Assembly (NCBI RefSeq): GCF_001548095.1 | Contig: NZ_AP014815.1 | Location: 2,975,656 to 3,039,655 of the forward strand | Direction of reading: 5' to 3' | DNA from: Geminocystis sp. NIES-3708 | GTDB taxonomy: Bacteria; Cyanobacteriota; Cyanobacteriia; Cyanobacteriales; Cyanobacteriaceae | DNA: 64,000 nt | Part shown: positions 1 to 64,000 of the stretch, one piece after another | How the letters are laid out: every line of letters starts with the position of its first letter | Numbering within the stretch: position 1 is the stretch's first letter | The notes under the pieces: generated by a model | What the model saw: only the letters and a program-made list of their open reading frames with translations | What the model was told of the DNA's origin: nothing | Databases searched by the model: none | Program-made: the position numbers and the translations under genes

Positions 1-184
1 ATGATGATTGTTTGTAAATTTTTATAACCAATTAATTTAGCATTCGTGATAACTTTATTCATATTTTTTATTACTTTTATCTTTTATATATTAACTCTTC
101 TAATTTATTCAACCTCTAAAGAGTATTTTTATATATTGTCTATTAATTTTGTTTATTTTTGAGAAAAAAAACGCAAATTTGACA

Positions 185-190
185 TATAAT
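185..190 (+). promoter_or_regulatory. Candidate -10 element for the bifunctional nuclease gene
   Basis: A perfect TATAAT lies 43 bases upstream of the ATG at 233. No TTGACA sits at normal spacing; the TTGACA at 179 runs straight into the -10, so it cannot serve as a -35. Bases 1-184 are A+T rich and hold no other recognisable feature. The promoter call rests on the hexamer alone. Confidence 0.3.
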
Positions 191-232
191 AAAGAAGGTT
201 GACCTACTGAGTTATGCAAGAGAGAGAAATCG

Positions 233-736
233 ATGATCGAAATGAAGGTAGCGGCAATAGCTTTAGATGCTGTGACTCGTAGTCCTATTGTACTTTTGAA
301 AGATGCTTCTGAACGCCGTGCCTTACCTATATATGTAGGGCAAGAACAAGCTAAATCTATCATTGGAGTTTTAGAGCAACAACACGCACCTCGCCCCCTT
401 ACTCATGATTTGATGGTTAATGTTTTTTCTGCATGGAATTTGAAATTAGACAAAGTTATTATTAATTCACTACAAGACAATACTTTTTATGCTTTATTAT
501 GTATGAAATTGGGTAAAAAAGAGAAAAATATTGATTGTCGTCCTAGTGATGCCATCGCTATTGCAGTACGTATCGGATGTCCGATTTGGGTAATGGAAGA
601 AGTACTTTTAGATGCCTCAATTCCTGTTGATAGAGAAGCTGATGAGGAAGAAAGAGAGGCTTTTCGAGATTTTGTCGCTAATTTGAGCCCAGAGGAATTA
701 ATTCGTCGTGCCAGAAAAACCAGTGAAGAAAGTTAA
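233..736 (+). CDS. Bifunctional nuclease family protein (DUF151/BFN)
   Basis: The 167-residue protein is one BFN/DUF151 domain at about residues 4-130, including the conserved RPSDAIAIAVR segment near residue 103, followed by an acidic helical tail. Plant relatives have been reported to cut DNA and RNA; the role of cyanobacterial members is not settled. The first ATG gives the MIEMKVAAIALDAVTRSPIV start usual for cyanobacterial homologues, and AGAGAG lies upstream. The gene stands alone, with its own candidate -10 at 185-190. The family assignment is secure; nuclease activity is inferred from family knowledge only. Confidence 0.85.
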   Translation: MIEMKVAAIALDAVTRSPIVLLKDASERRALPIYVGQEQAKSIIGVLEQQHAPRPLTHDLMVNVFSAWNLKLDKVIINSLQDNTFYALLCMKLGKKEKNIDCRPSDAIAIAVRIGCPIWVMEEVLLDASIPVDREADEEEREAFRDFVANLSPEELIRRARKTSEES

Positions 737-740
737 GCTC

Positions 741-800
741 AAAAACATCACAAGAATTAATTTTTTAATTTTAAATTTCTTTTTTGGAGATGTCTATTTA
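741..800 (+). repeat. Dispersed intergenic repeat, copy 1 of a pair
   Basis: This segment downstream of the BFN gene resembles 55399-55450 downstream of moaE. Both start AAAAACA, run through a T-rich stretch, and share TTTCTTTTTTGGAGA followed by CTATTT. Both lie 3' of a plus-strand gene. The similarity was aligned by eye with small gaps; its function is unknown. Confidence 0.4.
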
Positions 801-853
801 TCTGTTGAAGATAGAGATATAAATTCCTTATAGTTATAAATAATAAAATTGAG

Positions 854-1981
854 ATGAAATATCGGCGTTTTGGAAAAACTGAATTAAATTTATCAGTTTT
901 TTCTCTTGGTTTAATGAGGTGTTGTTATTCCCAATCTCAGTTATTAGAAACAGTTAAAAAAGCTTTGGAATTAGGAATAAATCATTTTGAAACTGCAAGA
1001 GGTTATGGTGATAGTGAAATATTTTTAGGATTAGCGTTAAACAAGTTAAATATTCAGCGTGAAAAGATATTTATTACCACAAAATTTACTCCTATTGATG
1101 ATGGTAAAATTGTTCAACAATGGTTAGATGAATCTTTATCTCGTTTAGGAGTTGATTATATAGATAATATCGCAATTCATGGGATTAATACTTGGCAACA
1201 TTTAGATTTATTAACTAAAGAGAATAGTTTTTTAACAGTTTTACAAGAAGCAAAAAAACAAGGAAAAATAAAACATATTGGTTTTTCAACTCACGGTAGT
1301 TTAGAACTAATTTCAGCTACAATTTTTACAGGTTTTTTCGAGTTTATTAATCTACATTATTATTTTTTTTTTCAACGTCATATACCGATAATTGAATTAG
1401 CTAAACAACAAGATTTAGGAATTTTTATTATTTCCCCAGGGGATAAAGGAGGACGTTTATATCAACCTTCAACAAAATTAAGCCAAATTTGTCAACCTTT
1501 TACTCCTTTACTTTTAAATTATCGTTTTCTTTTCAGTCATCCTCAAATTACTACTTTAAGCGTTGGTGCGAGTAATGCGGATGATTTAATTATGCCTTTA
1601 TCTGTTGCTAATGATGATGGGGAGTTAACAAATTTAGAAAAAGAAACATTAACAAAAATAGATCAAAATTTGAGAAATACTTTAAAAACAGATCATTGTT
1701 TACAGTGTTATCAATGTTTACCTTGTCCTGAAAATATTAATATCCCAGAAATTTTGAGATTACGTAATTTAGGAGTAGGATTAGACATGACTGATTATGC
1801 TAGTTATCGTTATCAGATGCTAGAAAATGCAGGACATTGGTTTTGGGGCAAAAAAGGTGATAAATGCACAGATTGTGGCGAATGTCTGCCAAAATGTCCA
1901 GAAAGTCTTAATATCCCAGAATTATTAAGGGATAGTCATATTAGATTTAATGGTAGTGCAAGAAGACGTTTATGGGAATAA
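854..1981 (+). CDS. Aldo/keto reductase with C-terminal ferredoxin-like cluster domain
   Basis: Residues 1-275 form an aldo/keto reductase barrel. Y51, K77 and H109 match three members of the catalytic tetrad, but the usual Asp in the D-T-A motif is Glu46 (FETARGYG). The C-terminal 95 residues carry two cysteine sets, C282-C285-C288-C291 and C338-C341-C344-C348, each followed by NIPE[IL]LR, as expected for two 4Fe-4S clusters. AKRs fused to such domains are a known subgroup; substrates are generally unknown. The gene stands alone between 118- and 136-base intergenic gaps. Redox coupling through ferredoxin-like clusters is inference. Confidence 0.85.
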   Translation: MKYRRFGKTELNLSVFSLGLMRCCYSQSQLLETVKKALELGINHFETARGYGDSEIFLGLALNKLNIQREKIFITTKFTPIDDGKIVQQWLDESLSRLGVDYIDNIAIHGINTWQHLDLLTKENSFLTVLQEAKKQGKIKHIGFSTHGSLELISATIFTGFFEFINLHYYFFFQRHIPIIELAKQQDLGIFIISPGDKGGRLYQPSTKLSQICQPFTPLLLNYRFLFSHPQITTLSVGASNADDLIMPLSVANDDGELTNLEKETLTKIDQNLRNTLKTDHCLQCYQCLPCPENINIPEILRLRNLGVGLDMTDYASYRYQMLENAGHWFWGKKGDKCTDCGECLPKCPESLNIPELLRDSHIRFNGSARRRLWE

Positions 1982-2117
1982 ATAAGTAGTAATACTAGAT
2001 CTTTTGCAAAATAAAAAATACAATTAAATTAAGAAAATTTATAGTTAATTCTCCTAACTATTCCAAAAGTCCCTATTGCTTGATTTCTGTAAGAAGTCTG
2101 CTATATAATTTTAAATT

Positions 2118-3284
2118 ATGATTGATATTCAACAACATCGACAACAATTTTCTGGTTTAAAAGATAAATTCTATTTTAACTTTGGTGGTCAAGGGATTCT
2201 ACCACAATCGGCTTTACAAAAAATAATTGATAGTTATAAATATATTGATCAAGTTGGCCCTTTTGGCTTAAAAATTAATACTTGGATACAAGAAAATATT
2301 GCCGCTACTAAAAAAGCTATTGCCCAAGAAATTGGAGTAATACCAGAAACAATTACTTTAACAGAAAATGTAACTGCCAGTTGTAATATTCCTTTATGGG
2401 GAATTTCATGGCAGAAGGGGGAGGAAATTTTGTTAACCGATGCGGAACATCCGGGTATTTATGCTATTGTTAAAGAAATTAGTAGCCGTTTTGGGGTTAA
2501 GATTGTTACTTGTCCGATTATCGAAACTCTTAATGAAGGTAATCCGATAGAAGTTATCAAAAATTATCTAACAGGGAATACCCGATTAGTAGTGATTAGT
2601 CATATTCTTTGGAATACTGGGCAAATTTTACCGTTAAAAGAAATAGTGTCAGTATGTCACAATTATCCTCATAGTCAACAAAAAATTCAAGTATTAGTTG
2701 ATGGTGCACAATCGGCTGGAAGTTTACCCTTAAAATTGCTAGAATCCGAGGTTGACTTTTACGGTTGTACAGGGCATAAATGGTTATGTGGTGCTTCGGG
2801 TATTGGTTTTCTTTATGTTAGACAAGATTTAATTTCTTCTTTGCCTCCTACTTTCATTGGTTGGCGTGGTTTAAATTACTCGAAAACAGATTTACCTTTT
2901 TCGGATGACGGTAGCCGTTATGAAGTAGCAACTTCCGCTTATCCTTTATATGCTGCATTACAAGAGGCGATCGCTGTTCATCAACAATGGGGTACAATAG
3001 AGCAACGTTATGATCGTATTTGTGAATTAAGCAGTTATTTATGGAAGGAATTAGCAAAAATAGACGGCATTGAATGTTTAAAACATACAGCACCAGAATC
3101 AGGATTAGTATCTTTTTATTTAAGAAATGGGAAAGATGCGAATAAAATAGTTAAAATTTTAGAAGAGAAGGGATTTTATTTACGTACTTTACTTAATCCT
3201 TATTGTATCCGAGCTTGTGTTCATTATTTGACTTTAGATATAGAAATTGAGGCATTAGTTAAAGCGATTAGAGATGAAAATTAG
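2118..3284 (+). CDS. Aminotransferase class V PLP enzyme, cysteine/cystine lyase-like
   Basis: The 388-residue fold-type I PLP enzyme has Schiff-base lysine K221 in TGHKWLCG, the cofactor aspartate D195 in VDGAQSAG, and H111 in DAEHPG. This is the NifS/SufS-like pattern. The Gly-rich segment after the lysine and the overall length resemble the cyanobacterial L-cysteine/cystine C-S lyase, which can deliver sulfur for iron-sulfur clusters. A plain cysteine desulfurase is the alternative. The stop overlaps the next gene by 11 bases, so the two are probably co-transcribed. Confidence 0.75.
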   Translation: MIDIQQHRQQFSGLKDKFYFNFGGQGILPQSALQKIIDSYKYIDQVGPFGLKINTWIQENIAATKKAIAQEIGVIPETITLTENVTASCNIPLWGISWQKGEEILLTDAEHPGIYAIVKEISSRFGVKIVTCPIIETLNEGNPIEVIKNYLTGNTRLVVISHILWNTGQILPLKEIVSVCHNYPHSQQKIQVLVDGAQSAGSLPLKLLESEVDFYGCTGHKWLCGASGIGFLYVRQDLISSLPPTFIGWRGLNYSKTDLPFSDDGSRYEVATSAYPLYAALQEAIAVHQQWGTIEQRYDRICELSSYLWKELAKIDGIECLKHTAPESGLVSFYLRNGKDANKIVKILEEKGFYLRTLLNPYCIRACVHYLTLDIEIEALVKAIRDEN

Positions 3285-3498
3285 TGTTAAAGTTAAGCCT
3301 AAGTCAAAACAACAAAAAATTGAGCAAAATTTAGAAGGTATTTGGATTATCAATTTAAAATCTGCACCTATTAATGGTAAAGCAAATCAAGAATTAATTA
3401 GTATGATAGCTGAAGAATTTTCAGTCAAAAAGTCACAAATCAAGATTAAATCTGGATTATCTAATCAAAATAAAATTGTGGAAATTGATAACCTTTAA
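3274..3498 (+). CDS. DUF167 (YggU-like) protein
   Basis: The 74-residue protein matches the small DUF167 fold: the KPKSKQQ start, a central APINGKANQELI motif near residues 31-42, and a C-terminal SGLSNQNKIVEI strand. The biochemical role of the family is not established. The ATG lies inside the end of the upstream PLP-enzyme gene in another frame, which suggests translational coupling. The assignment rests on motif order and length. Confidence 0.8.
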   Translation: MKISVKVKPKSKQQKIEQNLEGIWIINLKSAPINGKANQELISMIAEEFSVKKSQIKIKSGLSNQNKIVEIDNL

Positions 3499-3619
3499 TT
3501 AAACTAAAATATATTTAACTTGCATCTTTAAAAAATAGCAAAAATAAAACAATAAAAACAAAAAATTTGTTTATTGTCTATTGCCTACTCTCATAACTAT
3601 ATTTTTTATCAATCCCTCA

Positions 3620-3943
3620 TTAAGGATTTCTCAATCTGTCTTCTAATTCTGATTTATCATTAATAATCTCAAAAATATTCCCCATATTTGTTAAATCAAA
3701 TAACATTTTAAGCTGATCATTTAGTGACATTAAAAATAATCTACCTCCACTAGCACGAATCATTTTTAATATTAATACTAAAGCACCTAAACCAGAACTA
3801 TCCATAAAAGTAACTTTCTTGAAATCAATGAGAATAACATTAACCCCTTCATCTATTAATTCATTGATTTGTTGTCGAAATTGAGTGGATTTGGCATTAT
3901 CAAGAATACCTTCAGGACGAAGAACTTTAACTTTAGGTAACAT
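3620..3943 (-). CDS. STAS-domain protein, anti-sigma factor antagonist-like
   Basis: The 107-residue single STAS domain has the conserved FMDSSGLGALV loop at about residues 47-56, where S49/S50 would be phosphorylated by a serine kinase in SpoIIAA-type partner switches. No partner kinase or phosphatase is encoded nearby. It is the first of two free-standing STAS genes here; the other is at 59173-59532. The gene is alone, convergent with the DUF167 gene. Whether it controls a sigma factor or another target cannot be told from the sequence. Confidence 0.85.
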   Translation of the reverse strand: MLPKVKVLRPEGILDNAKSTQFRQQINELIDEGVNVILIDFKKVTFMDSSGLGALVLILKMIRASGGRLFLMSLNDQLKMLFDLTNMGNIFEIINDKSELEDRLRNP

Positions 3944-4039
3944 AAATAAATAGATTTTGTTGTCAATAATAATTAGTATGATAGCGAAAATCAGATTAAT
4001 TGAAATTATTTAATTATTAATAATTAATTTAAGAGATTA

Positions 4040-4654
4040 TTAACTGGGATTTTTTTGATATGATTTGACTAAGATTGGGATAAAAACCCATGCAGCGAAG
4101 ATTAATAGTGCAATAAAGCCAAATTTAGCTATTAAGCTGATTAATTGACTTAAGGGGATAATCATACCCACAAAATAAGCCAAAGTCACAACAATTACAC
4201 CCCAAATCGCTGCTCCCATAAAATTATAGAATAAGAATTTAGGATAAGGCATTTCGACAATTCCAGCGATAGGTCCAGCAAAAATCCTTAATAATGTGAT
4301 AAAACGACCAAAAAAAACAGCTTTAGCGGCATTTTCTACAAATTTGTCTTTTGCTTTTTCTACCTCTTCATCAGGAAGGCGGAAAAAACGAGATAGTTTA
4401 AGCAAAAATTGCCAACCACCAATTCTACCAATCCAATAACCAAAATTATCTCCTGTTACTGCACCAGCAATGGCTGTAAGTAAAACTAACCAATAGTTTA
4501 ATTCTCCACTCCCTGCCAAAAATCCGCCAATGATGGTGATTGTTTCCCCCGGGATAGGAATTCCTGTATTTTCGATAGCAATACCAGCAAAAACAGCCCA
4601 ATAACCATAAACAGTTGCCAATTCTTTAAGTTGTTCGAGTGAAAAAAAATCCAT
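4040..4654 (-). CDS. DedA family membrane protein
   Basis: The 204-residue protein has the DedA (SNARE-associated/VTT) pattern: IENTGIPIPGE at residues 27-37, then GDNFGYWIGR, and the GRFITLLRIFAGPIAG segment near residue 115, with several hydrophobic helices. Some members act as lipid scramblases or support proton-motive-force-dependent processes. No partner gene is adjacent. The ATG at 4654 gives the full N-terminus. Family assignment is firm; substrate is unknown. Confidence 0.9.
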   Translation of the reverse strand: MDFFSLEQLKELATVYGYWAVFAGIAIENTGIPIPGETITIIGGFLAGSGELNYWLVLLTAIAGAVTGDNFGYWIGRIGGWQFLLKLSRFFRLPDEEVEKAKDKFVENAAKAVFFGRFITLLRIFAGPIAGIVEMPYPKFLFYNFMGAAIWGVIVVTLAYFVGMIIPLSQLISLIAKFGFIALLIFAAWVFIPILVKSYQKNPS

Positions 4655-4744
4655 TATATAATTCAGTGAAGAGTTAAAAGGAAAAGACTAAGAGAGTAGA
4701 AGATGAAGAGAAAGTATTTTTTTCTTCTCTTTTGGCTTCTGTGA

Positions 4745-4772
4745 TTGTTAATTGTTAATTATTCATTAATTA
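4745..4772. repeat. Heptamer array at the 3' end of the TerD gene
   Basis: Two TTGTTAA units and a TTATTCA unit run directly into the reverse-complement stop codon (TTA) of the TerD gene. The same heptamer abuts the stops of glgP (35354-35381) and amt (55451-55527). Short tandem heptamers of this kind are a known class in cyanobacterial genomes. Confidence 0.7.
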
Positions 4773-5348
4773 TTAGCTATACCTATCGAGAAGAGATTGT
4801 AACCCGCCATCAAATCCTGAGCCTACAGCATTAATACGCCATTCTCCATCTTTGTTATATACTTCCGCCATAATCACGGCAGTTTCTGTGGAAAAATCTT
4901 CTGTTAAGTCATAGCGTAAAATTTCTTCTTTAGTTTGTACATCTACTAAGCGAATATAAGCATTAGTAACTTGTCCAAAATTTTGATGTCTTTTATCAGC
5001 ATCATAAATCGTTACCGCTATAACAATTTTAGCTACATCAGAAGGCACTTTGCGCAAATCGACAATTAAACCTTCGTCATCTCCTTCTCCTTCTCCTGTG
5101 CGATTATCTCCTAAAAGTTTGACAGATTGATCAGGATCTGGACTAATTAGGTTATTGTAAAAAATGAAATGTTTATCAGAAACTAATTTTTCGTTAGCAC
5201 CCACAAGAAATAAGGAAACATCTAAATCAAAGTCTCCTCCTGTATCTGTTGCGTTTGTATCCCAACCTAAACCGATAAATCCTGCGACTAGGCTTGGTGC
5301 AACTTTAGCTAATGAAATTCTTTGTCCTTTTTGTAGTGAAATAGCCAT
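4773..5348 (-). CDS. TerD family calcium-binding stress protein
   Basis: The 191-residue protein matches TerD throughout: QKGQRISL start, GLGWD, the acidic GGDFDLDVSLF calcium-site segment near residue 40, the GDNRTGEGEGDDE loop, and IVIAVTIYDA. TerD-type proteins bind calcium and are linked to tellurite and general envelope or DNA-damage stress. No other ter gene is in the window. The start codon lies only 12 bases from the divergent lpxD start, and the 3' end meets a heptamer array. Confidence 0.9.
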   Translation of the reverse strand: MAISLQKGQRISLAKVAPSLVAGFIGLGWDTNATDTGGDFDLDVSLFLVGANEKLVSDKHFIFYNNLISPDPDQSVKLLGDNRTGEGEGDDEGLIVDLRKVPSDVAKIVIAVTIYDADKRHQNFGQVTNAYIRLVDVQTKEEILRYDLTEDFSTETAVIMAEVYNKDGEWRINAVGSGFDGGLQSLLDRYS

Positions 5349-5360
5349 AATCTAATTTAT

Positions 5361-6395
5361 ATGAAATTTAGTGAACTTATTAGTCAATTATCCCCTCAAA
5401 GTCACAGTCTTAATCAAAACCCTGATGTTAATCCTGATCTTTATCATATCATGGCGATCGATCAAGCAAAGGTAAATACATTAAGCTATATTGAAGGGGA
5501 AAAGTTTGCAAAAATGGTAGCTGTTACCACCGCTTCTGCTCTTATTCTACCATTAGATTTATCCTTACAAGAACTAGCCACTCAAAGAGGAATTGCTTGG
5601 TTATCTTCTAGTTATCCCCGTCTTACTTTTGCCCAAGCGATTAATCTGTTTTATCAACCCTTTCAACCTGAACCACAAATTCATCCTACGGCTGTCATTG
5701 CCGATGATGTCACATTAGGTAAAAATGTTTCTATTGCGGCTCATGTTGTCATCGAAAAAGGCGTTACTATTGGTGATAATGTCTCTATCTTCCCCAATGT
5801 GGTGATTTATCCCCATGTTATTATTGGCGATCGCACTTTAATTCATGGTAATGCGACTATCGAAGAAAGAAGTCAAATTGGTAATGATTGTGTGATTCAT
5901 AGCGGTGCAGTTATTGGTGGTGAAGGCTTTGGCTTTGTGCCGATTCCTGAAGGTTGGTATAAAATGCAACAATCAGGCTACGTGGTGTTAGAAAATGGAG
6001 TAGAAATTGGCTGCAATAGTACAATCGATCGCCCTGCTGTAGGTATAACTCGCATCGGAAAAAACACCAAATTAGATAATTTAGTCCATGTGGGACATAA
6101 TGGTGATATTGGAGAAAACTGTGCTTTAGCGGCTCAAGTGGGTTTAGCTGGAGGAGTAAAATTAGGTAATCGAGTTATTTTAGCAGGACAAGTAGGTGTT
6201 GCGAACCAAGTACATATCGGTGATAGTGCGATCGCATCTGCCCAAACAGGGATACATAACGATGTCAAAACAGGAGAAACAGTTTCAGGCTCTCCAGCAG
6301 TTAATAATCGATTATATTTAAAAGTATCGGCTATTTATAAGAAACTACCTGAAATTTATAAAATAGTGAAAGAATTGCAAAAGAAAAATAGCTAA
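5361..6395 (+). CDS. lpxD: UDP-3-O-acylglucosamine N-acyltransferase LpxD
   Basis: The 344-residue protein has an N-terminal UDP-sugar-binding domain (1-100), a left-handed beta-helix of hexapeptide repeats (about 105-315) and a C-terminal helix. The VHVGHNGDIGENCALAAQ segment supplies the catalytic-type histidine. LpxD adds the second acyl chain in lipid A synthesis. No lpxA, lpxC or fabZ is adjacent. The start is fixed by the conserved MKFSELISQL beginning, although only 12 bases separate it from the divergent TerD start, so each promoter must reach into the other gene. Confidence 0.93.
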   Translation: MKFSELISQLSPQSHSLNQNPDVNPDLYHIMAIDQAKVNTLSYIEGEKFAKMVAVTTASALILPLDLSLQELATQRGIAWLSSSYPRLTFAQAINLFYQPFQPEPQIHPTAVIADDVTLGKNVSIAAHVVIEKGVTIGDNVSIFPNVVIYPHVIIGDRTLIHGNATIEERSQIGNDCVIHSGAVIGGEGFGFVPIPEGWYKMQQSGYVVLENGVEIGCNSTIDRPAVGITRIGKNTKLDNLVHVGHNGDIGENCALAAQVGLAGGVKLGNRVILAGQVGVANQVHIGDSAIASAQTGIHNDVKTGETVSGSPAVNNRLYLKVSAIYKKLPEIYKIVKELQKKNS

Positions 6396-6526
6396 TCATC
6401 ATTACTCCGAAAAATCAACTAAAAATTTCAATATATTATAATAATATTTTATATTTGTTGTATTTTTGACATCAATACAATATAATTTATGTAATATGAC
6501 TTCCGTTGATAGTGAAAACAGAAATT

Positions 6527-8035
6527 ATGATTAAATTTTCTCAGAATCACAACATCAAATTTCAACAGAATTTTTCTTTCTATAACTTAATCAATAATTT
6601 TCTTATTTTAAACCAGCCATGTCAAAAAGGTTCAACTCTTGTCGTTGCTACAACAATGGGAGTTTTAGTTATTGGGGCTGTAGGATTAGCTATTTCAAAA
6701 GCAAGTAATGACAAAATTAATACAATTACTGACAATCAGACAAAACAAGCCTTAGGGGTGGCTGAAACGGGAGTAACAAAAATCCAAGATTTGTTTGTGA
6801 AAGAACCACGTTTGGCTATGGTAAAGAATAATAATCAATGGACAGATATCATTAATGCAGGAAAAGATCAGTTATACCAAACATTAAATAAAACTATTGG
6901 ACTTTCGGAAGTTAGCCAAGATACAAAATGTAGAACTATTCAAAATTTATCATCTGTTAATTCTGGAGTGCTTGATGGGGAAGGAATAATTAAAAAGTTA
7001 CAAGGAGAAGTAATAAAAGTTCCTTCCAATAATTTAAAGATAACTCCGGGGGTGAATGATTGGGTTTCTTTAGAGGAAAAAAAAGAATATCGTTTAGTTA
7101 GCTATAATCATAATCCCATCACCAAAAAAAGTATTTTAGTAATTCAAGGAAAAATAAAAGATAACATTGCTTCCATTGCACAAGTAGAAGTAACGTTTGA
7201 TATTATTGAATATAACATTGATAAAACAAAAGAAAAAGTTCCTGCAATTTGGATAACGGATTCGGGCAATAATTTTGGCAACAATCAAATTTCAGGGAAT
7301 GTCAAAATTTATTCTCCCACTTGCAAAACTCTTCAAGCAATGGGGCAAAATAATAAACCTCTCCTAAATGCTGATAATTTGATTAATGGAGGAAAAATTT
7401 ATATTGATAAGCAATTAATGCCTCAAACTCCAGACAAACCTGATGATTCTATTCTTAACATTGCCAGTGCTATCACTGAGATGACTACTTTCCCTCTCAA
7501 TATAACAGATGAAAAAGATTCTGATGGTTATTATCATTACCTTGTGCCAAATGTAACATTAAGCAACAATCAGACATTAACAATCGCTGCTGATACAAAA
7601 ATAGTATTTTATTTACAAGATGATTTTAATATTGGTGGCGATTCTGAAATAGTTATCCCAGATACTTCTAATTTGCAAATTTATGGTAACACTTATAATT
7701 CTACTAAGAAAATATCTAAGTATGATTGTCCAAAAGATGCAGTAGAATGTCAAACAAACAAGGTGTTAATTCGTGGAAACGCAATATCAGGAAATATATT
7801 TATTCATGCTCCCGATGCTGTCGTTAGTGTAAGTGGTGGTAACAATACACAATCTAATTTTAAAGGCTCTATTTGGGCTAAAAGTTTGAATACTTCTCCT
7901 AATACTATAACGATTGAAGCGTCAGGCAATTATGGAGATTATTTAAGCGGAAAAAATATTATTGATAATACTTATAAAATTAGTAATATTTCTATGTGGA
8001 AAACACAACCAATAATTAGTAAAAGTAAGAATTAA
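6527..8035 (+). CDS. PilX-like pilin-type surface protein
   Basis: I place the start at the ATG at 6527 rather than the in-frame TTG at 6506, giving 502 residues. A polar leader ends in CQKG|STLVVATTMGVLVIGAV, a class III (prepilin peptidase) signal followed by a hydrophobic helix, but without the usual Glu5. The remainder is strand-rich, Asn/Gly/Ser-rich and extracellular in character; the last 130 residues (NLQIYG, GNIFIHAPDAVVSVSGG, FKGSIWAKS) resemble the C-terminal domain of PilX-like cyanobacterial proteins. A minor-pilin-linked adhesin or secretion component is likely. No other pil gene is adjacent. Confidence 0.65.
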   Translation: MIKFSQNHNIKFQQNFSFYNLINNFLILNQPCQKGSTLVVATTMGVLVIGAVGLAISKASNDKINTITDNQTKQALGVAETGVTKIQDLFVKEPRLAMVKNNNQWTDIINAGKDQLYQTLNKTIGLSEVSQDTKCRTIQNLSSVNSGVLDGEGIIKKLQGEVIKVPSNNLKITPGVNDWVSLEEKKEYRLVSYNHNPITKKSILVIQGKIKDNIASIAQVEVTFDIIEYNIDKTKEKVPAIWITDSGNNFGNNQISGNVKIYSPTCKTLQAMGQNNKPLLNADNLINGGKIYIDKQLMPQTPDKPDDSILNIASAITEMTTFPLNITDEKDSDGYYHYLVPNVTLSNNQTLTIAADTKIVFYLQDDFNIGGDSEIVIPDTSNLQIYGNTYNSTKKISKYDCPKDAVECQTNKVLIRGNAISGNIFIHAPDAVVSVSGGNNTQSNFKGSIWAKSLNTSPNTITIEASGNYGDYLSGKNIIDNTYKISNISMWKTQPIISKSKN

Positions 8036-8138
8036 TATAATAAAGTTAATAGATTAGAAAATCTTTCTGGAAAATTTCCTGATACTATTTATTTATATCA
8101 ATAGATTAGTTATCTAAATAGACATTTCCAAAATATTT

Positions 8139-8912
8139 ATGAATATTACTCGAATTTTAGCGATCGCCACTAACGGATTTCGGGAAGTAATTAGAGATCG
8201 GATTTTATATGTAATTGGATTTTTTGTTTTATTATTGGTCTTAGCTTCTCGTATTTTACCACCCATTGCCGTGAGTGCAGATGAAAAAATATTTTTAGAT
8301 TTAGGCATTGGCGGAATCAGTTTATTAGGTGCAATTGTTGCTATATTTGTAGGAACAGGATTGATCAATAAAGAAATAGAAAAAAAAACCGTTCTAATTC
8401 TAATTCCAAAACCTGTAACTACCACAGAATTTATTGTGGGAAAACATTTAGGTTTATCTGCGGTACTGACAGTATTAGTTGCTACTATGACAATAGTATA
8501 TTTTTCGTTGATGAGCTTATTAACAATCAACTATCCTCTACACAGTCTGTTAATTGCCATCGTCTATATCTTACTAGAATTAGCACTTTTAACCGCCGTA
8601 GCTATGACTTTCGGAGTGTTTACCAGCTCTATTTTAGCAACACTTTTAAGTTTTGGCGTATTTATTATGGGACACTTAAGTAGAGACCTGTTACAATTAG
8701 GTAAGATTACAGAGAATCCCGGTATTGAAAAAATAACAAAAACTCTTTTTCTGATTTTACCCGACTTGGAAAGATTAAATTTAAAAAATGAAGCTGTTTA
8801 TAATATTTTACCTAGTACGGGAGAATTATTAAGTAGTTTAATTTATGCAATTTTGTATATTGTTTTATTGCTCACTATCACTATTGTTATATTCTCTCGC
8901 CGACAATTCTAA
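8139..8912 (+). CDS. ABC-2 type transporter permease
   Basis: The 257-residue protein has about six membrane helices: a short cytosolic start, a helix at 22-42, a second after the IFLDLGIGGISLLGAIVAIF segment, and four more. The stretch GTGLINKEIEKKTVLILIPKPV is typical of ABC-2 permeases, which work with a separate ATPase. No ATPase gene adjoins it, so the partner is encoded elsewhere. The exported substrate is unknown. Confidence 0.8.
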   Translation: MNITRILAIATNGFREVIRDRILYVIGFFVLLLVLASRILPPIAVSADEKIFLDLGIGGISLLGAIVAIFVGTGLINKEIEKKTVLILIPKPVTTTEFIVGKHLGLSAVLTVLVATMTIVYFSLMSLLTINYPLHSLLIAIVYILLELALLTAVAMTFGVFTSSILATLLSFGVFIMGHLSRDLLQLGKITENPGIEKITKTLFLILPDLERLNLKNEAVYNILPSTGELLSSLIYAILYIVLLLTITIVIFSRRQF

Positions 8913-8967
8913 AAAAATAGTTTGTGGCTTTCCATTCATTGATTAGCCTAGATAAAATGTAAAAAAA

Positions 8968-10221
8968 ATGCAAGATAACTCAATTTTACACAGAATTGAC
9001 TTTCAAGAAACTCATAGTTATTTATTTTCTCTATTAGAAAAAGCTCAAAATATAGAAGATTTTTGTCAATGTTGCTATCAATTATTATCTAAATATGTAA
9101 AATTAGACGGCTTTGTTATCGTTAATAATTACGTCAATGATGTTGAAAAGATAAAAGTTATTTATCGTAATAGTATTGAAAAAGATCACACCTATTTAAG
9201 TAATATTTATAATCTGGCTAAAATTCATAATCAGTGCATTAATAATAATCATCTTTTTTTAAATTTTAAAGACGTAAATAACCAGAATAATATTGATGAA
9301 TATAATGAAGATAATAAAGATAATATTAATTTTTTGTATATTATTCCCATAGATTTTAAAGGTAAAAAAATAGGGAGTTTATTGATTGATATTGAATCAG
9401 TTAAATGTTCAGAAAATCAATGTCATGAAATTATTAAATTATTGAGTAAATATTTATCAATATATCTTTACCAAATTTCTATGGAAGAAAAAGAAAAAAG
9501 CCTAGAAATAGAAGAACAAAAATTAGTAAAAAGTAAAGAAAATCAAAGCAAATATTTATCTCATATGAATCATGAATTAAGAACACCTATCTCTGCTATT
9601 ATAGGATTTGCAAAAATGTTACAACAACAATTATATGGTGAATTAAATCCTAAACAAGCTCAATATGTTGATGCTATTCATCAATCAGGAAAATACTTAT
9701 TAGATTTAGTTAGTGATTTATTAGATATATCAAAAATTGAAGCGAGAAAAGAAGATTTATTTATTGAAAAAATATTAATAACTGAGTTATGTGAATCATG
9801 TTTAGCTTTAATAAAAACTAAGGCAGAAGAACAAGGTTTAGAGTTAAAATTAAAGATAGATTCTGATATACAATATTGTTATGTAGATCAACGTCGCATC
9901 AAACAAGTATTACTTAATTTATTGTCTAATGCCGTTAAATTTACAGAAAATGGCTCAATTACTTTAGAGGTAAAACAAGACAATAATTACTTAAAATTTA
10001 ATATTATTGACACAGGAATTGGTATCAAAAAAGAATCCCAAGCAAAATTATTTCAACCTTTTATCCAACTCACTACACACCTTCACCGTCAACATCGAGG
10101 CACGGGGTTAGGTTTAGTAATTTCTCGTGAATTAGCAAGACTCCACGGGGGAGATATTACCCTTATCTCCGAAGAAAATGAAGGCAGTTGTTTTACTTTA
10201 ACTCTCCCCCTCTCAAATTAA
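8968..10221 (+). CDS. Soluble sensor histidine kinase with GAF-like input domain
   Basis: The 417-residue kinase lacks membrane helices. Residues 15-170 look like a divergent GAF domain, followed by a coiled linker (172-195). The H-box has phospho-acceptor H202 in SHMNHELRTPISAIIGFAKML. The ATPase domain shows N-box LLNLLSNAVKFTENG, G1 DTGIGI and G2 GTGLGL. No response regulator adjoins it; it converges on dnaN with 22 bases between. The input signal is not apparent. Confidence 0.88.
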   Translation: MQDNSILHRIDFQETHSYLFSLLEKAQNIEDFCQCCYQLLSKYVKLDGFVIVNNYVNDVEKIKVIYRNSIEKDHTYLSNIYNLAKIHNQCINNNHLFLNFKDVNNQNNIDEYNEDNKDNINFLYIIPIDFKGKKIGSLLIDIESVKCSENQCHEIIKLLSKYLSIYLYQISMEEKEKSLEIEEQKLVKSKENQSKYLSHMNHELRTPISAIIGFAKMLQQQLYGELNPKQAQYVDAIHQSGKYLLDLVSDLLDISKIEARKEDLFIEKILITELCESCLALIKTKAEEQGLELKLKIDSDIQYCYVDQRRIKQVLLNLLSNAVKFTENGSITLEVKQDNNYLKFNIIDTGIGIKKESQAKLFQPFIQLTTHLHRQHRGTGLGLVISRELARLHGGDITLISEENEGSCFTLTLPLSN

Positions 10222-10243
10222 ATAATAGCTTTTAGTTAGTCTC

Positions 10244-11425
10244 CTAGTCTCGAATTTGCACAGGCATAATTAAATAAGTCATTTGCAAACCACTTAAAGG
10301 AGTAGTAATAACGGGTTGAGTTGCACCGTTAAATTGAAACTTAATATCATTAGCAGATAAAGCTTTTAAACCATCCATTAAATAGCGAATATTAAAGCCA
10401 ATTTCAAAAGCATCTCCAGTAATTTCCGCCGAAATAGCTTCTTTTGCATTACCTAATTCTTTGGCTTCCACTGATAAAGTGACTTGACTATTATCAGGAT
10501 CTAAATTAAATTTAACTAAATTATTTTTTTGATCTGCAAATACAGACACTCGTTCTAAACTTTCAATAACTCGTTTACGCTCAACAATCATTGTCCGTTC
10601 AAAGTTTTTAGGTATTAATTGATTATAATTAGGGTAAGCACCTTCTAACTTCCGACTGGTTAAATGTTGGTCTCCTAATTCAAATACAACTTGACCTTGA
10701 TCAACATACAAAGCCACCGATTCATTCTCCTTCGCCAAAGATAAGATTTTTTCTAACTCTCTTAAAGCCCGTGCAGGAATTGTAACGGTAAAATTTTGCT
10801 CTTCACTTACAGATGTATTTTCAATTTCTTCCCCTTCTTCGGCTTCTGCTTTTTCCTCACTGGTTTTAACTACCGCTAATCGATGCCCGTCGGTAGCCGC
10901 AAACTCCAAAGTATCCAAGTCACGAGTAAGATGCACACCTGTTAAAACTTGCTTAGTTTCATCACTACTAGCCGAAAATAATGAGCCTTTTAATCCTTCT
11001 ACTAAAGAGGTGACAGGTAATAAAAAGGCTTCTTCCTTTTCCACCGTTGGCAATTCTGGAAATTCATCCCCTTTAACTCCCCTTAATTGAAATTTACCTG
11101 ATAAAGAGTTGATGGCAACTAAGGGATTTTCTTCTAATTCTTCTTCTTCATAGGATAAGGAGACTTCCCCTTCAGGTAAACGGGTGATTATATCATTCAA
11201 GAATTTCGAGGGTAAAGTAATCATTCCTGCTTCTTCTACTTCTGCCGCAAAACTCGTGCGCATTCCTAAACTTAAATCAAACCCTGTCAACGTAACTCGA
11301 TTTTTAGTCTTATCAGCGACTAATAAAACATTAGCTAAAATGGGATGAGTGGGGCGAGTTGGCACAGCACGACTAACTAATGATAGATTATTCTTGAGAT
11401 CTATTTGAGAACAGACAATTTTCAC
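10244..11425 (-). CDS. dnaN: DNA polymerase III beta sliding clamp
   Basis: The 393-residue protein has the three-domain clamp fold: MKIVCSQIDLKNNLSLVSRAV at the N-terminus, LEFAATDGHRLAVV in the middle domain, and the C-terminal TYLIMPVQIRD typical of beta clamps. It forms the ring that tethers the replicase. An acidic insert with EEKAEAEEGEEIENTSVSEE lies near residues 190-210. Translation starts at GTG (11425), supported by the conserved N-terminus. It is not beside dnaA or recF. Confidence 0.97.
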   Translation of the reverse strand: MKIVCSQIDLKNNLSLVSRAVPTRPTHPILANVLLVADKTKNRVTLTGFDLSLGMRTSFAAEVEEAGMITLPSKFLNDIITRLPEGEVSLSYEEEELEENPLVAINSLSGKFQLRGVKGDEFPELPTVEKEEAFLLPVTSLVEGLKGSLFSASSDETKQVLTGVHLTRDLDTLEFAATDGHRLAVVKTSEEKAEAEEGEEIENTSVSEEQNFTVTIPARALRELEKILSLAKENESVALYVDQGQVVFELGDQHLTSRKLEGAYPNYNQLIPKNFERTMIVERKRVIESLERVSVFADQKNNLVKFNLDPDNSQVTLSVEAKELGNAKEAISAEITGDAFEIGFNIRYLMDGLKALSANDIKFQFNGATQPVITTPLSGLQMTYLIMPVQIRD

Positions 11426-11522
11426 AATCTTTTACCTAAATCTTATTTAATGCTAATTTTAGTTCTATTGTACTAAATGTTTAACTCTTTTTTTAGCACA
11501 GAAATAATAGGATAACTTAAAA

Positions 11523-11557
11523 TTGTTCATTGTTCATTGTCCATTGTTAATTATTGA
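11523..11557. repeat. Heptamer array between dnaN and hrcA
   Basis: Five tandem 7-base units (TTGTTCA, TTGTTCA, TTGTCCA, TTGTTAA, TTATTGA) lie in the divergent dnaN-hrcA spacer. They belong to the same family as the arrays at gene ends elsewhere in the window. Confidence 0.65.
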
Positions 11558-11628
11558 TTGCTATACTATCAGAATATTAAAAAAATCTTAATTTAACACT
11601 ATCTTACTCAAAACTAATATATCCTAAG

Positions 11629-12708
11629 ATGACTGTTCAAATTACACTCAATGAACGCCATCAAAAAATTTTACAGGCTACCATTAAACATTATATCGCA
11701 ACGGCTGAACCTGTTGGTTCAAAAACTCTAATTGATGAATATAACTTTAGTGTTAGTTCTGCTACAATTCGTAATGTAATGGGAAAACTGGAAAAAGCGG
11801 GTTTTCTTTATCAGCCTTATACCTCTGCTGGGAGAATTCCTTCCGATTCGGGTTATCGTGTTTATGTTGATCAATTAATCAATCTTGATAATACTGTTAA
11901 ATTTCCTCTTAATAAATTTCTTGACTATAACATTAAAAATGGTTTTAGTCGTTATGAAATACTCTTTCAAAAAATTACTAATCTTTTAGCTAATTTGAGT
12001 GGTTGTATTGCTTTAATAACTCTACCTCAAATTCCTAGTAATATTCTTCATCACTTACAGTTATTAAGATTAGCAAATGATCAAATTATGTTAGTGATGG
12101 TTATTGATAATTATCAAACAGAATCGGTTTTATTAGAATATAATGCCTTAAAAATTCTTAATGATGATGATTCAATAGAAATAATTGATCGAGAATTAGA
12201 AATTTTATCTAACTTTTTAAATCATAAGTTAAAAGGTCAATCTTTAACAGAAATAAGTAATTTAGATTGGAGTGAATTAAATGATGATTTTCAAATTTAT
12301 GCTGATTTTATCAAAAGTTTATTAACAAAAATTAAATCAAGTTATCGTCTATCCAATACTGCTCCGATTCTAATTCAAGGTTTTTCACAATTAGTGCAAC
12401 AACCTGAATTTTCTTGTATAGAACAAGTGAAAATCATATTAAATTTACTAGAAAAAGAGCAAGATCAGCTTTTACCTTTAATTTTTAATATTAGTGATTT
12501 TGATAATTCTTGGCAAAAAGTAAAAATTCGCATCGGTTCAGAAAATCCTTTAGAATCAATGCAATCTTGTAGTCTAATTTCTGCATATTATTATCAGGGA
12601 GAATATCCTGTTGGTAGTGTCGGTATTATTGGACCAACTCGTATAGCATACGAACAGGCGATCGCATTAGTAGAATCAACGGCGGATTATTTATCAGAAA
12701 AACTGTGA
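11629..12708 (+). CDS. hrcA: Heat-shock repressor HrcA
   Basis: The 359-residue protein has the HrcA winged helix: IATAEPVGSKTL at 24-35, SSATIRNVMGKLEKAGFL at 46-63 and TSAGRIPSDSGYRVYVD at 68-84. A GAF-like domain follows and the C-terminus contains VGSVGIIGPTRIAY. HrcA binds CIRCE operators of groESL/dnaK-type genes. No CIRCE inverted repeat was noticed upstream of this gene, and no chaperone gene is in the window. The ATG at 11629 gives the standard N-terminus. Confidence 0.95.
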   Translation: MTVQITLNERHQKILQATIKHYIATAEPVGSKTLIDEYNFSVSSATIRNVMGKLEKAGFLYQPYTSAGRIPSDSGYRVYVDQLINLDNTVKFPLNKFLDYNIKNGFSRYEILFQKITNLLANLSGCIALITLPQIPSNILHHLQLLRLANDQIMLVMVIDNYQTESVLLEYNALKILNDDDSIEIIDRELEILSNFLNHKLKGQSLTEISNLDWSELNDDFQIYADFIKSLLTKIKSSYRLSNTAPILIQGFSQLVQQPEFSCIEQVKIILNLLEKEQDQLLPLIFNISDFDNSWQKVKIRIGSENPLESMQSCSLISAYYYQGEYPVGSVGIIGPTRIAYEQAIALVESTADYLSEKL

Positions 12709-12762
12709 TTTTTATTAACTTTTTCATTAGACATCTGAAAAAAAATTCTTGTTTAGAAATGA

Positions 12763-12788
12763 TCAATTATTCATTACTCATTCATTGA
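12763..12788. repeat. Degenerate heptamer array between hrcA and the SDR gene
   Basis: TTATTCA, TTACTCA and TTCATTGA-like units lie between the two convergent genes. They are variants of the heptamers found at other gene ends here. Confidence 0.45.
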
Positions 12789-12803
12789 TTTAATCCAAGT
12801 AAT

Positions 12804-13604
12804 CTATTCTTTTTTTTGCTTTTGACGAAATTGTTTTTCTACACCCTGAAGAATAAATTCTCTGGGAAAAAATCTACCGATATTGACAATAATTTGATTA
12901 CCAATTCCCCCTGTAACAATATTTGGTTGTTGTTTTTCTAACCCTACAAGAGCATTTTTTACGACTTCTTCTGGGGTGGTAAGACTATTTTTATTATTGT
13001 CATCAAAACTGCTAGAATCTGGAAATTCTGCAACTGTGGGAAAATTTGATTGAGTTGGTCCAGGACACAGGGCTAAAACTTTGATACCATAATCTTTATA
13101 CTCCGCCCAAAGTGCCTCTGAAAATGATAAAACAAAGGCTTTTGTAGCGGCATATACGGATAAATAAGGCAGAGGTTGATAACCTGCTATCGAACTGACA
13201 TTGATAATTTCTCCATTTTTTCTTTGTTTCATCTCCTCTAAAAATAAATGGGTTAACTCCACTAAAGCAGAAATATTGACTTGTATCATATCTAACTGTT
13301 TTTGTAAAATACGATCGCCAAATTTCCCATAATCTCCAAAACCAGCATTATTAATTAATAAATCTACAGAAATATCTAAAAATTTAACCTTATTGAAAAT
13401 GTTTTGACTGCCATGAGGTAAAGTTAAATCTTGAACGATAACAGTAACATTAATTTGATATTGAGATTGTAATTTTTCTGCCAGTTGTATTAAAGCCGAT
13501 TCAGATCTTGCGACAATAACTAAATTGTAATTACGTTGAGCTAATTCTTCGGCAAAAGCCTTTCCAATTCCTGAAGATGCACCTGTGATTAATGCAGTTT
13601 TCAT
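12804..13604 (-). CDS. Short-chain dehydrogenase/reductase
   Basis: The 266-residue classical SDR has the nucleotide-binding TGASSGIG at 7-14, NNAG at 85-88, active-site N110, S137/S138 and Y151-x3-K155. The sequence resembles the YqjQ/DltE-like oxidoreductase group, whose substrates are mostly unknown. It stands alone. Cofactor preference is not resolved; R33 after the second strand hints at NADP. Confidence 0.88.
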   Translation of the reverse strand: MKTALITGASSGIGKAFAEELAQRNYNLVIVARSESALIQLAEKLQSQYQINVTVIVQDLTLPHGSQNIFNKVKFLDISVDLLINNAGFGDYGKFGDRILQKQLDMIQVNISALVELTHLFLEEMKQRKNGEIINVSSIAGYQPLPYLSVYAATKAFVLSFSEALWAEYKDYGIKVLALCPGPTQSNFPTVAEFPDSSSFDDNNKNSLTTPEEVVKNALVGLEKQQPNIVTGGIGNQIIVNIGRFFPREFILQGVEKQFRQKQKKE

Positions 13605-13794
13605 ATAAATAAATTAGATAAATTTTGAATAATAGAAAGTATTAATCATCAGTTTTTACTATATAAGTAAAAAGTAAATAGTTTAATAAATAATCAATGA
13701 TTAACTTGAATGATAATCCTCTTTCAAAAACTACCATAATATTGAAATGATTAACATAAAAACATGATATTTTTATGAATAAATAGTTGAAAAT

Positions 13795-14256
13795 TTATAA
13801 AGTAGAAAACAAAGGCACTAAAAATATTGAACTTAAAATTCCTAATAATAAACCAACTAAAACTTGAAAGGGTGTATGCCCTAATAATTCTTTTAATTTT
13901 TCCTCGTTTAAGTCTTCATTATTAAGAAATTCATCCATAATTTGGTTCAAGATTTTTGCTTGTTTTCCCGCCGCTTGTCTCACCCCGGCGGCGTCATACA
14001 TAACGATACCTGCAAATATAGAAGCAATGGCAAATTCTGGAGATGCCCATCCCAAAATTTGACCTACACCTGTCGCTAATGCACCGACTAATGCTGAATG
14101 AGAGCTAGGCATACCACCAGTACTTACAAGATAGCGAAAACTAAATTTACGATTAGTAACAGTATCTACAGAAACCTTGATTATTTGAGCCAAAATACAT
14201 GCAAGGAGGGGAATGACTATTAAACGATTAGTAAATATTTCCGCAAAAACTTTCAT
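13795..14256 (-). CDS. Divergent PAP2 family membrane protein (DUF212)
   Basis: The 153-residue membrane protein has the DUF212 signatures STGGMPSSHSALVGALATG and YDAAGVRQAAGKQAKILNQI, a vanadium-haloperoxidase/PAP2-related fold. A lipid or isoprenoid pyrophosphate phosphatase role has been suggested for the family but is not proven. It starts 11 bases after the crtE stop on the same strand, so the two are very likely one transcript. That supports a link to polyprenyl pyrophosphates. Confidence 0.85.
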   Translation of the reverse strand: MKVFAEIFTNRLIVIPLLACILAQIIKVSVDTVTNRKFSFRYLVSTGGMPSSHSALVGALATGVGQILGWASPEFAIASIFAGIVMYDAAGVRQAAGKQAKILNQIMDEFLNNEDLNEEKLKELLGHTPFQVLVGLLLGILSSIFLVPLFSTL

Positions 14257-14267
14257 TTTTTTTTCGC

Positions 14268-15194
14268 CTAATTTTTACGTCTAACAATATATTCTGCAAT
14301 GGCTTGTAACGGTAAAGCTTTTTCTCCATATACCGCTAATTGTGCCACAGCATCTTTAACTAATTCTTCTGCTTTTGCTTGAGAAGTTTCGATACCCCAA
14401 AGTTTAGGATAAGTGGCTTTTTGAGCGGAAAGATCTTTTCCTGCGGTTTTACCTAACTCCTCAGTGGTAGCAGTAACATCAAGTATATCATCAATAATTT
14501 GGAAAGCTAAACCAATATTTTGAGCATAAATTGATAAACGACTTAAATCTTCTGAAGATGCACCAGCTAATACTGCACCAGAAGATACACAAGCCTCTAA
14601 TAAAGCACCTGTTTTATTACGATGAATAGTAGTAAGAATTTCGGCGGTAACATCAGATTTACCTTCACAATCTAAATCCATAACCTGCCCTCCTACTAAA
14701 CCATTTGCACCAACAGCTTTACCCAAGATTGCCAATACTTTAACAATTCTTTCGGCAGGAATATTTTTGGTATTTTCCGCCACATACTCAAAAGCATAAG
14801 CTAATAAACCATCACCCGCTAAAATCGCTATATCTTCCCCGTAAACTTTATGATTGGTTAGCTTACCTCGGCGATAATCGTCATTATCCATCGCTGGTAA
14901 ATCATCGTGGATTAAAGACATAGTATGTATCATTTCTAAAGCGCAAGCAGTAGCCATAGCCGTATTTTGCTTTTCTCCTAATAATTCCGCCGTTGCCAAG
15001 CAAAGAATTGGGCGTAATCTTTTTCCCCCTGCCAATAGGGAATAACGCATTGCTTCATAAATTTTTTCGGGCTTACCTATGGGTAAAGATTCATCTAAAG
15101 CCTTCTCTACTAATTCTTTTTTTCTCTCTAAATATGTATTTAAGTCAAAGTTAGAATCAGATACTATAGTGGGTTTTAAATTGGTTTGTACCAT
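14268..15194 (-). CDS. crtE: Geranylgeranyl pyrophosphate synthase
   Basis: The protein has the short-chain trans-prenyltransferase motifs: [10 protein letters not shown], the first Asp-rich motif [25 protein letters not shown] and the second Asp-rich motif DDILD. It makes the C20 precursor of carotenoids, phytyl chains and quinone tails. I choose the ATG at 15194 (MVQTNLKP, 308 residues), which matches the family N-terminus; an upstream in-frame ATG at 15224 would add ten residues with no better ribosome site. It leads the PAP2-like gene. Confidence 0.93.
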
Positions 15195-15444
15195 ATTTTT
15201 AATACTACGATCGCTTATTATCATGGATCAATTATCAGTGATTTATGGCGATAGATCAATTAACAAAGAAATTAAATATATCAATTCTTTTTTATTTGTA
15301 AGATATTGGTAAAGGTAGAAGTTCGGAGATAGAAGACAAAAGTCACTAAGTATAAGAATTTCAGTATATTATGGAATTATAATAAATAAAATGACTTTTA
15401 GGAAATATTTGTATTTTTAACAGGGTATTAAAAAAGAGAAAAAG

Positions 15445-15987
15445 ATGAATCAGAATTTTGAAGAATCTCAATTTCCCATTTCTCCTTTAATCAAAATTAC
15501 TTTACTTAATCTCTATTTCGCCTTAACAATTCCATTACCTTTTTTAGCTAAATTTACCGCCGTTAATCTTCCTCAATGGCTGTTTTATTTATTATTAGCT
15601 CTAGGTGCGATCGCTATTTTGGCTATTTTAAGTGAAAGAGTTATCCTTAATCAAGAAGGTATAAGAGTTGATTATCCTCAATGGGTATCATGGTTATGGC
15701 GTAAAGGTTGGCATTTATCATGGAATGAAATTGATAGTCTCAAAATGCGTACCACTGGACAAGGTGGAATAGTATATTATTTTATCACCAAAAATAAGGA
15801 TAGAGCTTATTTATTACCCATGAGAGTGGCAGGATTTAATAAAATGGTTAAAGAAATACAACTCAAAACTAATATTGACACTAATGATATTCGCCCATTA
15901 GCACAACCTTGGATGTATTTTTTCTTATTACTGTTTACTTTTTTTTTGTGGTTGATAGATATTTGGACAATTACTAACGCTATATAA
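15445..15987 (+). CDS. Conserved membrane protein with PH-like domain
   Basis: The 180-residue protein has two close N-terminal hydrophobic helices (about 18-62), a strand-rich region (65-140) resembling bacterial PH domains (RVILNQEGIRVDYP, WNEIDSLKMR), and one C-terminal helix (150-175). The layout is common in cyanobacterial proteins of unknown function. AAAGAG lies upstream of the ATG. No operon partner is evident and I do not assign a function. Confidence 0.65.
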   Translation: MNQNFEESQFPISPLIKITLLNLYFALTIPLPFLAKFTAVNLPQWLFYLLLALGAIAILAILSERVILNQEGIRVDYPQWVSWLWRKGWHLSWNEIDSLKMRTTGQGGIVYYFITKNKDRAYLLPMRVAGFNKMVKEIQLKTNIDTNDIRPLAQPWMYFFLLLFTFFLWLIDIWTITNAI

Positions 15988-16132
15988 AATAAAAGGTTAT
16001 CTCATGAGATTTTATGGTTAAAGAAGCTAAAAGCAATCACCAATAGCCATAAACAAAAGAAATCATCTCTAATTAATGATAAAATATGAGAATGTATCAC
16101 GTTTTACCGCTTGAATATTTTAAGTAAGTATT

Positions 16133-16531
16133 ATGTTTAAAAAAGTTCTTTTTCCCATTGATCAAAACAGAGAAACAAGGGATGCGGTTGCTATAGTGAG
16201 CAATATTGTCAAAACCTACGATAGCCAGTTATTTTTACTCTCTGTTGTTGAGAAATCGGCGGATAATAATTCTGTAATGAGTGATGAAAATAGTGTAAAC
16301 CAATTATTAGTTGGTGCAAAAGAGTTGTTTGCTCAAGAAAATATTATTGCCGAAATTATTGAGCGTGAAGGAATGCCATCTTTTACCATCTGTGATGTCG
16401 CTGATGAAGTAGAAGCAAATTTAATTATTATGGGATGTAGAGGGTTAGGATTAACTCATGAAGGTGCAGAAGATAGTGTCACTAATCGGGTGATAAACCT
16501 TGCACCTTGCCCTGTGTTAGTTGTACCTTAA
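16133..16531 (+). CDS. Universal stress protein (UspA family)
   Basis: The 132-residue single Usp domain begins MFKKVLFPID and ends with the nucleotide-binding pattern GCRGLG...SVTNRVINLAPCPVLVVP, close to the ATP-binding G-2x-G-9x-G/S-type motif. Usp proteins respond to starvation and stress; the direct partner is unknown. A 145-base spacer precedes it and the next gene is convergent. Confidence 0.88.
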   Translation: MFKKVLFPIDQNRETRDAVAIVSNIVKTYDSQLFLLSVVEKSADNNSVMSDENSVNQLLVGAKELFAQENIIAEIIEREGMPSFTICDVADEVEANLIIMGCRGLGLTHEGAEDSVTNRVINLAPCPVLVVP

Positions 16532-16570
16532 CTTCGGGAAGATAATAGGAGAAAAAGCCAATAAAAGAAA

Positions 16571-16900
16571 TTAATCCTTAACTCCTTTCATCTTTTCGAT
16601 CATCAATTTTATCCCCAATGCTACTAATCCTACTGTCACCATCAAAAATACAAAAGTCGCCATGGTGGTGATACCCATAATTAATGTTCTTACCGTCGCC
16701 GCAATTCTTATCGCCATCGGATTATTAAATTTTATCGGCATGGTAGAGTAAGTTAATATCACCGATTTCGTTAATAAATAAGAGGCGATCGCCAACCCTC
16801 CAGAAATAGAACCTCCAGTAAAACAACGTAAAGGAGTTATTTTTTCTTGTTCTTCTTGATTAACGGTAGTTGATTTTTCTTTAATTTCAGTATCACTCAT
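16571..16900 (-). CDS. DUF3082-type cyanobacterial membrane protein
   Basis: The ATG at 16900 gives 109 residues; the TTG at 16906 adds only two and is less likely. After a charged N-terminus come LRCFTGGSISGGLAIASYLLTKSV and a second helix TMATFVFLMVTVGLVALGIKLM, a pattern I recognise as the DUF3082 family of cyanobacteria and plastids. Function is unknown. It is divergent from nblS, 106 bases away. Confidence 0.75.
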   Translation of the reverse strand: MSDTEIKEKSTTVNQEEQEKITPLRCFTGGSISGGLAIASYLLTKSVILTYSTMPIKFNNPMAIRIAATVRTLIMGITTMATFVFLMVTVGLVALGIKLMIEKMKGVKD

Positions 16901-17006
16901 GATCAAATGTCAAAATTATTTTTACACTTAATTATGACAGGAAACAATAATCAATTGATTTTAAGGTAAATTAGTTTTAACATTCAGATTTTATTGAGTT
17001 AATTCG

Positions 17007-18935
17007 GTGCAAGTTTTTAAGGAAATTATCGCGCGTTGGTGGTCAGAATTTACCCTCCAAACTAAATTAATGGCTATCGCTACTCTAGTAGTATCATTAT
17101 TCATGAGTAGTTTGACTTTTTGGGCGGTTAACTCCATTCAACAAGATGCTCAAATTAATGATACCCGTTTCGGACGAGATTTAGGGTTACTTTTAGCCAG
17201 TAACGTTACACCTTTGATTGCGGAAGATAAGTTAACAGAAGTAGCACAATTTTCTGGACGTTTTTTTCATAGTACATCTAGTGTCAGATATATTATTTAT
17301 GCTAATGAGGAAGGACATATTTTTTTTGGTATTCCTTTTTCTCAAGATGAAGTTAAAAATTCCCTTACTATTCAAAGAAAATTAGAATTACCTGAAGATT
17401 ATAACCCAAACGTTAGCAATCCCGTTGTTAGACAACATTTAACCCCAAACGGTAAAGTCACTGATGTTTTTGTGCCTTTATCTTTAGAGAATCAATATTT
17501 AGGAGTGTTAGCTATCGGTATTAACCCCAATCCGACTGTTGTAGCCTCTTCTAACCTCACCAGAGATGTAACTATTGCTGTTTTTATCTCTATTTGGGCA
17601 ATGGTTATTTTAGGAGGTGTATTCAATGCTTTAACCATTACCCAACCAATTAAAGAATTATTGTTAGGAGTAAAAAATATCGCCACAGGAAATTTTAAGC
17701 AAAGAATAGATTTACCTCTTGGAGGTGAATTAGGTGAATTGATTTTAAGTTTTAATGATATGGCAGAAAGATTAGAGAAATTTGAAGAACAAAATATTGA
17801 AGAATTAACAGCAGAAAAAGCGAAACTAGAAACCCTTGTTTCTACTATTGCTGATGGTGCAATTTTATTAGATTCACAATTAAAATTAATCTTGGTTAAT
17901 ACTACTGCAAGAAGAATGTTTAAGTGGGAAGAAACCCATATTATTGGTGAAAATTTATTAGAATATTTACCTCCAGAAGTGACTCAACAATTATATGAAC
18001 CTTTAAAACATATTTCTCAAGATGAACATACAGAAGATGAGAAAGATCATCATAATATTTTGCCCACAAGAGGAGAGTTTAGGATTAGTTTAAATCCTCC
18101 TAATCAAAATACTTTTAGGATTTTATTAACCCAAGTTTTAGATCAAAATAGGGAAAATATTAAAGGAATTGTTATGACTGTACAAGATATAACAAAAGAA
18201 GCAGAATTAAATGAGGCTAAAAGTCAATTTATTAGTAATGTTTCCCATGAATTAAGAACTCCTTTATTTAATATTAAATCTTTTATAGAAACTCTTTTTG
18301 AATATGGTGATGACTTAACTGAAGCAGAAAAATTAGAGTTTTTACAAACAGCGAATAATGAAACTGATCGCTTAACTCGTTTAGTTAATGATGTCCTAGA
18401 TTTATCTCGTTTAGAATCTTCCAGAAGTTATGAATTTACTCCTTTAGATTTAGCTCAACCCATAGAACAAACTTTAAGAACTTATCAGTTAAATGCTAAG
18501 GATAAAAACATAGAATTAATTCAAGATATTGAGCCTTCTTTGCCACCTATTTGGGGACATTATGACTTACTTCTACAAGTTTTTACTAATTTAGTTGGTA
18601 ATGCCTTGAAATTTACTCTTGAAGAAGGTACTGTAACGATTAAGGCTTATGCCGTAAAAGCTAATCCCGAAAATCCTTCAGAATATTCTCATGTTAGAGT
18701 AGAAATTATTGATACAGGAATTGGTATTGCACAAGAAGATCAAGAAGCTATATTTGATCGCTTTTTCCGTGTAGAAAATCGAGTACATACTTTAGAAGGC
18801 ACGGGGTTAGGTTTATCCATTGTCAAAAATATTACTGATAAACATAACAGTCGAATTCATTTAGTGAGTGAGGAGGGTGTTGGTACAACTTTTTGGTTTG
18901 ATTTACAAATCTATCAAGAAAGAAAGTTGAGTTAG
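17007..18935 (+). CDS. nblS: Sensor histidine kinase NblS (Hik33/DspA type)
   Basis: The 642-residue kinase has TM1 (19-41), an extracytoplasmic sensor loop (45-187), TM2 (188-208), HAMP (209-262), PAS (275-390), HisKA with H414 in SNVSHELRTPLFNIKSF, and an ATPase domain with DTGIGI and GTGLGL. NblS-type kinases control phycobilisome degradation and high-light, cold and osmotic gene expression, usually through RpaB, which is not encoded in this window. Translation starts at GTG. The last two bases of its stop sit in an inverted repeat shared with the convergent hybrid kinase. Confidence 0.93.
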   Translation: MQVFKEIIARWWSEFTLQTKLMAIATLVVSLFMSSLTFWAVNSIQQDAQINDTRFGRDLGLLLASNVTPLIAEDKLTEVAQFSGRFFHSTSSVRYIIYANEEGHIFFGIPFSQDEVKNSLTIQRKLELPEDYNPNVSNPVVRQHLTPNGKVTDVFVPLSLENQYLGVLAIGINPNPTVVASSNLTRDVTIAVFISIWAMVILGGVFNALTITQPIKELLLGVKNIATGNFKQRIDLPLGGELGELILSFNDMAERLEKFEEQNIEELTAEKAKLETLVSTIADGAILLDSQLKLILVNTTARRMFKWEETHIIGENLLEYLPPEVTQQLYEPLKHISQDEHTEDEKDHHNILPTRGEFRISLNPPNQNTFRILLTQVLDQNRENIKGIVMTVQDITKEAELNEAKSQFISNVSHELRTPLFNIKSFIETLFEYGDDLTEAEKLEFLQTANNETDRLTRLVNDVLDLSRLESSRSYEFTPLDLAQPIEQTLRTYQLNAKDKNIELIQDIEPSLPPIWGHYDLLLQVFTNLVGNALKFTLEEGTVTIKAYAVKANPENPSEYSHVRVEIIDTGIGIAQEDQEAIFDRFFRVENRVHTLEGTGLGLSIVKNITDKHNSRIHLVSEEGVGTTFWFDLQIYQERKLS

Positions 18936-18949
18936 AGAATTTTCTCTAA
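18932..18949. other. Shared stop-codon palindrome between two convergent kinases
   Basis: TTAGAGAATTTTCTCTAA is an 8-base-pair inverted repeat. Its first four bases, TTAG, hold the minus-strand stop (TTA read as TAA) and the plus-strand TAG. It could form a weak hairpin in both transcripts, but no clear T-tract follows, so I do not call it a terminator. Confidence 0.55.
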
Positions 18950-20620
18950 AGCCTTTTCAAGTTCATCTATAATAATTGGTTTGCTAATAAAATCATTCAT
19001 TCCTACATCTAAACATTGTTGTCGATTTTCTTCTAATACATTCGCAGTTAAAGCAATGATATAGGGTTGTTCAATTATTGATTGACGAATTAATCGAGTG
19101 GTGGTGATGCCATCCATTTCTGGCATTTGCATATCCATTAAAATAACATCATAGGATTGTATTTTTAATATCTCTAATACTTCTAATCCATTGGTAACAA
19201 TATCTGCACTATAACCAAGACTGGTAAGTAAATAATCTATGACTTTTTGATTAGGTTTATAATCTTCTGCTACTAAAATTTTCAGGTTTGATTTTTCCTC
19301 TGGGGATTTTGGAGAAAAATCTGCTGATATTTCCTCTGTTAATTGATAACCAGAAGCATCCTGAGTTATGAAAGTAAAATGAAAAATTGAGCCTTGTATA
19401 TTTTCTTCATCATCATCAATATCAGAAAACCATTTGAAAGGAGGATTTCCGCCAATACTACCATTACTTTCTACCCAAATTTTTCCCCCCATTAATGTTA
19501 CTAAATTTTTACTAATTGCCAAACCTAAACCTGTGCCACCATATTTACGAGTAATAGAAGTATCTCCTTGGGTAAAAGATTGAAATAATTTGTTGAGATG
19601 CTTTTTCTCAATGCCTATACCAGTATCTTTGATGGAAATTCTGATTTCATATTTTTTCTCTGATAATAATTTACTGTTAACAAAAATGAAAACTTCCCCT
19701 TTTTCGGTAAATTTAATCCCATTGCCGATGAGGTTGAATAAAATTTGTTGTAAACGAGTGCGATCGCCTAAAATATGGTTAGGCACATCAGGATTAATAA
19801 AATAAGTAAGAGTAATTTGTTTTTTTAAAGCCTCAGGATAAAAAAGATTGACCACCGATTTAATCATATCTTTTAAAATAAAAGGATGCTCTTCTAACCT
19901 TAATCTCCCTGACTGAATTTTAGAAAAATCAAGTATATCGTTAATAACTACTAAAAGAGTTTCTCCGCTATCAACAATAATTTGAACAATATCTTCTTGT
20001 GAAGGTGTTAAATTTGTTTTTAAAAGTAAGTGTGCCATATTTAAAACTCCATTCATAGGAGTCCTAATTTCATGACTCATATTGGCGAGAAATTCACTTT
20101 TTGCTTTTGTTGCCGCTTCTGCTAATTCTTTGGCTTGAATTAAAGATTGTTCAATTTTTTTTTGTTCTGTAATATCTTGTGCTGTACCTAAAATTTGTCT
20201 TACTTGATTATTTTCATCTCTGACGAAGACTACATCTTGCGATCGCAACCAAATCCAGAAACCATCTTTATGACGCATTCGATATTCAGTGGTTAAAATA
20301 TCATCATCTTTAGCTGTTTTCCAGAAATTTTGATTGACAGAAAGTAACTCTAAATCATTAGGATGTAGAATATCGTAAAAAATTTTACTACCACCTAGTG
20401 CAAATTCTTGAGGAGTATAACCTAATATATTTATACATCTACTATTTACATAAAGATTTGTCCAATTAATGACATCTAAAATATAAAGAATTTGTGGGGA
20501 ATTATCAGTAATTTGTTGAAGAAATTTTTGGTTTGTAGCTAAAACGGACTCTAAATTAACAATTTTATTCTCAGAAATAAACTGTTTTTTTGCTTGTCTT
20601 TCTCGATCATTTTCTGTCAT
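18932..20620 (-). CDS. Hybrid histidine kinase (PAS-HisKA-HATPase-receiver)
   Basis: The 562-residue soluble protein has a PAS domain (35-155; FWIWLRSQDVVF and the DITEQK C-cap), a HisKA with H183 in LANMSHEIRTPMNGV, an ATPase domain with LFNLIGNGIKFTEKG, DTGIGI and GTGLGL, and a C-terminal receiver with D496 in VILMDMQMPEMDG and ALTANV. This is a phosphorelay kinase lacking a membrane anchor. It is convergent with nblS, overlapping by four bases at the stops. No phosphotransfer protein adjoins it, so the output pathway is unknown. Confidence 0.92.
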   Translation of the reverse strand: MTENDRERQAKKQFISENKIVNLESVLATNQKFLQQITDNSPQILYILDVINWTNLYVNSRCINILGYTPQEFALGGSKIFYDILHPNDLELLSVNQNFWKTAKDDDILTTEYRMRHKDGFWIWLRSQDVVFVRDENNQVRQILGTAQDITEQKKIEQSLIQAKELAEAATKAKSEFLANMSHEIRTPMNGVLNMAHLLLKTNLTPSQEDIVQIIVDSGETLLVVINDILDFSKIQSGRLRLEEHPFILKDMIKSVVNLFYPEALKKQITLTYFINPDVPNHILGDRTRLQQILFNLIGNGIKFTEKGEVFIFVNSKLLSEKKYEIRISIKDTGIGIEKKHLNKLFQSFTQGDTSITRKYGGTGLGLAISKNLVTLMGGKIWVESNGSIGGNPPFKWFSDIDDDEENIQGSIFHFTFITQDASGYQLTEEISADFSPKSPEEKSNLKILVAEDYKPNQKVIDYLLTSLGYSADIVTNGLEVLEILKIQSYDVILMDMQMPEMDGITTTRLIRQSIIEQPYIIALTANVLEENRQQCLDVGMNDFISKPIIIDELEKALEKIL

Positions 20621-20947
20621 AAAGATGAATTGTTGCAGTGTACTTTTGTATAAATAGATTCCAATTTATTTTATCAGCTATAAGTTATCAGTAGTCAGCC
20701 TTGGCGGTATAGTAATATTTACGTATTTATTTTGTAACTCTTGATTATAATTCCGATGATAAACATCTTTATCTATAATTATTTCTCTTATTCTCCCAGT
20801 CTTCTAGTCTCCTATTCTTCTATTCTTCTAGTCTTCTAGCCTTCTAACCTCAAGAAAATAATTTTTGGACAACTTATAATTATTATGAACCTTTATTGAT
20901 AATCGTCAGTCTAAAGAGATGACTACAGCAAAAAATAAAGATGATGA
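20621..20947. other. Gene-free spacer with two repeat types
   Basis: This 327-base divergent region between the hybrid kinase and the sigma factor holds a dispersed-repeat copy (20671-20713) and a pyrimidine-rich run of CTTCTAGT/CTCCTATT-like units at about 20796-20850. A smaller piece of the same CTCCTAGT type occurs at 50890-50905 and at 10239. No small gene or RNA is convincing here. Confidence 0.5.
20671..20713 (-). repeat. Dispersed intergenic repeat, copy A
   Basis: Read on the minus strand this begins ACTATACCGCCAAGGCTGAC and continues TACTGATAACTTATAGCTGAT. It matches copies at 28699-28772 and 60040-60110, which share the ACTATAC..AAAGCTGAC core. This copy is shorter, about 43 bases. 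Confidence 0.55.
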
Positions 20948-21538
20948 ATGTCAATAGCAAATAATAATGCAGAGATTACTGATTTGGAGTTAGTGCGAAA
21001 ATGTCAAAAAGGCGATCAAAATTCTTTTCGTTTACTTTACCAACGGTATCAATACAAAGTTAGGGCTACTTTATATAAATTATGCGGTAGCGAATTACTC
21101 GATGATTTACAACAGGAGGTATTTTTAAAAACATGGAAAGCATTACCTAAATTACGAGAGGCAAAATATTTTTCCACATGGCTTTATCGTATTTGTTGGA
21201 ATGTCGCTTCTGATCATAGTCTATCCCGTAAGCGTGATCAAGATCGTCAACAAAATCAAATAGCTCAAGCAAAACAATCTTTAAACACGAATTTAGGTTC
21301 GGTAAATTATTCTCAAACGGGCTTATTGCAATTACATTATCAAGAATTGATCGAGTTAGCATTGCAAAATATTAGTCTCGAACATCGTGCAGTAATTGTT
21401 TTGCATGATTTAGAAGATTTACCCCAAAAAGAAATTGCTGAAATTTTAGCTATTCCCGTAGGTACAGTGAAATCAAGATTATTTAGAGCCAGACAAATTT
21501 TACGCCAATTTTTGCAACAGCAAGGAGTTAATTTATGA
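20948..21538 (+). CDS. ECF-type (group 3/4) RNA polymerase sigma factor
   Basis: The 196-residue protein has sigma region 2 (DQNSFRLLYQRYQ, DDLQQEVFLKTWKALPKL, FSTWLYRICWNVA; residues 20-85) and region 4 (LPQKEIAEILAIPVGTVKSRL, about 158-178), with no region 3, so it is ECF type. It resembles the SigG-like factors of cyanobacteria, but I do not assign the symbol. The stop overlaps the next ATG in ATGA, and the AAGGAG for that gene is inside this one, so a membrane protein is co-translated. Regulation by that neighbour is likely. Confidence 0.92.
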   Translation: MSIANNNAEITDLELVRKCQKGDQNSFRLLYQRYQYKVRATLYKLCGSELLDDLQQEVFLKTWKALPKLREAKYFSTWLYRICWNVASDHSLSRKRDQDRQQNQIAQAKQSLNTNLGSVNYSQTGLLQLHYQELIELALQNISLEHRAVIVLHDLEDLPQKEIAEILAIPVGTVKSRLFRARQILRQFLQQQGVNL

Positions 21539-21924
21539 GCAAAACAACTTCTGATAATGGATTTGAAGATGAAGAATTGGTTAATTTTTTGAAAACTTAT
21601 TGCCCCAATACTCCCCCAGAAACAAAATCTTGCGAGGAGTTGGTGATGAAGGCGATCGCCGATCATAATTCTCAGATAACCAGTGAATCTAATCATTGGC
21701 AAAAAAAACCTCAGAAAATTATGAGGTATTGGTTATTATCAGGTACTTTAATTACCACTTTATCAGTCATTCTTGGGGGTTATTTCTTCAATCTCAATCA
21801 AAAATCAGCCCCTCAAATTGCCGCACAAACCGAAGACTTAGAAACGTTTTTAATCAATAGTTGGTATGGTTCAATGGCACAAGAATCACAATCACATCTA
21901 GTCACTGTCAGTGATGAATATTAA
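21535..21924 (+). CDS. Single-pass membrane protein, candidate anti-sigma factor
   Basis: The 129-residue protein has an acidic cytosolic N-terminal half (1-60), one membrane helix (about 64-86) and a short outer tail. Position directly after an ECF sigma gene with four-base overlap, and this topology, suggest an anti-sigma factor. It lacks the zinc-type H-x3-C-x2-C motif; C23 and C33 are the only N-terminal cysteines. The function is inference from context; I recognise no family by sequence alone. Confidence 0.65.
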   Translation: MSKTTSDNGFEDEELVNFLKTYCPNTPPETKSCEELVMKAIADHNSQITSESNHWQKKPQKIMRYWLLSGTLITTLSVILGGYFFNLNQKSAPQIAAQTEDLETFLINSWYGSMAQESQSHLVTVSDEY

Positions 21925-22036
21925 TAATACTCGGATCTTGCACTATTTTAAAACAGAAATTAATAAGTACAAGATTTCAGTAATAGTTTTGTCTGTTATC
22001 AATTCAATTTTGTAAATCTTAGGAGAAAATCTTACC

Positions 22037-22528
22037 ATGAAAACTCAAATCAACTATCTTCTCAGCTTGGCTATTTTATCTTCTATAGGAATCAGTTTTA
22101 GTGCTGTTGCAGCGGAAAAACCGATCCCCAATGAAGCTAATATAACAACACAAATTGCTCAAAATACCACTCCTACCAAACAAAAAGGAGAAGGTAAGAA
22201 AGATAAATTAATGGAAAAACTGAATCTGACGAGTCAACAAAAACAACAGATGGAGTCTATCCGTAGTAAATATCAACCACAGATTAACAGTCTCCGAGAA
22301 CAAATGCGCACAGAAAGAGAAAAAATGTCAACCATGATGCGCAATAATGAATCTGAAAATAGTTTAAGAGCTCAACACCAATCTATAACAGCGTTAAATC
22401 AAAAAATGCAAAATTTACGTTTTGAAAGTATGTTAGAAATGCAAGAAGTATTAACTCCTGAACAACGTCAACAATTTTCGCAAATGATGGGAGAAAGAAG
22501 AGCAAATGATCGAGGGACACAAAAATAA
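22037..22528 (+). CDS. Spy/CpxP-like periplasmic protein
   Basis: The 163-residue protein has a signal peptide (1-26, ending AVAA), a helical body with LNLTSQQKQQMESI near residue 60 and LTPEQRQQF near residue 140, which are the paired LTxxQ motifs of the Spy/CpxP family. Such proteins act as periplasmic chaperones or stress-sensor inhibitors. GGAGAAAA precedes the ATG. It follows the sigma/membrane pair by 112 bases on the same strand, so it may be a target of the sigma factor or part of its sensing. Confidence 0.8.
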   Translation: MKTQINYLLSLAILSSIGISFSAVAAEKPIPNEANITTQIAQNTTPTKQKGEGKKDKLMEKLNLTSQQKQQMESIRSKYQPQINSLREQMRTEREKMSTMMRNNESENSLRAQHQSITALNQKMQNLRFESMLEMQEVLTPEQRQQFSQMMGERRANDRGTQK

Positions 22529-22544
22529 TAAATAGTAGATAAAT

Positions 22545-22574
22545 GTGGGGATTAACGGCTCTGTTAATCCCTAC
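22545..22574. repeat. GTGGGG..CCCTAC palindrome
   Basis: A 12-base-pair stem (one G-T pair) with a six-base GGCTCT loop lies between the convergent Spy-like and repeat-protein genes. It belongs to a family of similar palindromes at 30761, 42588, 50961 and 52164. It could end transcription from either side, but no T-tract follows on either strand. Confidence 0.6.
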
Positions 22575-22590
22575 AAAGGAGGTTTGTTTA

Positions 22591-24504
22591 TTAGAAAAAT
22601 GTGATATTATCAGCAGTAATAATGATACTAGAATCAAAATCAGCTACTAATACAGAACCACCAGAAGCAACCCCGTTAACGTCATAAAATAATCGACCTT
22701 GAGCCTGATCGAAACTAAAATAAGGACTTAAAGGACTATCTAAAATACCGTCATTATTTGCATCTCCGTTAAATACAGTGCGATTGAATCTGAATATCAC
22801 CGCCTCATTAGCCGTAGTAGGTACTCCATTAATTAGATCTCCTAAGTCTGCAAGGGTGTTATAGGTTAAATTGATGTCATTTTTAGCAAGGGTTGTAACA
22901 CTAGGGGTTGTAACTGCCAAATCGCTGAATAAACCATTAATGTCAAGATTAATCGTATCTTTACCCGCACCACCATCAATATTTATGGTATTACTGTAAA
23001 CGGCAGTATTAGAGCCACCAGTCAATGAAATGCTAATGAGATCATTACCAGCACCACCATTAACATTTATCGTATTACTATATACGTCAGCATCTGCTCC
23101 CACGAGAATTATGCTAATTTGATCATTCCCAGTATCACCATTAACGGTTATGTTATTAGAACTTACGGAATCATCACCAGAGAGGAGTTCCAAATTAATG
23201 AGATCGTTACCCGTGCCACCATCAAGGATTATAGTATTATCGCTAATATCTGATGAACCAGATAAGAGTTTTGCGGAAATTAAATCATTGCCGCTACCTC
23301 CGTTGATGTTTATATCATTGCTATAGATGGAATATGAACCACTATTAAACTCAAAATTAATAGTATCATTGTTGCTTCCACTATTAATATTCACCGTATT
23401 GGAATAAATCGCACTAGTGAAGGAGATGAATTTAACACTAATGGTATCAACTCCAGTACCACTATTAATGGTTACATCATTATTGGAAATTTCGGAAGTA
23501 CCAGAGTTCAACAAAACTTTGATATTATTATTACCATTGCCACCATCAATACTTACTGTATTACTTGTAATTCCACTGCTATAAGTATCAAGAAGAGATA
23601 CATTGATGACATCATGACCATCACCAGCCGTTATAGTAATATCATTATCTTGGATAGTTGAACTACCACCAGTCAAAAGAACTGTAATAGTATCATCTCC
23701 TGCACCACTATCAATATTTACACTGTTGCTACTTACATAAGAACCATCAGCACCGAGAAGAGAGACATTAATAATGTCATTACCTGTACCACCGATAACG
23801 GTAACGTCATTATTAGATAAGTCATCAGTGCCATTTTCCAGAAGGATATTAATGGTATCATTTCCTGCACCTCCATCAACTGTTACCGTATTACTGTAAA
23901 CAGAAGAACCATCCATGCCGAGAAGAGAGACATTGATGATGTCATTACCCGTATTACCAGTGGCGATAACATCATTATTGTATAAGTCAGAAGTTCCATT
24001 CTGCAGAACGATATTAATGTTATCATTGCCTACGCCACCATCTACTACTACTGTATTAGATTGTACATCACTTGAATATGCTTGAGAAATATTGACGTTA
24101 ATTATATCATTACCACTACCACCGTTAACGGTAATAGAATTATTGCTAATGGTTGATGAGTAACCTGCTAGAACAAGATTAATAGTATCATTACCTGCAT
24201 CTCCATTGACTAAGATTGTATTGTTACTAATAGAAGAATTTGCGACTAAACTAAGTTCAATAAGATCATTACCATTGCCACCAGATAAAGTAATATTGTT
24301 ACTTGAAATATTATCTTCAGCAACAAGGTTTACAATGATTAAGTCATTTCCTGAGTCACCACTAACATTAATTGTGTTGGTATTTATGTCATTATCAGTA
24401 ACTAAACTAATAGATAATAAGTCCACTAAAGTAGTGCCAATGAGACTGAAAGTCTGAGCAGAGATAGTTGTATTTGTTGAAACAGTGATATTTTGAGTCG
24501 GCAT
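22591..24504 (-). CDS. Large secreted-type repeat protein, RTX-like
   Basis: The 637-residue protein is mostly about 18 tandem repeats of 27-28 residues (roughly 38-540), each built on S/N-N-[TD]-[IV]-x-[VI]-x-G-G-x-G-N-D-x-I. The GGxGND core recalls RTX calcium loops, but there is one per repeat instead of a nine-residue period. Neighbouring repeats alternate between two types, showing pair-wise duplication. A GDANNDGILD EF-hand/dockerin-like loop lies near residue 575, and the C-terminus (GRLFYDVNG..., ITADNITFF) resembles type I secretion tails. No Sec signal is present. The C-terminal pattern suggests type I export; no T1SS genes adjoin. Confidence 0.75.
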   Translation of the reverse strand: MPTQNITVSTNTTISAQTFSLIGTTLVDLLSISLVTDNDINTNTINVSGDSGNDLIIVNLVAEDNISSNNITLSGGNGNDLIELSLVANSSISNNTILVNGDAGNDTINLVLAGYSSTISNNSITVNGGSGNDIINVNISQAYSSDVQSNTVVVDGGVGNDNINIVLQNGTSDLYNNDVIATGNTGNDIINVSLLGMDGSSVYSNTVTVDGGAGNDTINILLENGTDDLSNNDVTVIGGTGNDIINVSLLGADGSYVSSNSVNIDSGAGDDTITVLLTGGSSTIQDNDITITAGDGHDVINVSLLDTYSSGITSNTVSIDGGNGNNNIKVLLNSGTSEISNNDVTINSGTGVDTISVKFISFTSAIYSNTVNINSGSNNDTINFEFNSGSYSIYSNDININGGSGNDLISAKLLSGSSDISDNTIILDGGTGNDLINLELLSGDDSVSSNNITVNGDTGNDQISIILVGADADVYSNTINVNGGAGNDLISISLTGGSNTAVYSNTINIDGGAGKDTINLDINGLFSDLAVTTPSVTTLAKNDINLTYNTLADLGDLINGVPTTANEAVIFRFNRTVFNGDANNDGILDSPLSPYFSFDQAQGRLFYDVNGVASGGSVLVADFDSSIIITADNITFF

Positions 24505-24821
24505 GATGTTATTTTCAATTTTTGTGAATGTTGATATTAGCCTAAAATCTTTAAATTAATATTTAATCATTATGTCATAAAAATTATTGTACAATTTAAT
24601 TTGTAAAAGAAAGTAAAAATAAATATTTTTCATTGAAACTATAAAGTTACTTTATGAAACTAATATACTCAAAGTCTTATATAAAAACAATTTCAAAAAA
24701 CTTAGTTAAATATACTTAATCAAATATACTTAGACAAAAGTATATAGAAAACATAATAAAAAAAAGAAAAATAATAATATATAAATGACTTTATTAAACT
24801 TATAAAAAAACTATTAAATTT
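24505..24821. other. Gene-free A+T-rich spacer between divergent surface genes
   Basis: This 317-base region separates the RTX-like gene and the TPR-sulfotransferase gene. Apart from a direct repeat at 24708-24732 I see no structured element or small gene. Promoters for both genes are expected here, but none has a clear -35/-10 pair. Confidence 0.4.
24708..24732 (+). repeat. 14-base direct repeat upstream of the TPR-sulfotransferase
   Basis: AAATATACTTA occurs twice with a 14-base period (24708-24718 and 24722-24732). A partial third unit, AAAAGTATATA, follows. It could be an operator for the gene starting at 24822, but its A+T bias makes chance possible. Confidence 0.35.
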
Positions 24822-26639
24822 ATGTATTCAAAACCAGAGAAAACTTTAAATATAGAGCTTAAAATTATTGAAAAGCTGATTTTAGAAGAAAAATTAGAAG
24901 AAGCAGAAAATAAATGTTTGCAGTTGGAAAAACAACAACCTAACGATCCTATTGTTGCCCATGCTTTAGGATTAATTTATTATATGCGTCAAAAATATGA
25001 TGCTGCGATCGCCAAATTTAAAATTACGGTAACTCAAGTTACTAACAATGCTAATTTTTATAATAATTTAGCGGAGGCATTGCGTCGTAAAGGGGAATTT
25101 AATGAAGCCTTAAATTGTTTTCATAGTGCTTTATTAGTACAACCTGCTTTTCCTAAAGCTCATTTAGGTATTGCTAACACCCTTATTGATTTAAAACGCT
25201 ATCAGGATGCTAGAGCTAGATTTGAATTTATGATTAAATTAGATCCTAGTTTTGCACCAGCATATCATTATTTAGGAGTGATGCTAACTACCTTAGAAGC
25301 AACAAAAGAGGCAATTCCGATTTTGCGCAAAGCTATCGCTCTTAAAAAAGATTATTATGAGGCAAAATTTAGTTTAGCTAATGCTCTTGAACAAGATTCT
25401 CAAACAAAAGAAGCACTACAAATTTATTATGAGTTACTCAAAGAAAAACCCCATGATGCTTCAGTGCATAATAATTGCGGTAATATTTTACGAACTTTAG
25501 GAAAACTAGAAGAAGCTGAAGAACATGTCCGAAAAGCAATCCAATACAATCCTGAACACGTTTCAGCTTATTATAATCGGTCAGCGAAGCATTTTGCCCT
25601 AGAAGTCACTCCTCAACAACTACAAAGATTAGAAGAGTTAATTTTAGATCCTAGTGTCAGTGATGAAGATCGTAGTAATTTACATTTTACTTTAGCTCGT
25701 TATTATGATGGTCAGAAAAATTACCAAACTGCTTTTAATCATTATAAACAGGGTAATGACATCGACAGTCGAAAAGAACCTTATAATCATGAAACCCAAG
25801 CTAAAGTATTTTCGATTTTTAAATCTTTTTTTACTAAGGAATTTTTTGCTACTCATCCTCATTTTGGTAGTTCTTCCGAAGCACCAGTTTTTATTTTTGG
25901 AATGCCTCGATCAGGTACTACTTTAGTAGAGCAAATTTTGTCTAGTCATCCTCAAGTTTATGGAGCTGGAGAATTAAAATATATATCGCAAATAATACAA
26001 TCCTTAGCAGGTGAGTTTAGTAATAAGGCAGGGTATCCAGCGTGTTTAAATTTATTGAATCCAATTAATTCTTGCAGTATAGGAGAAACTTACGTTAATA
26101 AAGTTAGAGATTTAGTACAAGATGATAAAGAAAATATTTTACGAATCACAGACAAAATGCCGGGTAATTTTACCAATTTGGGCTTAATTTCTCTATTGTT
26201 ACCTAATGCAAAATTAATTCACTGTCGGAGAAATCCTATGGATAGTTGTTTTTCCTGTTTTACTCAACATTTTACACAGGTAATTGTTTATACGAGGCAA
26301 TTAGAAGACTTAGGAAATTATTATCAATTATATGAAGATTTAATGGCTCACTGGCATAACGTGTTGCCGATACCTATTCTTGACGTAAGTTATGAAAATA
26401 TGGTAGAAAACACTGAAGAAATAAGTCGCAAAATTATTGATTTTGTTGGTTTAGAATGGGATGATGCTTGTCTTAACTTCCATGAAACAGAACGTAAAGT
26501 TAAAACTGCAAGTTTAGAGCAAGTCAGAAAACCCATTTATACTTCTTCTATTGGCAAATGGAAACGTTATGAAGAATTTTTAGAACCTCTCAAGAAATCT
26601 TTAGGGAAATATGCCCCTCTTCCAGAATCTCTTTTTTAA
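24822..26639 (+). CDS. TPR-sulfotransferase fusion
   Basis: The 605-residue protein has an N-terminal run of TPR units (about 15-320, for example NLAEALRRKGEFNEAL and GNILRTLGKLEEA) and a C-terminal sulfotransferase domain. The PAPS-binding 5' motif is FIFGMPRSGTTLVEQ (357-371) and the 3' motif is CRRNPMDSCFSCF near 468-480. The likely job is sulfation of a protein tyrosine or sugar with TPRs choosing the acceptor; the acceptor is not shown. The RTX-like gene is divergently placed next door. No signal peptide is visible, so it probably acts in the cytoplasm. Confidence 0.85.
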   Translation: MYSKPEKTLNIELKIIEKLILEEKLEEAENKCLQLEKQQPNDPIVAHALGLIYYMRQKYDAAIAKFKITVTQVTNNANFYNNLAEALRRKGEFNEALNCFHSALLVQPAFPKAHLGIANTLIDLKRYQDARARFEFMIKLDPSFAPAYHYLGVMLTTLEATKEAIPILRKAIALKKDYYEAKFSLANALEQDSQTKEALQIYYELLKEKPHDASVHNNCGNILRTLGKLEEAEEHVRKAIQYNPEHVSAYYNRSAKHFALEVTPQQLQRLEELILDPSVSDEDRSNLHFTLARYYDGQKNYQTAFNHYKQGNDIDSRKEPYNHETQAKVFSIFKSFFTKEFFATHPHFGSSSEAPVFIFGMPRSGTTLVEQILSSHPQVYGAGELKYISQIIQSLAGEFSNKAGYPACLNLLNPINSCSIGETYVNKVRDLVQDDKENILRITDKMPGNFTNLGLISLLLPNAKLIHCRRNPMDSCFSCFTQHFTQVIVYTRQLEDLGNYYQLYEDLMAHWHNVLPIPILDVSYENMVENTEEISRKIIDFVGLEWDDACLNFHETERKVKTASLEQVRKPIYTSSIGKWKRYEEFLEPLKKSLGKYAPLPESLF

Positions 26640-26664
26640 GTAATTACAAACAGTTATTTTTTAA

Positions 26665-26699
26665 TTGTTAATTCTTCATTGTTAATTGCTGATTCACCC
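26665..26699. repeat. Heptamer array upstream of the class II aldolase gene
   Basis: Five 7-base units (TTGTTAA, TTCTTCA, TTGTTAA, TTGCTGA, TTCACCC) lie after the sulfotransferase stop and before the aldolase gene. They belong to the window-wide heptamer family. Confidence 0.6.
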
Positions 26700-26768
26700 A
26701 TTATGAGTTAAGATTCTTAACAAAGAAAATTTTTAAATTAAATAAAAAAAAGATAAAGGAGGGTATTT

Positions 26769-27848
26769 ATGGCTTTAGTTCCCATGAGGTTACTATTAGA
26801 TCACGCAGCAGAACATGATTATGGAATTCCTGCATTTAACGTTAACAACTTAGAGCAAATTCTATCTATCATGGATGCGGCTAACGAAACTGATAGCCCC
26901 GTCATTTTACAAGCATCTCGTGGCGCTCGCAGTTATGCAGGAGAAAATTTCCTCCGTCACCTTATTTTAGCGGCGGCAGAAACTTATCCTCACATTCCCA
27001 TTGCTATGCACCAAGATCACGGTAATAGTCCTGCTACTTGTTATTCTGCTATCCGTAACGGTTTTACTAGCGTTATGATGGACGGTTCATTACAAGCAGA
27101 TGCAAAAACTCCTGCTACTTTTGAATATAACGTTGCTGTTACCGCAGAAGTAGTTAAAGTAGCTCATTCTGTAGGTGCTAGTGTTGAAGGAGAATTAGGT
27201 TGTTTAGGTTCTCTGGAAACTGGTATGGGTGAAGCAGAAGATGGTCACGGTTTTGAAGGTAAACTAGATCATTCTCAGCTTTTAACAGATCCTGATGAAG
27301 CAGTAGAATTTGTAGAAAGAACTCAAGTTGACGCTTTAGCAGTAGCGATTGGTACAAGTCATGGTGCTTACAAATTTACTCGTAAGCCTACTGGTGAAAT
27401 TCTTGCTATTAGCCGTATTGAAGAAATCCACGCTAAATTACCTAATACTCACTTAGTAATGCACGGTTCTTCTTCCGTACCTCAAGAGTGGTTAGACATG
27501 ATCAATAAATACGGTGGCAACATTCCTGAAACCTATGGCGTACCTGTAGAAGAAATCCAAAAAGGAATTAAGAGTGGTGTTCGTAAAGTAAACATTGATA
27601 CTGATAATCGTTTAGCTATTACTGCGGCTATTCGTGAGGCAGCTTTCAAAGATCCTTCTAACTTCGATCCTCGTCACTTCTTGAAACCCTCTATCAAATA
27701 CATGAAACAAGTATGTTTAGAGCGTTATCAACAATTCTGGACTGCTGGAAATGCTAGTAAAATTAAACAAGTTAGTCTTGATGATTTTGCGAAAAAATAT
27801 GCGAAAGGTGAATTAAGTTCTACCAGCAAAAAAACCGTAGTTGTGTAG
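26769..27848 (+). CDS. fbaA: Class II fructose-bisphosphate aldolase
   Basis: The 359-residue protein matches class II aldolases of the Calvin-cycle type: [17 protein letters not shown] for metal binding, [26 protein letters not shown] and the metal/phosphate-site MHGSSSVPQ, with NIDTDNRLA near the C-terminus. In cyanobacteria this enzyme serves glycolysis and the Calvin cycle and can condense sedoheptulose-1,7-bisphosphate. AAGGAGGG precedes the ATG by a good distance. It stands alone and its codon choice looks biased, as for a highly expressed gene. Confidence 0.95.
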
Positions 27849-27876
27849 ATTAATCTTCAACTAATCATCAAAACAG

Positions 27877-27960
27877 AAAAGATGAGAGGTAAGAGGTAAA
27901 AGTCAAAGGAAATTATATTTATTCTTTCAACTTTTTCTTCTTTTCCCCTCATCTTTTTTT
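27877..27960 (+). terminator. Probable intrinsic terminator of the aldolase gene
   Basis: AAAAGATGAG (27877-27886) pairs with CTCATCTTTT (27948-27957), with further imperfect pairing of AAAAGT..GAAA and TTTC..ACTTTTT inside, then a T-run. The arms are about 60 bases apart, longer than a typical terminator, so this is a moderate call. Confidence 0.5.
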
Positions 27961-28054
27961 GTTATAACCTTATATTAATAATCTATTCATAAAAAATTAA
28001 GTATTTTTGCTAACTCCTATTTCCTCGCCTCACCAAAAAAATTTTAATCATATC

Positions 28055-28513
28055 CTAATTATTAATTGATTTATTATTAATTACTTCCGTAAGAGCTTCA
28101 ATAGCTTTAGTTAAATTTTCTTGTACTAAAATTTCTTCTTTAGCTTCTTCTTTTTCTATGGCGGATTCTTCGGCTAATGCTAACTCTTCCTTGCGAATTA
28201 GTTTTTGCTTTACCCCTTCAAAAATGCGGATAATGAAAAATAAACAAAAGGCAATAACGAGGAAATTGATAACAGAAGATAAGAATAAACCATATTTAAT
28301 CCCAGAAATACTTAAATCTGATAATTTATCTACCCCAGCGGCTTTGATAGCAGGAGATAAAATTGCAGGAGTTACAATATCTTCAACAAGAGAGTTGATA
28401 ATACCATTAAATGCACCTCCAATAATAACTGCTACGGCTAAATCAATAACATTACCCCGCAGAATAAAATCACGAAAATCAGCGAAAAAATTTCTACTTC
28501 GATTAGCTGTCAT
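28055..28513 (-). CDS. mscL: Large-conductance mechanosensitive channel MscL
   Basis: The 152-residue protein has the MscL N-terminal amphipathic and pore helix (FRDFILRGNVIDLAVAVIIGGAFNGIINSLVEDIVTP), a periplasmic loop, TM2 (FLSSVINFLVIAFCLFFIIRIF) and a charged C-terminal helix rich in Glu and Lys. It opens under membrane tension to release osmolytes. The C-terminal tail is about 15 residues longer than the Escherichia coli protein. AAGGAG lies upstream of the ATG. Confidence 0.95.
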   Translation of the reverse strand: MTANRSRNFFADFRDFILRGNVIDLAVAVIIGGAFNGIINSLVEDIVTPAILSPAIKAAGVDKLSDLSISGIKYGLFLSSVINFLVIAFCLFFIIRIFEGVKQKLIRKEELALAEESAIEKEEAKEEILVQENLTKAIEALTEVINNKSINN

Positions 28514-29054
28514 ATTCTAATTTACTCCTTAATTTGACAAAAGATTTTTTATTAATTTTCAAGTTTTCACTTTTATTATAGAGACTTAAAAGTCATTGAT
28601 TGAATATTAAATCATAATTTTTTTGAATTTATAAATATATAGCAATCTTTAAATTATTTGTGAATCGTTAAAGATTAATAAATTTATTTTTGCATTTTAA
28701 CTATACTGCCAAAGCTGACCACTATATAGCTGATAGCGAACACCTATAAAAAATCTCATAAGTCACATAGTAGGATTGCGATCGCTATTTAATAGAAAGT
28801 TATCATGACAAAAGTTTTGTTTTGCTTAGGGTTTCAAATTAATAAATATACAGTTAAAAGCTCTAAGCATTAAGTTAAATTAAAATTATATAATTAGTTG
28901 CAAAGTATAAATAATACTTACTTTTTATCGTGGATGTTTTGTTCTATGATGTTTTACATAGATTTTTTTCTATTTATAATTAAAAGAATATTGATTTAGT
29001 TCTATGAGAAGCTCTATAGAGTAATCAACTAATCACTTAAAGAGGAAAACCTAA
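28514..29054. other. 541-base spacer between mscL and bicA
   Basis: The two genes are divergent. The spacer contains dispersed-repeat copy B (28699-28772) and a HIP1 site near 28786. The longest ATG-started frames I find here are only about 20 codons, at 28805 and 28934, and do not look real. A regulatory RNA could be missed by eye. Confidence 0.5.
28699..28772 (+). repeat. Dispersed intergenic repeat, copy B
   Basis: This begins AACTATACTGCCAAAGCTGA and ends near CATAGTAGG. It aligns with copy C at 60040-60110 over about 70 bases, including AGCTGA[CT], GA[CT]AGTTAACACC/GATAGCGAACACC, AAAA and TCTCA. It may be a small non-autonomous mobile element; no terminal inverted repeats are obvious. 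Confidence 0.6.
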
Positions 29055-30746
29055 ATGCAAATAACAAATAAAATAAATTTTCGGAATATACAAGGTGACG
29101 TATTTGGAGGCTTAACTGCAGCCGTAATAGCCTTACCTATGGCTTTAGCATTTGGCATCGCTTCGGGTGCTGGTGCATCTGCTGGTTTATGGGGTGCGGT
29201 GTTAGTAGGATTTTTCGCCGCTTTATTTGGTGGTACTCCTACTTTAATATCAGAGCCTACAGGACCGATGACTGTTGTAATGACTGCTGTTATTGCTAAC
29301 TCTATCGCTGCAAGTCCTGAGAATGGTATGGCGATGGCTTTTACGGTGGTAATGATGGCAGGTTTATTTCAAATTTTATTTGGCTTCTTAAAGTTAGGTA
29401 AATATGTAACCATGATGCCTTATACCGTTATTTCGGGTTTTATGACGGGTATTGGTTTAATCCTAATTATCTTACAAACCGCTCCTTTTTTAGGTCAAGC
29501 TAGTCCTAAAGGTGGCGTTATCGGTACAATTCAGAATATTCCTGATTTACTGTCTAATATAAATCCTTTAGAAACGATTTTAGCGGTAGTGACGGTGGTT
29601 ATTCTCTACATTGTGCCTTCTAAGTATAAGCGTATTGTACCTCCTCAATTATTAGCATTAATTCTTTGTACAGTCGCTTCTTTAGTCTTTTTTGGTGATG
29701 CGAATATTCGTCGTATTGGAGAAATTCCTACAGGTTTACCAGCTTTACAAATACCAACTTTTGAGCCTAGCCAACTGCGTACAATGGTGTTTAATGCTCT
29801 AGTTTTAGGAATGTTAGGTTGTATTGATGCACTGTTAACTTCTGTGGTTGCAGATAGTTTAACTCGTACGGAGCATGATTCCAATAAAGAATTAATTGGG
29901 CAAGGTTTAGGTAATTTATTTTCTGGTCTATTTGGTGGTATCGCTGGTGCTGGTGCTACTATGGGTACTGTCGTTAACATTCAAACTGGAGCAACTACTG
30001 CCTTATCAGGTATAACCCGTGCTTTAGTCTTATTTGTAGTTGTAGTTTGGGCAGCACCTTTAACCGCTAGTATTCCTCTAGCTGTGTTAGCAGGAATTGC
30101 ACTGAAAGTTGGTATTAATATTATGGACTGGGGTTTCCTGAAACGGGTTCATAAAATTTCATGGAAAGCCACCGCTATCGTTTATGGTGTAATTGCTTTA
30201 ACGGTATTTGTTGATTTAATGGTAGCCGTTGGAGTAGGTGTTTTTATTGCTAATATCTTAACCATTGATAAATTATCTGAATTGCGTTCAAAATCTGTTA
30301 AAATAATCAGTACGGCTGATGATGAAATTCCCCTCACTGATGAAGAAACCCAAATCTTAGATTTAGCAGAAGGGCGAGTATTATACTTCCATTTAAGTGG
30401 TCCTATGATTTTTGGTGTTGCCAAAGCCATCGACAGAGAACATAATGCGATCGCCAATTATGATGTATTGATTGTCAATTTAAGCGAAGTACCAATTTTA
30501 GGGGTGACATCTTCCTTAGCTTTAGAAAATGCGATTAAAGAAGCGATCGATAACGATCATGAAGTTATAGTAGTAGGTGCAACAGGTAAAGTCAGAAATC
30601 GCTTAGAAAAATTGGGTATTGCGGGTTTAATTCCCGAATATCATTGGATGACAGACAGACTTCTTGCCTTACAAGAAGGTTTAGCAATTGTCAGAGAAAA
30701 ACAAACCCAAAATTATAATGAAGATTTAATAATTAGTAATGAATAA
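29055..30746 (+). CDS. bicA: Sodium-dependent bicarbonate transporter BicA (SulP family)
   Basis: The 563-residue protein starts MQITNKINFRNIQGDVFGGL and continues with ALPMALAFGIASGAG, GGTPTLISEPTGPMTVVMTAV and the GQGLGNLFSGLFGG segment, essentially the known BicA sequence. About 14 membrane segments (20-410) are followed by a cytosolic STAS domain (about 430-540; GRVLYFHLSGPMIFGVAKAI). BicA takes up HCO3- for the carbon-concentrating mechanism. AGAGGAAAA lies before the ATG. Other SulP substrates are possible but less likely given the close match. Confidence 0.92.
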   Translation: MQITNKINFRNIQGDVFGGLTAAVIALPMALAFGIASGAGASAGLWGAVLVGFFAALFGGTPTLISEPTGPMTVVMTAVIANSIAASPENGMAMAFTVVMMAGLFQILFGFLKLGKYVTMMPYTVISGFMTGIGLILIILQTAPFLGQASPKGGVIGTIQNIPDLLSNINPLETILAVVTVVILYIVPSKYKRIVPPQLLALILCTVASLVFFGDANIRRIGEIPTGLPALQIPTFEPSQLRTMVFNALVLGMLGCIDALLTSVVADSLTRTEHDSNKELIGQGLGNLFSGLFGGIAGAGATMGTVVNIQTGATTALSGITRALVLFVVVVWAAPLTASIPLAVLAGIALKVGINIMDWGFLKRVHKISWKATAIVYGVIALTVFVDLMVAVGVGVFIANILTIDKLSELRSKSVKIISTADDEIPLTDEETQILDLAEGRVLYFHLSGPMIFGVAKAIDREHNAIANYDVLIVNLSEVPILGVTSSLALENAIKEAIDNDHEVIVVGATGKVRNRLEKLGIAGLIPEYHWMTDRLLALQEGLAIVREKQTQNYNEDLIISNE

Positions 30747-30760
30747 TTAGGAATATCTAA

Positions 30761-30779
30761 GGGTGGATATTATTCACCC
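30761..30779. repeat. GGGTG..CACCC palindrome after bicA
   Basis: GGGTGGATATTATTCACCC is a nearly perfect inverted repeat with one G-T pair, 15 bases after the bicA stop. It belongs to the palindrome family seen also at 42588-42606. It may help end the bicA transcript, although the T-tract is poor. Confidence 0.55.
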
Positions 30780-30851
30780 AATAATTAATTCATTTTGAAA
30801 AGTTAATTAAATTATGATAGTATCTTAATCTTCTATCTTTTTTGTTTTAAT

Positions 30852-31703
30852 ATGTCAGAGTCTGAGGAAAATAATCAACCTCAATCTTTTTTAATTAAAA
30901 TTGTTAAACGTTTTCAAAAAACTTTATCTTCTTTTATTAATGCCATCGCAGAAGCCATCACTTCTTCTGTACATATCCCCGAAATTGCCATTGGTCCTAT
31001 CGTGGGAGCTTTAATCAGTGCTACTACTACTTTAATTATCGGTTTTCTGACTATATCTAACATTTTTAGCGAACAATTTCTGTATCGTCCTTTACAAATC
31101 CAAGATAATAATGCTAACTACAACCTAGAATTAGAGCGTTACTATCAAACTATTTTAACTGAATATTTAAATTATACTGCTCAGTTAACTTTAGATTATC
31201 CTCTCTGGAAATTACAACAAAATCCTTACTTATTAAGAGCTAATACTCAAACAGCTTTGTCAGAAATTGATGGTGAAAGAAAACGTTATATTATTATGTT
31301 TCTACAAGATACACATTTATTAACTTTTAACAACTATAATAAATCGATACCTTTACTAAAAAATGCTAATTTGGTAGAGGCAAAATTGCAAAATTTAGAT
31401 TTATCTAACGCTAACTTTACTGGTGCTGATTTAACGAAAGCAAATCTCAATCAAGCTAATTTACATAAAAGTATTTTTGTGGGAAGTAAACTCACTAATG
31501 TCAATTTAACTAATGCGGATTTAAGGAGTGTTAATTTAGAAAAAACTGACCTTCTTAATGCTAATTTAACGAATGCTTGTTACGATAACTTTACTAAATT
31601 TGATCCTGAATTTGATCCTGATAAAGCAAAAATGCGTTTAATATCAACCTTTTCCCATTGTGATTTTATACCTATGGAAAAAGATGTAAAAAATAAACTT
31701 TAA
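30852..31703 (+). CDS. Membrane-anchored pentapeptide repeat protein
   Basis: The 283-residue protein has a hydrophobic segment near 50-75 (IGPIVGALISATTTLIIGFL), a helical domain (80-165), then about 16 pentapeptide repeats (172-250; A(N/D)LxxA pattern such as LSNANFTGADLTKANLNQAN). Pentapeptide repeats fold as a right-handed beta-helix; cyanobacteria have many with unknown function. The short hydrophobic stretch suggests a membrane anchor with the beta-helix on one side. Spacing to bicA and prmC does not point to a shared task. Confidence 0.8.
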   Translation: MSESEENNQPQSFLIKIVKRFQKTLSSFINAIAEAITSSVHIPEIAIGPIVGALISATTTLIIGFLTISNIFSEQFLYRPLQIQDNNANYNLELERYYQTILTEYLNYTAQLTLDYPLWKLQQNPYLLRANTQTALSEIDGERKRYIIMFLQDTHLLTFNNYNKSIPLLKNANLVEAKLQNLDLSNANFTGADLTKANLNQANLHKSIFVGSKLTNVNLTNADLRSVNLEKTDLLNANLTNACYDNFTKFDPEFDPDKAKMRLISTFSHCDFIPMEKDVKNKL

Positions 31704-31754
31704 ATCAGCGAATAATTTAGGATTGCTATATAATTATTAAGAAGTAGGAAGAAA

Positions 31755-32663
31755 ATGGTTGTATTAAATTTTCAATTCTCAATTCCCAATTCTCAATTAT
31801 TTAACTGGTATCAACAAGGGAAACAAGATACTATTAATCATCATATTCCCCTTTTTGAATTGGAGTATTTAGTAACAGAATTAACAGAATTAACTTCTTT
31901 AGATTTACGTTTCAATAATCATAAAAATAAAGGTAAAATTAGCAGTAAAATTTCTCTCGAAGAATTGCAAAAGTTATGGAATTTAAGAGTAGAAAAACGT
32001 TGTCCCATTCAATATCTAATTGGTGAATGTCACTGGCGTAATTTTACTTTAAAAGTAACCCCTGATGTCTTAATTCCTCGTCCTGAAACTGAATTAATTA
32101 TCGATTTAGCCTTAGAACTCACTCAAGAATATTCTAGTTTACAATTAGGTAAATGGTTAGATTTAGGTACAGGTAGTGGTGCGATCGCCATTGCTTTGGC
32201 AGATATTTTTCCACAGGCAACAATTTACGCAGTGGATAAAAGTGAAAAAGCCTTAAAAATCGCCCAAGAAAATGCTCTAAATTTAGGTTTAAGATCAAAA
32301 ATTAAATTTTACCATGGCTCTTGGTTTAATCCTATAAATGATTTGAGAAACAACTTTAGCGGTATCATTTCTAACCCACCCTATATCCCTTCAAAAATGG
32401 TCTTAGAATTACAGCCAGAAGTAGTAAATCATGAACCAAAAATAGCCTTAGATGGAGGAGAAGATGGTTTAAATGATATTCGATACTTAATTGGTAATGC
32501 ACCTAATTTTCTCATTAATAAAGGTTTTTTATTATTAGAAATAATGGCAGGACAAGGTGATATGGTTAAAGAATTATTAACAAAAAATGGTAATTATACT
32601 AATATTAATATTTATCAAGATTTAGCCAATTTAGATAGATTTGCAATGGCACAATTAAGTTAA
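31755..32663 (+). CDS. prmC: Release factor glutamine methyltransferase PrmC
   Basis: The 302-residue protein has an N-terminal helical domain and a class I SAM methyltransferase with DLGTGSGAIAIALA at about 136-149 and the catalytic NPPY in SNPPYIPS near 213-220. PrmC methylates the GGQ glutamine of peptide release factors. The N-terminal 16 residues are partly encoded by four tandem 7-base repeats (31773-31800), which seems to have rewritten the start region. The core enzyme looks intact. Confidence 0.92.
   Translation: MVVLNFQFSIPNSQLFNWYQQGKQDTINHHIPLFELEYLVTELTELTSLDLRFNNHKNKGKISSKISLEELQKLWNLRVEKRCPIQYLIGECHWRNFTLKVTPDVLIPRPETELIIDLALELTQEYSSLQLGKWLDLGTGSGAIAIALADIFPQATIYAVDKSEKALKIAQENALNLGLRSKIKFYHGSWFNPINDLRNNFSGIISNPPYIPSKMVLELQPEVVNHEPKIALDGGEDGLNDIRYLIGNAPNFLINKGFLLLEIMAGQGDMVKELLTKNGNYTNINIYQDLANLDRFAMAQLS
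31773..31800 (+). repeat. Heptamer array inside the prmC start
   Basis: CAATTCT, CAATTCC, CAATTCT and CAATTAT are four exact-length 7-base units inside the prmC reading frame (codons about 7-16). They encode QFSIPNSQL-type residues unlike normal PrmC beginnings. Related units occur in intergenic DNA before the CRR7 gene at 54597-54617. Confidence 0.7.
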
Positions 32664-32718
32664 AACTGATTAAGTTTTCCGATAAAGAAAAACAGATGAG
32701 GAAACTAGAAGATAAAAC

Positions 32719-32754
32719 TTCTTCATTGTTAATTGTTAATTATTCATTGTTTAA
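32719..32754. repeat. Heptamer array upstream of purF
   Basis: TTCTTCA, TTGTTAA, TTGTTAA, TTATTCA and TTGTTTAA units lie between prmC and purF. They have the same family sequence as those abutting terD, glgP and amt stops. Confidence 0.6.
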
Positions 32755-32861
32755 GGATTGGTTAAATAAAATAAGGATAATACTCTTAAAGTCTGTTAAG
32801 ATTGACTTTGTGCAAGATTAAAATATTTAACTGAGCGGTTAGAGAGAAATCAGGACAGAAC

Positions 32862-34340
32862 ATGAAGGATAACCAATACAACCTAACTAATGAACAGAAG
32901 TTGATCCACAAAGGAGACAAGCCAGAAGAAGCCTGTGGTGTTTTTGGAGTTTATGCACCAGAAGAAACCGTTTCTAAATTAGCTTATTTTGGGTTATATG
33001 CACTACAACACCGAGGACAAGAATCCGCAGGAATAGCTACGTTTGACGGAGAAGCCTGTTATTGCTACAAAAATATGGGCTTAGTCTCTCAGGTTTTCAA
33101 TGAGTCCATTTTAACAAATCTACCCGGTAAAATTGCCATTGGTCATACTCGTTACTCTACCACTGGGTCTAGTTTACAGGCAAATGCACAACCTGCGGTA
33201 ATTAATACCAGATTAGGAAAATTAGCTTTAGCACATAACGGCAACTTAGTCAATACCCTAGAACTAAAAATAGAATTAGATAAAAGAAACTGTCAATATA
33301 TTACAACTACTGACTCAGAAATGATTGCTCTGATGATGGGCAAAGAAGTTGATGGTGGCAAAGATTGGGTTGAGGCTGCCATTACTGCTTTTAAATGGTG
33401 TCAAGGGGCTTATAGTTTAGTCATTGGTACACCGATAGGTATAATTGGAGCAAGAGATCCTCACGGTATTCGTCCATTAGTAATCGGTAAAATGGAGGAA
33501 GAAGGTAATCCTATTCGTTACGTTTTAGCCTCTGAAACCTGTGCTTTAGATATTATTGGTGCTGAGTTTATTCGAGATGTTGAACCGGGAGAATTAGTTT
33601 GGATTACCGAAGAAGGTTTATCATCTATTCAATGGGCACAAAAATCAGAACATAAATTATGCGTATTTGAAATGATTTATTTTGCTCGTCCTGATAGTAT
33701 TATGGGTCATGATAGTCTTTATGCTTATCGCCTCAGATTAGGAGAACAATTAGCAAAAGAATCTTTAGTAGATGCTGATATGGTAATGGGTGTGCCAGAC
33801 TCAGGAATTCCTGCGGCAATCGGTTATTCCCGTTATTCAGGTATTACTTATCAAGAAGGGTTAATCAAAAATCGTTATGTTGGACGTACATTTATTCAAC
33901 CCACTCAACATATGAGAGAACATGGTATTAAAATGAAACTTAATCCTCTCAAAGATGTTTTGGCAGGAAAACGTATTATTATTATTGATGACTCCATTGT
34001 TCGAGGCACAACCAGCAGAAAAATTGTTCGAGCTTTAAGGGATGCTGGGGCAAAAGAAGTACATATGAAAATTTCTTCTCCTCCTGTTACTCATCCTTGT
34101 TTTTACGGCATTGATACTGATAGTCAAGATCATCTGATTGCTGCCACAAGAAGTGTTAATGATATAGCTCAACAGATAGAAGTAGATACTTTAACTTATT
34201 TGTCTCAGGAAGGAATGTTAAAAGTTACAAATGAAAATCCTCAAAGTTTTTGCACGGCTTGTTTTAATGGAAATTATCCCATTGATATTCCTGAAGATAT
34301 AAAAAGATCTAAATTAATATTAGAACCAGTTAATAATTAG
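32862..34340 (+). CDS. purF: Amidophosphoribosyltransferase PurF
   Basis: The 492-residue protein has a 24-residue propeptide, then the N-terminal nucleophile Cys25 in CGVFGVYAPEE, the glutaminase domain (GLYALQHRGQESAGIA, LAHNGNLVNT), and a phosphoribosyltransferase domain with IIIIDDSIVRGTTSRKI. C-terminal cysteines in SFCTACFNGNYP and an earlier PVTHPCFYGID fit the iron-sulfur type. It makes phosphoribosylamine, first step of purine synthesis. The gene stands alone; purL is not adjacent. Confidence 0.96.
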   Translation: MKDNQYNLTNEQKLIHKGDKPEEACGVFGVYAPEETVSKLAYFGLYALQHRGQESAGIATFDGEACYCYKNMGLVSQVFNESILTNLPGKIAIGHTRYSTTGSSLQANAQPAVINTRLGKLALAHNGNLVNTLELKIELDKRNCQYITTTDSEMIALMMGKEVDGGKDWVEAAITAFKWCQGAYSLVIGTPIGIIGARDPHGIRPLVIGKMEEEGNPIRYVLASETCALDIIGAEFIRDVEPGELVWITEEGLSSIQWAQKSEHKLCVFEMIYFARPDSIMGHDSLYAYRLRLGEQLAKESLVDADMVMGVPDSGIPAAIGYSRYSGITYQEGLIKNRYVGRTFIQPTQHMREHGIKMKLNPLKDVLAGKRIIIIDDSIVRGTTSRKIVRALRDAGAKEVHMKISSPPVTHPCFYGIDTDSQDHLIAATRSVNDIAQQIEVDTLTYLSQEGMLKVTNENPQSFCTACFNGNYPIDIPEDIKRSKLILEPVNN

Positions 34341-34540
34341 GGGAATTAGGGTTTACTGAAAAATATTTTACTTTGATGTAAGTAGCTGTCAGCAGATGAG
34401 TTGGATCTAAAATTAGATGATGACTGCTTAAATAACAAAAAACCAAGATTTTTAATCTGACTCTGTCAATAAAATATTTTTATATTTAATTGTAATACTA
34501 AGGATAAACATTTTTTATTGATAAGTATTTCTCTTAACTC

Positions 34541-35311
34541 TTATTTATCCTCACTCTCTTTTGCTAATTTATCTGCCATTTGCTTTGTTAAAGTAATTAA
34601 TTCGGTGGGAACTAACATTACAGTAGTAGTGTTATTTTCTGCACCAATTTCCGTTAAAGTTTGTAAGCGTCTTAATTCTAAAGCAATGGGATTATTAGAC
34701 ATTTGTTGACTTGCTTCTGATAGCATTAAAGACGCTTCTTTTTCCGCAGAGGCTTTGATTAAACGAGATCTTTTTTCTCTTACAGCTTCGGCTTCTTGTG
34801 CCATTGCCCGTTGCATTGATTGAGGTATTTCCACATCTTTCATTTCTACTCTTTCAATCACTACACCCCAAGGCTCAGAAATTTCATCTACAATTTCTTG
34901 AATTTGAACGTTAATTTTATCTCGGTTACGCAGAATATCATCAAGGATATTTTGACCTAAAACATTGCGCAAAGTAGTCATAGAAGCCTGATAAACGGCT
35001 ACTTCATAATCTTCTATTTTATTAATGGCACGATCGGGATCTAAGATTCGATAATATAATACAGCATTGACTTTAACCGTTACACTATCAGCGGTGATAG
35101 TCTCTTGGGATTTTATATCAACAGTTTTTGTCCGAATATCAATTTTGGCTTTTTGGTCAACTAATGGTATTGTCCAATATAATCCTGGTCCTTTGATGCC
35201 ATTCATTCTACCCAGTCGAAAAATGACACCTCTTTCATATTCTCGATCTATTTTAAAGCCTGTTAAAAGAAATATTATGACTGGAATTAGTACAGTAAAA
35301 ATAGCTTCCAT
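34541..35311 (-). CDS. Slipin (SPFH/band 7 family) membrane protein
   Basis: The 256-residue protein has an N-terminal membrane segment (1-20), the slipin sequence REYERGVIFRLGRMNGIKGPGLYWTIPLVD, an SPFH domain (25-180) and a helical C-terminus. Slipins resemble stomatin and form membrane rings. Often a NfeD-type partner or rhomboid-like protease is nearby; none is here. The function is therefore unresolved. Confidence 0.88.
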   Translation of the reverse strand: MEAIFTVLIPVIIFLLTGFKIDREYERGVIFRLGRMNGIKGPGLYWTIPLVDQKAKIDIRTKTVDIKSQETITADSVTVKVNAVLYYRILDPDRAINKIEDYEVAVYQASMTTLRNVLGQNILDDILRNRDKINVQIQEIVDEISEPWGVVIERVEMKDVEIPQSMQRAMAQEAEAVREKRSRLIKASAEKEASLMLSEASQQMSNNPIALELRRLQTLTEIGAENNTTTVMLVPTELITLTKQMADKLAKESEDK

Positions 35312-35318
35312 AGGTAAT

Positions 35319-35381
35319 GAATAGTGAATAGTGAATAGTGAGAAGACTATTGATTGTTAATTGTTAATTGTTAATTATTAA
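35319..35381. repeat. Heptamer arrays between slipin and glgP
   Basis: Three GAATAGT units (35319-35339) are followed by TTGTTAA units at 35354-35360, 35361-35367 and 35368-35374, and TTATTAA at 35375-35381. The last unit abuts the glgP stop codon. Two different 7-base motifs in tandem suggest the period itself is what the generating process keeps. Confidence 0.75.
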
Positions 35382-37892
35382 TTATTCTTCTAAGTCGATT
35401 TTAACAGGTTTAACATTCCAAATCTCATTACAGTACTCCTGTATCGTACGATCGCTAGAAAACTTAGCCATTCTAGCACTATTAAGAATAGACATTCTCG
35501 TCCATTTTTCTTGATTTTGATAAGCCATGGCAACTTGTTTATGACACTCTACATAGGAATGATAATCAGCTAAAAGCATATATTGATCATCATATAAAAG
35601 AGAGTCCACAATGGGTTTAAACATTTGAGTATCTCCATAACTGAAATAACCGTCAGCAATACGATCGATGACTTCTCTTAATTCAGCGTTGGTGTCATAA
35701 TAATACTTAGGATTATAACCATGAGCTTTAGTTTGAGCAACTTCTTCGGCAGTTAAACCAAACAAGAAGAAATTTTCTGCACCAGCTTCTTCCCGAATTT
35801 CGATGTTTGCACCGTCTAAAGTACCAATAGTTAACGCACCATTCATGGCAAATTTCATATTACCTGTACCTGAAGCCTCTTTTCCTGCGGTGGAAATTTG
35901 TTCGGATACATCGGCGGCAGGATAAATTTTTTGCCCTAAAGAAACGTTAAAGTTAGGTAAAAATACCACTTTTAAGCGTCCTCGAATATCTGGGTCTTTG
36001 TTGACTACATCTGCAACACTGTTAATCAATTTGATGATTAATTTCGCCATGAAGTAACCGGGAGCGGCTTTTCCACCAAAAATGAAGGTTTGAGGAGCAA
36101 TATGTAAATCAGGGTCACGTTTGATGCGATTATAAAGGGTGATAATGTTTAAAACGTCTAGGTGTTGGCGTTTGTACTCATGAATCCGTTTGACTAACAC
36201 ATCAAAAATAGAGTTAACATCAACTTCGATCGCACGTTGTTTAAAGATGTAATCAGCTAATCTCTGTTTATTTGCCTGTTTGATGTCACGCCATTGACGA
36301 CAAAAATCTGGATCATCTACATACTTCTCGATTTGTTGAATTTGGCTTAAATCTTTTACCCAACCTTCTCCAATTTTGGAGGTGATTAGTTGTGCTAATT
36401 TGGGATTGCTTAATACCATCCAACGGCGAGGGGTGACACCATTGGTTTTATTGTAGAATTTTTCAGGCCACAAAAAGGCAAAAGCATTTAAAGTTTCTTG
36501 TTTTAAGAGTTGAGTGTGTAATGCGGCAACCCCATTAATAGCATGACTACCAACACAGGCTAAATTTGCCATGCGAACTTTTTTACCGTTTCCTTCTCCG
36601 ATAATGGATACTGCTGTCAGTAAATCTTCATTATTGGGATACCATGTGCGTACATCGCTAAGGAAATGATGGTTAATTTCATAGATGATTTCTAAGTGAC
36701 GGGGAAGGAGTTTTTCAAATAAGCTAACATCCCATGTTTCTAAGGCTTCAGGTAGGAGGGTATGGTTAGTATAAGAAAGAGTTTTTTGGGTAATATACCA
36801 TGAACGATCCCAGTCTAAACCATGTTCATCCACAAATAAACGCATCAATTCGGCAACAGCGATGGCAGGGTGAGTATCGTTAAGTTGAATCGCTATTCTT
36901 TCATGGAAGTTATCAAGATTTTTATTATTGCGCAGGTGAACACGAATTAAATCTTGTAAAGATGCAGAAACAAAGAAAAATTGTTGAGCAAGTCTTAATT
37001 CTTTTCCTGCGGGAGTGTTATCGTTAGGATAGAGTACTTTAGAGATGGTTTCAGAGTTGATTTTTTCTTCCACAGCTCGATCATAATTACCAGCGTTGAA
37101 AGCCTCAAAGTTAAATTCTTCCGATGCTTCCGCTTTCCAGAGACGTAAAGGGTTTACGGTGTTGGTTTTATAACCCGGTACAGGAGTATCATGGGGAATA
37201 GCTAAAACCGTGCGTTCGGGTATCCATGAAACACGATAATGTCCTTTACTATCATAATAACCTTGGGTATAGCCTCCCAATTTTACAGGTACTGTTTCAT
37301 CAGGGCGAGGTAATTCCCAAGGGTTGCCAAATCGTAGCCAGTTATCGGGCATTTCTCCTTGCCAACCATCCCGTAAAAGTTGGAAAAAGATACCAAATTC
37401 GTAGCGAATACCGTAACCAACTGCTGGAATTTCTAAACTAGCTAAAGAATCGAGGAAACACGCCGCTAATCGCCCTAAACCGCCATTTCCTAAGCCCGGA
37501 TCGGGTTCTTGTTCAATTAATTCGCTTAAATCTAAGCCTAATTCTGCGATGACTTTTTCAACTTCTTCATAAATATCAAGGTTTACTAAGTTATTACCTA
37601 AATATCTACCCATCAAAAATTCTGCGGAAAAATAACAAACTAATTTTGTTTGGGAATTTTTTTTATAAGTTTCAGTGGTTTTTAAAAAACGGCGTAATAA
37701 TCTATCTCGGATAGTATAAGCTAAGGCTACGTAGTAGTCGTAATTGGATGCTTGAGTTCGATCAATACCTTGAATATAGAAAAGGTTGTCTAAAAACGCC
37801 CGTTTTAGAGTTTCTGGACTCATGCCAGTTCGATCGTCTTCTACTTTAATTGTCGGAGTGCAATATAACTCTGACGCGGTTTCTTGTATCAT
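35382..37892 (-). CDS. glgP: Glycogen phosphorylase (first copy)
   Basis: The 836-residue protein has the GT35 fold: YFSAEFLMGRYLGNNL and GLGNGGLGRLAACFLDS in the N-terminal half, RIHEYKRQHLDVL and the PLP lysine in ASGTGNMKFAMNGALTIGTLDGAN in the C-terminal half. It releases glucose-1-phosphate from glycogen. A second copy begins at 62815. The two cyanobacterial paralogues in other species differ in role under dark, heat or nitrogen conditions. The 3' end meets a heptamer array. Confidence 0.95.
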   Translation of the reverse strand: MIQETASELYCTPTIKVEDDRTGMSPETLKRAFLDNLFYIQGIDRTQASNYDYYVALAYTIRDRLLRRFLKTTETYKKNSQTKLVCYFSAEFLMGRYLGNNLVNLDIYEEVEKVIAELGLDLSELIEQEPDPGLGNGGLGRLAACFLDSLASLEIPAVGYGIRYEFGIFFQLLRDGWQGEMPDNWLRFGNPWELPRPDETVPVKLGGYTQGYYDSKGHYRVSWIPERTVLAIPHDTPVPGYKTNTVNPLRLWKAEASEEFNFEAFNAGNYDRAVEEKINSETISKVLYPNDNTPAGKELRLAQQFFFVSASLQDLIRVHLRNNKNLDNFHERIAIQLNDTHPAIAVAELMRLFVDEHGLDWDRSWYITQKTLSYTNHTLLPEALETWDVSLFEKLLPRHLEIIYEINHHFLSDVRTWYPNNEDLLTAVSIIGEGNGKKVRMANLACVGSHAINGVAALHTQLLKQETLNAFAFLWPEKFYNKTNGVTPRRWMVLSNPKLAQLITSKIGEGWVKDLSQIQQIEKYVDDPDFCRQWRDIKQANKQRLADYIFKQRAIEVDVNSIFDVLVKRIHEYKRQHLDVLNIITLYNRIKRDPDLHIAPQTFIFGGKAAPGYFMAKLIIKLINSVADVVNKDPDIRGRLKVVFLPNFNVSLGQKIYPAADVSEQISTAGKEASGTGNMKFAMNGALTIGTLDGANIEIREEAGAENFFLFGLTAEEVAQTKAHGYNPKYYYDTNAELREVIDRIADGYFSYGDTQMFKPIVDSLLYDDQYMLLADYHSYVECHKQVAMAYQNQEKWTRMSILNSARMAKFSSDRTIQEYCNEIWNVKPVKIDLEE

Positions 37893-38274
37893 ATTTATTT
37901 TCCTTACTCTTTATACTATTTAGGTTATACGATTTTTTTTTCAATCGAGCTTTTTTTTTGTGAATGTGATTTTTCTCTGAAAAAATAATCAAGTTATTTC
38001 AAACAGTAGATTCTTCGTGGAAAAAACCCTAATGAATTAACATTAAGGTTTAATTTTATTTATCAATGAAGAAAAATAAAAGACAAAATAAACAAAGTAC
38101 AAAAATATTTACAACCAAAGTCAGGATATAAATTGGTTTTTCTGATTACTAATGATAACACAAAGCATTTAGTGAATTTACAATCAATTTTTATTCAATA
38201 TGTGTTTTAAAATAAGTTGAATAACGTCATATTTATACAGCAATTATTAATCATTACCTATCACGGACAAATAG
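37893..38274. other. 382-base divergent spacer between glgP and the antiporter gene
   Basis: A+T-rich DNA with short T-tracts near 37930 and 37948. It should contain the promoters of both flanking genes. I see no inverted repeat, tRNA, or credible small gene; the frame of about 20 codons at 38066 is not convincing. Confidence 0.4.
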
Positions 38275-40305
38275 ATGACTAATTTTTATTTATTTTCATT
38301 TGTGACAAATCCCATAACAGATCCTGTTGCTGTATTTTTGATTATGATGGGAGTATTATTAATTGCCCCGATTTTATTTGAAAAAATTAAACTACCGGGT
38401 TTAGTCGGTTTAATTGTAGCAGGTATCGTTATTGGACCTCATGGCATCGGATTATTAGAGAGAGATAAAACGATAATTTTGTTTGGTACAGTAGGATTAC
38501 TGTTTTTGATGTTTATGGCTGGATTAGAAACTAGCTTAGATGATTTAAAAGAAAATGGGGATAAAGCCACGGTTTTTGGGTTGAGTACTTTTGTAATCCC
38601 GATGGTTTTAGGTACAGGAGCAATGTTATTCATCGGTTACGATATTTTAGCAGCAATTTTGGTAGCTTCATGTTTTGCCTCTCACACTCTATTGTCTTTA
38701 CCGATTGTCAGTAAACGAGGATTGATGCGCACTTCAATGATGACGGTGACATTAGGAGGTACTTTAATTGTCAATATTTTAGCTCTTTTAGTGTTAACCA
38801 TTGTTGTTAGGGCAAGTGAAGGAGGTTTAACCCTTGGTTTTTGGTTATTTTTAATTCCCGCCCTAGCTATTTATACCTTTGCAACTCTTTTTGGTGTACC
38901 TAAATTGGGAAGATGGTTTTTCCGTACTTTTGGACGAGATGAAGGTGTAGAATTTACTTTTGTAGTGTTAACCTTGTTTGTGGTTTCCTATGCCGCCAGA
39001 TTAATCGATATTGAACCTATTATTGGTGCTTTCTTAGCAGGAATAAGTATTCGTCCGTTAATTCCTCAGTTAAGTCCTCTAATGAATCGTATCCAATTTA
39101 TTGGTAATACATTATTTATCCCTTTATTTTTACTTTCCGTGGGGATGTTGGTTAATCCTGCTACATTAATACAAGAACCTCAATCATTTGTAGTTTCAGG
39201 AGTGATGATCACGGTTGCCATTGTTGCTAAATTTATCCCCGCATGGGGAGTGGGTAAATACTTTAAATTTTCCTTTGCTAATATTATGGTGATGTTTGGC
39301 TTATCTGTAGCTCAAGCCGCTTCAACTTTAGCCGCTATTACTGTCGCTTTTCAAATCAAATTAGTTGATGAATTAACCGTTAATGGTACGATCGCAATGA
39401 TTCTTGTGACTTGTATTTTATCTCCTTGGGTAACAACAAAATGGGCAGATCAAATTAAAACTCAAGAATCTTCAATATCTGAGAATAATGATACTTCAAT
39501 TTTAGAAACCACTGAAGAAGAAATATCTACATATCGAGTAGTTGTACCTGTATCAAATCCAAATACAGAAGATAATTTATTAAATCTAGCTTTATTATTA
39601 GTAAATGCAACGAAAGGAAAACTTTTTCCTTTACATATTCTTACCGATGCGAATGGGGTGATTTCTAAAGGAGAAAAAATCCGTCAAGCACAATTATTAG
39701 AAGCGGCAGAAATGATTGCTCATGCTACATCTACAGATGTTAAAAGCATTGCCAGAATAGAAAGTTCTGTAGATCAAGGAATTCTTCATGTATCTCAAGA
39801 ATCTGACGCTAATCTTATTATTTGTGGTTGGAAAGGTTTTTCCACTTATAAAGACAACTTTTTTGGCGGTATCATTGATAATGTGTTGCAAAAGTCTGTG
39901 ATTCCTGTTTTAATTACTCGTTTCACTGAGCCAATTAAAACAACTCAACGAGTAGTATTAGCTATCTCTGATTTTCAGTACAAATCTTCTAGTTTTTCTC
40001 AAGCATTTAATTTAAGCAAAATTCTTGCTAACGAAATCAATGCTAATTTACACATTCTTCTTGTGTCTTCAAGTAATTCAGGAATCGTAGTTGATAGCCG
40101 TTTAACAGGGATTTCTTTTCAACAATTAAAAGGTAATTTTACTCGTAGAGTTTTACAGGAAATGAAGCCTGATGATTTACTGTTGTTGATGTCTATCGGT
40201 GATCATAAAGTAGTGGGTACTCCTACATTAGGCTCTATTCCAGAAGCGATCGCTCGTAATTACAGACAGGTATCAATGATGATAATTTGTTTAAAAAGTA
40301 GTTAA
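38275..40305 (+). CDS. CPA2-type cation:proton antiporter with Usp domains
   Basis: The 676-residue protein has a 12-13 helix CPA2 antiporter domain (10-395; LPGLVGLIVAGIVIGPHGIGLL and IDIEPIIGAFLAGISIRPLI) fused to two C-terminal universal-stress-type domains (about 420-540 and 550-676; SDANLIICGWKG). It likely exchanges Na+ or K+ for H+, with the Usp part sensing nucleotides. No neighbouring kefF- or trkA-type gene is present. Family assignment is firm; ion specificity is not known. Confidence 0.88.
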   Translation: MTNFYLFSFVTNPITDPVAVFLIMMGVLLIAPILFEKIKLPGLVGLIVAGIVIGPHGIGLLERDKTIILFGTVGLLFLMFMAGLETSLDDLKENGDKATVFGLSTFVIPMVLGTGAMLFIGYDILAAILVASCFASHTLLSLPIVSKRGLMRTSMMTVTLGGTLIVNILALLVLTIVVRASEGGLTLGFWLFLIPALAIYTFATLFGVPKLGRWFFRTFGRDEGVEFTFVVLTLFVVSYAARLIDIEPIIGAFLAGISIRPLIPQLSPLMNRIQFIGNTLFIPLFLLSVGMLVNPATLIQEPQSFVVSGVMITVAIVAKFIPAWGVGKYFKFSFANIMVMFGLSVAQAASTLAAITVAFQIKLVDELTVNGTIAMILVTCILSPWVTTKWADQIKTQESSISENNDTSILETTEEEISTYRVVVPVSNPNTEDNLLNLALLLVNATKGKLFPLHILTDANGVISKGEKIRQAQLLEAAEMIAHATSTDVKSIARIESSVDQGILHVSQESDANLIICGWKGFSTYKDNFFGGIIDNVLQKSVIPVLITRFTEPIKTTQRVVLAISDFQYKSSSFSQAFNLSKILANEINANLHILLVSSSNSGIVVDSRLTGISFQQLKGNFTRRVLQEMKPDDLLLLMSIGDHKVVGTPTLGSIPEAIARNYRQVSMMIICLKSS

Positions 40306-40309
40306 AAAT

Positions 40310-42562
40310 TCAAATTACTTTGTTTAAAAGTTGTTGTAAATTTTGACAATTTAAATAAATATCTTCTAAACGTGAATCAGGATAAAGTAATTGATGAAAG
40401 TGTTTACTACCAATTATTTCTCCTATTAAATAATAATAATCAAGATTAATTAAATTACTCACCAACCAATAACAAGGATAAACATAATTTGGAGCAAAAA
40501 TTTCGATAACTTTAGTATTAGGTTGACAAAAAACGAGATTACTTAAACCACTACCATGGGAAGAAACAACAATTTCTGCTGTTGATAATAATTCCCCCTG
40601 TTTTTTTACTGATAAAAATTCTAAGTTTACAATTTCAAAATTATAATTTAATAAAATATTTACTACTTCATCTTCATTGATTAAACGACGATTACTAGAA
40701 TTTTTGCGACTAATATATAATCTTTTTCTCTCTTGATTTTGTATATCTTTATTATCTAAAATTTTATTTCGTAAATAATCACAACTCCAAGGAGGCATCC
40801 ATGCGATCGTACTAGGAAAAGAAGGTACTATTAAATTTTCAGCTTGTATATGTAAAGGGAAAGATAAAGGTAAAATTTTATCGTGAGGAATACCAAATAT
40901 TTCAAGAGTTTCTTTTTGAAAATTTGTGCGATTATCTACTAAAAAATAGTCTATTTCTCTATAATTAATCTTAGCTAATTCTAATAGTTTTATTCTAGGT
41001 AATATATCAAATAACCAATGAAAATAAATATCATTTGCTAATCCTGCCAAAATAATAACTGTGCCCTTTATTAATTGAATAGAAGGTAAAAAATTAGTCT
41101 TAAAAATAGAATGATTGCTGGGGTGACTATCAGGATGATTTGGACTTAATGCTGGAGATTCAGGAGAAAGCTCACCAATTATATAATTTTCTTTTGTAAT
41201 TATGGCACTACTTGCCTCGTCTTCTCGTAAATAAAATCTACCATCTGGAATATTAACTAAAAAAGTTTTTGGTAATTCGATAATTGAAGAAAAATAAAAG
41301 CTAGGATGAATATTTTTATCAAGAGTTTTTGGTGGCTTTAACTTTAAGATATTATCTAAATTAAAATCATAATAATTAGTCTTTATTATCTGATTTTTTT
41401 CAACAAAGTTTAATGCAGTTTTATGATAGTTATGGGGAGAAGTCACTAAGTTTTTATTATCTTTATCGTTAGATTTTCTATGATTAATCAAATCAAAAAT
41501 TAATTGACTTTTATGTAAATTTATGCTACTTAATTTATCTAAATAACTAGCTATTTTATCCCTTTGTTGAGTATAAAGTAAACTTAAAATTAAATTATAG
41601 TAAATAGACTCTAATTCTAGGTTTTGATTTAAAGCGATTTGATAATAATTAATAGCTAAAAGATAGTTTTTTTGTTGAAACAACAAGTTAGCAATATTAA
41701 AAGCAATTCCTTCTTGATTTTGCCTATTTTTTAAGGAATTAACTAAATTTATATTTAATTTAATTACTTCATTATTAATGGATAAGTTTTGAAGATTGTT
41801 ATGATACCAATCTAAATATTTTTCAAAAAATAATGGTAGATTATCGATTAATTCTGTCCATAACTTTATTGTTAAGTTTAAGTTATTTTCAAGAAGGTAA
41901 ATATAACCTAATTCCCCATAACTTTGATAAATTTTAGGTTCAATTTTAATAACTTTTAACAATATCTCTTTAGCATCGAAAAAATTATTATTTTTAAGAT
42001 AACAATAAGCCAAATTTGATAAAATATTCAAGTTATTTTCTTGAATCTTTAAACCTTGACTATAAACTATAATTGCTTTTTCAAATTCATTAATATTTTG
42101 CCATAATAAACCTAATTTTTCATAAGTAATAATGAAATTTGGTTTTATAGAAATTAACTCTTCCAAAAAATAAACTGCGTCATCAAAATTACTTTGTTGG
42201 CTAAAAAGTTGAGCTAAATTTATATAAGCAAGGATATATTGAGGATTTATTTCTAAAACTTGTTGATATAATTTAATAGCTAAATTAATATTTGTTTGTT
42301 CACTTTTTAATTCAGCAATATTAAAAATTAATTCAGCAATAATAGCAAAATCTTCTTCTTCAGCATTGAAGCATAAATCTAATAAAATAGTTTGATAAAA
42401 TTCTTCATTTCCCTGGCAAAAATAAGCTAATCCTAGATAGGTTTTATATAAATTAATTTCAGAGTTATCAACTAAAATATTCTCAATATATTCAATAGCT
42501 TGTTCATATTTTTCTTCTTCAAAAAAACTCTTTATTCTTATTTCATACTCAGAAATATTCAT
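40310..42562 (-). CDS. TPR-GT61 family glycosyltransferase
   Basis: I use the ATG at 42562 (750 residues) instead of 42604, because the extra 14 codons run through a palindromic intergenic repeat. TPR units fill residues 1-360. The C-terminal 260 residues match GT61/DUF563: GLANDIYFHWLFDILPRI, LYISRKNSSNRRLINEDEV and VVSSHGSGLSNLVFCQP. GT61 enzymes act on protein or polysaccharide acceptors. A sodium/solute symporter precedes it by about 55 bases, but the palindrome between makes one transcript uncertain. The acceptor is unknown. Confidence 0.8.
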   Translation of the reverse strand: MNISEYEIRIKSFFEEEKYEQAIEYIENILVDNSEINLYKTYLGLAYFCQGNEEFYQTILLDLCFNAEEEDFAIIAELIFNIAELKSEQTNINLAIKLYQQVLEINPQYILAYINLAQLFSQQSNFDDAVYFLEELISIKPNFIITYEKLGLLWQNINEFEKAIIVYSQGLKIQENNLNILSNLAYCYLKNNNFFDAKEILLKVIKIEPKIYQSYGELGYIYLLENNLNLTIKLWTELIDNLPLFFEKYLDWYHNNLQNLSINNEVIKLNINLVNSLKNRQNQEGIAFNIANLLFQQKNYLLAINYYQIALNQNLELESIYYNLILSLLYTQQRDKIASYLDKLSSINLHKSQLIFDLINHRKSNDKDNKNLVTSPHNYHKTALNFVEKNQIIKTNYYDFNLDNILKLKPPKTLDKNIHPSFYFSSIIELPKTFLVNIPDGRFYLREDEASSAIITKENYIIGELSPESPALSPNHPDSHPSNHSIFKTNFLPSIQLIKGTVIILAGLANDIYFHWLFDILPRIKLLELAKINYREIDYFLVDNRTNFQKETLEIFGIPHDKILPLSFPLHIQAENLIVPSFPSTIAWMPPWSCDYLRNKILDNKDIQNQERKRLYISRKNSSNRRLINEDEVVNILLNYNFEIVNLEFLSVKKQGELLSTAEIVVSSHGSGLSNLVFCQPNTKVIEIFAPNYVYPCYWLVSNLINLDYYYLIGEIIGSKHFHQLLYPDSRLEDIYLNCQNLQQLLNKVI

Positions 42563-42587
42563 ATCAAAATCAATAAAGTTATGATTT

Positions 42588-42606
42588 GGGTGAATATTAT
42601 TCACCC
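42588..42606. repeat. GGGTGAATA..TATTCACCC palindrome
   Basis: A perfect 9-base-pair inverted repeat with a single central T lies between the symporter and the TPR-GT61 gene and is followed by CCTAC. It marks the true start of the glycosyltransferase downstream at 42562. Same family as 30761, 50961, 52164 and 22545. Confidence 0.65.
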
Positions 42607-42617
42607 CTACCTATTAC

Positions 42618-44408
42618 TTATTCTAATCCGGGTCGAGGCATCGGAAATATTTTTTGCTTATTCAGGTATCGTAGCCAAAAACCACCAATAACTGCAAATA
42701 TTAAAGATACCCAACCAGTTAATGATTGTAATAATAAGAAGCCACCAATGGATAACATTAATCCAAATAGTAAAAATATAGATGCAACAACTTTAAAACT
42801 ATCCAATTTTAAATTTTGTAAAGGTTTAACTCCTGTTTTTTCTTGTTGTTTTCGCCAACCAATACCTCCGGGGCGAACTTTTAGATAAAATTTGATCAAG
42901 GTTTCTTCTGATTCTGGGGGAGTTAAATACATCGCAGTAATCCAGATAATAGCAGTTAAGCCTGAGATAGTCATTAACCTTAAGCCAAAATCTGTCGGAA
43001 AAATATTGAGATTGGGAATGACACTAGTTAAGCCGATAATAAAACCTGCTACCATCGCTGTTAACTCTGCTGTAGCATTAATACGCCACCAATACCAACG
43101 TAAAATCAATACTAATCCTGGTCCTGTACCTATAGCAATTACTAAACGAAATACTGTACTAATATCCTTGGCAAAAAAAGCGGCGATCCCACCAATAAGA
43201 GTAACTAGAATAGAAGCTATCCTTCCCACTAATACTAATTGATCTTGAGATGCATCAGGTGCAAAAAAGCGGCGGTATAAGTCATTAGTGAGATATGATG
43301 CACCCCAATTAATGGAAGTAGAAACTGTACTCATAAAAGCGGCGATAAGAGACGCTACCACTAATCCTAACATCACGGGGGGCAAAAACTCTAACATTAA
43401 TTTAGGATAGCCTAATTCTGGATCTTCGAGATCAGGATACATAGTAATAGCGACAAGAGCGACGATAATCCAGGGCCAGGTACGAACAATATAATTAAGG
43501 ATATTAAAAAACCATGCTGCTTTTTCTGCTTCGGCTTCATCTTTTGCGGCGACTAACCGTTGAATAAATTCACCACCGCCATCACTACGGCGAAAACTCC
43601 ACCATTGTACGAATAAATAAGCGGAAAAAGTGCTAAAAGTAATTCCTGCTACATCACTCCAACGCCAGTTGAATAACCCTTCTCCTTGTGTCAGAGGAAT
43701 CACTGATAACACATCAATGTCTGTAGCTTTTTGTACTGCTGGAATTAACTCTTGAATACCGCCAACATGATTTACTGCCATTATAGCTACAATCATCGCC
43801 CCAAATAAAGCTAGGAAAAATTGAAAAAAGTCAGTTACAACAACTCCCCATAAACCAGAAAAGCCAGAGTAAACTAGAACAAAAATACTAACAGCAATGA
43901 CACTCCATAACTTACCACTATCTCCCACATTTAAACCAAGACTTTCCCATAATTGCAATGCCGTAACTACTTTTACCATCGCCAACATTGCGTAACCTAT
44001 GCCAATACAATTAATCGGTACAGCAAATAAAAAACCTTTAGTGCCACGGAGAATTGCCGCTGTTTTGCCTCCATAACGTAACTCAGTTAATTCAGCATCA
44101 GTCACCACTTCTGATCTACGCCATAACCGTGCAAAAATATAGATTAGTACAACGTGAGAAATACCAAAACTCCACCATTCCCAATTACCTGCGATACCTC
44201 TAGTTGCTACAATACCGCAAATATACAAAGGTGTATCAATAGAAAAGGTCGTAGCCGCCATACTTGTACCAGCTAACCACCATGTCAGCGATCGCCCAGA
44301 GACAAAAAAATCTTCCATACTTTTCGATGCTTTTCCGGAAAGATAAACACCAAGAGCCATGGTAATAATTAAATATAGTAGAATAACAATCCAATCAATA
44401 TTTTGCAT
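42618..44408 (-). CDS. Sodium:solute symporter family protein
   Basis: The 596-residue protein has about 13 membrane helices of the SSS family: GKASKSMEDFFVSGRSLTWWLAGTSMAATTFSIDTPL near the N-terminus and ASLIAAFMSTVSTSINWGASYLTNDLYRRFFAP in the middle. Sodium-coupled import is expected, but the substrate is not predictable; the GIAGNWEWWSFGISHV insert recalls the uncharacterised large SSS group. TPR-GT61 follows on the same strand. Confidence 0.85.
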   Translation of the reverse strand: MQNIDWIVILLYLIITMALGVYLSGKASKSMEDFFVSGRSLTWWLAGTSMAATTFSIDTPLYICGIVATRGIAGNWEWWSFGISHVVLIYIFARLWRRSEVVTDAELTELRYGGKTAAILRGTKGFLFAVPINCIGIGYAMLAMVKVVTALQLWESLGLNVGDSGKLWSVIAVSIFVLVYSGFSGLWGVVVTDFFQFFLALFGAMIVAIMAVNHVGGIQELIPAVQKATDIDVLSVIPLTQGEGLFNWRWSDVAGITFSTFSAYLFVQWWSFRRSDGGGEFIQRLVAAKDEAEAEKAAWFFNILNYIVRTWPWIIVALVAITMYPDLEDPELGYPKLMLEFLPPVMLGLVVASLIAAFMSTVSTSINWGASYLTNDLYRRFFAPDASQDQLVLVGRIASILVTLIGGIAAFFAKDISTVFRLVIAIGTGPGLVLILRWYWWRINATAELTAMVAGFIIGLTSVIPNLNIFPTDFGLRLMTISGLTAIIWITAMYLTPPESEETLIKFYLKVRPGGIGWRKQQEKTGVKPLQNLKLDSFKVVASIFLLFGLMLSIGGFLLLQSLTGWVSLIFAVIGGFWLRYLNKQKIFPMPRPGLE

Positions 44409-44567
44409 AAAATGCGAAGAAATTTAATGGTTAATAATAGTCAAATAGAATTACTATAGTATAAAATTCACTTCCAAATTTAAAAATATAGTTTAAGATT
44501 TATAAAGTAATAAATATTCACTTTTAATATTCGTTAGTAAAATTAATTTTAATATTATAAACTTAAG

Positions 44568-45974
44568 ATGAAACTAATTAAATTTTTCTTTAAAAAAATA
44601 AAGAGTAACTTGAAAAAAAATAGATTTCAACAATTTATTGTGTTGTTGGGATTAACATTTTTTATATCTATGAATATTTTAAATTTACATTTAGTAAATG
44701 CTCAACAAATACCTGATGATTCAAAAGAGGCGATGTTAAGCAAAAATATGTTAAAAATGGAACAAAGATTAGAAAAAGAATATGAAGATTATTTTCAAAG
44801 AGATATAGTAAATAGTGAAAAAAGTTCTTTAGAAATTTCTGCTATTTTAGCTAAATTAGATCAACAAACAGGTACTAATTCAGCAGTTATTTGGGTTACG
44901 CCTGAAGAAAAGTATCTACATTTAGTCTATTTAACAAAGAGTGGTAAAATTATTGTTAAAGATATTGAAGATGCTTCTTTTAATAAACTTACTCAAACAG
45001 TTAAAGATTTTTATACAGAAATTAATCAAATAAATAATCCGATCAATTTAACTCAAGCTCAACAATTATATGAATGGATTATTAAACCTTATCAAGAAGA
45101 ATTTTTGGATAAAGACAATATCAATAATCTTTTATTTTGTTTAGAAAATGGAGTTAGATTATTACCTTTAGTTGCTTTACATGATGGAAATAATTTTTTA
45201 ATAGAGAAATATAATATAACTCGTATTCCTGCATTTAATTTAATTATTCCACAGTATCAATCTTTGAAAAATCCTCAAGTTTTAGCGATGGGTGCATCAA
45301 ATTTCCCTGATCAAGATCCACTTCCTGCCGTAACATTAGAACTCGAAAATATAATGAAAAGATTGCAGAACAATTATCATATATCATCATCTAGATCTAG
45401 TGAAGTTTTACTTAATGAAGAATTTACATTGAGTAATATGCAAAAACAATTACAAGGAAATTCTTTTAATATTATTCATTTAGCTACCCATGCTAATTTT
45501 AATCAAGGTAATCCTAATAACTCCTATATTCAATTTTGGGATCAAAAATTAACTTTAGATAAAATGGCTAGTTTTCCTTGGCAAACTGCACCTGATTTAT
45601 TGGTTTTAAGTGCTTGTAATACTGCATTTGGCGATCGTAATGCTGAACTTGGTTTTACAGGAGTTGCTTTACAATCAGGAGTAAAATCCGCTTTAGGTAG
45701 TTTATGGAGTGTCAGTGATTTAGGTACTTTTGCACTAATCACTGAATTTTATGAACAACTAATTAATCAATCAGCACAAAATCTCACGAAAACACAAGCA
45801 TTACGTAAAGCTCAAAATCTATTATTACAAGAAAAAATATATTTTCAAGATAACCGTTTAATCACCCCCCATGGAAATATTGAATTACCTGAGACTTTAG
45901 GTTTAAAGGGAAAAATAACTTTATCTCATCCTTTTTATTGGGGGGGATTTACTCTAATAAGTAACCCATGGTAA
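44568..45974 (+). CDS. Secreted or membrane-anchored CHAT-domain protease-like protein
   Basis: The 468-residue protein has a basic N-terminus and a hydrophobic segment (about 22-45, ending VNAQQ), consistent with a signal peptide or anchor. The rest is a CHAT domain, with the caspase-like dyad H308 in IIHLATHAN and C350 in VLSACNTAFGDRNAELGF, plus GVKSALGSLWSVSD. CHAT proteins are peptidase relatives; many cyanobacterial ones follow TPR or haemagglutinin-type domains, absent here. No substrate or partner is adjacent. Activity is inferred from the intact dyad. Confidence 0.85.
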   Translation: MKLIKFFFKKIKSNLKKNRFQQFIVLLGLTFFISMNILNLHLVNAQQIPDDSKEAMLSKNMLKMEQRLEKEYEDYFQRDIVNSEKSSLEISAILAKLDQQTGTNSAVIWVTPEEKYLHLVYLTKSGKIIVKDIEDASFNKLTQTVKDFYTEINQINNPINLTQAQQLYEWIIKPYQEEFLDKDNINNLLFCLENGVRLLPLVALHDGNNFLIEKYNITRIPAFNLIIPQYQSLKNPQVLAMGASNFPDQDPLPAVTLELENIMKRLQNNYHISSSRSSEVLLNEEFTLSNMQKQLQGNSFNIIHLATHANFNQGNPNNSYIQFWDQKLTLDKMASFPWQTAPDLLVLSACNTAFGDRNAELGFTGVALQSGVKSALGSLWSVSDLGTFALITEFYEQLINQSAQNLTKTQALRKAQNLLLQEKIYFQDNRLITPHGNIELPETLGLKGKITLSHPFYWGGFTLISNPW

Positions 45975-46190
45975 TATGATTGGGAGTCACTGAAAAAGTA
46001 TTTTTTTATAGAGTAATCATCAGATTAAATCATTAAAAAATATTGGTTTTTAGCTTATAGTCATTTTAAATAAGAATGAAACAGTTTAATAATATTAAAA
46101 ATTCTCAAAAACCTTGATTTGTGAGCATTATTCATCCTGCATATTTTTTCTAACTGTCTCAGTGTTATTTTAATTAACTATATATTTCAA

Positions 46191-46904
46191 TTAATAACGA
46201 ATTTGTAAAGTTATAGAAGCTGAAATTTCTTGTTCACCGCCAACAATAGGGCTACTAGGCATATTAGAAACTAATTTATCTGCCATTGCCTCTCTAACTA
46301 TAGGATTAGGAACATTAGCACCATTAACGTTAATAGTAATAATTTCTTGGGCAGTTAAATTTAAGGCTTTTAAAACCGTTTCTGCTTGTTGTTGTGCATC
46401 AAAACTCGCTTTTATTAATGCTTGTTTTTGAGCTTGAGAAATTGCCATTTCTGTTGCGGTTAAACTTACATTATCAATACGAGTTGCTCCTACTTTGACA
46501 CTATCATCTAATAAACGTCCAACCCCATCAATAGGTAACTCAAAACTAACTAAATTAGTGGCAACATAGCCTGTTAATTCTCGTTGATTGTTATTGTAAT
46601 TATAATTAGGACGTAATTGAACCCCAGTAGTTTGTAATCTTTGTACATTACTAGATTTTAATAACTCAACTAAAGATGTGGTCCGTTTAGCTACTTCTTG
46701 TTGAATTTGAGTTGCATTTTTTCCCTCAATTTCAACTCCTAACTGTACATTCGCAACGGTAGCGGGTATTCGTTCAATTCCTTTACCAGTAACTGTTATG
46801 GTTTTTAAAATTGGTTCTTGTGCCAAAACTGGTTGCATGAGAGCTAAACTAACAAAACTAAAAGAAATGAAAATTTTTTGTAGTGGTAAAATGGATAATA
46901 ACAT
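46191..46904 (-). CDS. SIMPL-domain periplasmic protein
   Basis: The 237-residue protein has a signal peptide (1-28, ending VLAQ) and a SIMPL domain with ITVTGKGIERIPATVANVQLGV, GYVATNLVSFEL and a C-terminal EISASITLQIRY strand. Bacterial relatives such as YggE-type proteins protect against oxidative stress, but the cyanobacterial role is unknown. The gene stands alone, downstream of apcE on the same strand but beyond the apcE terminator. Confidence 0.88.
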   Translation of the reverse strand: MLLSILPLQKIFISFSFVSLALMQPVLAQEPILKTITVTGKGIERIPATVANVQLGVEIEGKNATQIQQEVAKRTTSLVELLKSSNVQRLQTTGVQLRPNYNYNNNQRELTGYVATNLVSFELPIDGVGRLLDDSVKVGATRIDNVSLTATEMAISQAQKQALIKASFDAQQQAETVLKALNLTAQEIITINVNGANVPNPIVREAMADKLVSNMPSSPIVGGEQEISASITLQIRY

Positions 46905-46945
46905 AAAAATAATATATTAGCGAAAAAGTAAATATAGAGTTTTTG

Positions 46946-46976
46946 AAAAAAAGAAGCCGAGAGATAATATCCCGAC
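46946..46976 (-). terminator. Intrinsic terminator of apcE
   Basis: On the minus strand GTCGGGA pairs with TCTCGGC (two G-T pairs) around a TATTATC loop (46956-46976), followed by TTCTTTTTTT. It sits 90 bases past the apcE stop. Between the stop and this hairpin is another structured stretch, 46977-47049. Confidence 0.7.
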
Positions 46977-47049
46977 TCCTCTTAATTTTTTGTGTTGAGG
47001 TTTTATGTTTAACCCAAACTACGACTATTCGACCTCATTTTTAAGAGGA
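46977..47049 (-). other. Nested inverted repeats in the apcE 3' UTR
   Basis: The outer arms TCCTCTTAA (46977-46985) and TTAAGAGGA (47041-47049) are nine exact pairs, with inner arms TGAGGT (46996-47001) and ACCTCA (47032-47037), six exact pairs, nested inside. This lies between the apcE stop and its terminator. It may protect the long transcript's 3' end or be an RNA element; function is unknown. Confidence 0.5.
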
Positions 47050-47065
47050 ATTCAAAAATTACAAA

Positions 47066-50120
<3,055 letters not shown>

Positions 50121-50762
50121 TCATTGTGCTGTGTAATGATTACATAAATGAATTAATTGACATTGATTACACAAGGGTTTACGAGCATTACATACTGCCC
50201 TGCCATGATAGATAATACTAATAGAAAAATTTTCCCAGTCTGGTTGTGGTAATAACTGCATTAAGTCTTGTTCAATTTGGACAGGATTATCTTTTTTAGT
50301 CAATCCTAGACGGTTACTAAGCCTTTTAACATGGGTATCGACTGTTACTCCTTCAATGATGCCAAAACCATGAGCTAAGACGACATTAGCTGTTTTACGA
50401 GCTACTCCTGCTAAAGTTAATAATTCAGGCATGGTTTGAGGCACATTACCGTTAAAATCATTAACTATTTTCAGACAAGCATTTTGAATATTTTTGGCTT
50501 TATTGCGATAAAAACCCGTAGAGTGAATTAAAGTTTCAATCTCTTGTCTGTCGGCTTTGGCAAAACTTGGGGCATCAGGAAATCTAGTAAATAAAGCGGG
50601 AGTAACTTTGTTGACTCTTTCATCAGTACATTGAGCGGACAAAATAGTAGCTACTAAAAGTTGTAAAGGCGTTTCATAATCAAGGCTACAGGTAGCGTTA
50701 GGGTAAAGTTGTTTGAGAATGGTTAAAATTTCTCGTGCTTTCTTTTTTTTACTGATTCTCAT
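50121..50762 (-). CDS. nth: Endonuclease III
   Basis: The 213-residue DNA glycosylase/AP lyase has the helix-hairpin-helix LLTLAGVARKTANVVLAHGFG with the catalytic lysine, the catalytic aspartate in VDTHVKRL, and the C-terminal 4Fe-4S pattern C-x6-C-x2-C-x5-C (VCNARKPLCNQCQLIHLCNH). It removes oxidised pyrimidines. It stands alone between apcE and glnB. Confidence 0.95.
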   Translation of the reverse strand: MRISKKKKAREILTILKQLYPNATCSLDYETPLQLLVATILSAQCTDERVNKVTPALFTRFPDAPSFAKADRQEIETLIHSTGFYRNKAKNIQNACLKIVNDFNGNVPQTMPELLTLAGVARKTANVVLAHGFGIIEGVTVDTHVKRLSNRLGLTKKDNPVQIEQDLMQLLPQPDWENFSISIIYHGRAVCNARKPLCNQCQLIHLCNHYTAQ

Positions 50763-50960
50763 TAAATGGAAAATACCTTGAGAAATAAAAGTTTAAGACT
50801 GATGACAGACGAAATTCTACCCACTGAAAAGAATAAAATTTGATAAAGAATTGTGAGAAATCAATTTTAATAATATTTAAGTCAATTTTCTCCTAGTCTC
50901 CTAGTTTCATCTTCGCCAACAAATTAATATCGAACTGAGGTGAAAAATAGTAAATAAATA

Positions 50961-50989
50961 GTAAGGGTAATAAATTAATATACCCCTAC
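50961..50989. repeat. GTAAGGGTA..TACCCCTAC palindrome after glnB
   Basis: An inverted repeat with one mismatch lies 21 bases beyond the glnB stop. It fits the GTAGGGG/CCCCTAC family. It may act as a weak terminator for glnB or be a dispersed element. Confidence 0.5.
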
Positions 50990-51009
50990 AGAGTTTTGAG
51001 AACTATTAA

Positions 51010-51372
<363 letters not shown>

Positions 51373-51434
51373 TTATCTATATAACTTATACAATTTTCCT
51401 GTTATTTTCTAACATTGTTACTCAATCTATTTTT

Positions 51435-51448
51435 GTAAAAGTGATTAC
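51435..51448 (-). promoter_or_regulatory. NtcA-binding site for glnB
   Basis: GTAAAAGTGATTAC is an exact GTA-N8-TAC, 86 bases upstream of the glnB start. Reading toward glnB, about 22 bases after the box, comes TTAGAAAAT, a poor -10. The divergent nitroreductase gene begins 77 bases away at 51525, or 47 at 51495, so it could share the site. NtcA control of glnB is established in other cyanobacteria; binding here is inferred. Confidence 0.7.
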
Positions 51449-51524
51449 ATTTAGTCAATAACCTCAGTTTTGATTGAGAACAGAAAAAGGTAAAATGACA
51501 ATAAATTTAAGAAAAATACTGTCT

Positions 51525-52127
51525 ATGAATACCTTAGAAGCTATTAAGAAAAGAAGATCTGTCAAACATTTTGATGCAAATCATGAAATGACGGCAACAG
51601 AAATTAATATTTTAATGGAACACGCTTTATTATCCCCTACTTCTTTTAATCTGCAAAATTGGCGTTTTGTTGTAGTTAAAGATAAAGTAATAAAACAACA
51701 ATTAAAAGCCGCTTCTTTCAATCAAGCTCAAGTTTCTGATGCTTCTATTGTTATTGTTATTTGTGGTGATTTGAAAGCGTGGGCAAAAAATCCTCAAAGA
51801 TATTGGAAAAATGCCACTGAAGATGTACAAGCTCAAATTGTACCAATGATTGGTGGATTTTATGAAAATAATCCTGAATTACAAAGAGATGAAGCCATGC
51901 GATCAGCTGGTATTGCAGGGCAAACAATTATGTTAGCGGCGAAGGCAATGGGTTATGATTCTTGTCCGATGATTGGATTTAATAGTAATAAAGTTGCAGA
52001 AATTATTAATTTGCCTGATGACAATATAATAGGTCTTATGATTGTTGTAGGGAAAGCTACTCAATCTCCTAAAAATAGGGCAGGACAATTGGATATGTCC
52101 GAAGTAGTATTTCTTGACCATTTTTAA
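51525..52127 (+). CDS. Nitroreductase family protein
   Basis: I choose ATG 51525 (MNTLEAIKKRRSVKHFD, 200 residues), the usual family start. ATG at 51495 has a better Shine-Dalgarno (AAAAGG) and would add ten residues. Motifs: RRSVKHFD, SPTSFNLQNWRFVVV, AAKAMGYDSCPMIGF and IGLMIVVGK, the FMN-binding nitroreductase pattern. Electron acceptor is unknown. It is divergent from glnB and near its NtcA box. Confidence 0.85.
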   Translation: MNTLEAIKKRRSVKHFDANHEMTATEINILMEHALLSPTSFNLQNWRFVVVKDKVIKQQLKAASFNQAQVSDASIVIVICGDLKAWAKNPQRYWKNATEDVQAQIVPMIGGFYENNPELQRDEAMRSAGIAGQTIMLAAKAMGYDSCPMIGFNSNKVAEIINLPDDNIIGLMIVVGKATQSPKNRAGQLDMSEVVFLDHF

Positions 52128-52163
52128 GTTTAGTTAATCCTTTCTAAAAAGAAGTAATCTATC

Positions 52164-52183
52164 GGGGTGAATGATATTCCCCC
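52164..52183. repeat. GGGGTGAAT..ATTCCCCC palindrome
   Basis: GGGG and CCCC, plus GAAT and ATTC, form an eight-pair stem with a T bulge and GAT loop between the nitroreductase and PsiE genes. Same family as the other four palindromes. Confidence 0.5.
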
Positions 52184-52208
52184 AAAATAATTATCAATTA
52201 AATCAAAC

Positions 52209-52667
52209 ATGGTTAAATTTTTGGCTCTGGTTCAGGATTTTTTTAAAGATAGAAATTTTTTAAAGTTAATTCATATCACAGAAAATATTGTTTCTAAGTT
52301 TCTTTCTATTGCCCTTATTATCGTTATTTTTGTATCTTTATACGATTTAATGTTAGTTTTAATCACAGATTTATTTATAGAACCTGTGGGATTTTTTAAT
52401 AGAACTTTAATAGAAATTTTTGGCTTTTTTTTAAATATATTAATTGCCTTAGAATTACTAGAAAATATAACAGTTTATCTAAGAAAACATATTGTTCAAT
52501 TAGAATTAGTTTTAACTACGGCTTTAATTGCTGTTGCTAGAAAAATTATTATTTTTGATCCTAATAAATATGAAAAAATAGATTTAATTGCTCTAGGAAT
52601 TGCAATTGTTTGTTTAGCAGTTAGTTATTTTTTAATTCGTTATAGTCATAATGAAAAAAAGTTTTGA
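52209..52667 (+). CDS. Phosphate-starvation-inducible PsiE family membrane protein
   Basis: The 152-residue protein has four hydrophobic helices (about 32-53, 65-85, 100-116, 128-146) and the PsiE-like FGFFLNILIALELLENITVYL, IVQLELVLTTALIAVARKII and IDLIALGIAIVCLAVSYFLI. Its function is not well known. No Pho box was noted upstream. A palindrome precedes it. Confidence 0.8.
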   Translation: MVKFLALVQDFFKDRNFLKLIHITENIVSKFLSIALIIVIFVSLYDLMLVLITDLFIEPVGFFNRTLIEIFGFFLNILIALELLENITVYLRKHIVQLELVLTTALIAVARKIIIFDPNKYEKIDLIALGIAIVCLAVSYFLIRYSHNEKKF

Positions 52668-52680
52668 TTACTTTCTTTAA

Positions 52681-53754
52681 TTATGAATTAATCGTTGTAT
52701 AAACTTGCTGATAATATTTTTGATAATCTGCTGATAAAAGCGATTGCCACCATTGTGGATTATCGACATACCATTGTAAAGTTTTTCTTAAACCTGATTC
52801 TACTGTTGCTTTTGGTTTCCAGCCTAATTCTTTTTGTAGTTTACTGCTGTCAATGGCGTAACGGTGATCGTGTCCTGCTCTATCTTTCACGTAAGTGATT
52901 AATTCATTAGAGGGTTTTATGGGCAAATTGGGGGCGATTTCATCCATAATTTGACAGATTAATTGTACTAAATCAATATTTTTTACTTCATTATTACCAC
53001 CAATATTATAAGTTTCTCCCGATTTACCTTTATTTAAAACTACATCTAAGGCACTACAATGATCTTGAACATATAACCAATCACGAATATTTTGCCCATC
53101 GCCATAGACTGGTAAAGGTTTACCTAAAAGAATGTTAATACACATCAATGGAATAAGTTTTTCAGGAAAATGATAAGCACCGTAATTGTTCGAGCAGTTG
53201 GTGATAATTGTGGGTAATTTATAGGTATGATAATAAGCCCGTGCTAAGTGATCACTTCCTGCTTTTGATGCAGAATAAGGGCTATTGGGTGCATAAGGTG
53301 TATTTTCTGTGAAAGGAGGATCATTTATGTCTAAACTGCCATAAACTTCATCGGTAGAAACATGAAGAAAACGATATTCTGGAGGTTGATTTTTTTTCTG
53401 CCAATAATGACGAAAACTCTCTAATAAAGTAAATGTGCCGATTACATTAGTTTGAATAAAAGCAGAAGGTGTTAGAATTGAACGATCTACATGGGATTCT
53501 GCGGCAAAATGAGCGATGGTAGTTATTTTTTCTTTTTCTAACAAATTATCGACTAATTGGCGATCGCAAATATCACCATGAATAAAAGAAAAATTAGGAT
53601 TATTTTCAAGATTAATTAAATTTTGACGATTTCCAGCATAGGTGAGGGCATCTAAAACAATTATTTTGTCTTGGGGATGATTTTCATACCAATAATTAAC
53701 AAAATTAGAACCAATAAACCCTGCACCACCGGTAACTAAAAGATGTTTGCTCAT
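52681..53754 (-). CDS. rfbB: dTDP-glucose 4,6-dehydratase
   Basis: The ATG at 53754 gives 357 residues; a TTG two codons upstream is less likely. The extended SDR has VTGGAGFIGSNFVN, AAESHVDRSI, STDEVYG, the catalytic PYSASKAGSDHL and NCSNNYGAYHFPEKLIPLMC. It makes dTDP-4-keto-6-deoxyglucose for rhamnose and other surface sugars. rfbA, rfbC and rfbD are not adjacent, so the pathway is split across the chromosome. It converges with the PsiE gene. Confidence 0.93.
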   Translation of the reverse strand: MSKHLLVTGGAGFIGSNFVNYWYENHPQDKIIVLDALTYAGNRQNLINLENNPNFSFIHGDICDRQLVDNLLEKEKITTIAHFAAESHVDRSILTPSAFIQTNVIGTFTLLESFRHYWQKKNQPPEYRFLHVSTDEVYGSLDINDPPFTENTPYAPNSPYSASKAGSDHLARAYYHTYKLPTIITNCSNNYGAYHFPEKLIPLMCINILLGKPLPVYGDGQNIRDWLYVQDHCSALDVVLNKGKSGETYNIGGNNEVKNIDLVQLICQIMDEIAPNLPIKPSNELITYVKDRAGHDHRYAIDSSKLQKELGWKPKATVESGLRKTLQWYVDNPQWWQSLLSADYQKYYQQVYTTINS

Positions 53755-53944
53755 AATCAATAGTCTAAAGAATCATTACTTAATCATTGTTAATTCTTAA
53801 TGATTTCTTGTCAATTTTTAAGTATTTTTACTGATATTTATTTCAAATAACATACTTGTTTGTCATTATTTTTGCTGAGATATGAGTTATCATCTCCATA
53901 AGACAATTTAAGTTATTACACTGAAAATAAAAAAAATTAAGTTT

Positions 53945-54472
53945 ATGAGTTATAACTCAAACAAAAAATCAGAGAAAATACCGCAAATAGAAACAAAATC
54001 TCAAAACTCTCTTTCATTATGGGATAACTCCTCAGAAGTGGATCAAGAAAACATTGACAAAGTTAAAAGGCAATGGCAGAGAAAACAACATCAAACATTT
54101 AAACGTATTCGTTATCAGGAATCTCAAAATAAAAATATTAAGACGATTGTCTCGAGTTTTGTCGGTGTAACTTTAATTGCTTTGGCTTTTCCTCATGTTG
54201 CTAATTGGTGGGCAATAGGACAAAATGTCATAACAGAGTCATCTTCGGAAGAAATAGTAGAGGATGGTAGTGAAAAAGGCAGATTTTTGAATAAATTAAA
54301 TGATTTAAAACAAGATAAAAAAGGTGAAACTAATTCAGAAAAATTACAAAAAGAGAAAGAAAAAATAGGAAAAAAAGCCACGATGGCAGAACAATTAGAA
54401 GAAAGTCTTGATACTATCCAGAAAAATAGAAATGATTTGAAAAAAGCCATCGAGCTTTCTGATAGTAAATAA
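53945..54472 (+). CDS. Uncharacterised single-pass membrane protein
   Basis: The 175-residue protein is hydrophilic apart from one helix (about 66-86, TIVSSFVGVTLIALAFPHVANW). The N-terminal third is basic and polar; the C-terminal half is a charged coiled-coil rich in Lys and Glu (EKLQKEKEKIGKKATMAEQ). I recognise no family. It lies alone between rfbB and the CRR7-moaE pair, and no function is assigned. Confidence 0.6.
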   Translation: MSYNSNKKSEKIPQIETKSQNSLSLWDNSSEVDQENIDKVKRQWQRKQHQTFKRIRYQESQNKNIKTIVSSFVGVTLIALAFPHVANWWAIGQNVITESSSEEIVEDGSEKGRFLNKLNDLKQDKKGETNSEKLQKEKEKIGKKATMAEQLEESLDTIQKNRNDLKKAIELSDSK

Positions 54473-54596
54473 GTAGAATTAGAAACAGAAACAAAATAAA
54501 TTTGACATCAAAAATAAAATATAATGGTAAAGATTAAGCAAAGAAAAGGTAAAGGTTCATCTTTTTCTAGTTTTTTAGTCTTTCTTCCTCATGTTT

Positions 54597-54617
54597 CATA
54601 ATTCCTAATTCCCAATC
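54597..54617. repeat. Degenerate heptamers before the CRR7 gene
   Basis: ATAATTC, CTAATTC and CCAATCG units sit immediately before the ATG at 54622. They resemble the CAATTCY units within prmC. Their closeness to the start may have displaced a ribosome site; none is visible. Confidence 0.45.
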
Positions 54618-54621
54618 GTTT

Positions 54622-54879
54622 ATGGCTAATTCAATTATGTATCAAGAAGATGGTTATGTGGTTTTAGAAACCAATAAACCAGAAGAATTAATGACAGAAT
54701 CGGAGTTATTAAAAAAAATAGAATCGGTTTTGATAAATCAGTCAGACTTATTTCCTGATATAGCTAAATTTAAGACAATAGAAGAACAAGCCAGATATTT
54801 ATTACATAACTATTGTGAATTTAATCCTGATGATGATAACTATTTACAATGGTATGTAGTGCGTTGGGAAAAAAAATAA
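54622..54879 (+). CDS. CRR7-like NDH-1 accessory protein
   Basis: The 85-residue protein has MYQEDGYVVLETNKPEE near the N-terminus, the helix region (KTIEEQARYLLHNYCEF) and the C-terminal YLQWYVVRWEKK, which fits the chlororespiratory reduction 7 family. In plants CRR7 supports assembly of the chloroplast NDH complex; the cyanobacterial role is inferred. Its stop is two bases before the moaE ATG, so they are co-transcribed. Confidence 0.7.
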   Translation: MANSIMYQEDGYVVLETNKPEELMTESELLKKIESVLINQSDLFPDIAKFKTIEEQARYLLHNYCEFNPDDDNYLQWYVVRWEKK

Positions 54880-54881
54880 CG

Positions 54882-55334
54882 ATGAGTTGCTTTACTAATT
54901 TTGCCATTACCTTTGCCCCTCTTTCGGTTACTGAAGTTTATCAATTAGCAGATAATGCTTCTAATGGGGCGATTGTCGTTATGAGTGGTACAGTGAGAAA
55001 TCAAACGGAAGGAAAACCAGTTAAATATTTAGAATATCAGGCTTATGAACCGATGGCGATTAATATTTTTCAGCAAATTAAGGATGACATTATCAAAAAA
55101 TGGCAAGATACCAATACTATAATTATTCATCATCGTATTGGTAAACTAAGTATCGGAGAAATTAGTGTCTTAGTTGCTGTTGGATGTCCTCATCGTGGAG
55201 AAGCTTTTTCAGCTTGTCAGTATGCCATTGATACTTTAAAACATAACGCTCCCATTTGGAAAAAAGAACATTTTGAGGATGGTGCTAGTAGTTGGGTTAG
55301 TATTGGTATGTGTGAACAGTTAACCAACAATTAA
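54882..55334 (+). CDS. moaE: Molybdopterin synthase catalytic subunit MoaE
   Basis: The ATG at 54882 yields 150 residues; an upstream in-frame start inside the CRR7 gene is unlikely. Motifs: GAIVVMSGTVRNQTEGKPV, LEYQAYEPMA, HRIGKLSIGEISVLVAV, HRGEAFSACQYAIDTLK and catalytic lysines K120 and K127 in LKHNAPIWKKEHFEDG. MoaE and MoaD add sulfur to precursor Z in molybdenum cofactor synthesis. moaD is not adjacent. Confidence 0.93.
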   Translation: MSCFTNFAITFAPLSVTEVYQLADNASNGAIVVMSGTVRNQTEGKPVKYLEYQAYEPMAINIFQQIKDDIIKKWQDTNTIIIHHRIGKLSIGEISVLVAVGCPHRGEAFSACQYAIDTLKHNAPIWKKEHFEDGASSWVSIGMCEQLTNN

Positions 55335-55398
55335 ATTATATTAGTTATTGGTTATTAAACAACTTTTGCAAACTCAGTTAACAGGAAAGATAATTGAT

Positions 55399-55450
55399 AA
55401 AAACAAGTCAACAATTGATTTTTAATTTCTTTTTTTGGAGAGATCTATTT
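55399..55450 (+). repeat. Dispersed intergenic repeat, copy 2 of a pair
   Basis: See the partner at 741-800: shared AAAAACA, a T-rich stretch, TTTCTTTTTTTGGAGA and CTATTT. This copy runs directly into the long heptamer array at 55451. Confidence 0.4.
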
Positions 55451-55527
55451 GTTAATTGTTAATTGTTAATTGTTAATTGTTAATTGTTAATTGTTAATTG
55501 TTAATTGTTAATTGTTAATTGTTAATT
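55451..55527. repeat. Eleven exact GTTAATT heptamers at the amt 3' end
   Basis: Eleven perfect tandem copies of the 7-base unit GTTAATT end one base before the amt stop codon at 55529-55531. The exactness suggests recent expansion or active copy-number change. It separates the convergent moaE and amt genes. Confidence 0.9.
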
Positions 55528-55528
55528 A

Positions 55529-56983
55529 TTAATTATCTACCTCTAAAAAGCCATTATAAGCCTCCATACCATGTTCTCCTATATCTAAACCTAAATATTC
55601 TTCTTCTTCGGAAACTCTTAAGCCAAGAATAACTTTTAATAAATTCCAAACTAAAGTGCTAAATATAATCATCACAACACCTACGCTGACAATACCTAAT
55701 AATTGAATGCCTAATAAGTTTAAACTTCCACTACTAAATAATCCTGCGATGTCTGGATTCTTGGTAATATTAGCGTCAGCAAATAATCCCAAAGCAATTG
55801 TACCCCAAATACCATTAACTAAATGTACTGATACTGCACCTACAGGATCATCTATTTTTAAACTATCTAATAAATAAACAGCAAAAACAACTAAAATTCC
55901 AGCTAATGCACCAATGGTAACGGCACTACCATAACTCACCATAGAACAACTGGCGGTAATTGCCACTAATCCTGATAAGATACCGTTAATACTTAAAGAT
56001 AAATCTGGTTTTCCAGCTAAAACCCAACTGCTAACTGTAGCAGTAATTGCTCCTGATGCCGCCGCTAAATTTGTCACTACTGCAATATAAGCAATATTTT
56101 CTCCTACAGCCATAGTTGATCCAGGATTAAAGCCAAACCAACCAATCCAGAGAATAAAGCATCCTAATGTTGCGATACTAAGGTTATGACCGGGTAATGG
56201 TATTATTCCTCCATCTTTCTGATATTTTCCCAATCTAGGTCCTAGTATAATTGCTCCTGTCAATGCAGCCCAGCCTCCTACAGAATGCACTACCGTTGAA
56301 CCTGCAAAATCTTGAAATCCTGATTTTTGTAGCCATCCGCCCCCCCATATCCAATGACCAACAATGGGATAAGCGATCGCCACTAATAAAAAACTAAATA
56401 AAACAAAATCAATAAACTTAATTCTTTCCGCCACTGCACCAGAGACAATTGTTGCGGCTGTACCTGCAAATGCTACTTGAAATAAGAATTTTGCGGCTAA
56501 AGGTACTCCTGTCCAATTCAAAGCACTATAAACCCCTTTATAAGCATCTCCTGTAGCTGGACTATTATCAATTCCATTAAGAAAAAATCCTTGTAGTCCC
56601 ATAATACTATTGCCATCACCGAACATCAAACTAAAACCGATTGCCCAAAAAGCGATAGTTGAGACGGCAAAAACAATCAAATTTTTAGATAATAAATTGA
56701 CTGCATTTTTACGACGACAAAAACCAGTTTCTAACATAGCAAAACCAGCGTTCATAAATATTACTAAAATAGATGCTAATACTACCCAAAGGGTGTCTAA
56801 ACCAACTCTTAATTCTCCAGTGATAGATTGTAAATCTTGAGAAGGTTCTTGAGCATACACCGCATAGCTAGAAGAAAGAAGCAAAATAACACTTAAAAGA
56901 AGACAACCTTGCCAACTAGACGATTGTTTTATTTTCTGAATAATTAATTTAATTTTTTTCTGCTTAGTTTTACTTTTGAACAT
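55529..56983 (-). CDS. amt: Ammonium transporter (Amt family)
   Basis: I choose the ATG at 56983 (484 residues), preceded by AGGTGAGG, over the GTG at 56992. After a basic stretch and signal-type helix (about 22-42, ending YAQ) come 11 helices with [20 protein letters not shown], the twin-His regions [17 protein letters not shown] and [18 protein letters not shown], and [14 protein letters not shown] at the C-terminus. It imports ammonium, with PII binding a possible control. A near-consensus NtcA box and TATAAT lie upstream at 57011-57053. Confidence 0.94.
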
Positions 56984-57010
56984 AATCCTCACCTAAATTT
57001 TAACTTGACT

Positions 57011-57053
57011 ATTATAAAGGATATAAACCATAACATTTAGCATCAATTTTTAC
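57011..57053 (-). promoter_or_regulatory. NtcA-activated promoter of amt
   Basis: Read toward amt: GTAAAAATTGATGC (57040-57053) matches GTA-N8-TAC with one mismatch (TGC), then 23 bases later comes TATAAT (57011-57016), the spacing of classical NtcA-activated promoters (22-23). The start codon follows 28 bases beyond. NtcA control of amt genes is known in other cyanobacteria. Confidence 0.75.
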
Positions 57054-57087
57054 AGATATTTATTTAAAAATTTCAAAAAATAGGGCT

Positions 57088-58713
57088 TTAAATTGGTTTA
57101 CTATAAATCATAATTAATTGTCTTTGAGGATTATATACTTCTACAGGAATTTTATATTTAGCATTGATATACTTATAGTTCTTTTCCACTTGATTTATAT
57201 GAGTACTAATCTGTTTTTCTTGCTCTATATTATTCGTTAATTTTGTCACCGCTGATAAGGAAGCAATTTTCTGTAAGTATTTATCTGTTAAAAAAACTTT
57301 AACACTTTCTTTACTGACATTAAAAGTACAAATCTCCTCAGTATTTTTACAGATCTTTATCAATTCTTGTTTAATTTCTTCCCTTGTTACTGCTTGTTTT
57401 AATTCAGATTTTGCCATTATTAATTGTTTACTAGCACTAGATTCTAAGTCAGTTATTTCTTTTTTTGCTAAAACCTCTGAAGGAACTTTTTTTAATAAAG
57501 AAATCGCTTCTTGCCATAATGAAACGGCTTTTGTCCATTGATTATTTTTTTGAGATTCTTTGGCTAATTTGATTTTTTCTTCTGCTTCTTTTTTAATATT
57601 TAAAGCATCTTTTTCTTCATTTATTTTATTTTGAACTTCGATAAGTTTTTGCAAATAATTTTTTAAAGTCGCATCTTTTTCTCGATAAGCATTAGTTTGC
57701 TCAGGAATTGATTCTATTGTTTTGATAGCTAATTGCCAATTTTTTTGTAGATTCTCCAACTCTGATAAATTAGTGACTTGTGTTTGTTGATTTTCAATAT
57801 CTGTTGCTATTGTTTTTCCTTTACTTAATAATTCATTACCTTGTTTTTCTTGACTAATGTTTTGATCAATTAGCTGTAATTTATTATTATAAATATTTAT
57901 TTTTTTTTGCTTATAACTATCTAATTCTTCTATATTTATTTGATTAATAATTGTGATAGCTTCGTTAAAAAAATCTTTAACACGATTCCATTCATCTAAA
58001 GATAAAGGTAAATTTTTACTTACAGTTTCAGCTGTATCTACTGATTTTAAAGCCACTAATAAATTATCTAATTGTTCAACTTGATTTTGATAATCTTTAA
58101 TTAATAAATTTGCATTATCATAAGATTTTGACCAAAAGGGAATGCGTTTTAAATCATTAATGCCATTAATTAAACTTAATTGTAACTCTTTTATTTTTGT
58201 TTCAGTTAAATCTTGAGATTGATTTTTAAATGAAGAAGAAATAGAAGTTTCGGTTGTGGTTATCAATTCGCAATTACCGATGACACAGGGACGAGTAAAA
58301 TAATAAAAAATACCAATTGTACCTAAAGAAATAATACCTAAAATCAAGAGAATAAAACTAACAGAAAAATTAGCAGAAATATATTTTTTACCAGCTTTTA
58401 ATAATAATTCATTTTGATTAATAACATCATTATTTTCTTGAGAATTAAAATAAACATTATCTGTATTATCGAAATTACAAATTAAAAAATCATCGATAAT
58501 TTGATAGCTATTAATTACTTCTTTAATTTGATTAATAATTTCTATTAAAATATTTTCATCAACGTCACTAATTAAAATCACCAAATAATTATTTTCTTTA
58601 AAACAGTCTATTTGTAAAGAAAAATCAAAAGTTAATTTGTTATTAATAGCTTCATAAAAGGCTTTTTTTAAAGTTTGATAATCAATATTATTACCGATAG
58701 CTGTGTTAATCAT
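57088..58713 (-). CDS. Uncharacterised membrane protein with coiled-coil and helical repeats
   Basis: The 541-residue protein has a soluble N-terminal domain (1-110), one membrane helix (about 116-141), then long coiled-coil and TPR-like helices, including NWQLAIKTIESIPEQTNAYREKD and NNQWTKAVSLWQEAISLLKKVP, and a C-terminal strand region (ITAEYK-like). This is a common plan in cyanobacterial proteins of unknown function. The gene upstream of it, 58751-59050, is on the same strand, 37 bases away. No function assigned. Confidence 0.6.
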   Translation of the reverse strand: MINTAIGNNIDYQTLKKAFYEAINNKLTFDFSLQIDCFKENNYLVILISDVDENILIEIINQIKEVINSYQIIDDFLICNFDNTDNVYFNSQENNDVINQNELLLKAGKKYISANFSVSFILLILGIISLGTIGIFYYFTRPCVIGNCELITTTETSISSSFKNQSQDLTETKIKELQLSLINGINDLKRIPFWSKSYDNANLLIKDYQNQVEQLDNLLVALKSVDTAETVSKNLPLSLDEWNRVKDFFNEAITIINQINIEELDSYKQKKINIYNNKLQLIDQNISQEKQGNELLSKGKTIATDIENQQTQVTNLSELENLQKNWQLAIKTIESIPEQTNAYREKDATLKNYLQKLIEVQNKINEEKDALNIKKEAEEKIKLAKESQKNNQWTKAVSLWQEAISLLKKVPSEVLAKKEITDLESSASKQLIMAKSELKQAVTREEIKQELIKICKNTEEICTFNVSKESVKVFLTDKYLQKIASLSAVTKLTNNIEQEKQISTHINQVEKNYKYINAKYKIPVEVYNPQRQLIMIYSKPI

Positions 58714-58750
58714 AGTGAATTTAATAAGTGGAAGATATATTATCTTAATT

Positions 58751-59050
58751 TTAATTATTGATAGGTGAAATAGTACGAATCATTTTGAGTATTTGTAGTA
58801 AAAAAATCTTTTGACGCAATTCTGAATTTATATTAGGAGGAAAAGGATTTGTAACTATTTTTTCTTGCAATAAAGCATATTCTTCTACCGTTAAAGGTTT
58901 ATTATCAATAGGAGATCGTGCTTCAATAATAATTTCTGTGGCTAAAATTTCTTCTGGAGTATCATTTTTCGGTGGTAAAGCAGAAACGGCAAAATTAGAG
59001 ATTAATAAACTAGAGATTAAGGTTAAACTGGCAAAGAAAAAGTTAATCAT
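58751..59050 (-). CDS. Small secreted conserved protein of unknown function
   Basis: The 99-residue protein has a signal peptide (1-24, ending VSALPP) and a short conserved body: EEILATEIIIEARSPIDNKPLTVEEYALLQ and RQKIFLLQILKMIRTI. Similar small cyanobacterial proteins are, as I recall, widespread and uncharacterised. It is 37 bases upstream of the 541-residue gene on the same strand, so a joint periplasmic task is possible. No further function is visible. Confidence 0.65.
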   Translation of the reverse strand: MINFFFASLTLISSLLISNFAVSALPPKNDTPEEILATEIIIEARSPIDNKPLTVEEYALLQEKIVTNPFPPNINSELRQKIFLLQILKMIRTISPINN

Positions 59051-59172
59051 AATGTATTATAACAATACAAAAAATTCATCAAGATAATAAGCAAAAAATT
59101 AGACTTTATCGGAAATTTTAAGCTATATTATACTATTAATCGATCAACTACAGGGAAAGTAAGGAGGTAGCT

Positions 59173-59532
59173 ATTTCAGAACAACTAAATCTGACAGTCA
59201 GTCTTAGAGGTACTCGTGAAGTCAAAAAAAATTGCCAAGTCTTTCATTTACTAGGTCAATTAGATGCTTTTTCTGAACCAACATTTCAAAGAGTTATATT
59301 AAGCTATACAAAAGAGAGTGCTAATCAAATAATCTTAGATTTATCACAAATTGATTTTATTGATAGTTCAGGGTTAGGTGCTTTAGTGCGTATTGCAAAA
59401 CATATGGATGGTATTAAAGGAAAAATGCAAATTGTCAGTAACCCTAGAGTAACCCAAACTGTCAAAATGGTGAGACTAGAGAAGTTTCTTAACTTGAAAA
59501 ATTCTCTTGATGAGGCACTAAAAGATATATAG
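59173..59532 (+). CDS. STAS-domain protein starting at AUU
   Basis: No ATG, GTG or TTG precedes the conserved sequence in this frame after the TAA at 59137. AAGGAGGT (59161-59168), a full consensus Shine-Dalgarno, lies four bases before ATT (59173), so I propose AUU initiation. The 119-residue product SEQLNLTVSLRGTREVKKN... continues as a STAS domain with DFIDSSGLGALVRIAKH and TVKMVRLEKFL. It is 28 bases before mini-RNase III. Anti-sigma antagonist is the family label; the target is unknown. CTG at 59191 is a weaker alternative. Confidence 0.8.
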   Translation: MSEQLNLTVSLRGTREVKKNCQVFHLLGQLDAFSEPTFQRVILSYTKESANQIILDLSQIDFIDSSGLGALVRIAKHMDGIKGKMQIVSNPRVTQTVKMVRLEKFLNLKNSLDEALKDI

Positions 59533-59560
59533 TAATTAGATTTAAAATTAATTTCCAGCT

Positions 59561-60028
59561 TTGTCTATCAAAAAAAACGACTTTGAATCCCAAAATTCCC
59601 CTCAATCTGAGCCTCAGAATGAGGTTATTCCCTACTGGAAATTGATGTTTAATGGCGAAATATCTGCCTCATCTTTACAACAAATCTCTCCAGTGTCCTT
59701 TGCTTATATTGGTGATGCAGTATATGAGTTATATATTCGTACTAACTTTTTACTGCCCTCCAAAAAAATTTCTGACTATCACCACAAAGTAGTTGAAAAA
59801 GTTAGAGCAGAATCACAAGCTTCTTATTTACAAAATTTATATCCTTTATTGACGGAAATTGAACTAAACTGGGTTCGTAGAGGCAGAAATTCAGTTAATA
59901 AATCTCCTCGTCGTTTACCTTTACAAACCTATCAACAAGCCACAGGTTTAGAAACATTATTAGGTTATCTCTATATTTGCGATCGCCCAAGACTAGAGTA
60001 TTTACTATCACAAATAAAAATATACTAA
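59561..60028 (+). CDS. mrnC: Mini-ribonuclease III
   Basis: The 155-residue protein starts at TTG and has the single RNase III catalytic domain without a dsRNA-binding domain: SPVSFAYIGDAVYELYIR, SDYHHKVVEKVRAESQA and QATGLETLLGYLYI, including the catalytic acidic residues. It matures 23S rRNA ends in bacteria. It follows the STAS gene by 28 bases; this order is common in cyanobacteria, so they are probably an operon. Confidence 0.9.
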   Translation: MSIKKNDFESQNSPQSEPQNEVIPYWKLMFNGEISASSLQQISPVSFAYIGDAVYELYIRTNFLLPSKKISDYHHKVVEKVRAESQASYLQNLYPLLTEIELNWVRRGRNSVNKSPRRLPLQTYQQATGLETLLGYLYICDRPRLEYLLSQIKIY

Positions 60029-60039
60029 CGGAAAGATTT

Positions 60040-60110
60040 AACTATACCTAAAAGCTGACTACTGAAAGTTGATAGTTAACACCGCTAAAAGTCTCACAAC
60101 TCTGATAGTA
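60040..60110 (+). repeat. Dispersed intergenic repeat, copy C
   Basis: AACTATACCTAAAAGCTGAC and the following sequence to TGATAGTA align with copy B at 28699-28772 and, partly, copy A. The three copies lie in intergenic DNA; this one is between mrnC and the radical SAM gene. Confidence 0.6.
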
Positions 60111-60146
60111 AATTTTCTATATTATTTCTGAAATTATAAAATTTAT

Positions 60147-61739
60147 ATGAATCTTTTTGCACAAGAAAAGTTATTATTTACTCCAGCACAAAAAAATCTT
60201 AATCCTATTCCTTTAATTTTTGCTTTTCCTAATGAATATACCGTAGGAATTACCAGTTTAGGTTATCAATTAGTATGGGCTAATTTTTCCTTAAGAGATG
60301 ATGTTGTGGTAAGTCGTTTATTTATGGATGTCCATGAGAATTTACCTCGAAATCCTGAATTAGTTGGCTTTTCTTTTTCTTGGGAATTAGATTATGTTAA
60401 TATTCTTAATTTATTAGAATTTTTAAATATTCCTATTTATGCAAAAGATAGAAATGAAAATCATCCTTTAGTATTTGGTGGTGGACCTGTATTTACCGCT
60501 AATCCTGAACCTTTTGCTGATTTTTTTGATATTATTTTATTAGGTGATGGTGAAAATTTATTAGGTAATTTTATCGATAGTTACCAACAAATTAGACAGA
60601 GTAATCGCAACCAAAAACTAACTCATTTAGCTCAAACTGAAGGTGTTTATATCCCTAGTTTATATTATATTAACTATCAAGAAAAAGATGGTCAAATTGA
60701 AAGTATAAAACCAGTAAATAATCATATTCCTGAAACCGTAGAAAAACAGACTTATCGAGGAAATGTTTTATCCGCTTCAACCGTTGTCACAGAAAAGGCG
60801 GCATGGGAAAATATCTATATGATAGAAGTGGTGAGAAGTTGCCCTGAAATGTGCCGTTTTTGCCTAGCAAGTTATCTTACCTTACCATTTCGTACCGCTA
60901 GTTTAGAAGCTTCCTTAATTCCTGCTATTGAAAGAGGTTTAAAAGTTACCAATCGTCTAGGTTTATTAGGTGCATCCGTCACCCAACACCCTGAATTTGA
61001 GAGCTTAATGGATTATTTATTACAACCAAAATTTGATGATATTCGAGTAAGTATAGCATCAGTACGGACTAATACTATAACGGAAAAATTAGCGGAATTT
61101 CTTACAAAACGAGATACTAAATCAATAACTATAGCAATTGAGAGTGGTTCTGCGAAAATTAGGCAATTAATCAACAAAAAGCTCGAAAATGAAGAAATAA
61201 TTCAAGCCGCCATCAACGCTCAAGCAGGGGGATTAAAAGCACTTAAATTTTATGGTATGGTAGGCTTACCAGAGGAAGATTTATCCGATATTGATGCCAC
61301 TATTGAGATGATGGCACAGGTAAAAAAAGTCGCTCCAAAATTAAAAGTAACCCTTGGATGCAGTACTTTTGTTCCAAAATCTCATACTCCTTTTCAATGG
61401 TTTGGGGTTAACTCTGAAAGTAAAAAAAGACTGCAATATTTAGAGAAAAATTTACGTAAAATAGGTGTAGATTTTCGACCTGAAAGCTATAGTTGGTCAG
61501 TAATTCAAGCTCTTATATCTCGTGGCGATCGCCGATTAAGTAAGTTGTTAGAATTAACTCGTAATTATGGCGACAGTTTAGGTAGTTATAAACGGGCATT
61601 TAAGGAGTTAAAAGGAGAAATACCAAGTTTGGATTATTATGTTCATGAAAATTGGCAAATAGGACAAGTTTTGCCTTGGCAACATCTAAAAACGGCGTTA
61701 AGTGAAGAAACATTAATCAAACATTTACAGCAAAAATAA
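60147..61739 (+). CDS. B12-binding-type radical SAM protein
   Basis: The 530-residue protein has a cobalamin-binding-like N-terminal domain (about 20-140; NEYTVGITSLGYQLVW, GFSFSWELDYVNILNLL, VFGGGPVF, ILLGDGE) and a radical SAM domain with C232-x3-C236-x2-C239 (RSCPEMCRFCLASY). The C-terminal part contains FVPKSHTPFQW, shared with many such proteins of unknown substrate. Some catalyse methylation or methylthiolation. It stands alone ahead of the response regulator. Confidence 0.85.
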   Translation: MNLFAQEKLLFTPAQKNLNPIPLIFAFPNEYTVGITSLGYQLVWANFSLRDDVVVSRLFMDVHENLPRNPELVGFSFSWELDYVNILNLLEFLNIPIYAKDRNENHPLVFGGGPVFTANPEPFADFFDIILLGDGENLLGNFIDSYQQIRQSNRNQKLTHLAQTEGVYIPSLYYINYQEKDGQIESIKPVNNHIPETVEKQTYRGNVLSASTVVTEKAAWENIYMIEVVRSCPEMCRFCLASYLTLPFRTASLEASLIPAIERGLKVTNRLGLLGASVTQHPEFESLMDYLLQPKFDDIRVSIASVRTNTITEKLAEFLTKRDTKSITIAIESGSAKIRQLINKKLENEEIIQAAINAQAGGLKALKFYGMVGLPEEDLSDIDATIEMMAQVKKVAPKLKVTLGCSTFVPKSHTPFQWFGVNSESKKRLQYLEKNLRKIGVDFRPESYSWSVIQALISRGDRRLSKLLELTRNYGDSLGSYKRAFKELKGEIPSLDYYVHENWQIGQVLPWQHLKTALSEETLIKHLQQK

Positions 61740-61839
61740 TAAATTAATAAAGTTGCCCTGAAGTGCGAGGTTTTAAAGCTAAAAATTTTGATAACATTGG
61801 AGATGATCACTGATAAGACTTAATTTATTGTCTATATCG

Positions 61840-62550
61840 ATGGAAATTTTAATAGTAGAAGACGAAAAAGAAATCGCCCAACTGATTCATAATTGTCTTG
61901 CAAGAGAGGGATTTCAATGTTATATTGCTTATGATGGATTATCTGCCCTTGAAAATGCTAAAGTCATACAACCAGATTTAATTATTTTAGATCTTATGTT
62001 GCCGAAACTTGACGGTTTAGAAGTATGTAATCGAGTTAGAAATTTAGGAATGACAAAAGATCCTTATATTCTCATGTTAACAGCAAAAGGAGAGGAAATT
62101 GATCGGGTGATTGGGTTATCGACAGGGGCTGATGATTACCTTGTAAAGCCTTTTAGTCCAAGGGAATTAGTCGCGAGGGTAAGAGCTTTATTACGGCGTA
62201 GTATGCGTCACGGGGGACACGCTCAAATTAATGAAACTCCTCACTTTACTTTAAATTTAGATGAACATAGTGCCATACGTCAATTAGATGATGGGCAGGA
62301 GGAAATATTAGATTTAACTGCTTTAGAGTTTAATTTATTAGTCGCCTTTACTAATTATCCCGGAAAAGTATGGAGTCGTACTCAATTAATTGATAAACTT
62401 TGGGGTGCAGATTTTTTTGGTGATGAGAGAGTTGTTGATACTCATATTCGTCGTTTACGAAAAAAAATTGAGCCTAACCCTGCACAACCTACTTTTATCA
62501 AAACTGTTGTGGGAGTTGGTTATAAATTTGAAGACGATGATAAAAGATAA
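61840..62550 (+). CDS. OmpR-family response regulator
   Basis: I start at ATG 61840 (236 residues, MEILIVEDEKEIAQLI); the TTG at 61828 is less likely. The receiver has D51 in LIILDLMLPKLDG and K in YLVKPFSPRELVAR; the winged-helix output has LDLTALEFNLLVAF and VVDTHIRRLRKKIEP. It is not RpaA or RpaB by sequence. No cognate kinase adjoins, though the window holds three orphan kinases. Transcription probably ends at 62698-62719. Confidence 0.92.
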   Translation: MEILIVEDEKEIAQLIHNCLAREGFQCYIAYDGLSALENAKVIQPDLIILDLMLPKLDGLEVCNRVRNLGMTKDPYILMLTAKGEEIDRVIGLSTGADDYLVKPFSPRELVARVRALLRRSMRHGGHAQINETPHFTLNLDEHSAIRQLDDGQEEILDLTALEFNLLVAFTNYPGKVWSRTQLIDKLWGADFFGDERVVDTHIRRLRKKIEPNPAQPTFIKTVVGVGYKFEDDDKR

Positions 62551-62697
62551 TTAACTATTCAAAAAATTTAAGTATTTTAAGTTTAAAAACGACCAGCGAT
62601 AATGTTCTAAATCAGTTTTGATGACGTCTATTTTCATGATTTTTTTATTTTCACATTTAAGTTATAATAGATAGATTACTTATTACTTATTAACTTC

Positions 62698-62719
62698 CAG
62701 CCTCCTCCCTTGGAGGCTG
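62698..62719 (+). terminator. Intrinsic terminator after the response regulator
   Basis: CAGCCTCC and GGAGGCTG form a perfect eight-base-pair stem with TCCCTT loop, followed by TTTAGTTTATT. This G+C-rich hairpin stands out from the surrounding A+T-rich DNA. It protects the second glgP from readthrough. Confidence 0.75.
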
Positions 62720-62814
62720 TTTAGTTTATTCTTAATCTTTTCTTACTATTATTTACTGATAATATAGCTACACTAAAAACAAGCTCATAATATTTGGTAA
62801 TAAGGCTTATTTTT

Positions 62815-64000
62815 ATGAATCAGTTAAATGAAACCTTTAATCAACACATTGAAATAGAAGATGATCGTACAGGTTTAAGTATTCCTACTTTAAGAAGAGC
62901 GATCGCAGACAATTTGTTTTATGTACAAGGAAAATTCCCTAGTATTGCCACAGAAAATGACTATTATATGGCGTTAGCTTACACCGTCAGAGATCGACTA
63001 TTACAAAGATGGTTAGCTTCTAGCAATAGCTATATTGAAAATAAAACCCGCATGGTGTGTTATTTATCCGCCGAATTTTTATTAGGTCCTCATTTAGGTA
63101 ATAATTTAATTAATTTGGGAATTTATGATCAAATTCATCGGGCTGTAGAAGAATTAGGCTTAAATTTAGATATATTAATTGCTCAAGAAGAAGAACCAGG
63201 ATTAGGAAATGGTGGTTTAGGAAGACTTGCCGCCTGTTATATGGATTCCTTGGCAACCTTAGAAATTCCTGCTATTGGTTATGGAATTCGTTATGAATTT
63301 GGCATTTTTGATCAAGAAATCCGTGACGGTTGGCAAGTAGAAATCACCGATAAATGGTTACGTTATGGTAATCCGTGGGAAATTTGCCGTCCGGAAATCA
63401 CCTATGAAGTAAAATTAGGTGGCTATATTGACCATTATACTGATCACAATGGTAATTATAGAAGTTATTGGCATCCCGATTTAGTAGTAAAAGGAGTTGC
63501 TTATGATACTCCGATTCTTGGTTATCAAGTCACAAATGCGAACACTTTAAGGTTATGGAAGTCTGAAGCACCCGAATCTTTTGATTTTCAAGCCTTCAAT
63601 GTCGGTAATTATTATGGTGCAGTAGATAAAAAAATTGTCTGTGAAAATATCAGTAAAGTTTTATATCCCAATGATGAACAATTTGAGGGGAAACAGTTAC
63701 GATTAGAACAACAGTACTTTTTCGTTTCTTGTTCTCTCCAAGATATGATTACTCTTCATTTGCTTTATGGGGGAAAAATTGAAACTTTCCATGAAAAATT
63801 TGTTGCCCAACTTAACGACACTCATCCTTCCATCGGTGTTGCAGAATTAATGCGTTTATTGATCGATGATCATAAATTAAATTGGGAAAAGGCATGGAAA
63901 ATCACTACTCATACCTTTGCTTATACTAATCATACTCTTTTACCTGAAGCTCTTGAAACTTGGGGATTAGATTTATTTGCTAAAGTTTTACCTCGTCATC
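62815..64000 (+). CDS. glgP: Glycogen phosphorylase, second copy (partial, cut by window edge)
   Basis: The ATG at 62815 opens a frame running past the right end; 395 codons are visible. It has DDRTGLSIPTLRRAIADNL, VCYLSAEFLLGPHLGNNL, GLGNGGLGRLAACYMDSLA, QLNDTHPSIGVAELMRL and TLLPEALETWGLDLF, all as in the copy at 35382-37892 but clearly diverged. The C-terminal PLP half is outside the window. The pair would be two GT35 paralogues with separate regulation, as in other cyanobacteria. Confidence 0.93.
   Translation, partial: MNQLNETFNQHIEIEDDRTGLSIPTLRRAIADNLFYVQGKFPSIATENDYYMALAYTVRDRLLQRWLASSNSYIENKTRMVCYLSAEFLLGPHLGNNLINLGIYDQIHRAVEELGLNLDILIAQEEEPGLGNGGLGRLAACYMDSLATLEIPAIGYGIRYEFGIFDQEIRDGWQVEITDKWLRYGNPWEICRPEITYEVKLGGYIDHYTDHNGNYRSYWHPDLVVKGVAYDTPILGYQVTNANTLRLWKSEAPESFDFQAFNVGNYYGAVDKKIVCENISKVLYPNDEQFEGKQLRLEQQYFFVSCSLQDMITLHLLYGGKIETFHEKFVAQLNDTHPSIGVAELMRLLIDDHKLNWEKAWKITTHTFAYTNHTLLPEALETWGLDLFAKVLPRH

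Follow-up and report, generated by a model that had tools for sequence, protein, structure and literature searches.

Bacterial genes that start outside AUG, GUG and UUG include infC, which encodes initiation factor IF3 and is autoregulated, and pcnB. Very few such genes have been characterised by experiment (PMC5472188). In E. coli, the AUU start of infC is disfavoured by IF3 (PMC5472188). Streptomyces sigR starts at GTC behind an extended Shine-Dalgarno (SD) sequence, AGGAGGTG, and is repressed by IF3 (Feeney 2017, PMC5472188). According to the same paper, the sigR start is GTC in 32 of 34 species and GTT in 2, it was misannotated, and a canonical start put into sigR made the regulon constitutive.

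In Synechocystis, Ssr1600 is the antagonist of the anti-SigC factor Slr1861 in the SigC cascade (PMC12329169). As described there, Ssr1600 binds Slr1861 unless it is phosphorylated. Binding and phosphorylation by the anti-sigma kinase were shown in Synechocystis, as were the partner-switching role and the dosage sensitivity of Ssr1600. More unphosphorylated Ssr1600 frees SigC, and growth is restrained. Phosphorylated Ssr1600 is described as abundant at high CO2, so the protein is not necessarily scarce. No anti-sigma gene adjoins ssr1600 in Synechocystis. Residue 1 in print is a TTG initiation codon, and this presumed start was changed to ATG in the overexpression construct (PMC12329169).

Here we analyzed a gene for a STAS-domain protein in Geminocystis sp. 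NIES-3708. Its closest precedent is Streptomyces sigR. Both genes belong to a sigma regulon and have an extended SD sequence and a conserved start outside AUG, GUG and UUG. However, sigR encodes a sigma factor and the STAS gene an anti-sigma antagonist, and the GTC or GTT of sigR is conserved within one genus whereas the AUU, AUC or AUA (AUH) of the STAS gene extends over a class. The effect of IF3 is demonstrated for sigR, whereas for the STAS gene we infer it. With E. coli infC the STAS gene has the AUU start in common, but it does not encode a translation factor, so autoregulation does not arise.

Results

Layout of the locus

The window is the whole stretch of 64,000 nucleotides that was analyzed (contig NZ_AP014815.1, positions 2,975,656 to 3,039,655). 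The features of the locus are as follows.

59137..59139, plus strand: TAA, upstream in-frame stop of the STAS frame (sequence)
59161..59168, plus strand: Shine-Dalgarno sequence AAGGAGGT (sequence; conservation)
59173..59175, plus strand: ATT (AUU), putative initiation codon (conservation; coding boundary)
59173..59532, plus strand: STAS-domain anti-sigma factor antagonist of 119 codons, Ssr1600 orthologue by residue register (profiles; cited residues)
59191..59193, plus strand: CTG, internal Leu7 (codon +6), counterpart of the published TTG start of Ssr1600
59365..59370, plus strand: Ser65-Ser66, equivalent of the phosphorylated Ser59/Ser60 of Ssr1600 (6-residue offset; PMC12329169)
59561..60028, plus strand: mrnC (Mini-ribonuclease III), next gene (open reading frame; Ribonuclease_3 domain, E 1.8e-22; synteny)

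Read directly, the TAA, the SD sequence and the ATT all lie where a preliminary description of this DNA had placed them, with AGCT between the last two. The ATT (codon 0) opens 119 sense codons, ATT and 118 more, closed by TAG at 59530-59532. The 120 codons given earlier are right if the stop is counted, but not as sense codons. The eleven codons between TAA 59137 and ATT 59173 contain no ATG, GTG or TTG. At this locus (L009) these codons are absent from the TAA through codon +10, which agrees with the earlier remark that none precedes the conserved start.

The next gene, mrnC, lies downstream on the same strand, up to 995 nt away, in every one of the 69 named loci (of 70) whose downstream sequence extends to 1.5 kb or more. 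On the minus strand, the two predicted proteins at 58751-59050 and 57088-58713 had no Pfam or NCBIfam match at E 0.001. A sigma-70 promoter search of 1.2 kb upstream of the STAS gene, on both strands, gave 4 weak matches versus 5.0 expected.

Identity of the protein

The STAS frame matches Pfam PF01740 at E 1.4e-18 (67 bits against a cut-off of 22.6) and passes TIGR00377 (ant_ant_sig) with 66.2 bits against a curated cut-off of 53.45. The DSSGLG motif with its phosphorylatable serine is present as FIDSSGLG (Ser65/66). Matches to solved structures are SpoIIAA (1auz, 1th8) and TM1442 (1sbo), at E 1e-8 to 4e-7. These are likewise STAS anti-sigma antagonists, and the Asp-Ser site is common to both and the window protein. 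In Bacillus the anti-sigma gene lies in the operon of the antagonist, whereas here the next gene is mrnC.

The residues given for Ssr1600, including Leu24-Asp25 and Phe56-Ile57-Asp58-Ser59-Ser60, are numbered six before those of the window protein (PMC12329169). Read with this offset, 16 of 20 residues cited for Ssr1600 are identical in the window protein; R33, G43, Q67 and L93 differ. Judged by residue register and by these cited interface residues, the window gene is the orthologue of Synechocystis ssr1600. The two are the same protein by register, but the published start of Ssr1600 is TTG, which by the offset of six corresponds to codon +6 here.

Orthologues were collected in two draws. In the first, 56 of 60 relatives had one, the genome of the window included. 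The four others are genomes 61-75% complete, one with no match (G005) and three with weak matches (G014, G040, G043). In the draw over the phylum, 138 of 292 genomes had an orthologue at E 1e-14, all of them in the class of the window. Among the 20 listed of the 154 phylum-draw genomes with no match, 1 is in the class (G150) and 19 are outside it. Combined, the draws gave 166 genomes with one locus each, from 43 families by a hand count of labels. A named set of 70 contigs overlaps this set in part. At least 16 of the 20 cited residues were found in 144 of the 166 loci and all 20 in 22 loci; 17 loci scored 5 or fewer, with register shifts by indels left uncorrected.

The start codon across cyanobacteria

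Among the 166 genomes, the codon aligned with ATT 59173 is ATT in 114, ATA in 26, ATC in 21, CTG in 2 and another codon in 3. It is therefore AUH in 161 genomes, and ATG at the aligned codon itself in none. The named set gave ATT 63, ATC 3, ATA 1, CTG 1 and two others, namely the locus of a Prochloron MAG (L103) and a locus with ATA one codon up (L095). Two more loci of the 166 have ATT one (L178) and three (L123) codons higher, each with an SD sequence at a similar distance. In L178, L123 and L095, the SD sequence and the AUU or AUA are shifted jointly by 1-3 codons, and the added residues lie downstream of the start. These results strongly support the earlier proposal of an AUU start under an SD sequence. 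The check proposed with it, conservation of both elements in homologues upstream of mrnC, was also positive.

The sole ATG start that we found is that of the Prochloron MAG, where both the SD sequence and the AUH codon are gone. It stands at codon -2 (L179, with the same sequence there as L103). In a genus of the window's own family (g4; L020, L021, L041), CTG replaces AUU and the SD sequence is kept (TAAGGAGG). This CTG is a second non-AUG solution. The genus of G021 has ATT at codon 0 in 5 of 5 genomes (L160, L161, L124, L209, L282) and TTG at +6 in three of these (L160, L124, L282).

On a protein tree, the third base of the start codon switched between T, C and A on at least 16 occasions and not once became G. 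The tree was a quick maximum-likelihood tree of the proteins minus their first six codons; L178 and L123 were entered as ATT, and the count leaves out the CTG and Prochloron rows. ATA, present in 26 genomes, is one transition away from ATG. For comparison, a reconstruction among close relatives put the change to AUG at 0.0398 of ancestral GUG starts and 0.0174 of ancestral UUG starts (PMC5622118). A near-universal AUH codon that is almost never AUG suggests that poor translation may itself be under selection.

Evidence that codon 0 is the start

Comparison of the loci gives the position of the start, its conservation, the avoidance of AUG and the strong SD sequence. An SD match of at least 6 nt is present in 124 of the 166 genomes, versus 6 of 664 windows further upstream in the same loci. 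The aligned spacing to codon 0 is 4 nt in 116 of 166. Lineages with ATC have a weak SD sequence, at most 4 nt in 14 of 21.

Coding conservation begins at the same place. Among 159 distinct sequences, the pairwise amino acid identity at codons -10 to -5 is 0.06-0.10, and each of these codons is an in-frame stop in 2 to 14 sequences; codon -4 is a stop in 38 and codon -2 in 7. Codon +2 is Glu or Asp in 158 of the 159. Leu, Thr, Ser, Leu and Gly are nearly invariant at +6, +7, +9, +10 and +12, with an identity of 0.98-1.00 at +6 and +7. At codons +2 and +4 the amino acid is kept with synonymous change. The preliminary description had named extension upstream of the ATT as one way in which it could fail, and such extension is contradicted by the in-frame stops and the missing coding signature. 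The second residue suits removal of the initiator Met, under the rule given in PMC13339759, in 147 of 166 genomes (Pro, Ala, Ser, Thr or Val). The others have residues that are not of the Met-removal type: Glu in 11 genomes and Asn, Arg or Lys in 8.

In 53 of 166 genomes, the stretch between the upstream stop and codon +10, that codon included, has no ATG, GTG or TTG. A canonical codon lies upstream in the same open frame in 49, and GTG or TTG lies somewhere at +1 to +10 in 86, ATG never. The third base varies while AU stays fixed, which is also expected of a conserved internal Ile, so the case for codon 0 as the start rests on the upstream stops and coding boundary, the strong SD sequence, the lack of a canonical codon up to +10 and the lack of an upstream open reading frame. 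AUU initiation under a strong SD sequence is strongly supported by these comparisons.

Other explanations of the start

Translation from a canonical codon downstream, TTG at +6 or GTG at +8, would agree with the published work on Synechocystis. TTG is found at +6 in 29 of 166 genomes and GTG at +8 in 44, and the construct begun at the TTG, as ATG, raised both forms of Ssr1600 and slowed growth (PMC12329169). However, 164 of 166 genomes encode Leu at codon +6, and all six synonyms occur (CTG 59, CTA 46, TTG 29, TTA 21, CTC 6, CTT 3). Where codon +6 is TTG, an SD sequence of at least 5 nt precedes it in only 1 of 29 genomes, and codon 0 is AUH in 27 of them and CTG in 2. Together with the coding signature from +2 (with synonymous change at +2 and +4) and the 53 genomes that have no canonical codon up to +10, this makes a downstream start very unlikely, and we rejected it. 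The same Leu synonyms count against initiation at CTG 59191, which had been raised before as a possible failure. In prfB, an internal SD sequence stimulates frameshifting, and codon 0 could likewise be an internal Ile codon that ribosomes from an upstream open reading frame reach by frameshifting or read-through. Its variation is Ile-like, and in 137 of 166 genomes a canonical codon lies in an upstream frame open to codon 0, for the most part no more than short random frames would give. Against this, upstream of codon 0 the STAS frame shows no conserved coding, 108 genomes have no ATG-started upstream frame that reaches codon 0, and 29, the window among them, have no canonical one in any frame, which removes frameshifting there. 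In the window itself, only one codon of the second frame and four of the third are open before codon 0, and no frame holds a start. Frameshifting is thus refuted for the window unless an upstream frame also starts non-canonically, and we hold it to be highly improbable. Chance, or a sequencing error at one locus, would be compatible with the frequency of the SD-ATT motif, which is close or equal to chance expectation in both window and genome. The agreement of 161 of 166 genomes refutes both and excludes the ATT-for-ATG error considered earlier; their probability is negligible.

The SD-ATT motif in the genome

The pattern AGGAGG-N4-8-ATT occurs 7 times in the window versus 2.65 expected, and 3 of 100 shuffles reach 7. 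Genome-wide, AAGGAGG-N4-6-ATT occurs 50 times versus 56 for the reversed control pattern. Of these 50 sites, 30 were read, and at 29 of them no gene starts with AUU; the remaining one (L330) is undecided. The other 20 include the STAS site. The motif alone is therefore near chance, and the finding exceeds chance because it is conserved over 166 genomes. AUU starts as a general habit of the genome were rejected, with the motif at control level and 29 of the 30 sites read not being AUU genes. Three of the other stand-alone STAS genes of the genome have ATG, ATG and TTG as their first permitted codon, and a fourth (L002) has an in-frame ATG. At L330 (G000:C1:1383881-1383896, minus strand), a 501-codon frame opens with an ATT located six bases past AAGGAGG; a TTG follows the ATT at two codons and an ATG at 23.

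infC and IF3

The preliminary description had drawn a parallel with infC, which holds for E. coli but seemingly not for cyanobacterial infC, where a canonical start is available in the 58 genomes read. Matches were found in 59 genomes, and G043 was left out of the reading. All 59 loci read (58 genomes, G006 twice) have a canonical codon within the 24 codons that precede the conserved block: GTG alone in 43, ATG and GTG in 8, GTG and TTG in 5, ATG in 2 and TTG in 1. AUU-based self-control of infC thus seems to be absent in these cyanobacteria, whose infC seems to do without the AUU codon that the class retains in ssr1600. The IF3 encoded by the window's genome is related over its full length to IF3 proteins of solved structure (best E 1.8e-52). 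In infC of G000 (G000:C1:1263413-1263616, L275) and of the 57 other genomes, the codon is GTG in most cases, and CCT GTG recurs as its context.

Discussion

We consider it probable that Ssr1600 is translated from a class-wide AUH start, AUU in the window, and that low output has been selected. The strong SD sequence would hold the 30S subunit on the STAS mRNA, where just two bases of AUU, the first and the second, would pair with the initiator tRNA. IF3 would be expected to disfavour this start, and the antagonist would then be made at a limited rate that depends on initiation fidelity. It may thereby stay below the level that would titrate Slr1861 and release SigC. We infer both the discrimination of the cyanobacterial AUU start by IF3 and a low translation rate as the selected property. 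The IF3 step and the low antagonist level suggested in the preliminary description would fit what is known of infC, sigR and the dosage of Ssr1600, and a start that limits translation fits the need to restrain Ssr1600.

The AUH start could also be real and act as a fixed brake, with low initiation balanced by the strong SD sequence, so that the level of IF3 gives the SigC cascade no information. The single AUG case has no SD sequence, as expected if output level alone were selected; this Prochloron lineage fits low output as well as it fits IF3 control. The leader also shows no sign of structure. Six sequences were folded (z -0.52 to 2.34), none was clearly stabler than its shuffles, and a stable RNA structure over the start was rejected. 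On the other hand, a weak SD sequence with AUG would serve a fixed brake equally well, yet it occurs in one lineage only, and IF3 would be expected to disfavour CUG, the other substitute, as well. A fixed brake is a possible reading, but a somewhat doubtful one. A bolder form of the IF3-dependent reading is that the class-wide AUH start lets the SigC partner switch read the state of translation initiation. If IF3 fell relative to 30S subunits, or if initiation became permissive, more antagonist would be made, SigC would be released and growth genes would go down. We put this forward tentatively and think it rather unlikely. If true, start-codon fidelity would be a third input to the SigC switch, beside inorganic carbon (Slr1861) and light (PmgA).

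Ssr1600 decides between growth and restraint, and the AUH start of its gene is conserved over a class, not a genus. This start offers a testable link between initiation fidelity and the choice of sigma factor in photosynthetic bacteria. Among the matches listed in the open-licence PMC literature, we found no report of an AUU start for ssr1600. The words AUU, ATT and Shine-Dalgarno are absent from the main text of the Ssr1600 paper (PMC12329169), and the main text of a comment on Synechocystis proteogenomics (PMC13339759) does not mention ssr1600. Six native codons are probably missing from the published Ssr1600 construct, which would then bypass the native start. Our comparison suggests that the N-termini of Ssr1600 and its orthologues are wrong wherever gene callers permit only ATG, GTG and TTG.

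The N-terminus of mrnC is poorly defined. Its listed start, TTG 59561, is merely the first permitted codon, and the N-terminal tail differs greatly between close relatives.
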